This document shows, piece by piece, positions 1 to 64,000 of a stretch of 64,000 bases of DNA. The notes under the pieces were generated by a model. It was not told the DNA's origin. It saw only the letters and a program-made list of their open reading frames with translations, and did not search any database. The translations under genes were made by a program, and so were the position numbers. Positions within the stretch are counted from its first letter, which is position 1, and each line of letters begins with the position of its first letter. Source of the stretch: Bolinopsis microptera (Eukaryota > Ctenophora > Tentaculata > Lobata > Bolinopsidae); NCBI RefSeq assembly GCF_026151205.1, contig NC_087081.1, positions 5,017,246 to 5,081,245 of the forward strand, given 5' to 3'.

Positions 1-1830
1 ATTGTGGCTGCTCAAAATTTGCGTTGATTTTTTGTCAGTGTTACCCATGTCTTACTTTTATTTATGTTTTGAGGCACGTTGCATTTCCCTTTTTCATTTT
101 GCGCGCGAAGCCAGCCGGCCGCGCGAAGATGGAAATGCAACGTGTCGATCGATGTCACTTAACAATTAAGTTTGATCTGGGGCATGCTTATTTAGTCTTA
201 CGAGTTGATAATTAAAGCAGAGTTCAAATAATGTGCACCTTCCTCATGATGGGAGCATTGTGTACCCGAAATGTTATTTTTCGCGTCGTTCGAACGTTCA
301 ATACTATAATATAATAGGACTAAATAATACACAAAATACAGTCTTATATAACTATAATGTATAAGCGGTACAGCACATTTCTTCGGGGTCTAACGAGTAA
401 AATACCGGGCCCCAAGCATTAAGCATTTATCAGCCCGAGGAAAGTTTTAAAGCGATTTTTGAGCTGTTGTGCAAATTTCAAAACAAACTGTTTTATTTTT
501 AATCTTAAGGTATTGCAATTAATTGTTGATTTTTAATTCACAGCTCATTTAATTATTTGTCCACAACTTTGTCAGTTTATAATAAATAGACTTAAAAGTT
601 TTGAAGAAGCTAGAAAGTTATGGGAATTGAAGTATATACCTTTGTAATAAAAGGAATGCTTTGTGTTTCAACGATTTGTGACATACCAGCACATGTTTGC
701 ATTTTATTACTATTAGGCTTTTACAAAAAGTGAAGTTTTAACCGTATCACACACCATTAGATGATATTATTGTGTGTTTACCTAAAATTCCTTAACCTCC
801 CGTCTTTAGAATCAGAGGGTTAGAAGAGATTTGTTGGCTTAAAAAGTGTTTATTTGTTTCAGTTTTGTTATTTTTGGGGCACCCGAGAAATCGTTTAAAG
901 ATTTTAGAATGCAAAATCTTACCATAAATTTGTTGATGATATATCATGTTAAATATCAATTTATTTGCGGATTTTCTTAAACTCCAGTAGTGCAAAGTCT
1001 CCCTGGAGCATTTAGTTTTTTTTACAGAGAATTATTAAAAAACGGCTCACCAGGAGGGGTCTATAAGGATAACTAAGTTAGTAACTTTACCTGCCCACTC
1101 CCCATACTTAGTCCTTAACATAATTAGCTCTTGGCCAGTTCTTGACGGCCCTCAAGCGGTTGTTGACCGGATCTTGCCCGGATCTACAGTGGCATGGTCT
1201 ACAAACTCCCATTTTTACAGCAAGATACCGCTTATCATCAACAATTGCTCGACAAACTCCCTATAAATCGGCAACATAAACGTAAAAGCCCAATCGGTCT
1301 GGAAGCACCTTTATAAGTTACGACATATTTGTCCTGCGTCACGTGGGCCGATATTCATTAGCCGGGAAGTACGTCACGCACAAAGTTAATTTCAAATTCT
1401 GCACGTTTTGGCGATGGCACACGATTTTTCTTATCTGTCCGATAAAATTCCTCAAACTCTCCCCCCTCCAGCTCTCTGTTCAGATCTAAACCTTCGGTGT
1501 CGGGTGATCCTGGAATTATGGGTGTTTGGAGAGGAAAATATATGTTTTCAGTTTAAGATATGACATACCAGAGCTTGTAAAGGTAGCAAAACAGATTAAT
1601 ATTGTTTGCAGGTCTGTTGTTCATGCTTTTAACCAACGTTCTACGCCAAAATATACGGATACCCTCAAGCAATATCAAATCCTGAAATATTGTTGTTCTA
1701 GAAAATTCGATTTTGCGGCATATTTGGATGATGATTAATCACTCTACACTCGACTGTCACGTGACTTCTTCAAACCGTTCTCTAGCTGGCCATGAACGAC
1801 TATTCAAAACCCTGACCCTCTAATCTGATC
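1..1830. other. AT-rich stretch, no gene recognised
   Basis: No exon chain or mobile element could be supported on either strand. A 70-codon plus-strand ORF at 1526-1738 has no recognisable motif and no clear splice partner, so it is not called as a gene. Confidence 0.4.
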
Positions 1831-1832
1831 AC

Positions 1833-1890
1833 AACCCTAACCCTAACCCAATCCTTAACAAAAGCATATGCTGAAACCCTAACCCTAACG
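1833..1890. repeat. Short interstitial telomere-like CCCTAA runs
   Basis: Two short runs of the CCCTAA unit (about 1833-1850 and 1874-1890) are separated by about 25 bases of unrelated sequence. CCCTAA/TTAGGG is the usual metazoan telomere unit. The runs are only about three units each, so this is an internal remnant and not a chromosome end. Confidence 0.5.
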
Positions 1891-2584
1891 AGAAATTAGA
1901 CTACCTTCCTTATACGGTCATATCACGTGATCGAGACAGTTTTTCGCCAATATCTCGGGAGCATTTTAACCCTATGTCATGCGGATGATTCGGAATCAGC
2001 GTCCGAAAATACATCGATTGAAGTTGGTTTCAACTGTCGGGGGGCCTTTTAGAACAATCTCGAAGATTGACTGTAGAGTTAAGTGATTTCGCACGCTCGG
2101 GCATATTTGGCTTGCCAATGTTATCATTTTGAAATATGAAGCTAACCTGAAGTGGGCCGGTCATGAATATTACACCTACACCTGTACTTCCTGTGCACGA
2201 TCCAGTAATTTCATCAGGCCTTCAGGCATTCATTTAAAAAACAACCTTCAAGCGAGTTATCTACCATTTTAATCTGTTAACAAGAGTTAGGTACTAATTT
2301 TGGCTGGATTAAATTTCCAGTTTAGCGGTAACGCCTGAATTCTTTAAAAAACTCAAACAGTGATTGGGACTAAAAGCAAACCCCTTTGGAATCAGCGATC
2401 CCAAAAATAAACGGTGTTTTTAAATAAAATTGTTTGAGCCTTCCCGAAATCAGTGGGAATTTTGCCTTAATTTGGCATAAATGTTACAGAATCTTGCAAC
2501 GAATAAAACTTTTTTCCAATCGTCGTCTGATCCGTCACAACCCATTTATCTCTTTTATCCCCAATTCCCGAATCCCTCTTTTTT

Positions 2585-3066
2585 AAACCTCTAAACCTCT
2601 AAACCTCTAAACTTCTAAACCTCTTAACTTCTAAACCTCTAAACCTCTAAACCTCTAAACCTCTAAACCTCTAAACCTCTAAACCTCTAAACCTCTAAAC
2701 CTCTAAACCTCTAAACCTCTAAAATTCTAAACCTCTAAAATTCTAAACCTCTAAACCTCTAAACCTCTAAACCTCTAAACCTCTAAACCTCTAAACCTCT
2801 AAACCTCTAAACCTCTAAACCTCTAAACCTCTAAACCTCTAAACCTCTAAACCTCTAAACCTCTAAACCTCTAAACCTCTAAACCTCTAAACCTCTAAAC
2901 CTCTAAACCTCTAAACCTCTAAACCTCTAAACCTCTAAACCTCTAAACCTCTAAACCTCTAAACCTCTAAACCTCTAAACCTCTAAACCTCTAAACCTCT
3001 AAACCTCTAAACCTCTAAACCTCTAAACCTCTAAACCTCTAAACCTCTAAACCTCTAAAACCTCTT
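2585..3066. repeat. 8-bp minisatellite, unit AAACCTCT, about 60 copies
   Basis: An almost uninterrupted array of the 8-mer AAACCTCT (AGAGGTTT on the other strand). A few variant units (AACTTCT, AAAATTCT) lie near the left end and around 2723-2745. The right two thirds is nearly identical unit to unit, which suggests recent expansion. Confidence 0.95.
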
Positions 3067-3067
3067 A

Positions 3068-4291
3068 ACCCTTTGATTCATGATTCGATCCCTTAACTGT
3101 ATTATTTTATTGGAAGGCAAACTACTGAAAAAGTTTAGTTATGCAGTACTGTTGGCTCGTATCAGCTTCAAATTTGATAAAAGGTTGCATACTATTTCTT
3201 AATTTTTTTGTTTTTTGGATACCGCATATGCAAAAACGGAAAACTTATGGAGCCCGTCAAAAATCACGCCACACGCGAAGAGAGAACGTTCCGATGAAAA
3301 CTGTATTAAAATTTATTGATTCAAATTGTATTAAATTTGGCTTATCTGCACTTGTAGATTCTCAAATTCACCCCAAAACAACAGTGCTTATCTTCGAATC
3401 TAAAATTACAAATGTTTTTTAATTCTTGTACGAAGGAAAAGCAAGTGAATTTAGTATGACCTGAGGAAAATTCTCTTCTACGGAAGCATTAACAATCAAT
3501 GACCACACTAAACTGATGTGCATTGGCTGAATATCAACAAATACCTGGCAAGTATTGTTTCCCAGAAAACGTTACATTGTTTGAGATCAGGTTATTTCGA
3601 AAGTTTTTTTCTCATTTAACGATGTTTTAATTTTGGAGCTGCACGGAATTGGGACATTTGACCGTTTTTATCAGCTGGCAACGACGATAACATGATTTTT
3701 GAAAGCTTCTATAAAACAACAGCTTTTCGTTTCAAGAGCCCTCCTGCAATCCACGTGGTTTATTTGGATTCTACCCAACTGTATCCGAAACGCGAGATGT
3801 GTCTTTAAATCTTGCAGCACAATAGTCTAGTCTACGTAATTATGTAATTATGTAATATGTTTAATGTTTATATGTAGTCATTCCTGCATCTGTGAACCAC
3901 GTGAAATCGAGCCAAAATCCCAGCTTTCTCAATTGCCCTCACGTGAAATATTGGCACGAATGTTATAAATAGGCTGTACCAAAATCCTTACAAACTGGCA
4001 AAACCAAATTGCATTAATTCTCTGGATTTGCTAACATCATTTTAAGCTATCATATCGGTTGGATTCGTGCCTGTCCACTTTCAAATCAGGTTCTAATACC
4101 ACGATAAGACCACGCCATTTTCCCTGAACCGGTTCGGTAGGCTGGGCTCCGTCTCCTCCAGACTTCACTTTCTACTTAGTTCTGGTGTAATTCATGCCCT
4201 GTTCTTACCGTCACCCCGCTGACCAACCAGGACTTGTGCTCGTTTGTTCTTATCAGGACGCCGTTGCTGTGTTTATAGGATATTTACATAA
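3068..4291. other. Intergenic, no gene recognised
   Basis: AT-rich sequence with no supported exon. A 93-codon plus-strand ORF at 3141-3422 has no recognisable domain and was not called. Confidence 0.35.
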
Positions 4292-4430
4292 TATAAGACG
4301 GCAAGTTTCCATAAATGAAATTTATGGCCGATAGGCCTATAGGCGTCTGATAGGCCATGGTATTCGCTCGAATGACCGAAATTTTAGCGCCGATAATAAA
4401 ATTTCATTTTTGGAAACTTGCCTATAAGAC
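4292..4430. mobile_element. 123-bp MITE, hAT-like, with 8-bp target duplication
   Basis: The element body is 4300-4422. Its ends are inverted repeats of about 24 bp: it opens GGCAAGTTTCC and closes GGAAACTTGCC, and ATGAAATTT/AAATTTCAT continues the stem. Both sides are flanked by the direct repeat TATAAGAC (4292-4299 and 4423-4430). An 8-bp target duplication with short inverted ends is the hallmark of hAT-superfamily insertions. There is no coding capacity, so it is a non-autonomous copy. Confidence 0.8.
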
Positions 4431-5032
4431 CTTTGAGTTGAAATTTAAGGCTGTTCCAGGGTCGTTCGTCGAGATAGGGCAATTTCGAATCAAAAATTGA
4501 TTTAGAAGATATGATTTTGGTTCGTTATCATATTTTTAAAATCCTATATTACAGTGGTCACTGAAGTGGTCATTGCTAGGATGAACTTTGAACTGATAGT
4601 TGATACTTGCCAAACAGTCCGGACTCTTGACAGTCTTCAAATCAGGGATTAAATAAACGGAGTGTATTAGAAAAGTATCAGTTATTCATTAATTTCTAGA
4701 AATATCTTGTTATCAGAAATATCATTTCAAAAACTAAAACTGGAATAAATACCACGATTTCAAAGTAATTTTTATTATTTGACAAAACTGGACATGTGAT
4801 TATTGCTAAGCCAGGCAAATATGAGTGCTAAGTGACAAAAATGGGAATTCTGAGACGACATAAGCCGTGCTTATCATCCAAACAAAATTCAACGCATTCA
4901 AATATTCTCTTCGTGAATCTTTGTCATTCCAATTCAGATCTATTCATTTGTTATTTCTGAATATTTTGAATTCTTAGATGCTTAGATTCTCTGCTACACT
5001 TCATCTACATGTTTCACCTCTTCTTCTGCCTA

Positions 5033-8000
5033 TCAAAACGGGAGGCTAGATCTGATCCCGTCCAAGAAACCACCCTCCTGAAATAATTTAAGTTGTTGGC
5101 TGAGTCTGCTTCTGGCCCAAAATTCAATTTACCACCATTTGTATTTTTATTTCATGAATAGCATCAGTTCATTACGTCAACATGTTTTTAATAACCCGCG
5201 TGAAGAGACATGAAAATACATTGCTATTTTCAATAAAGGGCTTCATCATTACGCATGCAAAGAGTCAGAAAAAAGATAAAACATATTACGTCCGACACGT
5301 GATGGTGTCATTTGGTAAACGTCAATGAAATACTTTTGTCTCTTACCCTGTTATCTCAACTCAGACTGGGGACAACAGGTCTTCGTCGGTAGGAATACTA
5401 AACATTCTTATCGAATGTCGTCAAACTACGATTTTATCTTTAGGATATTGATAGAACTGGGTTTGATGTGCCAATTGCACGCTGTGTTCATATCAGGCCA
5501 CAAAAACTAGACATGGTTTATTATGGCAGTTTAATATGAACACGCAGGTTAAAAGATTCCCTGCTATCTTCCCTTTGTATTTTATTCGCCCCATGCTGTT
5601 TATGATGGATAAGAACTAGAACAGACCTAGAACTAGAACTAGAACTAGAAGGACCGGACGTGAAACAGATGTGAAACTTCCTCCAAACTGTCACACTAAA
5701 TCATGAAAGTGTGGTTTTCGCATAAATGTTAATGCTACGTATATTAATCACTGTTTACAAAAACCCAATTATGAAATGGCCGAATAACCGGGATTATCCC
5801 AAAATGAACCAAGTTAATCTGGTGATAACACTTGCATACCTCCTCAGGTGAGCCCCCTTTCTCGGATCCAGGTGGTGACGGTGACTTCTCCGCTCCCCCC
5901 AAGCCTCCGAATCCGGGCTAAAATAAAACAAATTACTTTATCATCTTTTATATAGGAGACAAGAGCGGGTTTGTATCAGCTCCAGATCATTCAGTCATTC
6001 GGAAAGCTTGCGGAGTGAGAAGGCTTGGGTTCCGGAACGGAGAAGTTGCGATCACTCTATATAAGTTAATGAGGAATATATTTCCTAGAGAGTGGATAGT
6101 TTTGTTTGATCGAGGGTATTGTTCTTGAACCCAAGCCCTCGTATGGTGTGCTTTAACATCAAAAGGTGCCTTAAAATATGGTAAAACCAACAAGTAAGTC
6201 TTGAAATGTTAAATGGAATTGTAAATTGTAAATTCTCTTTCCAGGAAACTACGCTCGTACTTACAAGTTCAACCGGTATCTGGCAATATTTTAGGGTTAC
6301 ATTTTATACACAATACTTGTTCATTTTTTATGCATATATTTCAACTACGATAATTTGATATGGCCAACATCGATATTCGATAACAATAATTTTAAGAAAC
6401 CAATCTTTAATTAAAATATAATTTATTTATCTTTAAAAAGTGTTTTATAATAGAGTCATTAGTTTTCTTACTAGTTAAGTTAAGCAGGGAATAAGTCTAC
6501 AAATCTTATTTGGCATTCTTCGTAACACAATGATAATTTGATAGGCCAAAATCGATAAAAATTGCCATAATCTCAAAAAAAACCAGTCGTGGCACAGAAA
6601 ATAGAATTTATTTATCTATAGAAATTAGTTGATGGAGTCTTTGTCGTCATTAATTTTCTTATTATAAAAATGATAAGGATTTCTCGTAAAATTTTGCAGG
6701 AAATAGGTCTAAATTTTTGGCATGCTAGAAATTGGGTAATAGAGTCTTTGTCGTCATTAATTTTCGTATTATACAAATGATAAGAATTTCTCTTTTTGGC
6801 ATGAAGAAATACGGAAATTTAAATGTTGGAATTCAGTCAAAAACGGGAAGGGTACCTTATTGTGTAAATTAATGCTAAGATTGGAATTTGCTGCGGCAAA
6901 ATTTTCAATCAATACTATGATTTCAATTATTGCTAGCCAATGAACAAATATTTACAAATATTTACAATTATTTACAGATATTTACAAATATTTACATCAA
7001 TATACTTAAATAATGAAATAATTTACTTAAATGAACTCACCTCAATAGGAATGTCGACAGGCAGCTCGATGGGGAGGTCAGATTTACAGCAGGGGCAGCA
7101 TTTAGCGACACTCACAAAGCATTTCTGAAAATATTCTCCATCAAAATGGACGGGTTCGTGTTCAGAAAAAATCATTTATAAATGAATAAGAAATCGAATG
7201 ATAGAAATCTCAGATATAGCTTCTTCGTAGATGATGGTTCTGATTATTTCTTACAACAGATCAGTACGAAATTATCGGTGATTCCGATTTAAAGGAATCT
7301 TGCGTTACAGAATACGCGTACGGTTACAGAAACATTATTCATCAAATTCAAGTCATTGATCCCCTTTTCATTGGTCAAATAATTACTAATTATCATGTAT
7401 TTACCGCAACCTCATAGTAGACCTCATTTATAGACCCTGATAAAACTTCTTTGGCCACTAAATGTGTGTTTTCCTTATCGATATGATGTTATGGGAGAAA
7501 CTTAATGGTATATTTGGTTTACTAATGTGTTAACTATACTTCTTTTAGGTCTATCAACTATTGACAAGGTTGTGGACATATTTTGGTATCGTGAACAGAC
7601 TGATTTTTATAAATACGACATATTATTATAATATGTATCATGTGTATTGTGTATCACCAATTATTGCATCGTAATTTCGCACAATCAAAAATGTTAACAA
7701 TCGATAATTATCTACTACACATCTATTGTACATTACTATTTTACGATTTAAGACACAAGGTCAAACTAATAGTACGCTAGATGATGGTAGTTGTAAGTCA
7801 ATGGTTGAGCTGGTTTCAAGCACAGGTCTTTTCAAATCCAACGATAAGCAGTAACCTTCGGCACTTGAAACCTCCTCAAGAATTAAATAATTGTTTTATT
7901 CAATGATTGTTTTATTTAATACTTGTTTTATTTAATAATTGTTTTATTAACATCCATGGTGTTTTATTAACATAAATGTAAGTACTTTCAAACCTGACTT

Positions 8001-11000
8001 GGATTTCTTTAGAAAATTAGTTTTCCAAGAAAAGATAGGCTTATCTAAATCTTATATTATAGTTTATAATCTAAATCTAATGTGCTTGATATAGTACAGG
8101 GAAATCCGTCTGAAAAAATCGATTTGCCGACACACAAAGCTTACAAAGGATTTTTGACGTTTTTGAGTCCTAATAGGTGTCCTTTATGGCTGACCAACTT
8201 TTCCAAACTTTTCCACGTGTCTTAAGGCCACTTTTTGCCACTTTACCACTTTTTACCACCTTTCTTGTTTGTCAAATATATTTAGTTGTGAACGTCGTAG
8301 AAAGTTGCAGATTAAACGAGGGTGTTCATATTATCAAGAAAAAAAACTTTTGTTAAGACAATTTTTTCCTCAGATGATCAATTAATTGGATAATTATCAA
8401 TTAGCTAATTAGCAAAAATTAAAAATTTTTTTATTGGCTCAAAATGATTGGAATAGCTTAAAACACGGAGAAAAGTAGTTTTTAGAAAAACTTCGAAAAT
8501 TTTTCACTTACATTTTTTTTTCAAGACTTTGAAAAAAATTTCGAATTTTCGAAATTTTTTTTCGCCAAAAGTTATCAAATTGCATGAAACGTGGAGAAAA
8601 ATGCTTTTAAAAAAACTTCATGAATTTTTGTTTTCAAGAATACTAAAATCACTTATATTTGTAGTTGGAGTTCAGTAAATCTCGGCAGATTTTAGTAATC
8701 AGGAATTATTAAATCAAAATAGATAAAAGGACTGAAACTGAAAAACGTTAACCACAGGTTATTAGAGTTTTATAATTAATTACAGTATATCCTTATTGAT
8801 TTTTAAACAAAGGGAGGATTTTAACAAAATTTTTAATGTTTCAATTATTGATAATTCTAGTCCTAAAACTTTAGAAGTTCGTGAACATAAATATATTCAA
8901 CAACTCAAGACTTTAAAACCTTTGGGAATAAACACTATAAATCCTTTTGGCCTTCCGTTACTCCTAACATCTTAATTTTAATTATTATATAACCGTTTTA
9001 AGAGTGTTCAGATTTTTAAAGGAATTTTGGGTTTTACTAACTTTTTACAATTTTTAGGCTTATGTCACTGAAGATGACGCCTTGCAACATGTTTGACGAT
9101 AGCCTGTAAATTGATAGTTTGATCTCAGTATTTACAACAAATCATCTAGCTTGATTGATTCAAAGGGAGAATTAAATTCCTCTGATTTTTACAGAAACTG
9201 CACCAAAGGCACATTTAAGATCGAACCGATAGACTGCTGTACTACGATAATATGTAATAAATAAAACATCTCTGAGTCTGTACCGTCAATCGTGCTAATC
9301 TGAACCAGCCTACCTGGATTACCATCTACCTCTTCTTTTCATAAATAATTAGACCGGGTTGTGCAAGAAATGTGATTTATTATAGCTCATAATAATTACA
9401 TCACCCACCAAATGCAATATGAGTCATATCGCATTTGATGGGTCTGTAAATAATATCGAGCTGTTTTCAATCACACTATCACAATAAAACACAATACGTG
9501 TACATCATATGGCCCTTAATAGTTAATGCGGTATATGAAACGCTCTTTATCGGGGTGTTTCTATAAATCTATAGACTATACCGTACACTTCTCGTTTCTC
9601 CCGCGAAAGGCCGGTATAGAGAGGTTTTACTGTATCACGAAAACTTCTACTTGTCCTCATGGCTCATTGACAGCTCGAAGAAGGCAAGAAAACATCAGAA
9701 AGTCTGAAATGTCAACTCGTTCATTTAAATGTTCTTCGATCCGTCCCACATTGATCCCGAGCTTATCATCATGGCCCCCAAATATCCTGCGGCAAGAACC
9801 TGTCTTTTTACTTCACAACATCCGGATTGCAAACCAACATAATCATTACCGTTTCTTTACTACCCCACGGCTCTTGCCCATGTCCGACGCTCGTATCTAG
9901 ATCTTACCTTTGCCCGTATATTACTCTTTTTGAATTTAGCCAACCCTGACATATGGGGGTGATTTGAGGTATGAGGTATCTCGCATAGCGAATGAAGTGG
10001 TATGCAGAACAATAGAAAACAAGTCACAATAGATGTTGGAAGGTGTATTTACACTTGTATCCTACTTCCTAGCTCTTCCTTGGTATCCATGGTCTCTTCT
10101 TGCCTTCTTCGAGCTGTAAATGAGCCATGAGGCCAAGTAGACGTTTTCGTGATAAACTATACCGGGTCTATTGAGGTATAAAGCGTTTCATATACCGCAT
10201 TAAGGGCCATTTAATACAAAGGTATTGTGTCGTATATTACTATTGTGATTGAATACAGCTCGATAAGTACTTACATCACCCACTAAATGCAATATGAGCT
10301 ATGATAAATCACATTTCTTGCACAACTCGGTCTAATTATTGATGAAAAGAAGAGGTAGATGGTAATCCAGGTAGGCTGGTTCAGATTAGCACGATTGACG
10401 GTACAGACTCAGAGATGTTTTATTTATTACATATTATCGTAGTACAGCAGGCTATCGGTTCGATCTTAAATGTGCCTTTGGTGCAGTTTCTGTAAAAATC
10501 AATAAGGATATACTGTAATTAATTATAAAACTCTAATATCCTGTGGTTAACGTTTTTCAGTTTCAGTCCTTTTATCTATTTTGATTTAATAATTCCTGAT
10601 TACTAAAATCTGCCGAGATTTACTGAACTCCAACTACAAATATAAGTGATTTTAGTATTCTTGAAAACAAAAATTCATGAAGTTTTTTTAAAAGCATTTT
10701 TCTCCACGTTTCATGCAATTTGATAACTTTTGGCGAAAAAATTCGAAATTTTTTTCCAAGTCTTGAAAAAAAAATGTAAGTGAAAAATTTTCGAAGTTTT
10801 TCTAAAATCTACTTTTCTCCGTGTTTTAAGCTATTCCAATCATTTTGAGCCAATAAAAAATTTTTTAATTTTTGCTAATTAGCTAATTGATAATTATCCA
10901 ATTAATTGATCATCTGAGGAAAAAATTGTCTCAACAAAAGTTTTTTTTCTTGATAATATGAACACCCTCGTTTAATCTGCAACTTTCTACGACGTTCACA

Positions 11001-12827
11001 ACTAAAGATATTTGACAAACAAGAAAGGTGGTAAAAAGTGGTAAAGTGGCAAAAAGTGGCCTTAAGACACGTGGAAAAGTTTGGAAAAGTTGGTCAGCCA
11101 TAAAGGACACCTATTAGGACTCAAAAACGTCAAAAATCCTTTGTAAGCTTTGTGTGTCGGCAAATCGATTTTTTCAGACGGATTTCCCTGTACTAATATG
11201 AAATAATTTTATTTTCAGGGCAGGTTAAATAAAACTGCAAAATCACATAATAGTCGAGTTAAGTACCACGTATTGACTAATGTATTCCACAATCGTGAGA
11301 TTAGAATAAGTCATGGAGTTGTTGTTAAGCAGAAAATTGTCCAAGATTATTTATATTATACATCATATCATATTGTAATTTTTAGATACGTTAGACAATT
11401 GTTCTTCCATTTGACTGAAATATCCTCATGCTACTCTAAAATGCAAAAATATTCTTCGATAAAGAGGTATAATTATGAACTGGTCGTATCGATGTGATTT
11501 CGCTAAGCGAAATACCGACCAAGTACGTGCACTCAAGCAGATCATTTAGGAATGAGGATATTATCGCGTGACACTTTAGCACCTACTAAGGGTATCTCAT
11601 GTTCAGTCTGGTGACAGGGTATGATCCAATCTTCAAAACTAACTTTACTCTCAAATTTCTAACCGCTCTAAAATTTGCATGTGGGTACACGATTTTACAC
11701 GATTTTTACACGATTAGAAAATTTATTTGTTATACTGGAATAATAACAATTTTAAAATATAAAATAAGTCACTTCCCTCTGAAGTAGAACAGATGATGGG
11801 AGAGCTTCAAACATGGCGATGGAGGGAAGCGGTGTCTCACCGCTGGGAGGTAAATTAATACCCGTATCGCGATGGTAAAATTTTATGATATGAGATCTCA
11901 AGTAAAAAATAGCACAAAAAATAAAAAGTGAATGTTGTCAGTGTAGTGAAATCGGAGGCAACATTAATAAAGACGTATACACTTAAACCGTTACAATTAT
12001 AGTCCCTATCTTGTTTTAAATACTCACAATAAAATACACACAAAAAACACACAAACGTCCCCAAAACATTAACTTCAATTTATATTTCCCTAGTTGAAAT
12101 TAACTTATTTTATGAAATTGATACATTCGAGAAGATATCGTGATTACATGGTAGCCATCCATGATCCCCATTTAGCCCTAGGTTTTGTATATGAAGCAAA
12201 TGGTTCTTAAATCTCTTTTTAAATAGTGAAATTGACAAAATATGATACGGTACATCATGATCAAGGAGATAATTTAAAATTTTGGATGCATTAAAAACAA
12301 AATTACTATTCTTGGTCTTAGACATTGAGAATTTAGGATATAGCAGTCTGCATGATCTACTTGACTTGCTAAACCGCTCTAGAGTTCTCATAGTATGGGT
12401 CCGGTAAGGGAGTTCCGCTCTAGAGTCCTACCCTGGCGATTTGAACCCGCTCTAGGGTCCTACTTTCATCCAAGTACTCCCTACAGTCCCCTGCTCTAGA
12501 GTCCCCCGATCTACAGTCCTGCTCCCGTCAGTGAGGCCATTTGGTAGCTCCATTTTACCAAGCCAAATGATAGAGCAACTTTGAGTTAGTCTAATACCTT
12601 AATTATAAGCCTAATTAACTCATCTGGATTGAATAAATCTGATCTTTTATAGCATATACCCCATTTTCCCATTTAACCATTATTCCTAAATCATATTCCG
12701 ATTAAACCCATATCACTCTAATGTGTTTCTCCCAACGTACCATATACCAAGGCACTAAATCCCCTGCAGCGTCCTTCAAAGCATCCACGTCCATGTTTTC
12801 CATGTCAATTTTACCGAGAGCATCCAT
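5033..12827 (-). CDS. Small four-exon protein with a CCxCC cluster, 97 aa, unknown function
   Basis: The exons on the minus strand are 12741-12827 (start codon at 12825-12827), 7041-7124, 5840-5917 and 5033-5077 (TGA). All introns are GT-AG and in phase 0, giving 87+84+78+45 nt, or 97 residues plus stop. The N-terminus is acidic and Met-rich. Exon 2 carries KCFVSVAKCCPCCK, whose cysteine cluster could be a palmitoylation or metal site (inference). Exon 3 is Gly/Pro/Ser-rich and low complexity. No signal peptide or membrane segment is seen. A possible AATAAA on this strand lies at 4771-4776, about 260 nt past the stop. Intron 1 (5.6 kb) holds the 8.1-11.2 kb fold-back element. The family is not recognised. 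The gene model rests on splice signals and phase, so an additional exon in intron 1 cannot be excluded. Confidence 0.62.
6350..6790. repeat. Diverged tandem duplications in an intron
   Basis: The motif GATAATTTGATA followed by GGCCAA and ATCGATA occurs at about 6350 and 6531. The segment GAGTCTTTGTCGTCATTAAT occurs at about 6634 and 6740. Together these suggest old tandem copies of roughly 100-180 bp. No coding content is seen. Confidence 0.45.
6938..7010. repeat. Short TATTTACAAA-type repeat
   Basis: About seven degenerate copies of a 9-10 bp unit built on ATATTTACA. The array lies about 30 bp beyond the donor of the minus-strand exon 7041-7124, inside the following intron. Confidence 0.7.
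8095..11192. mobile_element. Large fold-back element (about 3.1 kb), TA-flanked, mariner-like ends
   Basis: The left end opens CAGGGAAATCCGTCTG at 8097 and the right end closes CAGACGGATTTCCCTG at 11190. Both are flanked by TA. The arms match as inverted repeats over most of 8097-9690 and 10095-11190, with small differences and a roughly 400-bp unmatched centre. TA flanks and a CAGGG start are typical of Tc1/mariner insertions, but no transposase was found, so that assignment is inference. The left arm is interrupted by a foreign insert (about 8816-9190) that is missing from the right arm. The 124-codon ORF at 9526-9900 crosses arm and centre and shows no domain. The element lies in intron 1 of the minus-strand 97-aa gene. 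Confidence 0.85.
8813..9193 (+). mobile_element. 5'-truncated Penelope-like fragment (GIY-YIG tail)
   Basis: This insert breaks the left arm of the surrounding fold-back element. The continuous counterpart is visible in the right arm near 10493. The insert is bounded on both sides by TGATTTTTA-like sequence, a likely target duplication. From about 8816 the plus strand reads about 50 codons up to a TAA, including LEVREHKYIQQLKTLKP and then LGIN. In Penelope-like elements the GIY-YIG nuclease ends with this kind of Arg-Glu helix followed by LKTL.P.G.N. The rest is 3' untranslated sequence. Only the last part of the protein is present, so this is a dead copy. Confidence 0.6.
12395..12530. repeat. 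Imperfect CTCTAGAGTCC-type repeats
   Basis: Five to six loosely spaced copies of CGCTCTAGAGTCCTAC-like sequence, differing in spacing and bases. They lie about 210-350 bp beyond the donor of the minus-strand exon 12741-12827, inside intron 1. No function is apparent. Confidence 0.5.
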
Positions 12828-14038
12828 AGTGTATGGTTAGTTGTTGTGATAGTGGGAGCTATGGTGATATGCCTAAATAAGACGAGTTTTTAAAGCGAAA
12901 ATTGGATGTATCCGTACAAATAAAGTAAAAATGTCAATACCATGAATCTCAAATGTAATATAAAATTGAACAACACCGTCACATCGAACGATCACGGAAA
13001 TATTATGAAATGCTAGGCTTGCTCTTATGTACCCGATGATACGCTAGTTTTAGATCTCTATACAAACGCTTAATCTGGTTTACACACTCCCAATGCTGAG
13101 TAACAAAACACAGACAAGTAACTAGTCGGTCATCTTATGAATTGTAAGTCTATAAATATTTTATGTGAAAATTGAAGACATGTGATGCCCGAATACCGGA
13201 GATTATTGATGAATATATTCGTTAGGTCGCGATGAATAACGGCTGGTTATGAGTATGAGCGAAACATTTCTTGCCAACTGACTTAATGTCCGCAAAGATA
13301 TCTGTTACTCGGTAAATTTGGTATGATACTAAGTTGAGGACCGAAAAGAGGAATCTTAATCTGAGAATTATTGAGATTGAGAAACTTAAAGGTGATATGA
13401 ATGAGTTCCAATCCCCATCGATCGTCTAGCATATCTTAACAGGATGCCTGCTGGAGCACGCGATTGCGCTACTATGACGGTGTACTGCAGGTAGTGGTAA
13501 TGATCAAGAACTGTCCAACTCCAAGGGTGGACTAAAAGTGAACTGGTTCTAGAAGATGCACGTCACCAGTCTAAACCCGGAGGGACAACGCTCACATCCC
13601 ATACTCTAAAGGGTTTAGAGACTCAAACTTGGGCTTAAAATATCCGCAATACACATGTTTACACCGGCACTACAAAGGCTTCGAAGGCTCAAAACAACCA
13701 ACAAAAACAAATTTTCCACTGTTGGTGCGAGAAAAAAAAAAACCCATTCTAGAAGCCCATGCAACCGAGTGTGAATATTGAACTCCCCAAACCCCCCTCC
13801 CCCCGGACATATCAGAGCCCCCTGCAAGTGCCATTCCGTATCAGGGAAGGCACACGGCCTCGATCAGTAGTTCCAACCCTAGGGCAAATGTTTCCAAACC
13901 ACCCTTAGGCGCAAATATAAGGACTACTACACAGAGCCAATATACAACTCTTTCGTTGCTCAAGGATCTTTTGTATCATCTAAGGAAAGATTGAATATTA
14001 CTCGTGCCGCTACTCTGTCTTGTTGATATAATCACTTA
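12828..14038. other. Region upstream of the 97-aa gene, nothing recognised
   Basis: This should hold the promoter of the minus-strand gene that starts at 12827, but no convincing core promoter element or other exon was identified. Confidence 0.3.
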
Positions 14039-14039
14039 A

Positions 14040-15675
14040 GGTATTTTTTTGTAAACACTTGATTTCGAGATAGCAGTTTGACCACAAACTAGGACCAGTG
14101 ACCGAACTTTGAGGGGGTCCCGGACCCCAACCGCCAAACGGTACCCGCTGGCAGCACGCCCATAGTTGGTCCAAATTAGGCCGAATTTACCAAATACCCT
14201 GAACTAGGTTGAAGTTCTCGAGCAACCAACACTCTATGACAGCTCATTTGCTGTAAAGAGGACCAAAACTGTGGAACAAAGTGCCCTGGCCATATATATT
14301 AAAGCTGAAGCTACGTTTGAGTCGTTAACGATTAGTTATGTCCAAGTTAATTAGCTTTGATACTGACTACCCTCCGACTTCCCGGTTATAGCTGCAGCTG
14401 GTCTAATTCCCTGGCAGATACTCGCCACGAGGTGGGTCAGAAATCTGATGACCCCTTCCTGCTACGAGATAAACACTCCAAAGTAACCAAAGTAAAGTAA
14501 CATGCCCCATACCCAGATTTATGTGCTCTACTTGTAGCAGTGGTTCTGAACTCGTATATGAAATTTCATCAAGATTGGCCAAAAAAATTACTGAGTTATC
14601 AGCCCAAAAACCATATGCCCATATTTGGACATACGCACCAAATTTGTAGATTTCGGTCCCATAAATTGGGCAAAATATCAATATTTTTGAATAAAACTTA
14701 CTTATATGAAAGGTACAAAGGCCTAAACTTACATATTTAAGTAAGTTATAAGCTTTATATCTGTTTAAATGTGGATACGAAGGCGAAAAAAAACCACAAA
14801 AAATGAACTAAATTGCCCATATCTGCGGTTCGCGATAATCGCGGAATTGATTTCCATCAAAAATTAGTAACAACTCCATCCGTTTTTCAAAATTTTTGCC
14901 ATGAAATTTTTCGGAATCGACTCATAATCGCATTTCGACCTATATTATATTTAGAGAATCAGATTTTTGATTTAGGCCTCAAACAAAATTGGCGGCCAAA
15001 TTCCAAAATTTGATTACAGAACTTCCAGAATTTGGCCGCCAAATTTTGTTTGAGCCTAAAATAAATACAAAAAATTCCGTTTTCAAAATAAGGTCCAAAA
15101 TGCGATTTTGAGTCGATTCCGAAAATTTCATGCAAAAATTTGAAAATCTTATTGAGTTTGTATACAATTTTAATGAGATCAAATCCGCGAATATCGGGCG
15201 AACCATTTTTTTTGTGGTTTTTTTTTTTTCGCCTTAGAATCCCACATTAAACAGATATAACTATAACTTACATAAAATATGTCTTTAGGCTTGCCTTTCT
15301 AAAAAGTACGTTTATTCAACAATATTGATATTTGCCCAATTTTATGGGACGAAATCACCAAATATGGTGCGTATGTCCAAATAATGTGCATTTTCGTTAT
15401 TTGCTCATAACTCAGACTTTTTTGTCCATCTTGATGAAATTTCATATACAGTTCAGAAGACACTAGCTACAAGTAAAGCACATAAACTCTGGTATGGGTC
15501 ATGTTTCAGGTATTTGGCAATATAGGCTAATTGGACCAAATCTGGGCCGTGGCTGCCCCGCGGGTACCGTTTGGCGGTTGGGGTCGGGACCCCCTCAAAA
15601 GTTCGGTCCCTGGTCCTAGAATTGTTTGGTCCCAACTAGCTATCTCGAATCAGTTTCACAAAACAAATTACCCAT
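14040..15675. mobile_element. Fold-back element with a LINE tail inserted in one arm
   Basis: Two inverted arms meet near 15025, where GGCGGCCAAATT and its complement face each other. The outer parts also match: GAGGGGGTCCCGGACCCCAACCG near 14112-14135 pairs with CGGTTGGGGTCGGGACCCCCTC near 15574-15596. The pairing extends out to the GATTTCGAGATAG-like ends at about 14061 and 15651. Arm identity is clearly lower than in the other two fold-backs, with many small indels. The exact ends and target duplication could not be fixed, so the class is open. All ORFs inside run through the arms and have no domain. Confidence 0.75.
14209..14497 (+). mobile_element. Decayed LINE 3' tail inserted in the left arm
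   Basis: This segment is absent from the matching right arm, which runs straight across the site near 15510. In the plus strand it carries SSFAVKRTK and, after a one-base frame change, LWNKVPWPYIL. That matches the F.V..PKLWN.LP motif usual near the C-terminus of LINE reverse transcriptase ORFs. It ends in AAAGT-type short repeats, similar to the tail of the full-length RTE-like element at 51.7 kb. It is a frameshifted remnant. Confidence 0.6.
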
Positions 15676-15786
15676 TGCCCCCCCCATCCGCCCCTTAAAA
15701 AACTCGAACATTCGAGATTTTTCAGCGAAAAAACCTGTTCCGAATCCGATCACGTGACATTTTTAGTATATAGACTGACAACTTAC

Positions 15787-15890
15787 TTAGACACAATGGA
15801 TTTTACATCTAGCTGCCTCCCGGGAAATTAAATCTGCAGATCGAAGTCTAATTGGGCTAGAATTCCAAAACTTCGTTCCGATGAGCGGGA
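15787..15890 (-). mobile_element. Possible LINE C-terminal fragment
   Basis: The minus strand reads IPLIGTKFWNSSPIRLRS followed by a short tail. This resembles the G.K.WN.LP motif at the end of LINE reverse transcriptase ORFs. It is part of a longer open frame (15787-16308), but the upstream part of that frame is antisense to the MOSC remnant and is probably chance. It is short and based on one motif only. Confidence 0.35.
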
Positions 15891-16044
15891 TATGTAAGTG
15901 TCTGTGAGGAGGCTGAATGATTGGTTTAACATCTGTCTTGGTGGGGAACCAGTCAGTAGTCACCCTGTTGTACATCCCAGAAAAGAAAGCTGTCGGTGAA
16001 CCTAACCTACCGTATTTCAGCGCGCCTAATAAGAAACCAACAGA

Positions 16045-16421
16045 GATGCCCCCTGTGCATATTACTTCATGAGTACTTCTTTGGACAAGATGAACAAGGA
16101 AGCAGTAAGTGCAGTGGAAATGGAACGGTTCCGACCGAATTTGGTGGTGAGCGGCTGCGCGACTGGGGCAAAGAAATTCTGGAAAGTTATCAGAATTGGG
16201 GATCAGGTGGAGTTGGAGTAAACGTGCATGACCCCGAGATGTAGCCTCATGATCAATCTCTTTAAAAGTGAGCAGAACAACAAAGTGTTTGACACGGTAT
16301 ACAAACATGGACCGTTCAGGGCGGATGCCCGGAACAATGCCTTTGTTTTGGAAGTTACTGGAAGGTGTTGCGACCGGGCAGGTGAGGTGGGAGATGAGAT
16401 TGTGGTACTGAAGTCAGTTTA
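16045..16421 (+). pseudogene. MOSC-domain remnant (mARC/molybdenum-cofactor sulfurase type), frameshifted
   Basis: The plus strand reads MPPVHITS in one frame. It then shifts to a second frame with LDKMNKEAV, FRPNLVVSGCATGAKKFWK and VIRIGDQVELE ending at a TAA (16218-16220). A further shift gives CMTPRCSLMI, HGPFRADARNN, FVLEVTG and GEVGDEIVVLKSV with a stop at 16421. The order FRPN-VVSG, W..I.IGD, C..RC and a terminal VGDEV is the layout of MOSC domains, for example in mitochondrial amidoxime-reducing components. No intron signals explain the two frame changes, so it is probably a pseudogene. A real gene with assembly indels is the alternative. The N-terminal beta-barrel part of the family is not seen upstream. 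Confidence 0.65.
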
Positions 16422-16784
16422 ACCGGATCATCTCTCTCTGTCTCCATGATATACCTGATAACACTTTATTTTGGGAAACCAGCCTTTTGGTAGGAACTGG
16501 GTTTAATTGAAACAATTTGTATAATTCACAAGTATACTACTCTTTTCACATTTTCCAACAAAGAAGCTCTTACAAAATTTGTATATGATTCTAGATACGT
16601 GTTTTCTTTCGTTTAACCAACAGTTTACAATAGTAACCGCCAATTACAGTAAACCGAAGTTATAGTTACAAATATGTTGAGTAACGGTAAATTCCCTAAT
16701 TTCTTCGCCAAAGATTCACTGCAATGGCAGTTTCCCCATTTAACCCCCCAATCACTTTCCCAATAATTCGGCTGACTAATCAAC

Positions 16785-16903
16785 TGAGGAGTTGTATTGA
16801 TCCAACTAAAGCTCTCTTCCTAGACTAGGGATGACACCGAATTTGAACCACCTAGCTAGCGATTTAAAGACTGAGGTGCTGTAACCACTGAGCCACCTAG
16901 CCA
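16785..16903 (-). mobile_element. tRNA-derived SINE head
   Basis: Read on the minus strand from 16902, the sequence opens GGCTAGGTGGCTCAGTGGTT, which contains an A box (TGGCTCAGTGG). About 45 bases later comes GGTTCAAATTC, a good B box (16839-16849). The spacing is right for an internal RNA polymerase III promoter of a tRNA-like unit. There is no intact tRNA fold or CCA-ready acceptor, so it is a SINE head and not a working tRNA. The tail toward lower coordinates was not delimited. Confidence 0.6.
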
Positions 16904-16904
16904 A

Positions 16905-18855
16905 AATAAATTATTTATTGATAACAATATTTAAAATTATACTTTTTTGTTTTTAAGAACGATCGAAACTAAAATTATGAATTATTTCGATATCCTACAA
17001 TATCGTTAATTTAGCAATAAACAAATTACGCGAATAATACAAAACTGTTACGAGATTACTCGAATCCGTTTTATCCTGAATTTCGCATCTTTAAATATAC
17101 CCTGAATTACAGGAACAAATAAAAAAAAAAACAAAAAAACCAATCAATTCTTATAAACTAAAAATAACTCAAATTTGATAAAGTTAAATCTAAACGTTAA
17201 AAAAACCTAACCTGTTTATCACATGGCGCGGCGAGAGTTTTTTTAACTTTATAATCCTAAAGAAGTGAAATAATTCTTATCAAGTTTAGTTAATATATCG
17301 AATATTACATACAGTTGCTACAAGTGAATTAGTAAAGTTAATGTGATAAATGCACATCATATTTACAACAATCTTTAAAGTAAGCTTTCAAACGTTTAGT
17401 ACGAAAAGAGATTAACTTAAGATTTTATTAAAAAACATATTAACTTTAAGTTCAATATTCATATGCGTACTCATCATGTACCCCGAATCCCTACTTCTAA
17501 AGAATCAATCTTATGATCCTCGATAAATTTGGTTTCTAATAACAGTGGTGGTTTTTCTGGAAGTGCTATTCAACCTCTTTACCTTCCCGTCCCTTTGTAT
17601 AGCCAACAATTGGTTCTTCTTGCAAGCGGTTCTGACTGCGTTCCTACCTTGGAGGACCCCAGGAAGAAGACATGAGAGTTTACTTGAATTTCTCTCCCGA
17701 AGTCAATCCGACCAAGTTGTATGAGTACGATCGAGCGGCTCTGCACGAATCTGATTTAAACCTGCGGCCAGCGACCTTCACCACCCCACTCCTACAGTGT
17801 TAGCTAACAATATCCTAAGGTGGGGTGTCCAGCCTAGGTGATATCATCTGACTCACCAGAATCTGATACCAGTTTGTAATAGGACACTGTCACGATGCCT
17901 CCACAAGATTACCAACTGTCGACCTCCAAAAAAGGCGGTTTTGTAAGCATCTTCAGGTAGTTTCACCTCCCTGAGCCCAGTACCGATCAGCAACCTCCGA
18001 CACCTTCAGCAAGAGATAAGGAGAAGCCCCAAACTTTTCTTATCGTCAACACTGCCTTGGTAATGCTCAGTTGCAAGTTATTACAGCAGAAGGAATCTGT
18101 TGAGTGGTGAGCTTGCTTTGATTCCAGCTCAGACACGTTCGCCCGTGTAACTGGCCCCGTACATCCAGGAGGATGACTCAGTGGTTGGCCAGGAGTAGAG
18201 ACGCCAGTGTGTGAAGTGCGATCTATTTTACAAGAGAGCAAGTTTTACTTTTTTGTGATAAACCCTCATGACATTCCTGTTGTCCAGTGATCCCTAAAAA
18301 TCTTTGATTCGAAGGAAATTTCCCTGTTCTGGAACGACGATGAATTCATGGAAAGGTCAGCATAGAACTGTCTTTTAACCTTGATAAAGAAATTTGGACC
18401 GACAGATGTGCTTGGGAGGAGCCGAAATTTCCAAAAGAAATCCATATAGTCATCCCCTAATCATTATCCGATGAAAATATTGCAGATCAGATTGTGACCA
18501 TGCCATGAAAGCCTTTTCCAACACCAAAGGAAAGAATACGGGCTATGTAGCAATATCGAGTGAGGGTGGGAGTGTCTCCTAAAACGATGCAAGGAAGACT
18601 ATGACGGCAGCTACACGGTGATGTGTATAGCTATGTGGTATCGCTCTTAAACCAATATGCTCAGGGGATCAAACGCCCAAGAGTCACAGTCATCTCTACC
18701 ATTCTGAAGACATCATCCATTGCAGGCTCATCAATCTTCTCCTCACATCCTGCGTCCTTGAACCCTGGCGGTGCTCATCACAGCGAGAGGGTACTCTAAG
18801 TACCGGGGACTACCTGTGGCGCCGTAATCTGTGGAGAGGCCGGAAGCAGGATGCT
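16905..18855. other. No gene recognised
   Basis: AT-rich to about 17550, then of more balanced composition. Open frames (for example minus 17987-18241) lack domains and splice partners. The balanced part could be decayed retroelement sequence, but no diagnostic motif was found. Confidence 0.3.
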
Positions 18856-18859
18856 CCCA

Positions 18860-19185
18860 AACGTTGGAGGAGAATAGGGTGCAAAAGCTACTCCGTACCA
18901 TCATGGATGTGCAATCTCATGTAGCTTTCACTATGTTGCCTGCAATAATGCCAGATCTATTTAGCCCAAGATTCTGCCAGCCAATTCTCAAATTTCCCTT
19001 TTAATCTCACGATGACCAGAAGATTGAGAGACAAAATGGAGAACCTTCCCGAAACACGGTGCTATGATGGTCGAAGGACTTGACCGACCAAGGTCCTCTT
19101 CAGGTCTTCCTTCGACCAGCCGCTGCCAGCCCCACTCTTGTAAGTTTCCCCCGAGGCCAGATGTTCCAGTAGAACCTGACCCAGA
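18860..19185 (+). repeat. Diverged direct repeat, copy 1 (copy 2 at 21080-21420)
   Basis: It shares long blocks with 21080-21420, including ATGTGCAATCTCATGT, TTTTAATCTCACGATGA, AATGGAGAACCTTCCCGAAA and CAGATGTTCCAGTAGAA. The copies differ by many one-base indels. Neither has an intact ORF. Identity and origin are unknown. Confidence 0.75.
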
Positions 19186-20313
19186 CAGCTATAAACGGAA
19201 TAATGTGATGTGTAGTGTCCAATCACTGCTTCGTAAGGAGAGAAGTGGGGTGCTGCGGTGTGACTTTGGGAGGTCTTCCTTATCCATGCATTTCTGTTTC
19301 TAGGTGCCCCCTTGTTGTCAATACCAGAATCTTTATCATCTTGCCTCATATTCAGATCAGCTTTTTTGGATCTTTTTTCCAAGCAATCTTCTACTTCGTG
19401 ATAGATAGGTTGCTGTGTATGGACTGGTACAACAAAAGTTACCATGGTATTGTCTGAAAACATTTAATAGATAATTGGCAAAGGCTTTAATTAAAAATGT
19501 TAGCAATTAGTATGATGGAAATTTTAAGTGGATACAGTCTCAAAACAACAATCATTGTAAAGACCATAACATTGCACAAGTATGGGCACTAAAAGACAAA
19601 TTCACGCTATATTGTTAAATCTTGGAATCACTAATATAAGTCAATTCGAACAAAACATAACAATTTGGCTAGTAACGAACAAAAAACAAGTCAAAAGGTA
19701 TTTCACAGTTTTCTTGGAAAACTACTTTATGGTTTAAAACATGTTTCGTGCCTTACACTGATCATTATGATGAAAACATTTTTCGGTTTTTCGAAGTCCG
19801 CAACCTACCCCTTCGATAAGCGAATTTTGACTCGAGGGTGCCCCTTTGTAATGTGTCTCTGAAGGCAGGCCTCCACTTCACAATACGAGCCGGAAGCGGG
19901 AGCTCTGCCTTCAAAGGTAACGTATCGAGAGACTCGGACCGGAAATTTTCTGAGTCAAATTTTTTCAAAAAGTTTTTGCTGTGAAATTACTTTTGTTCAT
20001 GTTCCAATTATGAACATTATGATCATTATGATCATTATGATCATTAAGATCATTATGAGCCGAAAAGACTTTTCGGGTTTTCTGAACTCCGTACCTACAT
20101 TCGGAAGGCTGTGGATGTGGAGTGGTTTTCATATACAGGGTTGGCCAGAAGTCACTGACATACGTGACCTTAATAGCTCCGCGTGTTTATAAATGTTTGG
20201 GAGCTTGTTGATTTGCAGATACATACTGTACTTTCTGGTTCGAAGATTCCGTCGTCAAAATTTGAAAATTAGAATATTTTAAACCACGGCCCATTCAAAA
20301 TTAAAACACCTAT

Positions 20314-20640
20314 CCTTATCGGACCTTATTTGGACGGACATTAATTGAGCGCTAGAGACCCTAACGTCATCTTAATGTCCGTTCAAATAAAGTCCATTCA
20401 TTTAGGGTCCGTCCAAGTTAAAGTCCGTTGAATTTTTTCAAAAATATTTCACTATCAAACTTTTTGTCCCAAATATGAAAATATGATAACTTTTATTGGT
20501 GCCATAATTTTAACGACGGAAAGGTCACCTTGGTCTGGCCGGAGGCACAGAAAACTCTACTAGTATAATGATGTATTCACTTTTCAAGGGCACTTGGCGG
20601 AAAAAAAGTCAATAATAAGTGACGTTGACCAGAAAATTTG
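20314..20640 (+). mobile_element. pogo/Tigger-like terminal fragment, related to 29.6-30.5 kb
   Basis: It opens CCTTATCGGACCTTATTTGG and carries the same tandem GGACGGACATTAA and CAAATAAAGTCC subterminal motifs as the right end of the element at 29598-30482, in opposite orientation. It then runs into GAGGCACAGAAAACTCTACT, which matches the transposase segment of that element. No intact reading frame remains. Confidence 0.65.
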
Positions 20641-21065
20641 ATGGACGAAGAAAATTGAAAATTGAAAATAAGACACATTCCGAAATGAGCTGCGGTGGGA
20701 TCCGAATGATAAATTTAAAGCCTTAGCCGACTAAAAATGATTTACTGAAACAAGAAATATTTTAAGACTGTATTTGGTTCATTAGAAAGTTTCGCACGAG
20801 ATGGACCACGATTATCACAATTTAACTTTTTTTTTCAGATGCTTTAAATGGAATTTTAAACAACCTATTAATACACTATACAGTCCCAAGTGTGGGGCCA
20901 GAGATTAGCCAGGCAGCTTCCCCGGTAATTCGAAAAGGAATGCACATTTTAGTTTTTCGAAAAATTTTCCAGCGATTTGCTATAGGATGCAATCGGCATA
21001 CACAATGATCAATCAAGCAAGATTTTGTTTGTGACAATTTACTTACTGAATTTAGTGGTCTTGGT
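20525..21065 (+). repeat. Direct repeat of about 540 bp, copy 1 (copy 2 at 21418-21960)
   Basis: The two copies share long blocks such as GGCACAGAAAACTCTACTAG, AAACAAGAAATATTTTAAGA, AAGGAATGCACATTTTAGT and TTTTCCAGCGATTTGCTAT. Differences are dominated by single-base insertions and deletions, not substitutions. The start of each copy is pogo-related. The rest is unidentified. Confidence 0.8.
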
Positions 21066-21079
21066 TTGCGAATCCCAGA

Positions 21080-21420
21080 AATGGAGAGAAGAGGGTTCAG
21101 AAAGCTCTCCGTTCCAAATGTGCAATCTCATGTTTAGCATTTTCACAATGTTGCTGCAATTAATTACTAACTAATTAAACCCGATACTGCCAGCCATTCT
21201 CAATTGTCTTTTAATCTCACGATGAACAGAAGATTGAGATTCAAAATGGAGAACCTTCCCGAAACGACAACGTGCTATGATGTCGAAGGACTTGACCCGA
21301 AACCAAGGTCCCTCCTTCAGTTTATCCTGTCCGTACCAGCGCTGCCAGCCCCATCTTGTAGTATCCCGAGGCCCAGATGTTCCAGTAGAAACCTGTCCCC
21401 AGATGTCCCAGTAGAACCTG
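21080..21420 (+). repeat. Diverged direct repeat, copy 2 of 18860-19185
   Basis: See copy 1 for the shared blocks. Here the unit is directly followed by the second copy of the 540-bp repeat, so the two repeat types are interleaved: A (18.9 kb), B (20.5 kb), A (21.1 kb), B (21.4 kb). Confidence 0.75.
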
Positions 21421-21960
21421 GTCTGCCGGAGCACAGAAAACTCTACTAGTATACTGATGTTTTCACTTTTCAAGGGCCACTTGGCGGAAAAAAGTCAATA
21501 ATAAGAGACGTTGGAACAGGAAAATTTGATGGACGAAGAAAATTGAAAATTGAAATAAGACCACAAGTCCGGAATTGAGCTGGCGGTGGGATCGAATGAT
21601 AATTAGCTTAGCCGACTAAATAATTTAATGAAACAAGAAATATTTTAAGACTGTTATTTTAGGTCATTAGGAAAAGTTCGGCACGAGATGGACCACTTAT
21701 TCACAATTTAACTATTTTTTTCAGAAGGCATAATTGAATTTTACCATCCTATTATACACTATACGGGTCCTAGTGGTGGTCCCAGAGAATTAGCCCGGCA
21801 GCTTCCCGGTAATTCGAAAAGGAATGCACATTTTAGTATTTTTTCGAAAAATTTTCCAGCGATTTGCTATTCAGGATGCAAATCTGGCACTAAGAAATGA
21901 TAAATCAGCAAGATTTTGTTGTGACAATTTTACTGAATTTAGTGACTTTGGGCGAAGTCC
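21418..21960 (+). repeat. Direct repeat of about 540 bp, copy 2
   Basis: This is the second copy of 20525-21065. It ends shortly before the 70-bp satellite begins. The short pogo-like part at 21425-21500 is included. Confidence 0.8.
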
Positions 21961-22049
21961 CCAGAATTTTGAACAATGCTTGCAGCAGTGATCTTGAAAA
22001 GGGTGCAAGGAGAGAGAACCTGGAAAATATTTAGGAAAACATGCTTTAA

Positions 22050-23495
22050 GGTATGAATTCTGGTGATGAGAAATGTAAATTTGGACTATAAAGACTGTTG
22101 TGCAGATATCCTGTGCAGGCAGTCTGCAGATGGTGATGAGAAATGTAAATATATGGACTATAAAGACCGTTGTTGCAGCTATCCTGTGCAGGCAGTCTGC
22201 AGAGGATGAGAAATGTAAATTTGGACTATAAAGACCGTTGTGTCCGCTATCCTGTGCAGGCAGTCCTGCAATATGGTGATTGAGAAATGTAAATTTTGAC
22301 TATAAAGACCGAGTTGTGCCATATCCTGTGCAGGCAGTCTGCAGAATGGTGATGAGAAATGTAAATTTTGACTATAAAGACTGTTTGTGCAGATATCCTG
22401 TCAGCATCTGCAGATGTATGAGAAATGTAAATTTTGGACTATAAAGACTGTTGTGCAGATATCCTGGTGCAGGCATCTGCAGATGGTGATGAGAAATGAA
22501 AATCTTGACCTATAAAGACTTTTTGTGCAGAATATCCTGTGCAAGCAGACTGCCGATGGTGATGAGAAATGAAAATTTTGACTAAAAGACTGTTGTGCAG
22601 ATATCCTGTGCATGCCATACCCTGCAGAGGAGATGAGAAATGTAAATTTTGCCTATAAAACTGTTGTGTGCCGAAAACCTGTGCAGGCCAGTCTGCAGAT
22701 GGTGATGAGAAATGTAAAATTTTTACTAATAAAGACTGTTTGTGCAGTATATCCTGATGCCGCGCAGTCTGCAGATGGTGATGAGAAAAAGTAAATTTTG
22801 ACTATAAAGACTGTTGTGCAGATATCCTGTGCATGCAGTCTCAGATGGTGATGAGACATGTAAAATTTTGACTAAAAGACTGTTGTGCAGCTAACCAGTC
22901 AGGCAGTCTGCAGATGGGATGAGAAATTAAATTTTGACTTAAAGACTGTTGTGCAATATCCTTGCAGGCAGTCTGCAGATGGTGATGAGAAATGAAAATT
23001 TTGACTATACAGACTGTTGTGCAGATATCCTGTGCAGGGCAGTCTGCAGATGGTGATGAGAAAATGTAAATTTTTGACAAAAAGACTGTTGTGCATATAT
23101 CCTGTGCAGGCAGTCTGCAGATGGTGATGAAGACAATGTTAAATTTATGACTAAAAGACTATTGTGCAGATATCCTGTGCAGGGTCAGTCTGCAGAAAGG
23201 TGATGAGAAATGTAAATTTTGACCTGATAATAAGACTGTTGTGCAGATATCCTGTGCAGGCAGCTGCAGATGGTGTGAGAAATGTAAATTTTTTGACTAT
23301 AAAGACTGTGTGCAGATATCCTTGGCAGCAGTCTGCAGATGGTGATGAAAATGTAAATTTTTGACTATAAAGACTGATGTGCAATATCCTGGCAGGCAGT
23401 CCGCAGATGGTGAAGAAAATGTAAATTTTGCCTATAACGACTGTTGTGCAGATAATCCTGTTCAGGCAGTCTGCATATGGTGATGGGCAACTGCA
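22050..23495 (+). repeat. Satellite of about 70 bp, about 20 units, indel-rich
   Basis: The unit runs GGTGATGAGAAATGTAAATT, then a TTGACTATAAAGACTGTTGT block, then GCAGATATCCTGTGCAGGCA and GTCTGCAGAT. Within a unit AGACTG and CAGTCT can pair. Almost every copy differs by one or more single-base gains or losses, many of them in short homopolymer runs. The many short ORFs here are by-products of the repeat. Confidence 0.93.
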
Positions 23496-23499
23496 CTGT

Positions 23500-24985
23500 A
23501 ATAACTGTAGATAACTCGTCAATAGTACTGTAATAATTACCTTCTTAGCAGCAGATGTTACAACTATACAGATATCGGAGAAATAATATCTAAAACATCA
23601 AAATTTATTAACTTTCTGAACAAAGAAGGGGCCATAACGAAGGGCCATAATATACGGGAATACCGTCCTGCAGTCTCACCCTCATTCACACTCACAAATT
23701 AATTCGTGGTCATTTCGGATACGAGATTGGGACGGGTTCTATACATCAAACACACAGAAGACGGGAATATTTTCAGATCCTCTATTATACTGCCAACAAT
23801 AACGCGAGTCTTGGGACTTATCGAGGATCATCGAATATGACACCATCATGATTGATCCAAATTAAATGATAAACTCCAAGAAAATGAATCAGCTCTAACA
23901 GTTGTCTCCATAATTTGTAGTAACGTGAAGCAGTTAGACAAAAGTTTCGGCTTTTATGAAAACGACGTCACTGCGCAATGTTGATAAAAACATTATTCGG
24001 TCAAGACAATGTTTTGTCGATGTACAAAGGGAACAGTTAAACGACAGAAATTTGTCAGTTATTGATATTTTATCAATGACGACTAGAAACTTTATTGGGA
24101 ATCTTCCAAATTATGAAACAACAAGAAAATTATAAAAAATAATATGTCGCATGATCAATTCCCACACACAAATGGCATATGGTAACTGTGAAGAAGTGGA
24201 GACGGACTGACAACGAAATCACAGTATCACAGTGTCACGTGTCCCGAAACAAATATATGTCACCTCCCCACAAAAATCAATCATATGAAATTACAAGGTA
24301 TATAATATTATAACCCATTAGGGATACAAGTTTTTAAAGTTTTAGTCGATTTTGATTGCAATCTTGAATCTAACACACTAGGTCACTGCACGCTAAAATA
24401 GATATCCAAAAAGCTAATCTGTATCTCGTTTAAATTATAAGATACAGGACGCATACGACCCACTCGCATTCGACACACCTCGTCTGGGTTGCAAACGACC
24501 CATCACGGTTTTTTCCGGCTATATTCCTGCAACAACCCGTTAGGATAAAATACAAACTGTAGAATAAGATAAAAGCATTACATATCTACCGATACTGTGT
24601 GACTAAACACCCGCTGTAATATCATAAGATAGTATGTATGGTCCTGCATATATTCCTTTCCACACTTACGCTAAGTTTTAACCTCCCAAGTCGTACTTTC
24701 AATATTTAAGAAGAACTTAATCAATGCGAATTAAGTTAAAATTTGTAATTAAAGACTCAGTTCGTGGATGAAAAACGAAGGGTTTTGCAGTTTGCTTAAA
24801 TTTGTACTTAAGTCATTCTTAAGTACACTATAAACCGTTCGTGGAAGACACCATCGGGTAATCTGGTAATTTATCGATGAACCCGTACTTGGGCCGGAAT
24901 CTCAGTTTGGGCACAGCCTCAAACATAAGGCACAGTTGGGGCAAGGTTCGTGTACAGTTGAGACTGAGGGGAGAATCACTTGAAA
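23500..24985. other. No gene recognised
   Basis: AT-rich sequence between two satellites. No supported exon, element end or RNA gene was seen. Confidence 0.35.
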
Positions 24986-24989
24986 TCAG

Positions 24990-25420
24990 TTAAGGCCCAG
25001 TTAACCTAGGCACACTCGGTGAAAAGATTAGGCACCTCGTTGAAATGTTGGGGCACAACTCGAGGAAATGTTGGGGAAATGTTGTGGCAAACTCGGGAAA
25101 TGTTGGGGAAGATGTTGGGGCACACTCGGGAAATGTTGGAAATGTTGAGGCACACTCGGTGAAAATGTTTGGGGCACACTCGGGGAAATGTGGGGCACCA
25201 CTCGGTGAAATGTTAGGCACACTCGGTGAAAAGTTGGGGAAATGTAGGGGCACGCTCAAGGAAATGGTTGGGAAATGTTGGGGCACACTCGGTGAAATGT
25301 TGGGGGATAGCACACTGCGGTGAAATGTAGGGGCAAACACTCGTTGACATGTACGGGGCACAGTGCACACTCGAGTAAATGTTAGGGGCACACTCGGTGA
25401 AATGTTGGGGCACAGTCTAT
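24990..25420 (+). repeat. Minisatellite of about 22 bp, unit GAAATGTTGGGGCACACTCG plus GT
   Basis: About 18 degenerate copies with variable length (deletions, extra G residues). The G-runs (GGGG) recur at each unit. Open frames of 64-133 codons crossing the array in both directions are repeat artefacts. Confidence 0.92.
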
Positions 25421-25429
25421 CTCATCGGT

Positions 25430-26925
25430 AAAAAATTTGGACGAAATAAGATATAAAGTTTGAAAATGATTAATCCGTTATGTGGTGTGATATACATCAG
25501 TTTATGCTCACCAAGCCTTCAATCTGGTATGAACCAGAATGAAGCAAAATTATAATCAAGGTGTGTCGAGTAAATCCACTGCATGTCCAGTGTCAGCTAT
25601 TGGACGATGTTATGTCCTTGACGTAGTAGAAATGGTCAATGTTCCTGAAGTGAATGAAAGATTAATACATTACAGGTACATTATAATTCTTATAAGCTGT
25701 ATCTATAAAATGTAAATGAGATCGAATCATAACAGGATTATAACAAATATTCTCATTACTTTACCGAAAACAAAATCTATCCATTATGATATTGATAAAT
25801 ATATGTTCGATATTGACTCCAGACGATATCCTCCGTATGATTTGATTTTATCCAGATAATTTTATCATCATTGAAAGTTTCAGTGATGTAATTTCACCGA
25901 TTTGTGTTACAAACACTTACTTATCGGACATAATTTCATGGACATTACCTTTCAACGCAGAAGACCTAGCGTGAATAATTATGTCCCCGTGAAAAATAAT
26001 ATCTTGCATTTAAGCTCCGTGAATAATAAAGTCCGGTTATTAATTTCCATTACTTATGGTGTGTCCCTACAATCTACATGAAATGCGTAGATACTGTGTA
26101 CCGATTACATATTAGCTTATTTTATATACTATGACAAATATAATCACTCGCTCAGTCACATTCACTCTGTATTTAATTTACATTATATTTTTGGACATTT
26201 TTGGGCGGTCATAAGCGTGAATAAATTATGCCTGTGAAAAATTTGGTTTGGTGCAAATCTTGTCCCGTGACAATTATAATGTCGATACGTAATACCGAAC
26301 TACGAAATGGGACTAAGGAGCACTTTGAGCCCTTGTCTATGTTGATATCAAACTCAAGTATTAAACGCATTACTATCAGAGAGTAGTTTTACCATACACT
26401 CTGTAAATTATCTGTGTGTGATGACTAGAAACTGACATTAAATATTTAAAAAAAAAATGGGGAGGGACTTACCTAGTCGATATGATGTGGCAAGATCATT
26501 ATTTCTAACTTTCTACATTCCTTTTCAAAGATGTTTAAAACTCCCCATACCTGATTCGTGTACAAGGACTAACATTATCATTTAAGAACGTTATTGGTTC
26601 GACCAAATTAAGGTTGTAACAACTAACCGAACTTTTGAGTTTTGGCTCAATGACGTATATGATTATTAATATTTGATGTAAAATAAGTGAAAAGAGCTCT
26701 GGGTTAAACATTTCGCGGTGTGGCAGTGGAATAAATAATAAAATCTCACGTGTCACTACAAATCAATCGTGTCTTACTCAAAATATTTTTTTCGTTGCGG
26801 GATGATTTTATTCCGTCATTGTTTCGTCAAACTCAGCTTATCAAACTAACCGAACTTTGAGTTTTGGCTTAATTACGTTAGTGTAACTTATATTTCTTTA
26901 TAGTACAACGTTTCCGAAGAGACCC
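25430..26925. other. No gene recognised
   Basis: AT-rich sequence without a supported exon or repeat. A 73-codon minus-strand ORF (26535-26756) has no domain. Confidence 0.35.
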
Positions 26926-26927
26926 AT

Positions 26928-27190
26928 TTGGTCTCTTACTATTGGTTACAAGTGGTTATTATGGTTCTAGTGGTTTACTGAGTTGTTACTAGTGGTTACT
27001 AGTGGTTCCAGTGGTTACTAGTGGTAACTAGTTGGTTACTAGTGTTGTATTGGTTACTAGTGGTTACTAGAGTTTACTAGTGGTAACTAGTGGGTACTAG
27101 TGTTGACCTAGTGGCGTTACTAGTGGTTACTAGTGCTTACTATTGGTTACTATTGGTTACTAGTGGTTACTAGTGGTTACTGATCCAAGG
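26928..27190 (+). repeat. 10-bp minisatellite, unit GGTTACTAGT, about 25 copies
   Basis: A degenerate array of GGTTACTAGT with variants such as GGTAACTAGT and GGTTCCAGTG. The unit contains ACTAGT. Confidence 0.93.
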
Positions 27191-29590
27191 TACGGGGAGA
27201 TATTTGGAAACTATAATAAAACTTAAAGGTGATGAAGGCAAACTATTTCATGCAAGATTAGTACATGATCATTATAATTACTAGTATTTCAGTTTGAGAG
27301 AATATTTATAATCAAAATCTAATGCACTGATTATTGCATCATAATTATGGGCGCTGAGACTTAAAAAGTTTTAATGCCCAAGTAAAGTCCGACAAATAAA
27401 GTCTGTTAGGGTAGTCTAGAAACTTATATTTAATACAGTAAAACTGTTTATTTGTGTTATTTCCTTATCGAAATTTAATTTCGGGGAACACAAGAAGGAC
27501 GGACATTACAAGATTTTGGGCGTTAAGGGCATTACGTGAGCAGGCAAATCAAATAACCCATTATTGAGAGCCGAAACTTAAGTGTTCTGTGGAGAAAATA
27601 AAAATCATCATACAGGCAAAAAGATAAAGGTTATACAACAATTACTGAAACTGTACAACATGTTGAGAAATATTTTCCACTCTATTATCAAAAAACACTC
27701 AGAATTGACGTGGAAACAAACCATCTGATCGCCCCTACTAGTAATTTTATGAACAGATTGGCGATTACGAATGTACAAGAATTAAGCTTCAAGCTTCAAA
27801 ACAAATTAAACATCTACAACAACAAGATCATAAATACAATATTTAACCAATCAAAATATGATTTTTGAAGTAACAGCACACAAGTTGAGATGTTGAGATG
27901 TACAGGAACGCCCCTCCTGGATCACTTGGACAACCTTCCTTATCAACGCAATAAGGGACGAACCCCAACTTTTTCGGCGTGTCATTCAATGAAGTTTAGA
28001 CCATCAACTATCTTACCCGGCAAGAACCCGCTACGTACGCCTAATGTCAGGAGGAAACGTTCACAGTTCAAACCCCCGCCATAAATGAGGAGTGAGTTTT
28101 ACATTTATTATCGTTTAAATTCAAATTTATCTCAATACTTTTTATTTTATACATAGAATATCGACTTACTTCTAAAGCACTTAGAAAAGCTTTACCATTT
28201 TGTAGTGATGTTCACATATCTATTATAATATCTAGACTGTTTAATAAAGCTTTTGACTAATAAAATCTAAGGAAAAGTAAACAGCAAAAATAAGATATAG
28301 CCTAGGGTGATTATACTGAACATCATAAATCTTACCTACAGGAATCGCGCCAGACAACAATACGTCATCGGTCTGAATCTTATACCAATTGAACCTTAAA
28401 TCATGGCCTGCAGTTCAGGACGGATCATGTGACATCATTCAATTCAATCTATAAATTGTATTAAATCTTTATTTCCCCAATTCTTAGAAACCTACAAGCC
28501 AACCATGATGGCTATAATAAAGCCGAGAGTTCCATCGGGCCGAGTGCAGGCCTGTTAGGGGTGGCCCACCAAGTTGGAGACTATCTGTACTATAAAATCT
28601 CCCTAACAAGGTCCCAAAATTTATATTGTATCTGAGATTATGTGGATTAATTTATTTTTGTTGATATAATGTGATGTGATTGTATAATTTATTATATATA
28701 TATAAATGGTCATCTTTCAAACGGGACATAATCCTGTCCCATACCCACAACCCAGGAAGCTAACAACGATCACAAGAATTTGGTTATACTTTTATGAAAA
28801 GCAATTAATATAGCTATTTGTTAGTTTTGTTTTAATCCCCGTCACTAAAATCATGTATGGGGAAAGAACCAACCTCAACGGAATGCGACATGAGAAGGTT
28901 CGGGAGGTATCGGCCCAGAAAGAGTGAAGACATTGTGAAAACTGGTATCCAGGCCAGAAAAACTGGTAGGCCATGCCAGCTCTAAACCAACAAGCGCCAT
29001 GAGAACAGTAACAACCTGCTTGTGGCATTAAAGTCAAAGAACCTGTGCAGAAAGTCACTTGGTTTGCTGAGACCCTTTTGCTCAGAGATTGGACTCGGAC
29101 AACTTGGGAACCAAAAGGGGGGAAAGTCAAAGTCGAGAATGTTGTACAAGGTAGAGCAAAAGATGGACAAGGTCCAGAAATAGCAGCTTGAGGACTAGTC
29201 TGCTGCACATCCCGATGGGGTTCAGGTTGATAAACTTTTAATTAGTGTTGTACGCACCGATATAGATTTAGTAAATATAGATATTAAGTTGGGAGTGTTT
29301 TATGGAAATTCTTTTGCAAGAGCCATTAAAAATCAAACCGTAGGCGTGGTACAGGTAGTATCTTCTTTGAAATTTTAAAGACAGCTGCATTGATCTACTT
29401 CTTTTTATATATATTCTATGTTATTATTGATATGCCTTTCTCACATCATCAAATCCAACCCTAGTGTTGGGGTTAGGGGTTGCTTTTTCTAGAGTCACTT
29501 ACGAATTGCCGAGCCTTTGTACCAACATAACCAGTCCTAACTTGTGCCGATCTATTCTTGAATATTTCCTTCTACACTTAGCAAATACCA
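27190..29590. other. No gene recognised
   Basis: Mostly AT-rich. A more GC-balanced block at about 28840-29230 contains the longest minus-strand ORF here (28792-29208) but no recognisable motif, and could be old retroelement sequence. A tRNA B-box-like AGTTCAAACCCC at about 28066 has no matching A box at the right distance. Confidence 0.3.
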
Positions 29591-29595
29591 TATCG

Positions 29596-30484
29596 TACCT
29601 TATTGGACGGACATTAAACACGAACGGACATATAGTGACGGACATTAATATGCACGCTCGAAGGATTCAAAACCATCAAAAAATCCGAACTTTTTTCAAT
29701 TTTTGACGTTTTTTAATTTCAGCCAATGATTTTTTAACCAATTTTATACAGTAAGTAAAATAGCATTCATAATCCGTAAAAATGTAAATATGTGAAAACA
29801 TGATCAGTGTCTAATATCACATATCATCTTCCAATAAATGGGTTTTCGTGCATGAAATAGCCATGCTTAAACAAGCAATCAGTGGATTTTCTATTCAGCT
29901 TTGGGAAACCTTTTTTATCAAACTACCCCGGTCCAGCATTTCAGTAGTTCACTTATACAAGTCATTCGGCGTGAAGTGGTATTTATCTTAGACAACTTTA
30001 GGTTAACCCTTAACATCCGTGGAGCTTTCCTACACTGTTTCATTTACCTCCCCTCAGAAATAGAACTAAAAAACGACGGACACCGGAAAATGCCCGGGGC
30101 AACACGATTTACCGTAATATCTAGAGGCTGGAACAAGTTTGTCATGTTGGCGGGGACTAGCTCATGAACTATGTTGTTGAGTGCCATGATTTCGTTCACT
30201 TTTTCCGCCAAGTGACCCTTGAAAACATCATATACTAGTAGAGTTTTCTGTGCCTCCGGCAGACCAAGGAGAACCTTTCCTTGGTCTTTCCGGCACAATA
30301 AAGTTCTCATAGTTGTCATATTCTGGGTAAAAAGTTCAAAATGGAGAAATTTTTGAAAAAATTTCAACGGACTTTAACTTGGACGGACATTAATTGAACG
30401 GACTTTATTTGAACGGACATTAAGATGAACGCTAGGGCCTCCAGCGTTCAAGTAATGTCCGTCCAAATAAGGTCCGATAAGGTA
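29596..30484 (-). mobile_element. pogo/Tigger-like DNA transposon, internally deleted, 885 bp
   Basis: The body is 29598-30482 between TA dinucleotides. Its ends are inverted: CCTTATTGGACGGACATTAA on the left, and CCTTATCGGACCTTATTTGG on the complementary strand at the right. Subterminal copies of GGACGGACATTAA recur at both ends. The minus strand at 30367-30044 encodes part of a DDE transposase, with TLLVYDVFKGHLAEKV followed by NIVHELVPANMTNLFQPLDI. In pogo/Tigger transposases this is the block around the second catalytic Asp (LLxxDxxxxH, xPxxxTxxxQPLD). The DNA-binding part and first Asp are missing, so the copy is non-autonomous. Confidence 0.85.
30044..30367 (-). pseudogene. Truncated pogo/Tigger DDE transposase fragment
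   Basis: The open frame of 107 codons covers only the middle of the DDE_1 domain. It contains VYDVFKGH with the expected Asp, then VPANMTNLFQPLDITVN. Family members are usually around 400-550 residues. The reading frame runs into the inverted terminal region at its N-terminal side, which shows that the upstream half was lost by internal deletion. Confidence 0.8.
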
Positions 30485-31031
30485 TGTATTATTTCCGGAA
30501 TGATCATAGTTTCGATGGCCTTTACAATTTCTGCAATGTTACAATCTATAGGAATTCAAGAAAACAACAATTTCAAGAAAACAACAATTTTTTATTTAAA
30601 TCAATTATAGCAACAATTTGAATAACTTTAAAGTTCTTCTATTACCATGGAATATACTACGGGTATGGTGACTTGGGCTATTGAGTTGTTAAGTAGATTA
30701 AGATTAGTAAACCTGCACTTGCATAGTATTTATAAAAACTAGAAATTAGGCTTCACGGTAAAATGGAGAAGCAGGCTGATCTTGGAGAGAGCAGACCGTA
30801 AAGTTTACGCACCCACCAGGGCTACCTACCTACCCCAGTTGTTCTTTTTGGTTTATCAGCTTGTATTGTTATATTTTAATCTTAAAATAAAATTTAAACT
30901 TTTTATCTACTGGTAGAGCTGGTATTGCACTAACTGGATGCATAAGTTGGTTGTTATTGTTGAATGGTATTTTGATAGTTTTTGTAAATCCTTGAATCGT
31001 AAACCCAGGACCCCCTCCTATAGATATTAGG

Positions 31032-33640
31032 TTGCGGAATAGTAAGGTATTGAATGTTTACTTTCAGAATGTTCAAGGCCTTATTCCCTTCGGTGAGCTT
31101 AATAACGCCCACCCAATGCTTGATAACACCAAATGTCTTGAGCTTTCAACTTATCTTAATGAGGCAAATATAGATATTGCAATACTTAACGAAACTTGGT
31201 TTAAAAAATCCATAGCTGATAGCGAATTCCTGTACCCTGATAGATATAAGATATTTCGCTCTGACAGATCTAAGAAAACTCATCCACCTGATCCCACTAA
31301 TCCGACCCGGTTTAGGAGAAATGGTGGCGGGGTCATGATTGCTGTGAGAGCAGACCTTCAATTATCTTCGAAAGAAATCCGACTTAAAGAGGGGGCAGAG
31401 ATTCTTGCTGTGGAGTTTACAACATCAACGGGTATTAAATTTGTTATCTGTACATGTTATCGTGTTGGTACACTGGGCTTTGCAAATCATGAAAACATTC
31501 TTGGATCTCTGAAAACTCTTCTTCGGAGAAGAGGGCTATGCAAAGTATTCATCCTGGGAGATTTCAACCTGACTGGAGTCTCCTGGTCTACCTTGGCCGG
31601 CTCCTGTAATATTGAGCAGATTTTTGTTGAATCTTTTGTGGACCTTGGCCTTCGGCAATGTGTACTTACAGTTTACACCCACCCATTGCAAAGGCAAAAC
31701 ACTGGACCTTTTGCTCACAAACTCTAAGTCTAATATCAGTGACCTAATGGTAGGTGAGCGAGATAGCGTTTGTAAGTCTGATCATTTTCCAATCAACTTT
31801 AAGATCAACATTAAAGTAAATAGGAAGAAGCCGGTTAAGCGTATGTGCTATAACTGTAAAAACGGGAGAGGCTAAACCATGAACTCCGGCAAACAGATTG
31901 GAATGCATTGCTAAATTGCACAGAACCTGAAATTGGGCGGAAAAAATTTAAGGAAAAACTTTTCAATATCACTGACAAATTCATCAAGAAATGCTCAGTT
32001 AAGACAGATGGACAAGATCCATGGTTTGACTCAGAGTGCTATGGTGCATGGCGCAAGAAAATAAGACTGCATAAAGATAGACATAAAAGCGATAGAGCCC
32101 AAATAGCGTTCTCCCTCGCCAGGAAAAACTTCAAAAATGTGGTTGCTCATAAAATGCGAGAAACATTAAATGAATCAGATGATAGCGCTCTTGTAACAAA
32201 AAAAATCTGGTCATATGTAAAATCAAAAACAGCTAGTCAAAGAATTCCTGAGTTTGTAAGCTACAAAGGCATTGTCCGCAACTGCCCAGAGGACCAGGCC
32301 AACTTATTTAATGGCTTTTTCTACGAGCAGTTCTCTGAAGCATCATTATACAACATAGATATTGATTATTCAAACGATTGGTGCTTTCATATTGCATTTG
32401 ACCACCAAAGGGTCCGCAAAATCCTTTCCAGTATTAACTCTAACAAAGCTTATGGGCCTGATGGTATTCATGGGAAACTTTTTAAAACCTGTGCTGTTGG
32501 GCTTGCATACCCATTATCACTATTATTTCACTCATGTTACAACATTGGGACATTACCTAGGGAGTGGAAACTAGGACACGTTGTACCCATATATAAAAAA
32601 GGTGATAAACATGAGTTTTCAAATGATAGGCCAATATCCCTTACATGCTTAATCACCAAAGTTCTTGAACGCATAATAAAAGATGAGTTACTTGCACTTA
32701 CTAACGGCATGATCAACGATAAACAACACGGTTTTCGAGCTGAAAGATCATGTGCAACTAATCTTTTAGGTCTATGTGACAGCCTAGCTCTCTCACTGAA
32801 TGAAAATATGAGAACAGATGAAGTCTACTTTGATTTTGCCAAAGCTTTTGACTCGGTTAACCATGATCTTATATTATTTAAGCTAAAGAGCAAATTTGGT
32901 ATTGACGGGAGGCTACTGAAATTCATCAATGATTATCTAAGAGACAGGCAACAACAGGTCTTGATAAGTGGTAAGTTTTCTTCTATGAGAAACGCCCAGT
33001 CTGGTTTACCACAAGGGTCAATTTTGGGACCATTGTTGTTCATTATGTTCATTGATGATATATTAGTGGGGATTTCACCAGGCACACAACTGTCACTGTA
33101 TGCCGATGATACTAAAATTTGGCATGAAATTGTTTCGGAGTCTTCAGTCTGATATCCTGCGACTGCAGAAGGACATTGATTATCTCCATGACTGGTCACT
33201 TTCTAATAAAATGAGAGTTCATCCTGACAAATGTAAGGTCCTCACCGTCGCAGGAAGGATATCCGAAACAGTTTCCCTCCTTAGTGTCCTACCACTCTTT
33301 AACTTTGTATGCTCCATGGGAGGAATCGCACTTGACTATGTCGATCATGAAAAGGATTTGGGTGTTGTTGCGAACAAGAATCTCGACTGGCAAGACCAGT
33401 GCTCTAAAGTCCTTTCAAAGGCCAACCAAAAATTAGGCATGGCAAGGAGAAATTGCTATTTTTTTCAAGATGTAAGTCGTCGTCCATAATTTGAGCATTG
33501 CTCAGTTATATGGAGACCGGTCACAAAATCCCAGATAAGCAAGCTGGAGGGCCTCCAAAAGCTATTAAGTGGATTCTTCACGAGGAGTATATGAGTTATT
33601 CACCATCCACATACATTCAAAAATGCAGACAGCTTAAGGG
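31032..33640 (+). pseudogene. LINE ORF2: endonuclease and reverse transcriptase, frameshifted
   Basis: The endonuclease part (31032-31875, two frames) has NVYFQNVQGL, IAILNETWF, FILGDFNLTGVSW and, after the first frame change, LDLLLTNSKSN and KSDHFPINF. These are the usual order of AP-endonuclease motifs in Jockey/CR1-type LINEs. The reverse transcriptase part (about 31900-33152) has VVPIYKKGD, FDFAKAFDSVNHD (motif A), GLPQGSILGPLLF (motif B) and YADDTKIW (motif C). A further frame change near 33130 leads to the thumb region (KDLGVV, SVIWRP). The C-terminal part continues after the fold-back at 34994-35300. The YADD box, with its two catalytic Asp, is intact, but the frame is not. Confidence 0.85.
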
Positions 33641-34993
33641 GGCATACACCAAATCTGTCCAGACCAAATGACCTCATAGGCAGTTCAGTGACCTTCTAGC
33701 GCACCGTTTCCACACCAAAAAAAATTATTTTGAGAATACCCATTTTTGTAATCGAGCATTTCCTGGTTGAGAGTGTAATTTTCGGAAAAAATTATTTTGT
33801 GGTTGAGACGCTATAAGTTAATCATTTCTTGCGGTATCGGGTTGAAATTTTGCTCGCCGTTTATTCACATCTATTTCAAGGTGTGTGTAAAATCTTGATA
33901 TCGTATCTAAAAAGGCTGGTGTGTTATGAATTTTTAAAGTCAAAAAGCTAAAATTGTCCTTTTCAGGCTTATTTTAACAAAAAGACAGTCAGGGAAGATC
34001 GGATTGATTTGTTGCTTGACATCAAATTGTTCTCTGAATTCTGGCGCAGTTTTTGATGCCCTCAAAAATATTTTTACTCATTCAGCTTCAGATCTATTGG
34101 ACCTCAAAGCCAAACAACAAATTTAGGCACATTTTTCGTTTTTAATATTTACTGATTTTTCTAAAATTTTGATAGGAATGTGCTAGTGACTTTTTGAAGG
34201 GTGCAAAATAACCGCAACTAGCACATTTATATATGAGTTATGAACGACAAAACACCCTAAAATGCTCCCCTTTGAAGTTATGGGAGAAAATGTGATTTTT
34301 TGGCTTTGCAGATAAAAAATCACATTTTCTCCCATAACTTCAAAGGGAAGCATTTTAGGGTGTTTTGTCGTTCATAACTCATATATAAATGTGCTAGTTG
34401 CGGTTATTTTGCACCCTTCAAAAAGTCACTAGCACATTCCTATCAAAATTTTAGAAAAATCAGTAAATATTAAAAACGAAAAATGTGCCTAAATTTGTTG
34501 TTTGGCTTTGAGGTCCAATAGATCTGAAGCTGAATGAGTAAAAATATTTTTGAGGGCATCAAAAACTGCGCCAGAATTCAGAGAACAATTTGATGTCAAG
34601 CAACAAATCAATCCGATCTTCCCTGACTGTCTTTTTGTTAAAATAAGCCTGAAAAGGACAATTTTAGCTTTTTGACTTTAAAAATTCATAACACACCAGC
34701 CTTTTTAGATACGATATCAAGATTTTACACACACCTTGAAATAGATGTGAATAAACGGCGAGCAAAATTTCAACCCGATACCGCAAGAAATGATTAACTT
34801 ATAGCGTCTCAACCACAAAATAATTTTTTCCGAAAATTACACTCTCAACCAGGAAATGCTCGATTACAAAAATGGGTATTCTCAAAATAATTTTTTTTGG
34901 TGTGGAAACGGTGCGCTAGAAGGTCACTGAACTGCCTATGAGGTCATTTGGTCTGGACGGCACAAACCCCTGTTTTGGTGTATGCCCCCTTAA
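33634..34993. mobile_element. 1352-bp fold-back element with TTAA target duplication (piggyBac-like ends)
   Basis: TTAA stands at 33634-33637 and 34990-34993. The body opens GGGGGCATACACCAAA and closes with its exact complement. The arms are each about 670 bp and nearly identical. They differ by about 15 bp of extra sequence near the right outer end and a few single bases, and meet at a 12-base spacer (34302-34313). TTAA duplication is the signature of the piggyBac superfamily, but no transposase is present, so the class is inferred. The insertion lies in the LINE coding region. Reading across the site with one TTAA kept continues the LINE frame, so excision would be seamless. Confidence 0.93.
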
Positions 34994-35807
34994 GATTATG
35001 CCCATAGAAGACCGCTTTGACTTTCTTGACCTTATTTTCTTCTTTAAGATTGTGAAGCAACATATACCTGTCACTTTACCCTCATATTTGCAACCATTTC
35101 AAGGCCACTCAAGGTTAAGAAATAGCCACATGGACCCCTTATGTTTTGTAAGCTCAATCTTACCACGAGCAAGCTCTAACGAACTTTTACTTTAGAACCC
35201 ATTCCAAATGGAATCATATTCCTCTAGCTATACGTGAGATAGAGATTATTTCTGAGTTCAAAAGCAAATTGACCTCCTACATAAAATTCTGCCGGAGGAC
35301 TTTGATTATGATCTAGATTATTCCCTCGAGACAGAGATGTGAGGCAGACTACCTAAAGCTAACAATATGTTCATAAGAGCTTAAATCCCTGTTGTCGGTA
35401 TTTATCATTTCTCATTTTAGTGCATATATCATCACATCATGGATTTCACTTTATTATATGATTTGATTGCTTTTGATATTTTTGTGTGATTCTATTTGAA
35501 ATTATATTTTAAATTCACGATTTCCCTGGGCCGTACTTGTGCAGGAGGTGCATTTTGCTCTCAACATCTGTGTTTTGGTGACCCTCAGGTCCTTTGATTA
35601 CCTACATTTTGTCCAAAAAAATCTGATTTTATCGGAGTCTACTTTTAAGAAGATTTAATGTTGTTCATTTATTGTGTAAATTTGTATGTAATTGATTGAT
35701 CTGAAAGATTTCAATAAACAAATCCCTTTTAGAACACTTGAAATTTCGTAAATTTCGTAAAATCTGACAATATTGTTTCAGGGAATCAGTGAAGACATCC
35801 CTTTTAA

Positions 35808-35890
35808 GTTTTATCTCACAATATTGTTTTAGGGATGTCTCACAATATTGTTTCAGGGATGTCTCACAATATTGTTTCAGGGATGTCTCG
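35808..35890 (+). repeat. 24-bp repeat carrying ATG and an acceptor-like tract
   Basis: The unit is CACAATATTGTTTCAGGGAT plus GTCT, with an older degenerate copy near 35771. The last three copies each have TTGTTT(C/T)AG followed by GG and ATG. The period is a multiple of three and the ATGs are in frame. The last ATG (35883) starts the secreted-protein gene. Confidence 0.85.
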
Positions 35891-37125
35891 TGCAGTGTCC
35901 AAGTGGGTCAGTCTGTTCGTGTTGTTGGAGCTCTTGGGGCTGGTTGAAGGAGCTGTGGTAATGGCTCCCTTGCTGTCAACTACCCCTCATAAAAGATATT
36001 GTCCACCATTACCAAAGCCTCTAAGCTCCTCCATACTGCAGTGCTGGAAGACAACAAACGTGGTGAAAATTAACCTGCTGGGGAAGATGAGGCTTCAGGA
36101 TTGTCCTGCCACCTGTGCTAGCATTGAACCCAACCTGGTTAGTACAACAAAGATCCGTTAATTGATTAAAATGTAGGTTGCTAGGTGGTACTGGTAGGAG
36201 CAGGAGCTGCTTGACTTTTAGAGTTTTAGAAATAAAAAGAAGTTCAAGTGTTCAGTAGATCGCTCTGGTTTCATATGTAAACGATTTAGATAGCTCTCCA
36301 TTAATTTCGGTCGTCGCGATTAGGTAACATTATGATAGGATTTTAACAAGATAAATGTTTCACTGGTATAGAACAGAATTTCAACATTTCAACGTTTTAA
36401 CATTTCAACATTTCAACATTTCAACATTTCAACATTTCAGCTGTTTAGAGATTACGGGATGCGGCTTGGGAACCTGATAAACAAGTTAAGATGTCTCTAC
36501 TCACTACAGGATGCAGCTTTACATAAAGAAGGGTTAAGCTCGGATCTTACTTTTATATCACCGACCCAAATGAGTTTAATAGCGTCCTATGTCGATGAAA
36601 TTGTGAGTTAGAATATGATTCGTTCACACAATATTTTTAAAGTTTTAAAAATCAATTAATATAAATGAACGTTATTTGTTTCTATATATATATATATGTT
36701 ATATATAATGTATTTTAGCCCCTTATGATCTCTTATTTCCTTCCGTTTCAGCAAGCGAAGCGTGAAGTCTGCACGAATGTTAACTGGATCCATCTTATGA
36801 AGTGCTCAGCTTTCATGTCCGAGGAGGCCAATGGTTCTATGGTACTTAAAATAACTTCATTTTATATTTTGAGCCACTTCCAATCATGGAAGTTAATTCT
36901 TTAACAGTTATTGCAAGCTTATCTATGGAAAAAAGAATAAAAACTGTTGCTAGATGAATGTAGCAAATGTTTATTGCTTTATTATTAAAAACTCTGCTAA
37001 CCAAATTTATAAACCAGGATTCGAAGAAGATAAGGAACAAAGATATAGTTTACAAGCGAGGCTACCAGTACACAGCAGAGCTCCAGAATTACCTGGAAAA
37101 ACTCTTCCTTGCCAACAGCACGTAG
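35883..37125 (+). CDS. Putative secreted Cys-containing protein, 204 aa, four exons
   Basis: The exons are 35883-36137, 36441-36602, 36752-36841 and 37018-37125 (TAG). All introns are GT-AG and phase 0, giving 255+162+90+108 nt. Residues 1 to about 26 form a typical signal peptide: basic start, core WVSLFVLLELLGLV, then small residues. The mature part has about seven cysteines (YCPPLP, LQCWK, DCPATC, RCLY, VCTN, KCSA), suggesting disulfide bonds and an extracellular role. No later membrane segment is seen. Two further in-frame ATGs lie upstream in the 24-bp repeat (35835, 35859). I prefer 35883 because the residues before it are repeat-derived and the signal peptide starts there. The family is not recognised. 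The acceptor of exon 2 is the last unit of an 8-bp repeat. Confidence 0.75.
36378..36440 (+). repeat. 8-bp repeat (TTTCAACA) ending as a 3' splice site
   Basis: About eight units of TTTCAACA with minor variants. The last unit reads TTTCAG and is the acceptor of exon 2 of the secreted-protein gene (exon starts 36441). Confidence 0.9.
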
Positions 37126-37974
37126 CTAGATCGAGCCAGCATGTAAAGTCTGTGGACATGTAGGAGGAGAAACTAAACCCAGGACGAAGCCACGCAGCCG
37201 CCTTGTGGTAGCCGCGCGCTACTGCAGGATGAAGCAAAGAAGATGTCGGAACAGTGCAGCAGGACGTTACTAACAGATTATAACAGATATATAAGAAAGA
37301 GGCTGTGTTTTTGTAAAGATTGGACACAAGGAGTGTGGCTGAATAATGATAATTTTTCATGCCTGTTATAATTGCTGTGAAACTTTATTTCGAGATGTTA
37401 TTTAATCAACAAACTTTATCCCGTGACTGAGATTTTTAAGGGGCCATAAATACCGAAACCCACATACATAGCCAAAACCAGCTACTGAGCTAATTCTTAA
37501 ATTTTCCATAGTTTGTTGTTATATTAATATCCCGAACTAAGTTTTTACTAAAATGCCAGACTAAACCCAACCCTTCCCGCAGTTATTTACTAAACCCTTT
37601 TTCCCATGACCAATTTTAAAACCACAGTCTCAAACGAGGAAAGGATTTTTCGCGGATTCGCTGTAAGTATAACAGAAAGGAGAAACGGACGGTTTACCTG
37701 CGTCACTAAGTTATGCAGTAGTGTTACTACAAGAAACTAGTGAATTTGTAATAAGGATAGAACGACTAACGCATTTCAATAAATCGAAAACTTGTTTTAT
37801 TTGTTTACAAGTTTAAATGACTCATTGACGCAAAGTGGTTGTACATTTGTACATTTGTAATACTTAATTAATAAATCTGAATTTAACGTAGATTGGTCTG
37901 CACGGATTGAGCTCCAATCCTTTGTTTAAAAAGCTGTTTTACAAATGTATCCAGCTCGTTAAAAAAGTATCAGG
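37126..37974. other. Intergenic and 3' flank, no further gene recognised
   Basis: This is the 3' flank of the secreted-protein gene. AATAAA occurs only far downstream (about 37787 and 37869), so the polyadenylation site is not clear. No other feature was identified. Confidence 0.35.
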
Positions 37975-37977
37975 TTC

Positions 37978-39053
37978 CCATGTTACCATGTTATCAGGTT
38001 ACCATGTTACCGGGTTACAAGGTTACCAGGTTACCAGGTTACCAGGTTACCGGGTTACCATGTTATCAGGTTACCATGTTACCATGTTATCAGGTTACCA
38101 TGTTACCAGGTTACAAGGTTACCAGGTTACCAAGTTACCAAGTTACCAAGTTACCAAGTTACCAAGTTACCAGGTTACCAGGTTACCGGGTTACCATGTT
38201 ATCAGGTTAACATGTTACCATGTTATCAGATTACCATGTTACCAGGTTACAAGGTTACCAGGTTACCAAGTTACCAAGTTACCAGGTTACCAGGTTACCG
38301 GGTCGGGTTACCATGTTATCAGGTTACCATGTTACCATGTTACCAGGTTACCAGGTTATCGGGTTACTAGGTTACCAGGTTACCGGTTTACTAGGTTACC
38401 AGGTTACCAGGTTACCAGGTTACCGGTTACCAGGTTACCAGGTTACCAGGTTACCAGGTTACCAGGTTACCAGGTTACAATGTTACAATGTTACAATGTT
38501 ACAATGTTACAATGTTACAATGTTACAATGTTACAATGTTACAATGTTACAATGTTACAATGTTACAATGTTACCGGGTTACCAGGTTACCAGGTTACCA
38601 GGTTACCGGGTTACCGGGTTACCGGGTTACCAGGTTACCAGGTTACCAGGTTACCAGGTTACCAGGTTACCAGGTTACAATGTTACAATGTTACAATGTT
38701 ACCAGGTTACCAGGTTACCAGGTTACCAGGTTACCAGGTTACCAGGTTACCAGGTTACCAGGTTACCAGGTTACCAGGTTACCAGGTTACCAGGTTACCA
38801 GGTTACCAGGTTACCAGGTTACCAGGTTACCAGGTTACCAGGTTACCAGGTTACCAGGTTACCAGGTTACCAGGTTACCAGGTTACCAGGTTACCAGGTT
38901 ACCAGGTTACCAGGTTACCAGGTTACCAGGTTACCAGGTTACCAGGTTACCAGGTTACCAGGTTACCAGGTTACCAGGTTACCAGGTTACCAGGTTACCA
39001 GGTTACCAGGTTACCAGGTTACCAGGTTACCAGGTTACCAGGTTACCAGGTTA
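37978..39053 (+). repeat. 8-bp minisatellite, unit GGTTACCA, about 134 units
   Basis: A 1.08-kb array of GGTTACCA. The left half mixes variants (TGTTACCA, TGTTATCA, GGTTACAA, AGTTACCA) in short higher-order blocks. Two runs of AATGTTAC units lie at about 38475-38572 and 38676-38700. The right 360 bp (38700-39053) is essentially pure. Each standard unit contains GGTTACC (GGTNACC). The 388-codon ORF that crosses it exists only because the unit lacks stops in several frames. Confidence 0.97.
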
Positions 39054-39556
39054 GGTACATAACCAACACTTGAAATTGCTAGCCTATCAGTTTATGATAA
39101 AATACGCTTACACTTACAGACTTACATTCTTTCTTCTGCCTTTCCAGAATCTTACGTCTGCATTTGTTTATAAAACTGAGATTTAATCATTGCAGATTCT
39201 CTGAGAATAGTCCTGAAAATATAAACATTGGAACTCATCTGAACTTACCAAAGACAAATTGTAGATTAGCATAAATTATTCAGTTGTTCAACTGACAGCT
39301 TGACTTTAGTCAACTAATTACCAATTAGCCTCTCAATTGTGTCTTGATGTTTATTATAATTAATTGAAACTCAATCTTCATGCCTTACGTTACGAAAATA
39401 ATTTGCGAACACCCAATCATGATACACATGATGCACACTTTTCACAATCGTAAGTTGAGGTTGTTACACTGCAGCTCAACTGTTCCAAGCTACCAGCTCT
39501 CTAAGTCCAACATTCATTGTTATCATTTGTGTTTGCTTGATCTGCTTTCAGCTATT

Positions 39557-42500
39557 ATGGCGGTTTTTCTTGATTTGAAGAATAAAATTTTCGGTGGAGA
39601 TGATTCTGAGAAGAATTCGGAGAGCAGCAAGAGCGGTAATTTTATTTTTACAGTTGTTTGTGAATCTTGAAATTTCCTGCAGCTAAATTATTTAGAACTC
39701 TTTTTGCTTTTTAAGTGAACTTTAATTTTTGTGTCGGTCCAGAAAGTAGCGCATCCAGTGTTTCAACTCCGGAGCCTCCTGAAGAGTATGTATCCCCTCA
39801 GAAGTCTGTAAAAAAAGGTACATTCAATGTTACTCCTTTATAATGTTATTCATGAATTTTATTTTCACAACTAACATAAAGATTAACATATTTATAGAAA
39901 TAAAATAGGTGCAAGCAATTCAATCTACCCATAAAGTAGTGTACAGAAAAATACATTTAATATTATTCGACAACTTTGAACTTTATATCATGATAAAAGG
40001 ACCCCTGCACCGCCTAATAGGCCTTTTAAAACTATGCTGATAAATGTATTCTGTCTAAAATTATCTTTATCCCGGTTGTTGCGACAAGTGAAAATGCTCT
40101 TATTAGGGAAAGTAGTTTACTCGACGTTTCAATGTAACTACATCGTATTCATGATCTCAAATTATTTGTTATATAGTAGTGTTGAAAGTATTAAAAGTTT
40201 TAATACTTTCAACACTACTATATAACAAATAATTTGAGATCATGAATACGATGTAGTTACATTGAAACGTCGAGTAAACTCATTTCCCTAATAAGAGCAT
40301 TTTCACTTGTCGCAACAACCGGGATAAAGATAATTTTACACAGAATACATTATAACAATGCGACTCATAAATAATACTCCAATCCGGATTTTACATGCTG
40401 ATAAAGGGTCGAAAATATAAGTAATTGTGTAGATAAGTTCTTTCAAATTATAATCATCTAACTAGAAACCACATGACTCCAGCTCCAAAATAAATATAAT
40501 CACAATTCGACCAAGAAATGCGGCCCTATTTCCCGAACCAAAATGATAATTCGCGACCTTTCATCATGTACAGTTATACTCCATTAATTATAACATGATA
40601 CTTGATAGTGATTATTGCCTCATAATAAGAAATAATTGCGTTAATTGTCCAATTATCGCTTTTAAAACGATTATTGTTTCTCAAAATGATTATTGCGGGA
40701 AATTAAAAAGATCATCAATATTGTAGGCGCCATAGAAGATGTTTACCCGTGGATAAAGCTGTTACCCAATCCTGAGGATGCAGAAGGATTTGATGAAAAT
40801 TATCATGACGGCCTCAATAAGGTACGGTCAATTATAGTAAAGATTTGTCTGTTTAGTCTGTTTGCAAGATTTTCCAAAAGCCCCCACGATGATTTGTTTC
40901 CCTTTTTCATCATTGCTAATCACATAGGACGACAACAGTCAGGACGAAGAAAACCTAATAGACACTCGCGGGATGGCTCCAAAGAACATAGACGACAGAG
41001 GAAGGATAAGAGGAAGTTGCACAGACTGTGACTGTGATGAGTTTGAGAGAGCTCCCAAGGGATCCCCTTGTCATTACTGCCTCTGTTCTCCCTCAACTCA
41101 CGAGTTGCTGTGGCCACCTCCGCCTGAGGTAGGCACGATTGTTCTGCTGAGAGACATGCCATAGTTGATATTTAATAGTGAAATAACGTTATGTTTATTT
41201 TTAATAGTGTCCATTTGCTTCCATTTATAGTTTTGCATGCTTGAATCTAACTTTTCAATTATTTGGTAGTTATATAGTGAGATAATGTTTAACATACACT
41301 CAGGAAAATCAGCCAATATCTGAAACTGAAGTAGAAGGTGAAGATAAAGCTGTCGTAAAGGAGAAGGTTTGATGTAATAGATATAATTTACAGTTTATTT
41401 TAATTAAGGTGTCAGACACAACCTAAAAAGAAATTTGAACCTGGCATGCTAACAACTTAATATATAAACTTTAGAATTTATAAGATTTACAACAGGATCA
41501 GGACCTAAAAATTAAAGCAGAAGAAGACGAAGAAGAAGAAGCTAAACCTCCTTCGAAGATCGGCGGTTTTTTGGCTAACTTTAAGAAGAAAGTAAAACCT
41601 GCCACCTCTGAAGAAGAAATGGTTACCATGGATTTTGATAATTTACAGAGACTTTACATTTTTCTCAATTTTCACTATCTCAAATTCAAAAATGAATCCC
41701 CCGACGGTAGTCATAGGGAGTTTGGAGGAACTATTAAGACTATTAACAAACTCTTTGTTCTTACACGATACCAATTATACTAAGGAGGCAGCAAAACAGG
41801 AAGAGTTGAGAAAGATCAAAGAGGAGATGGAAGAAGAAATCCGGAAATTTGAAGAAAAGAAGAAGAAAGAGTTTGAAAAACTTAAAGAGGTATAAATCAT
41901 ATTTTCCTTACTTTACATTAGTTTGATAATCAGTATTTTCGTTATTAGATTTCAGACACAAGCTAGAGTTTTGTTCAAACTCATTTAATAAATTTGAGTT
42001 ATCAGATAAATTTGTATGTGTAATATTTTCTGCCTAAAATCAACCACACCAATAAATCATTAAATGAATTAGTAATTTACTACTGATATTAATTAAATAT
42101 TGACAACGAATAACGAATTAGCAATAAATTAATAATAAAGACCGCGCATTGAAGGTATGGTCGGAAATGTACTTCAAGAGTCTGCCAGTTGAGAGATGTT
42201 CGGAGGACAGGAGGGGTATCGTCAGGGGGCGCTGTAGGGACTGTGATTGTGAAGGGTTTGTAGAAATTAGATTTAGTTGTTTAAATGTTAATTGTTAATC
42301 AATATTTTGTTTTTATTATTCGATTATTTGTGGGATTGGTCGCGGCCAGAAAACTCTATTAATTTTAGCGTTTCATTTTGAATTAGATAGCGGTAGAGAC
42401 GACGAAACGTGTTCGTATCGCTATCAAGAAGCCGATATTAGGCTATCGGGAGAAAACCATAGTATAACTATATAGCTGATTTTGGCTGGGTAGTGTTGGT

Positions 42501-43328
42501 TATGTGCCTAACCTGGTGAACACAGTGGATATCCTTGCTGTACGGCTAGTTAAACAAGGAATTAAAACTGTGGGGCTCCGTGCAAACCAACCTACCTGTG
42601 GCTAAAGCTCTAATTTACAAAAACAATACATTATTAACTATACCATATCGAGTTTGTAAGATTATGGAATCAAAACTTTTTATCATCGGAAAGTGATCAT
42701 CATCACATCAGTAAAGCTGATGCCAAGTAATTTTTGTGTCTCTAACCAATAACAAATATCTCTCTAAAAAGTACCCCTTTCAATTCAGATTTGAGAGTGA
42801 TCTGCCAGCCTCCTCCACCTGTGCCTACTGCGGATGTGCTCCCACCTATCACGTAGCTAAGATAGACTACTTCACTGAGGAACCTTTTGTAGTTCATAAT
42901 AAGGAGTTTGTTAACCAAGTTGCTCTTAAGAACTGGAAAAGGAAAACATTTGCAGGTTGAGAAATGCTGATATGCTGATATGCTGATATGCTGATATGCT
43001 GATATGCTGATATGCTGATATGCTGATATGCTGATATGTTGATATGCTGATAATTGATATGCTGATATGCTGATATGCTGATATGCTGATATGCTGATAT
43101 GCTGAAATGCTGATATGCTGATATGCTGATATGCTGATATGTTGATATGCTGATAATTGATATGCTGATATGCTGATATGCTGATATGCTGATATGCTGA
43201 TATGCTGATATGCTGATATGCTGATATGCTGATATGTTGATATGCTGATATGCTGATATGCTGATATGCTGATATGCTGATATGCTGATATGCTGATCCT
43301 TCTTTCTCTAACAGTGTTCATTTGTTGA
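39557..43328 (+). CDS. Acidic coiled-coil protein with two Cys/His modules, about 341 aa
   Basis: The exons are 39557-39635, 39743-39817, 40727-40821, 40928-41128, 41304-41366, 41496-41621, 41785-41889, 42155-42255, 42789-42955 and 43315-43328. Phases match throughout. Two copies of a Cys/His module are present: C114-x2-C-x-C-x11-C131-x2-C-x-C-x4-H141 in exon 4, and C275-x2-C-x-C-x12-C293-x2-C-x-C-x4-H303 across exons 8 and 9. Both begin RG.C.DCDC, and they probably bind zinc (inference). Between them lie an acidic run (EEDEEEEA) and a charged coiled coil (about 214-248, E/K heptads). Exon 3 has VYPWIKLLPNPED. There is no signal peptide or membrane segment. A later acceptor at 43332 would extend the C-terminus to 43397, but the acceptor at 43314 has the better pyrimidine tract. 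The family is not recognised with confidence. The exon 3 acceptor is the weakest part of the model. Confidence 0.75.
40043..40351. repeat. Near-perfect 309-bp palindrome in an intron
   Basis: Two arms of 154 bp meet at a single central G (40197), with only about three mismatches. The arms open AATGTATTCTGT. The flanks GATA and ATAA may reflect a short target duplication, which would make it a small fold-back element. It lies in intron 2 of the Cys/His gene, so it is transcribed and the intron RNA can form a long hairpin. Confidence 0.95.
42962..43300 (+). repeat. 8-bp minisatellite (ATGCTGAT) filling the last intron
   Basis: About 42 units of ATGCTGAT, with occasional ATGTTGAT and two shortened AATTGAT units that mark a higher-order duplication (about 43050 and 43153). 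The array starts 7 bases after the donor (42956) and ends about 14 bases before the acceptor AG (43313-43314). The intron is therefore nearly all satellite. Most units contain CTGAT, which fits the branch-point consensus YTNAY. Confidence 0.96.
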
Positions 43329-43399
43329 ACAGCTGGAACGATGATATTAATGGATGCTGGGCGCTGGCTGACTATGATACGTATTTTCAATGATTAACA

Positions 43400-43763
43400 T
43401 TCTACATATTGTTTATTAAGCATGTATAAAATTGGGAGGTGGCACAATCTTCCCATTGTCGCCCAAATTTGTATTCTGTAGCTGTTTCGTTGTGATATGT
43501 TGCTGTCTGATAAACCTTGCTGTCACAGCGAAGTTATAACGAATTTTATATCAAACTCCTGACAGACCATGATGTTGCAATCTTGAAAGAAACGCTTGAT
43601 CGCCATAAACTATTTGGATCAAGCTGTCTTCTCCCTTAAAATTAACCTTGATATTATACACGGAACCCTGATAAAATTGTACTTTTTACCCGCCCAAAAC
43701 CCCTCCGAAAACTGTTATATTTTGGCACCAGATCAGTTAAACTAGATATAACCAGATTTAGAC
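43400..43763. other. Short intergenic gap
   Basis: No feature was seen between the end of the Cys/His gene and the next candidate first exon at 43764. It probably holds the promoter for the next gene. Confidence 0.3.
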
Positions 43764-43898
43764 ATGTCTGTTGCAGCGAGTCTAACGAACCAGTCGGAGG
43801 CAGCTGAGTCAGAGAAAGGGAGTCACACTAACGAGGATATGACGGTGTATCAGAATCAGCGGGTTATTGATGCTGCTGATGAGGGTGTTACTTACAAG
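43764..43898 (+). CDS. Candidate alternative first exon, 45 codons
   Basis: It starts with ATG (MSVAASLTNQSEAAESEKGS) and ends in phase 0 at TACAAG, followed by the strong donor GTACGTGTG. It cannot join the exon at 44402 through a good acceptor, because an in-frame TAA lies at 44375 just after TTTTAACAG. It can join the phase-0 exons at 45389 or 45459. The simplest reading is a second promoter and first exon for the gene at 44402-45785. A separate gene with missed exons is the alternative. Confidence 0.45.
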
Positions 43899-44401
43899 GT
43901 ACGTGTGTGTATAATTGTGGTGAGAATGGTGATTTTGCTGGGGTCTTGTTTTATTTTCTCTAAGATGTTCATAATTTATGTTGTTGCCTCGCTGGTTTAC
44001 TATCACCTATGAAACTGAAAATAGCATACAACTTTCAATGTCTGGAGAGTTATAGATTTCCGTATTCAGGACTCGAGCATTGCAAATAGGTCCAGGGCTG
44101 GCTCATTTTTGGGAAGTATCAAATCAGTAAGTTTGAGCCAACTAGCATCAAATTTTTTATGCCCTAAAATTGATTAAAAAAGCTTTAAAATTCCTGGCCC
44201 TTTGCCAAGAAAGCATCTATCCATTACTTTTTACTAGCCCTACATTGTAGAAACATACTGGTCTAGCACATTTAGATAGAGACTGTTACCGAGCCTGTCT
44301 GTCCAAACACTGTTGTCTCTTCCTTCCTAAGATTTGTTTAATGTTATGTACTATTGGATATGTTTTAACAGTGTTAAAACAATATCGGAGAGCGCTTGAA
44401 A

Positions 44402-45785
44402 ATGTCGTTCCAAGAGCAAGCGTCGAACGAGGCTGATAATGGTGACCTCGTGTTTGAAAACTCTTCTGCTAGTGAGACAGACGAATTGGAACCTGAAGAA
44501 ATTGAGGCTGTGCTGGAAAATGAGTGTATTGAATTGGTAGCTCAAATTCCGGAGATCGAGCAAGTAATTGAACTATCGAACTTAGACACGACAAAAGAAG
44601 ATGAAGTTGTCCTGAAGTTCGAGGTAGTGTCATTGGACGGGTCTACAAGTGTTGAAGATGGTCCAGGTTACAAAAGCTTAATCCACCCCTCAGACGACAC
44701 TCAAGATTCCGATGAAGAAAGCGCTTCTGATGGTGGAGAAACTAATCCAAGCTCCTCCTCTGATTCCAGCGATGATAGTTCCTCCTCCTCCAACTACACA
44801 TCCGGGTCCTCAAAAAGAGAAGACTCAGATGACGATTCTCAAGATCTCCGATTGCGACCCAAGAAGATAACACTCTCTTACGACCTCCGGGAGACCAGTT
44901 CGGATGCATCAGAAGACTCCGATGTGGTGGGAATCCTCCGGAGGGACCGTACCAACCCAACATCCACAGATAACACCTTTAACAGTTGCAATGATGTCAC
45001 TCAGATAAGCTCTGAGGAATCACTCAGTGTTCTTACTGATAGCTCTGCAAGTGAGTTCAAGGGCTCAGACAGAGAGGATGCCATGCCTTTATCCTCCGGC
45101 AGTACCTCAACTAAGAGCACAACGGACATTGAGTCAGGTGGTATCAAGGACACCAGGAAAAGGAACAAGGGAGGAATCGCAGCCGGGTTCGTGTCTCTGC
45201 TGGGTCTCGGAAGGTTTTGGTTAAGTCCTGCTAAAGCTAAATGTAGAGTACGTGACAATGTGGCGTCATATCATAAGTGTACACAGATCACACGTTATAA
45301 GTGATATACAATGATGCCTTATAACTTTATAATGAGATACGTTAAGCATTAAAATATTGTCATTTGATCCGCGACTTATCCCCTTTAGCAAGTTAGCATG
45401 GAGCATAAAGTAAGTTCAATAAAATTATTTTCGGCTCATCATATTAACCTTTTTTCAGTATGATACGTTGGCAGAAAAAAACAAAGCTGATAAAAACAAA
45501 GCAACAGTCGCCGAAATCTACCCTTGGATAAAAGAAGAGGTACGATATGAACTTTATACTGATTATTTGGTGATTCGGGAATATACAACATTAATTTCCA
45601 TCGAAAATAAATGTTTGGCAATCGATTAAATTTGTGAAAATATGATACTTGAGAAGATGATAAAAACTCTTAAACATTAGGAAAATATAGCTATGAAGGA
45701 GTATAAGGAGCAAAAGCGACGATACAAACAAAAGATTAAACTTCTACCATCCCCCGACGACATTGACGTTATCAAACAATGCTGA
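44402..45785 (+). CDS. Acidic Ser-rich protein, 350 aa, four exons
   Basis: The exons are 44402-45247, 45389-45409 (a 21-nt microexon), 45459-45539 and 45681-45785 (TGA). All are phase 0 and GT-AG, 1053 nt in total. Residues 1 to about 235 are rich in Asp, Glu and Ser, with Ser-Asp/Glu tracts that look like casein kinase 2 sites (inference). A short hydrophobic stretch AAGFVSLLGLGRFWL follows at about 261-275. It is too short and too glycine-rich for a certain membrane span. The C-terminus is basic and helical. IYPWIKEE and IKLLPSPDDIDV echo VYPWIKLLPNPED of the upstream Cys/His protein, so the two genes may be related. The ATG follows an acceptor-like TTTTAACAG by 30 bases. An AATAAA occurs at 46238. 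Function unknown. Confidence 0.7.
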
Positions 45786-46455
45786 ACACACATTACACTG
45801 ACTATTCGACTATTCGACTGTTTCTTTATACAAATGACTATTTTAACTGTGACTTTGTTGGCATGTTAAATCTATAAATTTAGCTGACAGCAGATTGAAA
45901 GTTAGAATTTGGTGAGCTTGATGACCATGTCTTTTAGTAACATTAGACTTAACTGATCGACATGGTGGACGACTGGAAAAACCGTTATTGTTTTGCTTGA
46001 ACAAGATGGCATGACTGACTAGCAATGAACGCATATTAAACAAGTTTTGATCTTAACCGATGAATAATCACTGAATAGGCAATTTGCAGGTTATGAAATT
46101 ATGATTATAAAGAAATTAACACTTGTCATTAAAAACTAAATTTTATTCTTTCCTCTTAGCTACACCCAATCTTTGATTTTTTTACTGAATGTATTGATAG
46201 CTGGAAAGTTTGTTGATTTATTTTAATATTACAATTAAATAAAAACTCTGTGCACATATGACTTACAAGGACAAAATGAAATCTGTATTGAAATATTTGA
46301 ATTGTGCTAACTTCTATAAGTATAGCCTAACAGTTTAATAACTAAACAATAAACATTAGCCCTGTACAAATGGTGCTAGAACCCATAAAACTGAGGCGGC
46401 AAATCGAGGGACAGATGTTTCGACAGACTAATCAAATAAGAAGTTACTTATTACA

Positions 46456-49400
46456 ATGTCGCAGGCTGAGCCGAAAAGGAAGATAACGAATCTAGCACAA
46501 CTTGTAAAGGACAACAAAAGAAAGGGTTTGAGTAAGAGACACAATCTGGTCCTAGATCTGACAGAGGAAGTAAGAACCCTGAGGGCTGAGATCGAGGACG
46601 TTCTATTCTATGTAAGTTAACGCATTTAGACTGCCTTTCTGAACATATCTACTCGAAAATGCAATTCTTTAATATATTTATATGAATCTAACCAAAAGCA
46701 TTTTCTATGATCACTAAATTAGCAGTCCTTTTCAGAGGAACATTTTTTATTTAACAGCAAAAGTTAAATTTGCCTTTTTTTTTCTTTTAGAAAGGAAGTG
46801 GGGAGTGCATACTAAGCATTATAGCCCAAATAAAAAGAGAGCAACAACAGTGTTTGGAGCGAATGGAAGAGTATGATTCGCGATTCGACCGCGAAGATAC
46901 GCCGGAGTCATATTATCGGAAAACTGAGATGTAGAGACAAAGAATAGACCGATTAGAAACTGTGTAGAGAACGTGTCTGAGTGCAGAGGGTGGCCATCTT
47001 CGTTGTCCTAAACAAAAATTTTATGACGCCAATAAAAATCGCAGGATACTTTTCGATCTAGTTTGACAAGACGTCAAGACAATTATAGAAAATTGTCTTT
47101 GTCGATTCGAAAGTTTTGATCGTAAAATGAACAACGAAGATGGCAGAAATCCTTCGAAAAAATTCCCTAAAACATTCAAAATTTCTAAAATTCTCCTACA
47201 TCTTAGGACAACGAAGACACGTTGCAAACAGTTCTACAAGAGCTGTGGCAGGAGCACCATAAGCTGGTCCAACAGTTCGAGGAGTTCATGAGCGACCTGA
47301 CAGTAGACTCTCCTCCTCCTTCTCCTATGTTAGTAGAAGAGACTACACCCACTCCAGAGCATGTACGAGAAGATCGGGCTCAAAGGAGAGTGGAGTGGAA
47401 GTTCAAGAATATTCTCAGTTTTCCGGTTGACGATGATGAGGCTGATAAGGAGTTTGAGAAGGGTGCTAAACCTAATGAGTTTGGCATGTGAGTTTAAGGA
47501 CTTTTCTGTTACTTTCCCAAAGTATGTAGATATTGATTATGTATTAATATCAAAGTATTAAGCTGGATTCTAAAATGAACATCATGATTCGAGCATAAAC
47601 ACTGATGTTCATTTACTATTTGCAGTTTTAGATCATTACCAATTTGAGTAAAAAACGTTTTCAAGTTTGTATTTATGATTGATTAATTTTTGAAGATGCT
47701 ATTTTAGCTTCATTTAGCTTAATGAGAAGGAACTGAAATTAAATTTAGTTGTAAAATTTTTCGTTTCATAACGAAGCTTTAATTTTACTAAAAAATAGTT
47801 TTTGAGTGCATATTTCCTATTGTTGCCAAAGCACAGAAAGCTAATCATTGAATGATTATGAAGCACTGATCATGAAACTGTTACCGACTTAATTAAATCT
47901 CTAAATTGATAACTAATGATACAAAGTAAAATAAGGCAGAGAGGTCTGATATATGATAGAATTGACTAGCGTGATTTAATGGAAAATGAAAACGTAACAT
48001 ACTGATTTAAAGAAGCCTCTCAAATAAGTGGTATAGCATATAGTCTCTTTTACTAAAATTGTCCTCTTCGCACGATCAACTAATTCAAAATAACCAAAAT
48101 GCACCGATCTTATAGTAACATAGTTTCACTAATCCAAGAAAGAATTAAAAGCAGCCAAAATGCATTCAAAAATAGTTTAGTTCCACTAGTGGCAAATGAT
48201 CTCTCCGATAATTAGAAATCTGATCTCTCCGATAATTAGAAATAACTTAGTGCTGCTTACTAAAAGTGTTCAGAACAGCGAGAACAGCAGCACCGCTAAC
48301 CTGAGGAAGGCGATATATGAGCTGTACCTTCAACATTACGAGCTTAAGGAAAAGTGAGTATAAGAGCATCTAGCCCTCATTCCGTTGGTATATTATTCAA
48401 TATTCATCTAGAACAATATGGTACTACCATAATATAGTTATACTATACAACAAAACCACGATTTGTCGCGGATTATTTGGGATAATAGAGGAGCACATAC
48501 CTCGAAAAACAAGCCGGGTTTATGAAGACCTGCACCCGTGATTGTACCTACTGATGAGGGTATTGGATTATAGTGTCACATCCAGGTTGCAGTGGCGCCG
48601 TGCCTGGAACAATGTCTAGCCATTAGACAAAATCCCCCCTCACTTTTATGATGACACACGATAACAGCACTAGGGTTCAAGCCCCTAACTACTCAGTGGC
48701 AGCTAGCTCCCTGTATGACGGGCCCTCCCTAAAACCCCCGGGAGGGGTGGGTCCTGATAGTTGCAGCAACCCTGTTACTACCCTTTTAGTTCGTAGGAAA
48801 ACCCCTTTTCAGGTTAGCACCTTCAACTGTAGGACTCTCAACCCTGTATCACGTAAACAGGAGTTAGCTCACTCAGCCTTCATGCATCATAATGATGTTA
48901 TCTCCTTGCAAGAGCATCGCCAACACCACAAAGAATCCCTAAGAATTGAAAACATCTTATCATATCAGCTCATCACTGCTTCTGCTACGAAGAATTCAGT
49001 TAATGCGTCAGTTGGTGGTGTTGGGTTTCTTTTATCTCCTAGAATTCAGAAATCTCTCCTATCTGTAGAGAAAGTTAATAGCAGAATCATCTTGCTCCAT
49101 GTAAACGGGAATCCTCGCCTCACAGTCCTCTCCTGTTATGCTCCTACTAACTGCAGTGATATTGAAGATAAAACTGCATTCTACAACGCTCTAAACAGGA
49201 TCATCTCTAAGGTGCCTCCTCACAACATGCTAGCAGTGTGCGGTGATTTCAACGCGAAGCTCAGTAATAGCTACGGTTTCACATACCATCAGTCAACCAA
49301 CGACAACGGCGAACGACTACTGGATCTGGTAGACCAACACCAGCTGATAGTTGCTAACCGCTGTTTCCAGAAACCGGCTAATAAAATTTGGACCTATGAA

Positions 49401-52183
49401 GACCCCAAAAGAGCAAAGCATCAAATTGACTTTGTACTCTGGCGTAAGAAGTGGGCAAACAGTGTGAAGAACTGTCAAGCGTACAACATCATGCAAACTG
49501 TCGGTTCAGATCACCGGATTGTAACATGTTTTGTTCAAGCCAGCTACAGAGTCAACAAAACTCCAGCACGGGACCCTCTTAGGAGCATTGACTGGACTCC
49601 ACTGATCCACGATGCCATCATGAAACACCAGTATGCAGTGGAAGTGAAAAACAGGTACAGTGTACTCCTAGAGGAAGCAGAGCTCGAGTCCGACTACGAC
49701 CTGCTCGTTAAAAGCGTTACAAGCACAGCACTTAAGGTGTTGCCAAAAAAGAGGAAGAGGAAACGGGAAAATCCTTACAACGATCCTAATATTGCACACC
49801 ATCGCAATATCCTAAAGGATGCGTCCCTGAGTCACAGGATTTCCCCCTCTTTTTCGTCCAAGGAAAAGCTTGAAGACGCAAAGAAGCAACTGGACGGAGC
49901 CTATAATGCTGCTACTTCACAGCACATTCGACAAAAGACTGACCTGCTGGAGAAAACTAACCCTGAGCACAGGCATCGCAGTTCCTGGCACATCATCAGG
50001 CAACTAACATCTTCCGACACTGTGCCATACTGCAAAGTGCCAGGAGGCACTACCGAAGAACGGCTCAACATCTGGTTCGAGCACTTCAAGTCCCTTCTAG
50101 GCACAGAACAGCCTCCGCCGGACCTCACCCTCCCCTTCTTCAACCAGCGAGTCTCTGACACCCTGCCCATCAGCTGCTCATCCTTCAGCATGTCAGAACT
50201 CGACACGGTTCTGAAGTCCGCCAAATCCTCCAAGTCACCCGGTCTGGATAGCATCCCTCCCTCAGTCTGGAAGCTTCCCCAGCTACGTGAAAACCTCCTC
50301 GGATTCTGTAACAAAGCACTCATGGATGGTGTGATCCCTCAAGCCTGGAAAACGGCCTCAATCATTCCTATCCCCAAAAAGGGTGATCTTACTAATCCAG
50401 GAAACTACCGTGGCATTTCACTGGCACCGGTTGCAGCGAAAGTTTTTAACAAGCTCATCCTCAACCGGATCTACCCATTCATTGATCCCCTCTTGCGGCC
50501 AAACCAAAATGGTTTCCGTAGAGGAAGATCCACACTCCCACAGGTCCTTGCCCTACGTCGTATACTCGAGGAATGCAAGATCGGAAATCGCTCAGCCGCA
50601 ATTGTGTTTGTCGATTTTTCGAAAGCGTTCGACAGCATTAACCGGGATGCCCTTTTCCACATCCTCTCCCTCTACGGTATCCCTGCTCCACTTGTAGATG
50701 CTATCAGGCTTCTTTATGACTCATCGTTCTCTCGTGTCCAGACCATCGACGGCCTTACTGACTTTTTTAGGACACTTATTGGAGTTCTCCAAGGGGACAC
50801 TCTAGCACCCTTTCTCTTCATCATCGTCCTTGACTATGTCCTCAGAAGCTGCATGGGTGAAGAATTCGGTCTTACCATCGTGCCTAGGAAAAGTCGAAGA
50901 GTGCCTGCGGTCAAAATCACAGACCTTGACTTTGCTGATGATTTGGCCTTAATGTCAGACACCATAGAGCAAGTCCAACTTCTGCTGACAGACCTTGAAA
51001 ATGCAGCCGCACAAGTTGGTCTTGCTATGAATGCTTCTAAGACCGAGTTCATGACCTTCAACATCCCTGACACTGTCGACTTACATTCCATCTCAGGCCG
51101 CCAGATTAAACAGGTTGATGACTTTAAATACCTCGGCTCTTTCATTGCGGACAGTAGAAAGGATTTCAACACAAGGAAAGGAATGGCCTGGTCAGCCTGT
51201 ATTAAACTGCAAAAAGTCTGGTCCTCTGGCATTTCCGAACAACTGAAAGTCAAGTTCTTTAGAGCCTGTGTCGAACCAGTATTGCTCTATGGATCAGAGA
51301 CATGGACCATAAACAAGCAGCTTGAGAAGCGCCTCAACGGATGCTACACCCGTCTTTTAATGAAGGCCAAGAACATCTCGTGGAAGAAACATCCAACCCT
51401 CAAGCAGATCTATGGCAACCTTCCATCTATTGCCTCAGTGGTTGCGTCGAGGCGTTCCAGATTTGCTGGGCATTGTATGAGAGCTTCTGACCAAGTTATC
51501 TCCACTATCCTCCCCTGGCGACTTGCCCAATCCGGCCGTGGAAGGAGACCACTCACCTTCCTGGACGTAGTAGCCCGTGACACTGGGCTCCAGTTAGACG
51601 ACCTTCGAACTGTTATGTGCGATCGAGACGTGTGGAGGCAGACAGTGAATGGGATTTCGATTGAGGATCGCCCAAAGTAAAAGTAAGTATTTGGGATAAT
51701 AAACAGCCGCGTTAAATCTGGGTCCGCATTATTATATTATTTATGGGTACTTTAACAAATGTTATCTGATCACTTACAATTCCAAAATTGCAGGTTTGGG
51801 AAGTTTGTTGACCAGATTGACATAGATTCAGCTATATCATCAGAAGGGTTTGAGTATAATCCACCAACTCCCGACCAAGTGAAAGGTGAGAGAACTTAAT
51901 TAAATTTCCAGGACTTTATTTGCAGGTTAAATTTATCTTCAGGATATAGGAATAAACAAAAGTTTTGATTGTGTACGATATGGACGTATTTTAAATTCTG
52001 TAGCATCGACAATAGTCAATTTAAAAAGGTTCGAAGAAGTTTTTATTTATATATTTATACTTAGTGCCTGGTGCTTGTTTAACCTCAGCAACTTTGCAGC
52101 ACATGCTCGACTTCGGAGGATTGAGTTCATCATCAAACGGTTCTTCGTACGACCAAATAACATCGACTAATACAACGATATAA
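46456..52183 (+). CDS. Coiled-coil protein, 244 aa, five exons, RTE element in an intron
   Basis: The exons are 46456-46611, 47207-47487, 48267-48353, 51794-51885 and 52065-52183 (TAA). The phases are 0, 2, 2 and 1, and the total of 735 nt is divisible by three. The N-terminus is basic (KRKITNLAQLVKDNKRK). Heptad-like helices follow (LTEEVRTLRAEIEDVLF, then LQTVLQELWQEHHKLVQQFE), with a Pro/Ser linker (SPPPSPML), another helix (LRKAIYELYLQHYELKEK) and a Ser/Thr-rich tail. There is no signal peptide. Exon 1 can alternatively join 46791-46934 (see that entry). The third intron (48354-51793) holds a full-length RTE-like LINE in the same orientation. The gene is convergent with the RhoGEF. Family not recognised. 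Confidence 0.72.
46791..46934 (+). CDS. Alternative terminal exon giving a 99-aa isoform
   Basis: It follows a strong acceptor (TTTTTTTTCTTTTAG) and begins in phase 0, matching the phase-0 donor at 46611. It runs 47 codons to a TAG. AATAAA at 47031-47036 is about 97 nt past the stop, a normal distance for polyadenylation. Its helix (CILSIIAQIKREQQQCLERM) is similar in pattern to the helix of the competing exon 47207 (TLQTVLQELWQEHHKLVQQF), so the two exons may be old duplicates used as alternatives. A separate two-exon gene sharing the first exon region is the same thing in other words. Confidence 0.6.
   Translation, partial: KGSGECILSIIAQIKREQQQCLERMEEYDSRFDREDTPESYYRKTEM
48474..51701 (+). 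mobile_element. Full-length RTE-like LINE with 14-bp target duplication
   Basis: TATTTGGGATAATA occurs at 48474-48487 and again at 51688-51701 as perfect target-site duplications. The element body is therefore 48488-51687, exactly 3200 bp. It has a 160-base 5' leader, one 1010-codon ORF and almost no 3' untranslated region. The stop is followed only by AAGTAAG, so the 3' end is a short AAGTA-type tail, not poly(A). Short 3' repeats are known in RTE-clade elements. The intact ORF and identical duplications point to a recent insertion. Confidence 0.95.
48648..51680 (+). CDS. RTE-like LINE protein: endonuclease and reverse transcriptase, 1010 aa
   Basis: The apurinic-type endonuclease (about residues 53-300) has VSTFNCRTL, VISLQEHR (catalytic Glu), VCGDFNAKL, HQIDFVLW and GSDHRIVT in the normal order. 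The reverse transcriptase (about 520-830) has IIPIPKKGDLTNPGNYRGIS, FVDFSKAFDSINRD (motif A), LIGVLQGDTLAPFLFII (motif B) and DFADDLALM (motif C, FADD at about 762-765) plus FKYLGSFIAD. The C-terminal domain has GSETWTI, RRSRFAGHCMRAS and a terminal DRDVWRQTV. No gag-like ORF1 precedes it. FADD and the C-terminal block fit the RTE group rather than CR1/L2. All catalytic motifs are intact, so it may be active. The start is the first ATG of an ATGATG pair. Repbase comparison would settle the clade. Confidence 0.95.
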   Translation: MMTHDNSTRVQAPNYSVAASSLYDGPSLKPPGGVGPDSCSNPVTTLLVRRKTPFQVSTFNCRTLNPVSRKQELAHSAFMHHNDVISLQEHRQHHKESLRIENILSYQLITASATKNSVNASVGGVGFLLSPRIQKSLLSVEKVNSRIILLHVNGNPRLTVLSCYAPTNCSDIEDKTAFYNALNRIISKVPPHNMLAVCGDFNAKLSNSYGFTYHQSTNDNGERLLDLVDQHQLIVANRCFQKPANKIWTYEDPKRAKHQIDFVLWRKKWANSVKNCQAYNIMQTVGSDHRIVTCFVQASYRVNKTPARDPLRSIDWTPLIHDAIMKHQYAVEVKNRYSVLLEEAELESDYDLLVKSVTSTALKVLPKKRKRKRENPYNDPNIAHHRNILKDASLSHRISPSFSSKEKLEDAKKQLDGAYNAATSQHIRQKTDLLEKTNPEHRHRSSWHIIRQLTSSDTVPYCKVPGGTTEERLNIWFEHFKSLLGTEQPPPDLTLPFFNQRVSDTLPISCSSFSMSELDTVLKSAKSSKSPGLDSIPPSVWKLPQLRENLLGFCNKALMDGVIPQAWKTASIIPIPKKGDLTNPGNYRGISLAPVAAKVFNKLILNRIYPFIDPLLRPNQNGFRRGRSTLPQVLALRRILEECKIGNRSAAIVFVDFSKAFDSINRDALFHILSLYGIPAPLVDAIRLLYDSSFSRVQTIDGLTDFFRTLIGVLQGDTLAPFLFIIVLDYVLRSCMGEEFGLTIVPRKSRRVPAVKITDLDFADDLALMSDTIEQVQLLLTDLENAAAQVGLAMNASKTEFMTFNIPDTVDLHSISGRQIKQVDDFKYLGSFIADSRKDFNTRKGMAWSACIKLQKVWSSGISEQLKVKFFRACVEPVLLYGSETWTINKQLEKRLNGCYTRLLMKAKNISWKKHPTLKQIYGNLPSIASVVASRRSRFAGHCMRASDQVISTILPWRLAQSGRGRRPLTFLDVVARDTGLQLDDLRTVMCDRDVWRQTVNGISIEDRPK

Positions 52184-53104
52184 AGCACATACAGCGGACA
52201 GCCATGCTAAAAGGTCTAACCTTGCCGATACATTATTATAAATAACTTGATATTATGTTACTGTTAGTAGGGATGAATGTTATATATTGATAGTTTATGG
52301 CGCTAGAATTTAGGGTTAGAACAGAAATGTTCTAAATGTATACAGTTGTATAATTTGTAATGAGATTAAGCGGTAAGGCAATGGATGGGATGTATACTCA
52401 AAATTAAAACTTAGCTTTTAGAATTTGGTAATAACTTGGAGCACATTTAGATCGTACTTGAATCATATACTTTATAAAAATTTGTGTAAAATTTATGTAC
52501 ATGAATAACAAGTTTTGTATTCGAAAATTTTTGAATTATATAGACGTTGTACAAAACTACTAAATACATCTTCTATTTACAAAACGATCATCTCCCGATC
52601 AATGTCAGTCTTATTTAGCCAACCAGTTGAATGAAATTAAACTAGTCAATTAATTAATTAATTAACGATCAATTAATCAATTGATTAACGAAAATTCTCA
52701 AGTCAACTAAGTCAACTCCTTTTACCAAACAATTAATTTCTCGTTTCTGGTAAAATCTCTGGATAAAATTTGATCATTGATATTGAGCAACATTTTAAGG
52801 CCACCTCCTCTTACTCCATGGATACGCTTTGGTTGCTTTCATTCAGTTGAAGCGATAATGCATACTCGAAACTGTTGTTCATCTTAACTGATAATATCCT
52901 CACAACAAATAAACAGAAGCCCGGTATTATACTCTTGTAGCAAACTCTTGTACAATGTAGCCAAAACGCTTCAGTTGTTGCGTACTTGTATCCACGTCGG
53001 ATAATATTTCCTTGTGTTTGGAGAAACACTACTTCCGAATTCAACAATCTCCGCGATGAAATGATAAAAATAAATTACATCAATCCTTGAAACATAAAAC
53101 CAGC
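52184..53104. other. Intergenic between two convergent genes
   Basis: This holds the 3' flanks of the plus-strand coiled-coil gene and the minus-strand RhoGEF. It is AT-rich, with a short TTAATTAATTAA run at about 52650. No further gene was seen. Confidence 0.4.
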
Positions 53105-56100
53105 TCAGCCCGTATCCACTGCGGCGGTGCTGATCATTTTATTAGTCGTATGCTGGAGGACCGGCCCGGTTATCACCGGTCTCTCCGCTTCGGAGGCCAC
53201 CATGGTCGATCTCCGGAACAGTTCCTGGAAGGTACTCGTCCTGTTTGGGTGCCGAGCGGAGGCTTTGGACAGGGACCTAGTCCCCGAGGTGACATGAGGT
53301 GCAGACCGCAGCTTGAGGGGAGGGATGTCTGTGTGGCGGTGTTTCACAGTTGCAGTGCCGTCCACCTGACAGTCTAGTTCAGAGTCGGTGGAGTAGTGGG
53401 AGCAGGAGCTGAGCCTGTTACAGGACACCTTGTTCAGGGACTCAGTTGAGGATTTGGGGGACAGTTTCAGGGGCGAGTTCGTGTTGGCACGTGATCTGTT
53501 GTTGTGTTTCTTACTACTCCGTTTCGTAACCAGTTCTGTCCCCGGGGGCGGATCCTCTTTGGATTTCCAGGGTAATATCCGCTCAAAGAAGCTTCCTCTC
53601 CTCATCCTGACCTCATCCTGCTGCATGACAGTACTCCTCACTACAACCTCGCTATCCCCACCACCACTTCCCACCAACACGCTCTGACTGATAAACTCAA
53701 CATTGGAAACAAGCGACTGAAACGAGCTTCTGATTTTAGTGAGTTTGGTGTTTTTATCCTCGCCCTCGTAGCTGTCCAGTAGTTCCAGGGCCACCTCGTG
53801 GAGGGTGTTGGCGTCTGATGTTAGTTGGTTGAGGGATTGTGGCACGCCTCGTGCTCCTGCTGGTAACTTTCTAGACCCGTAATACTCCTGCATCACCCCT
53901 AGCTGAGGGAGTAACGGGAGGGTAAGATTTACTTTTAGAATTGAAGAAGTTCAGTTAATAATAGCATTAAATCAGGCTATTTAGGTGTGTTTATACACGA
54001 ATATCTCCACGAGTAAAACACTCAATATTAACGCATTGTAATGGTAAAGTTTAATATATCTTACATGCCAAATGCCAATACTACTGCACTCACGCTGTAT
54101 TAAACCGTAACACTAAAATCTACTTTAAAACCTACTTTGTAAGTTAGAAGCGTGAAAATCTGCGCGTCAGTTTTGTCGAGACGCTGTTGGAACGTCGGAG
54201 CCGTACTTTCGTTGCTTTCTGTGGGAAATTTACTGTGGTTACGGTTACTAGGGTAGTTACTGTGGTTACAGTTACTTGTGTAGTTACTGTGGTTGCCATT
54301 ACTAGGGTATTTACTGTGGTTGCGGTTACTATGGAATTTACTGTAGTTACGATTACTTGGGTAGTTACTGTGGTTACGGTTACTTGGGGATTTTCTGTGG
54401 TTACTGGAGTTACTAGGGTATTTACTATGGTTACTGAGTGTTGCTATAGTTACTTGGGTACAATATGAACACTAAATTGTCTCAGTTTTGTCTGCTTATA
54501 ATTTGTCTAACAGTTAAAGATCTTCTTTGTTAACCCATCTATATAACCTGTCAAAAATTACATATCCTGTCAAAAGTCACTAGTTTACCCCCTACTCACA
54601 CACTGCCACTACATTTAAACAGAAAGCAGGACCTCTATTAGTCACGTGACAGATAAAGTCTGATCTCCCGAGTCACGTGATAATAGGACACAGAGCCAAG
54701 TTGTCTGCGGAGAGGAGATCTAGTACAAGCTCCAGTGCCTGACTAGAAGAGTTAAACACCATGTTATATAGTCTCCAGACACCAGACACACAGGGATTAG
54801 GGCTAACAAAGGATCAGCGTGACAACCCACGTGATCAGCATGACAACCCACGTGATCAGCATGACAACCCACGTGATCAGCATGACAACCCACGTGATCA
54901 GCATGACAACCCACGTGATCAGCATGACAACCCACGTGATCAGCATGACAACCCACGTGATCAGCATGACAACCCACGTGATCAGCATGACAACCCACGT
55001 GATCAGCATGACAACCCACGTGATCAGCATGACAACCCACGTGATCAGCATGACAACCCACGTGATCAGCATGACAACCCACGTGATCAGCATGACAACC
55101 CACGTGATCAGCGTGACAACCCACGTGACAAAGGGCCCTGTGCTAGACATTCTGTTGCTTCTTTATTTGGTCACACATATTCATGTTTAACAAAGCTGTT
55201 CAAAGAACCCTGCGTTTTAACATGAGCTAGACATAGTGTCTGTGGAGAGTAAAGTCAGAGTATGAGGGTTACAAGATCCAGGGTTCTAGACACGACAATC
55301 GTACACTTGGTGGTCATCACTGGCTGTCAGGTACATGGTAGTCCAGGGTACAACCCAAATATCGGCTTCCTTTTTGTCTGTATAACATGTTGTATGTTTC
55401 CGTGTTCAATAGAAACTATGATTATTATATACGCGCACGTACGAACAGATACCTCAAGAAGTGCATGCGATATAACTGGTACATAGTTTTCTCTCAATGA
55501 TAAATAGATAAATAGAAAGTTTTCTCGCGGTGATAAATACATAAAAGACAAATTATACCTTGACTCTTGTCTCATATGTATGATATGACTAAGTCGGAAT
55601 CGTCCTGCATGGATATGATTCCAGTACTATTTGATAACAATAATAACCAGTAGAAGTCATACTTAAGATAAGACTACCCTTACTAACTGAGTAACTCATT
55701 TCAGATGTAGCTTTCTTAAGTTTGTAACCATTTAAACTGCTACTTCAGATTTAATGTCTATGTGTTTAATGATGATATTAATCAATAGAATTAAGAGTAC
55801 TACTTTAGAAAAAACCTCCTTGTGTTTGAAAGCAATGCTAACCGGTGCAATAACTAGTAATATTTCAAATAAAACTTCTTAGTGTTTGAAAGTAATACTA
55901 ACCGGTGGAATTGCTACTTTGGAGCTCGAAGTCCCCTCCTCGCTGGTCGATCGAGACACTGGATCTTTCGTCATCTGAAAGGAAATATCTGTCGCTAGTT
56001 TTAGACGGTCCGGTATCACTTATATAAGGGTTTGAAAAAGAGTGGGATGTGTAGCTGATACATAAGATAAACCTAAAGAAATACTGAGAGAGCAGGATAG

Positions 56101-59100
56101 AATAAGGAGTCGGAATATTAACAGATATAATGTAGGATATGGTAGGTTCATGCACAGTGCATATTCAAGCCTTTTAATTTTTTATCAAATATGTGTGCAT
56201 ATTGAGATCAGGTTATTTGTGCACAATGCACATTGAGATCAGGTTATTAGTGCACATTGAGATCAGGTTATTAGTGCACATAGCGTATCAGGTAGGTCTG
56301 TACTAGGAGCAGCTGAGACTGCCCCTAGTCAGACTGACTTCAAATTCAGAGGTTATGGGATATTAAAACGTGCGAGGAGTATATAGCTAATAGCTATATA
56401 TATACATATCACCGGAGACTCGCGGGCGGAACAAAATATTGCACGCGCACGCGCGTGCAATATTTCATATGTCCCCGAGGGCGCTAGCCCGAGGAGGACA
56501 TATTTTCGTATAGCACGGAGGGCCCATCGGGCCCGAGTGCTATACGATTTTTCCGCCCGCGGGTCGAGGTGATGTGGATTATATCCACCAGCGGGCGTAT
56601 TACAGTTAATATATAATTTTATAAATAAACAATGGAGCTTGTATAAAAGTCAACTATAGAAAAAGGTCGCCACTAATTGTAGTAACCATGGTAACACGTC
56701 ACGTGTTCAATGTAAGCCAATCATAAAGGGCTGTGTCGTATATAGGGGCTGGAGATGCACTGCATTCCTGGGCCGTGGGAATAATGAATGTATTATGTCA
56801 GTGACGATGAATATCAATAATATAGGGGGATTATAGTGCTGATGTGTATTATCATGTAGTGTGTTATAATAACTTTGATATATATCAAAGTATCATGTCA
56901 TCTGCTCACGAGCTGCATGAGCAGCCCTACCGGACACAAAAATAAAATGTATATAATATAGTCAGTGTAATAAGGAATTTCACATGGAGACGATACAGAA
57001 ACTGAAAATATTTTAGAGAACTCCGGGCTATATTGCTACTGGTCAAATTAAATGTCACTTGTTAGCGGGCTATATCATGAGCGGGCTGTAGAGATATCGG
57101 GCCCTTTGACAGCGGGCTGGTGAGAGCCCGCTATGCGAAAAAGCGCACGCTGGTGGATATATAGCTATATAGGTTTTCCTATTGTTCAGGTAGCCTGGAC
57201 TTGTGCGGCCGTGATGCACAAATGTGGCGAGGATGCAACGTAGGATCAGACCGGAATCCGGACAAAAGTTTTGAATTCCAATGGTTGGTACGTATTCATA
57301 AAGTTCGGGAGAAAGAGAGGGAGAGAGAGAGGAAGGAATTTTAAAGACTAATATTGTAAACATATGTTGATGTTGATATAAGTATTGCTGAATCTGCGGA
57401 AAGAAACCGGGCGTATATTTAATAGTTTAATACACATTTGTTGTGCTGGGTAATTTTTTTCGGAAGCTAAAATCTGAAAAAAAAGTGATGGGAAAATTGT
57501 GCTGTTAATAATAGCTATCTCGCCGAAGAGTAAGGGGCTATGTTTGAAGCCGGAATTAACAGCTTTTTATAACGCTTTATATATCAGTCACTTACATACA
57601 TACAATCAAATTGATCCTCTGAAAAAAGTTCCTTCAAACTGATGAACTCGAAGAAGGAGTGCATGAATAGATGCATGACATGTGTAGTTTTTTAGTGGTG
57701 GGTACAAATAACAGATCCGCCTTGAAGTTGTTGTGAAATTCATTTAAGAAAGTCTATATTTGCATATCATTTATATGCCCGAATTTCCCAAGCTCGACAT
57801 TAATTCATCCTACGTAGTTTGACCCCTTGATGTTTGACCCAAACCTAACTGTTATCAAACGTTACCTTGCACCTAGACCTCACCCAGATCATAACAAAAT
57901 AACAAATTGTTGCTGCCCCCTCCCTCACTGGCCCCCAGTGCTGCTGGGACAGATCTGTTATTTGTACACCAAACTGCCCCTCTAAAACCGGTGAAGAGAA
58001 TTCAAACGTGAGACGCATCAGTTATAGTGAGTATATGCGCAAGAAGATTCAAACTTAAGTAAATCGTCACTCTAAGAAAGTCACCTAAAGTCAATATTTC
58101 CCCAGTAAAGCTTACCTTCGTTGGGTATTGACGGGGGTCGGTTTCGTTCGTGGACTTGTGCCACTTCCAGGTCTAGGAATTCGACGACAGGCTTCACTTT
58201 TACCTCCTTGTTTTTAGCTCTTTCCAAAGTTTGAGACAGACTGCGGCAGATAAAGATTTCAGAATTCGTATAACATGACTTTTGATTTAGTAACTGCACT
58301 CATGAGTTGCTGAACAGTAGGGATTTGTAAACAAAGTCTAGCTACCATACTCACATTTTACATTCTTCTTCAGTCTTGCAGATTATAGGACATATCAACG
58401 GCATAGCTTTTGATATCAGGTAAAATGACTTGGATTCCTGTTTGTCAGCGGATATCAAAACATCTTCCTGGTCCACCGCTGCAAATAGCACAATTTACAT
58501 CAGAAGCTGTCTCTCACGGTGTTACATTACCTTATATGGCGTGGAGACCTGTGAAAAACCTGACAAAGTAGCCCAAATTCGGAGCTAAATTATCCTGTTA
58601 CGTATAATTGACGTGCAATGTCGCTAGTGCCCATGGAATTCCTCGAGCTACCAAATATAGGAGTACATTGTGCCGACTAGTCGTCATGTCCTCTCGGACG
58701 TGTGCCCACGGAAAATATCTGCCACATCGACACGCGTAACAGTTTGCCGGGTCACAGATTTGACGTCAAATCTCCATCAGTGTTGAAAGTTATGGTAAAA
58801 AATCTCCCGATCGATATATAATATATGTTTTTTTCGGGTATGAAATCGTGGGAGAAGGTCTTCAGATTTGTACTGTGAAGGATATTCCTAGGTTGACATT
58901 AAGAGTGAAATATATTTAACATTAACATAATTCACACGACCATTACATACCTATGACTCTTGTGAATTTCTCTATGTGAGTATCGGCGGGAGGGGCTGAT
59001 GAGTAGAGGAATGCTCGGTCGTTCGGGAACAGTACGATGAACTTCTCAAATAGAACCAGATTAACCTGATAATTATACATACGTTATAATTATGATAATC

Positions 59101-62100
59101 ATAATCATAATAATCATAATTATACTTCTTAGACAATATACATGGGATAATCTCTAGAAAAGAATGACAACACTTTCTTCTCTCACACTTTGTGGGTATA
59201 AATGATGACTTGAAAATACACAGTACAATCACAGCTCCACCAATCAGCCCATCCTCACTTTCATTAAGTTTACTTGGTTACGTCAGTCTCGACAAAGTTT
59301 GCAAATACTTCTCGCTAATGACATAGGTATGATAAACTGGATATCATTTAGTCCAGGTTATCGCTAAATGCGATGGGCGTTCGCACAAGGAAACAGACAA
59401 TTTGTTAGGGACTAGGGGAGGGAATGGGGGCGGGGATGCTCGAGGAGAGGGGCGGGGATGCTCGAGGAGAGGGGCGATGTTATCAGGATTACTTATTGTT
59501 AGGGACTAGGGAAGGAATGGGGGCGGGGATGCTCGAGGAGAGGGGCGATGTTATCAGGGGAGGGAATGGGGGCGGGGATGCTCGAGGAGAGGGGCGATGT
59601 TATTAGGGGAGGGAATGGGGGCGGGGATGCTCGAGGAGAGGGGCGATGTTATCAGGGGAGGGAATGGGGGCGGGGATGCTCGAGGAGAGGGGAGATGTTA
59701 TCAGGGGAGGGAATGGTGGCGGGGATGCTCGAGGAGAGGGGCGATGTTATCAGGGGAGGGAATGGGGGCGGTGGATGCTCGAGGAGAGGGGCGATTTTAT
59801 CAGGGGAGGGAATGGGGGCGGGGATGCTCGAGGAGAGGGGCGATGTTATCAGGGGAGGGAATGGGGGCGGGGATGCTCGAGGAGAGGGGCGATGTTATCA
59901 GGGGAGGGAATGGGGGCGGGGATGCTCGAGGAGAGGGGCGATGTTAGGGACTAGGTGAGGGAATGGTGGTGGGGATGCTCGAGGAGAGGGGCGATGTTAT
60001 CAGGGGAGGGAATGGGGGCGGGGATGCTCGAGGAGAGGGGCGATGTTAGGGACTAGGTGAGGGAATGGTGGTGGGGATGCTCGAGGAGAGGGGCGATGTT
60101 ATCAGGGGAGGGAATGGGGGCGGGGATGCTCGAGGAGAGGGGCGATGTTAGGGACTAGGTGAGGGAATGGGGGCGGGGATGCTGGAGGAGAGAGGCGATG
60201 TTATCAGGATTACTTATTAGCTGTTCTATCAGAGTATCAGAGCATGTTTAAAGTTTTGTTAGCGCAACTTACGTCGAGTTTCACGTCGTCACAGTACACT
60301 GGCATATTGAGGATTACCTCACCGATCTCTCTATTCATGTCCTCTGCTAACAATCGAGCCCGGGCTGACTTTTCTATTCTCTGTGATTCAGCACGAGCAA
60401 CTTCTTTGTTTATACTGAGATAAGATTAGTTCAGTCGACCTAAATTATAACATTTCTGAGCCTTATTCGGCTCAGGATTTCATTGATTCTTAAATGTGTT
60501 TACATGTTAACGGTGAAATGAGCTTACCACAGTCCACACTTATTATTACATAGATATCATGGATATGACGCTAGAACATTCCTTAGAGTACTGTAAATCA
60601 TAATGAAACCTCATTATTCATAACAGATAAATTTTTATAAATTATTGTTCAACATGAAGTAGACAGATAATTACTTTGAGCAAATGTCTTTGATCTTTTC
60701 TAAACATTCTGTCATTCGATTGTGTTCTTCTGTGGCAGTTTTCGTGTATTTATGTATCTGAAAATATGGAATTTAGTTTCAGGCTGAATAAAAAACGTGC
60801 GATGAGTGGAAAATATTTGAACAGACCTTAATTTCAAAAATAAATTCAGCTACAAAATACAAATTAATGTTTGTACAACAGAAAATAATAAATGAACACT
60901 ACGCAACAAAAAAAACATGCCACCCGCAACAATGGAGACATAATATAGTGGAAACACATGGTAACACATGGTAACACATGGTAACACATGGTAACACATG
61001 GTAACACATGGTAACACATGGTAACACATGGTAACACATGGTAACACATGGTAACACAACAGTGCAACAAAGTTTTACCTGCTGTATTAGGAGGGGGTAT
61101 TTTGTGACCCGTTGCATGGGGTTGGGAAGCAGCTCCTTTAAATGTTTCCTCCTGCACTGTGGGTTTGATTCACATTCCAGCAGAAACGCTGCAAAGTCTG
61201 TGTTTCTCATTTTCTCCTGAATTATTTAGCTTAAAATATCGATACAAGAACTTGAAATAAAAGTTTTTAAAACTAATTAAAATCAAAATTTTGAAAAATT
61301 CCAAATTTGGCTAAAGTTAAAAAATTATTTATCAAAGAAAAATAGTTTTTAGACTTTACCTTTAAAACCATCAAGGAATCCGTTAAATTTATACAATATT
61401 TAACTATTTCCTTCTCGAATTCAGGATTTGAGAGAAACTTTGAGATATAAGGTCCTATAGAGTCAACGTATTCATTTGAGCCTTGTAAGCTCACCAAATC
61501 GTTTTTAAAACCCCCTGAAAATCAATTTTATAGTGAGCTATTTTCCATAAACCGTGACGGTGACAAAATAAGGATTAATTGGTCACGTAATAAAGGAGCA
61601 ATTAAGAAAATGGTATGAGAATATTTAAAATTTTATTTGGGTTTATTTCTGGACATTGGCTTTTGTGCCAACTCAAAAGATATTAACCAGAACTAATAAA
61701 ATTGAGCAACAGCATAAAAATAAAGTGTAGAATTCAGTCTCGACTTACGATGCAGATCTACTAAAGACGAAAGGTTGAGGAATATTCTATTTGATAAGGC
61801 TGAATTTATAATGCTGTGGGTTTCCAACGGTTCTTGGTATGCCTGAAGATATTTGTCTTTAGATGGAATGAAATTATTTTATTACTATTTAAATTTTATT
61901 TCATGGAATTTGAAAGATTTAAGCACAAAAAACTGTCAGTTTCAAACCTTTTGGAGAAGTAAAAGGCATCTCAGGAAAGTTTTCTCAGTGTGGATGAATT
62001 CTGCTATAACATCTTGTCGTTTGATGTCATGGGTAGACAGTGAACTCTGAAACATTAGTTGATTTAAGCTCTTGTTATCGTAACGTGGATTTCTAGATTG

Positions 62101-63627
62101 AGGTAACTCATTACTATTAGCTATTCTAATAATAAAAGACTACATGTTTTTTGTCCCTGACCAGTCGTTCACCGGCCCCTAACCGGCCCCTAACCGGTCA
62201 CTAACCAGCCACTAACCGGCCACCAATCAGCCACTAACCAGCCACTAACCAGCCACTAACCAGCCACTAACCGGCCACTAACGGGTCACTTACCGTTGGG
62301 AACCTGGCAGACCAAGGTCGGTTCTCATCCTCCACATCAAAGTCACTGTCCACACCGCTCAGGATGAACTCCTGGTGGGACTTCAACGTGGATGACTGGC
62401 TCGCGTTGTCAACTGAGTTGGATCGTCGGAGCGCTGAAACGAGGCAAGGTTTAGAATAAGAGATTAGTGAAAGTCCGCGGTGCCGTGGATTTGATGAACA
62501 GGTTTTAATTGTATTCATCTACAATGTTATCGACGGTAGCATATTAAGATATCAAATTTAGAATAAAACGTATTTTTATCAAATTAATCCAGACCTGTCA
62601 TAAATTGAACTAAAATATGAAAAAAACTAACGTATTCAAAAAGGAACATTCAGATCCAAATTTAAATCGTCTAAATAAAAAAGAAAATAAAGACGCACAT
62701 CGTGGCAGGGGAGGAATAGAAGTAGATCCCTCGCTCTGAGCCCTATACAAAATAAAATTACAAGAGTATCTTTTGTTGATTGCCATGCTGGCCATGCCCT
62801 GGCAGGGAGTCAAATACGGCCGGTTTGACGACAGTGAATCTGCAGGACCGTGTGTTATGTAACCAGCTCCATATGGATAATAACGGAGCTGAAGAACCAG
62901 TACTCTAGTAGCTAATTACAGCGTGTCAATTCAAAGAACCGTGTATCTGTGGTGGTCTGTAGGAGTTATACCACGTTATGGGTGCGTTCAATTAGGCATC
63001 TAATTTATCCTAATTGATCCAATTAAGGAGGTTGGTGCGGCCAATCAGGTGCTCTGGAAGAGGAAAATAACAGGCTGGTCTGGTGCTGTACCACAACCAA
63101 TTCCACACGAGGTTCAGGTTTATTATAATGTGGACGAAAATAAGCTTGTATTTTAGAATTTCTATCTTGGTTTGCTTCTAGAATTTCTATCTTGGTTTGC
63201 TTATAATTGAGGCAGTTTAAACGCTGTCTTTAGTTTAATATAATCTTTCCAGTGCTGCCCATGTCAGAACTGAGTTGCAGTTTCAAGATCGATTGTAAAA
63301 TGTAACAAATAATATGTCAACAAATAATAATCTATCAGATCAAACTATAATACTTCATGGCTTAACCCAATCTTAATTAAATCATTCAATCTAAATAACA
63401 TCACTACCATGTAGCGGAAGAGGCTTCTCCTCAGCGATCGTCAGCAAACACTCCGCACTGCGCGCCTGTTTGGCCTGATAGAAACTCATCTTCTTCTTCT
63501 TGCTCCTTCTCTTGATCATCATGGTCACTCTTCTTGTCAGATACCCCAGGACCCTCCCTAGCCTGTACTCCTCTACGTAGGATAAGTGTACTAGCAAGCT
63601 GGACCAGAGGGAGGACAACTTCAACAT
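53105..63627 (-). CDS. Dbl-family RhoGEF (DH-PH), 766 aa, 13 exons
   Basis: The exons on the minus strand are 63408-63627, 62294-62433, 61948-62046, 61749-61842, 61360-61514, 61079-61216, 60675-60757, 60273-60414, 58951-59065, 58355-58478, 58116-58240, 55903-55974 and 53105-53898. All are GT-AG with matching phases, 2301 nt in total. A DH domain (about residues 125-313) opens KRQDVIAEFIHTEKTFLRC and has the CR3 helix NPQCRRKHLKELLPNPMQRV followed by TKYPLL. A PH domain follows (about 330-445: LVLFEKFIVLFPNDRAFLY to the C-terminal helix TEEECKILSQTLERA). DH-PH proteins exchange GDP for GTP on Rho-family GTPases at membranes. The motif spacing resembles the Lbc/LARG group, which acts on RhoA (inference). 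The N-terminus has a basic run (KRRSKKKK). The 265-residue tail is Ser-rich and basic, without a PDZ or RGS domain. Several introns carry minisatellites. The start is supported by an in-frame ATG only. Confidence 0.92.
54235..54465 (+). repeat. Degenerate minisatellite built on GGTTACNNTTACTNGGGTA
   Basis: About 8-10 imperfect units of 18-30 bp based on TACTGTGGTTACGGTTACT, in intron 12 of the RhoGEF gene. It shares the GGTTACTAG core with the 26.9-kb array. Confidence 0.8.
54640..54683. promoter_or_regulatory. Two E-boxes (TCACGTGA) beside the E-box satellite
   Basis: GTCACGTGAC (about 54641-54650) is a full 10-base palindrome that matches the MITF/TFE-type (CLEAR) E-box. AGTCACGTGAT follows at about 54672. 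Both lie in intron 12 of the RhoGEF gene, some 150 bp from the E-box satellite. A regulatory role is inference. Confidence 0.4.
54820..55132. repeat. 21-bp minisatellite with one CACGTG E-box per unit
   Basis: About 15 nearly identical units of GACAACCCACGTGATCAGCA plus T. The unit contains CACGTG (E-box) overlapping TGATCA. The unit length is a multiple of three and has no stop in several frames, which creates long chance ORFs on both strands. It lies in intron 12 of the RhoGEF gene. Confidence 0.97.
56170..56292 (+). repeat. Short repeat GTGCACATTGAGATCAGGTTATTA
   Basis: About four copies of a 24-bp unit (CATTGAGATCAGGTTATT with GTGCACA), the last ones degenerate, in the intron between RhoGEF exons 58116-58240 and 55903-55974. 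Confidence 0.8.
56400..57170. repeat. Palindrome-dense GC-punctuated element with nested hairpins
   Basis: An outer stem (CGCGGGCGGAA near 56421-56431 with TTCCGCCCGCG near 56551-56561) encloses three strong hairpins. H1 is AATATTGCACGCGC...GCGTGCAATATT (56435-56464). H2 is ATATGTCC...GGACATAT (about 56467-56503), with an inner GGGC/GCCC stem. H3 is CGTATAGCAC...GTGCTATACG (about 56508-56547), with GGGCCC in its stem. TATATCCACCAGCG (about 56580-56594) recurs inverted at about 57146-57160, so a longer element may be bounded there. Further hairpins such as AGCGGGCT...AGCCCGCT lie at 57111-57132. No ORF is supported. It lies in a RhoGEF intron. Confidence 0.75.
59408..60210 (+). repeat. 49-bp G-rich minisatellite, about 15 units
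   Basis: The unit is GGAATGGGGGCGGGGATGCT followed by CGAGGAGAGGGGCGATGTTA and TCAGGGGAG. Some units end GGGACTAGGTGA instead, and these alternate in the right third as a higher-order repeat. The plus strand is very G-rich, with several runs of four or five G per unit. It lies in the intron between RhoGEF exons 60273-60414 and 58951-59065. Long ORFs across it are artefacts. Confidence 0.96.
60954..61058 (+). repeat. 10-bp minisatellite, unit GGTAACACAT, about 10 units
   Basis: Pure tandem units of GGTAACACAT. On the gene strand the array begins about 20 bases after the donor of RhoGEF exon 61079-61216. Confidence 0.96.
62160..62293 (-). repeat. 11-bp minisatellite made of donor-like units at a RhoGEF splice site
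   Basis: Read on the gene (minus) strand from the exon boundary, the sequence is GTAAGTGACCC and then about ten units of GTTAGTGGCTG, with variants GTTAGTGGCCG, GTTAGTGACCG and GTTAGGGGCCG. The real donor of exon 62294-62433 is therefore the first unit, in exact 11-base register. The far units decay toward GTGAACGACTG. Confidence 0.95.
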
Positions 63628-63655
63628 GGTGAGGGGGACGAGTCAGACGGGTCAC

Positions 63656-63742
63656 AAGTGAAACAAGTGGGACTAGTGGGACTAGCGGGACTAGTGAGAC
63701 TAGTGAGACTAGTGGGACTAGTGAGACTAGTGAGACTAGTAC
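63656..63742. repeat. GACTAGTG-type repeat just upstream of the RhoGEF start
   Basis: About eight units of GGGACTAGTG or GAGACTAGTG (9-10 bp). The array begins about 30 bases before the start codon at 63627 on the gene strand, so it lies in the 5' untranslated region or core promoter. Confidence 0.9.
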
Positions 63743-64000
63743 TACTAAGTCCGATCTCAGGTATGGGAGATGGGATAAAAACGGAGGCTATGTGCGGATG
63801 TAACGCAATGTGATTCAGTGGACTGTGATGATGCAGCTCTGTGTTGTAGTCAGATAGTGGATATGGTATATGGTATAATTGTTGGAGGAATAATACGAAT
63901 AGTCTAATAGTACGTCTGGGGAACAAAGCACTACAGTATCTTGGCAAAGCTGAATAGTTTCTGCAAATGTTGGCAAGGTCATGACTGGATCATAGGATCG

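Follow-up and report, generated by a model that had tools for sequence, protein, structure and literature searches.

A minisatellite headed by a splice donor in a RhoGEF gene of the ctenophore Bolinopsis microptera and its possible anchoring at the exon border

The analysed stretch of the Bolinopsis microptera genome (contig NC_087081.1, 64,000 nucleotides, referred to as the window) carries on its minus strand a RhoGEF gene of 13 modelled exons. Exon 1 (63408–63627) starts with ATG, ends at CATG|GTAGTGATG and joins exons 2 and 3 in an open frame. Exon 2 (62294–62433) ends in phase 0 with CCAACG and is followed by the 247-bp intron 2 (62047–62293), about half of which is occupied by a tandem array, and by exon 3 (61948–62046), which begins with AGT, likewise in phase 0. 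The ten exons 4–13 with their introns extend over 54136–61842 and include the RhoGEF and PH domains. Exons 2–13, twelve in number, combine into a single open frame of 456 codons, with which exon 1 is also in frame, and a Pfam search with the joined frame returned RhoGEF (5.7e-36) and PH_16 (8e-6). On the gene strand the 3′ end of exon 2 reads TTCCCAACG and the intron opens with GTAAGTGACCC, the donor G being located at 62293. The earlier note had placed an exon end ACG and this intron opening at the same position, which is borne out by the reading frame and the RhoGEF domain; the donor is supported because the 456-codon frame runs over 12 exons and contains this domain. Two more tandem arrays of the gene reach close to acceptors, one (54228–54434) ending 9 bp from that of exon 13 and the other (59069–59124) 3 bp from that of exon 9. 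On the plus strand of the window, two retrotransposon-like regions (30996–33149 and 48627–51677) show Pfam matches to endonuclease and reverse transcriptase.

The donor of exon 2 is at the same time the first unit of the array (unit 1, GTAAGTGACCC, 62283–62293, minus strand). Units 2–11 (62173–62282, consensus GTTAGTGGCTG) follow without any indel, starting at 62282, 62271 and so on down to 62183 in an unbroken 11-base register, and match the consensus at 10, 11, 11, 11, 11, 8, 11, 9, 9 and 9 of 11 positions. Two decayed units (62151–62172) starting at 62172 (7/11) and 62161 (6/11) keep the register. The approximately ten in-register copies described in the earlier note, whose range 62160–62433 comprises exon 2 plus the array, were thus recovered as ten units of the GTTAGTGGCTG type and two decayed ones. 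Tandem Repeats Finder (TRF) delimits the array to 62171–62282 (10.2 copies, 89% matches) and therefore leaves the donor unit out of its count. Unit 1 is identical to the consensus at 7/11, to unit 2 at 8/11 and to unit 9 at 9/11 positions; the four 11-mers upstream of it reach 3/11 each. Among the 127,978 11-mers of the window (both strands, array included) 829 (0.65%) attain 7/11. Five of the seven consensus matches of unit 1 are provided by the GTAAGT donor alone, and 3 of the 46 GTAAGT sites of the window, the RhoGEF donor included, match some unit at four of the other five bases. Taken by itself, unit 1 is modest evidence for a kinship between donor and array, and the RhoGEF locus considered alone gives moderate evidence for a register beyond chance. 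At +3 the donor has A where the array body has T; the body is thus no straightforward copy of the donor.

A homology search with exon 2 plus the array as query against the genome (264,652,675 bases in 232 contigs, very common words skipped) yielded one full match; the other 45 among the 46 matches listed cover the array part only, with 70–84% identity. No second copy of the RhoGEF intron is found among these 46 matches under these settings. Nor are there near-identical intron copies among them of the kind demanded by an introner, and this reading was rejected. Many of the equal-scoring matches may belong to a common palindrome-rich repeat composed of GGCTAGTAGCC and GGTTAGTAGCC units, as seen in loci L024 and L029. 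Locus L067 (1–585) harbours an array with a period of 33 bp (17.5 copies) that includes GGTCACGTGA and lies about 0.8 kb from an 11-bp array.

The donor-headed layout recurs in three further genes of Bolinopsis microptera. In INPP1 (L007), exon 1 ends at GCATG|GTAAGTTAATT, followed by seven copies of GTTAGTTAATT and by ATTAGTTAATT, altogether 9 units of 11 bp; units 1 and 2 agree at 10/11 positions, and an alignment of the joined protein to inositol polyphosphate 1-phosphatase (E 1.7e-9) extends over the junction. The second gene, with 12-bp units, is present as a pair of paralogues on contig 10 (L045/L060 and L061; 16.57 and 16.67 Mb). Its exon ends with GCAGATG and its intron opens with GTAAGTGTGGCA, which heads 246 units (copy A) or 191 units (copy B), itself included, all in one register and with the same head. 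No Pfam match was obtained for this gene; its next exon is in frame in both paralogues, and units 1 and 2 agree at 11/12 positions. Since the two arrays contain 8 and 9 GTAAGT units, respectively (head included), decoys with a strong core are not absent. In the third gene (L068), the exon ends with ATG and the intron reads GTCAGTAGTCTT followed by GTTAGTCTT twice, both exons being open in one frame. The number of exon bases continuing the unit upstream of +1 is 1, 0, 0 and 0 in the four genes, the single base being the −1 G of the RhoGEF gene. Bodies carry T at +3, and the used donors A in three of the four genes and C in one. As unit sequence and length differ between the four genes, we read them as separate origins. 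In locus L068 (1–801), one exon is flanked by an array on either side, with CTAACC-rich units reaching up to the acceptor (CTCTCTCCCGCAG) and the short GTTAGTCTT array at the donor.

Pairing with U1 RNA, whose 5′ end is canonical in the two loci read (ACTTACCTG), was calculated to compare each used donor with a typical body unit, and the used donor is superior in all four genes: −10.1 and −6.3 kcal/mol in the RhoGEF gene (typical units range from −6.3 to −6.5), −9.1 and −1.5 in INPP1, −11.0 and −3.6 in the 12-bp gene, and −6.6 and −1.5 in L068. The exon 2 donor is also the strongest among the 12 donors scored in the RhoGEF gene. A typical body unit outpairs 5 of these 12 real donors, though unit 2 (−2.9) falls short of all 12. 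Moreover, exon 12 of the same gene ends, by frame, at a GTTAGT donor (ACCG|GTTAGTATT, 55894–55902, minus strand). Both observations make the body units plausible decoys and agree with the earlier claim that each unit repeats a usable donor core. The consequences of their use were predicted by translation. With any of units 2–12 as donor, the modelled part meets its first stop between index 54 and 63, either within the added stretch or, out of frame, shortly beyond it, so that translation would end before any RhoGEF residue. In INPP1 all eight alternative units lead to a stop, and in the 12-bp gene one of the five translated alternatives is open, namely unit 2, which would add four in-frame residues, whereas units 3 to 6 lead to a stop. 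Many of the early stops arise because GTTAG contains TAG. The prediction in the earlier note of isoforms extended in 11-nt steps is hence correct in its arithmetic, but productive isoforms of this kind are not borne out by the translations of units 2–12; likewise, an array that resupplies donors, as also suggested there, would mostly yield non-functional mRNA.

The further donors emerged from genome searches. A search for a GGTAAGT head followed by a GTTAGT body with periods of 8–13 gave 17 places, of which 16 were inspected and one, a simple repeat, was left out. Under a simple rule eight of the 16 are true heads, two of them (L040 and L046) in irregular arrays, and four of the eight are the named donors, from three genes. 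Another search also gave 17 places, and inspection of 11 besides the window revealed one further donor, that of INPP1. The A/T contrast at +3 is built into the head search, whose pattern fixed this position as A for the head and as T for the body. A control with C at +3 returned 13 places and was not cleanly negative; among its three loci other than simple repeats, L068 is donor-headed and L002 and L039 lie within arrays, indicating that the letter of the head is not special. Exon readings of L028, L031, L053, L063, L065, L068 and L069 are based on the frame or on our own recognition. Examined from the side of the arrays, none of 12 GTTAGT arrays taken in listing order starts at a recognisable donor, and among 13 arrays whose sense-strand units read AG|GTAAGT none heads a recognised exon. 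In the genome, the 11-bp GTTAGT pattern is matched 1319 times and its reversal 48 times; of the 100 matches listed, about two thirds come from one large GTTAGTTACTA/GTTAGTCACTA array on contig 3 (ca. 2.3828–2.3916 Mb). Two generalisations were discarded: a general enrichment of donor-like 11-bp arrays, as GTRAGT (1151 matches) is only slightly above its reversed control (946), and the idea that only weak bodies survive at donors, as the counts compared (0/13 for AG|GTAAGT and 4/8 for GTTAGT heads, from three genes) stem from different patterns and small sets.

The register between donor and array was assessed in the whole genome by searching GGTAAGT followed, at gaps of 0–10, by two GTTAGT motifs 11 bases apart. 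Six places were found, four of them at the in-register gap of 5. Two of these four (L008 and L010) lie within arrays, where the register is trivial; the count of 4/6 (P = 9e-4) was therefore abandoned in favour of the fairer one outside arrays, 2/4, with P = 0.044 against an expectation of 1/11, which includes the RhoGEF discovery locus and falls to 1/3 without it. Outside arrays, RhoGEF and INPP1 are in register at real donors and two places are off: L038, with a gap of 6, by our reading about 110 bp into an intron, and L069 (469–530), with a gap of 10. At L069 the donor AAGAGG|GTAAGT is real by frame, according to our reading, and a GTTAGTAACCA array begins 16 bp after +1 out of register, and arrays can therefore occur next to donors that do not head them. 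On its own the register test carries little weight, and the identity between first and later units in the other genes is the better argument.

Arrays were also encountered beside acceptors. A mirror search (GGTTAGT head, GTAAGT body) gave 20 places, of which five loci were inspected, the others being simple repeats or belonging to an array on contig 6. In four of the five, an array reading antisense adjoins an acceptor, by exon readings with weak or no Pfam support, and the A of CTAAC is positioned 16, 19, 20 and 17 nt from the exon. Pfam gave no convincing match for L028, L053, L063 and L065 and matches below the curated cut-offs for L062 (IQ, 6.7e-4), L064 (Zip, 0.005), L027 (kinase, 0.0069) and L047 (zinc finger, 0.19); the Tudor match of L006 (8.7e-6) exceeds its cut-off. 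Within the RhoGEF gene, intron 2 array left out, three of seven arrays are located at most 20 bp from a junction (0.43 expected, P = 0.005) and two within 10 bp (0.23 expected, P = 0.018), as compared with random placement in the same introns and with cut-offs chosen after seeing the distances. Three of the 12 GTTAGT arrays in listing order are, by our reading, 6, 16 and 39 bp away from an acceptor. These small and partly chosen samples are suggestive of a tendency of arrays to adjoin splice junctions. In the Tudor-domain gene (L005 and L006, contig 3, ca. 1.494–1.496 Mb), two introns end in a common cassette, a GTTAGTAACCA array followed by a RGTTTCCTCCCCAG acceptor, and in one intron about 26 bp around the exon start are duplicated before the array. 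The cassette looks like an array-plus-acceptor piece copied between introns.

On this basis we lean, by a narrow balance of probability, towards a minisatellite in the intron that is anchored on its left at the splice donor and held there by selection, with decoys following behind. The array's first in-register unit is the donor hexamer, the exon side has no share in the repetition, and the layout recurs in three genes with other unit sequences. Slippage or unequal exchange may have started the array, involving the donor (GTAAGT at +1) and a donor-like GTTAGT one unit downstream; in this scheme the array is anchored on the left by the donor, while the second motif serves as the template for the body and would account for its T at +3. 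The ends of the array would escape homogenisation, as in the amphioxus mirages discussed below, and selection would keep the end unit strong while the body core is weaker. U1 should choose unit 1, as it is both the strongest and the one closest to the exon, and if a body unit were used on rare occasions, a frameshift or a stop would result, with loss of the mRNA. The array is most likely tolerated sequence rather than a device. Several findings stand against an anchored origin: unit 1 of the RhoGEF gene (7/11) has little in common with the body outside the donor core, the L069 array is near a donor but out of register, the register amounts to 1/3 without the discovery locus, and none of the 12 GTTAGT and 13 AG|GTAAGT arrays starts at a recognised donor. 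In addition, the +3 contrast is built into the search, with L068 emerging from the C-at-+3 control, and the array-like stretches of 70–84% identity among the matches listed imply that the body may come from elsewhere.

Alternatively, 11-bp minisatellites of a common type may often lie near intron ends and one of them may happen to begin a unit after a normal donor, without any common descent, so that the likeness of unit 1 would be confined to the GT-AGT core which any donor would share. The limited identity of unit 1, the start of the TRF array at unit 2, the frequency of GTTAGT arrays (dominated, in the matches listed, by the one on contig 3), the L069 array and the array-like stretches elsewhere all accord with such a coincidence. 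It leaves unaccounted for, however, the agreement of unit 1 with the body at 10/11 in INPP1 and 11/12 in the 12-bp gene as well as the register in two of four places outside arrays, and we consider it rather improbable. It might also be that the array is older and that the intron border shifted to its first unit, where selection then established A at +3. Such a capture would fit the T at +3 of the bodies, the A (three genes) or C (one gene) of the used donors and the capability of GTTAGT to act as a donor in the RhoGEF gene; exons 2 and 3 join in frame, and no finding counts directly against it. We regard it as unlikely, and seeding of the array by the donor, likewise considered in the earlier note, as perhaps the more probable of the two. 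A regulatory role, in which tandem weak donors compete with unit 1 and array length sets the unproductive share of mRNA, or in which additional U1 binding strengthens the exon, could draw on the pairing of typical units, better than that of 5 of the 12 gene donors, and on the early stops of all RhoGEF alternatives tested, as in unproductive splicing. But the 246 units reached in another gene point to indifference more than to tuning, which renders this role distinctly improbable. Finally, tandem arrays are error-prone in assemblies; given the 12-exon open frame with RhoGEF and PH domains, a wrong gene model or an assembly error would come as a great surprise.

Extending the anchored minisatellite, we may speculate that in this ctenophore splice signals act as anchors for the growth of satellites into introns, donors heading sense arrays and the last unit of an antisense array supplying, with its CTAAC, the branch point of the acceptor. 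We hold this wider view to be possible yet doubtful. If it is true, introns would fill up from the ends inward with copies of the splice signals they carry, and the spliceosome would have to pick the end unit from up to 246 near copies. The genes described form a natural series of 3 to 246 units after one true donor, including two similar paralogues 55 units apart, which could serve for testing the fidelity of the spliceosome to the first donor and the seeding of tandem repeats by splice signals. Gene-finders are also cautioned that the end of an exon may coincide with the first unit of a satellite.

Donor-bearing repeats have a human counterpart in a minisatellite that is said to belong to the interferon-induced gene 6-16 (IFI6/G1P3). 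According to the title of the original report (Turri, Cuin and Porter 1995, NAR 23:1854, cited in PMC2572611 and PMC2915984), multiple donors of this minisatellite serve a transcript. The RhoGEF array would resemble it in being positioned at an exon end with units containing a donor core; in contrast to the several donors serving the transcript there, the later RhoGEF units, if used, are predicted to break the frame. Intron gain by tandem duplication (PMC4974935 and PMC2812944) and introners (PMC9860276) likewise involve splice signals repeated or created by DNA duplication, but the RhoGEF intron gives no sign of being new and seems to be an existing one that was enlarged. The introner paper (PMC9860276) gave no match to ctenophore, Ctenophora, metazoa or Mnemiopsis, and a search for literature combining a ctenophore or Bolinopsis genome, a tandem repeat and an intron found none.

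In position, the closest resemblance is to the mirages of amphioxus (Adh3 and globin genes). These are characterised, in the relevant passages of PMC3087553, as minisatellites at exon-intron boundaries, on either exon side, with repeated splice signals; copy-number differences, the exclusion of cluster ends from homogenisation and regular splicing are reported there as well. An end unit unlike the homogenised body is a feature of the RhoGEF array, too. Differences in copy number (246 versus 191 units) were seen between the paralogues of the 12-bp gene only, the RhoGEF intron being single among the 46 matches listed. According to the same passages, mirage units of 10–160 bp span the boundary and include exon sequence, whereas units of the RhoGEF type start at intron +1 with at most one exon base continuing the unit, and identity upstream is 3/11. 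This exon-spanning feature is absent from the RhoGEF array, and since the repeat stops at the exon edge within a base, the four genes are set apart from the mirages described there. Judged by sequence features, the RhoGEF array would thus combine a donor-bearing repeat as in 6-16 with a position as in the mirages, and these two systems are probably its nearest precedents.
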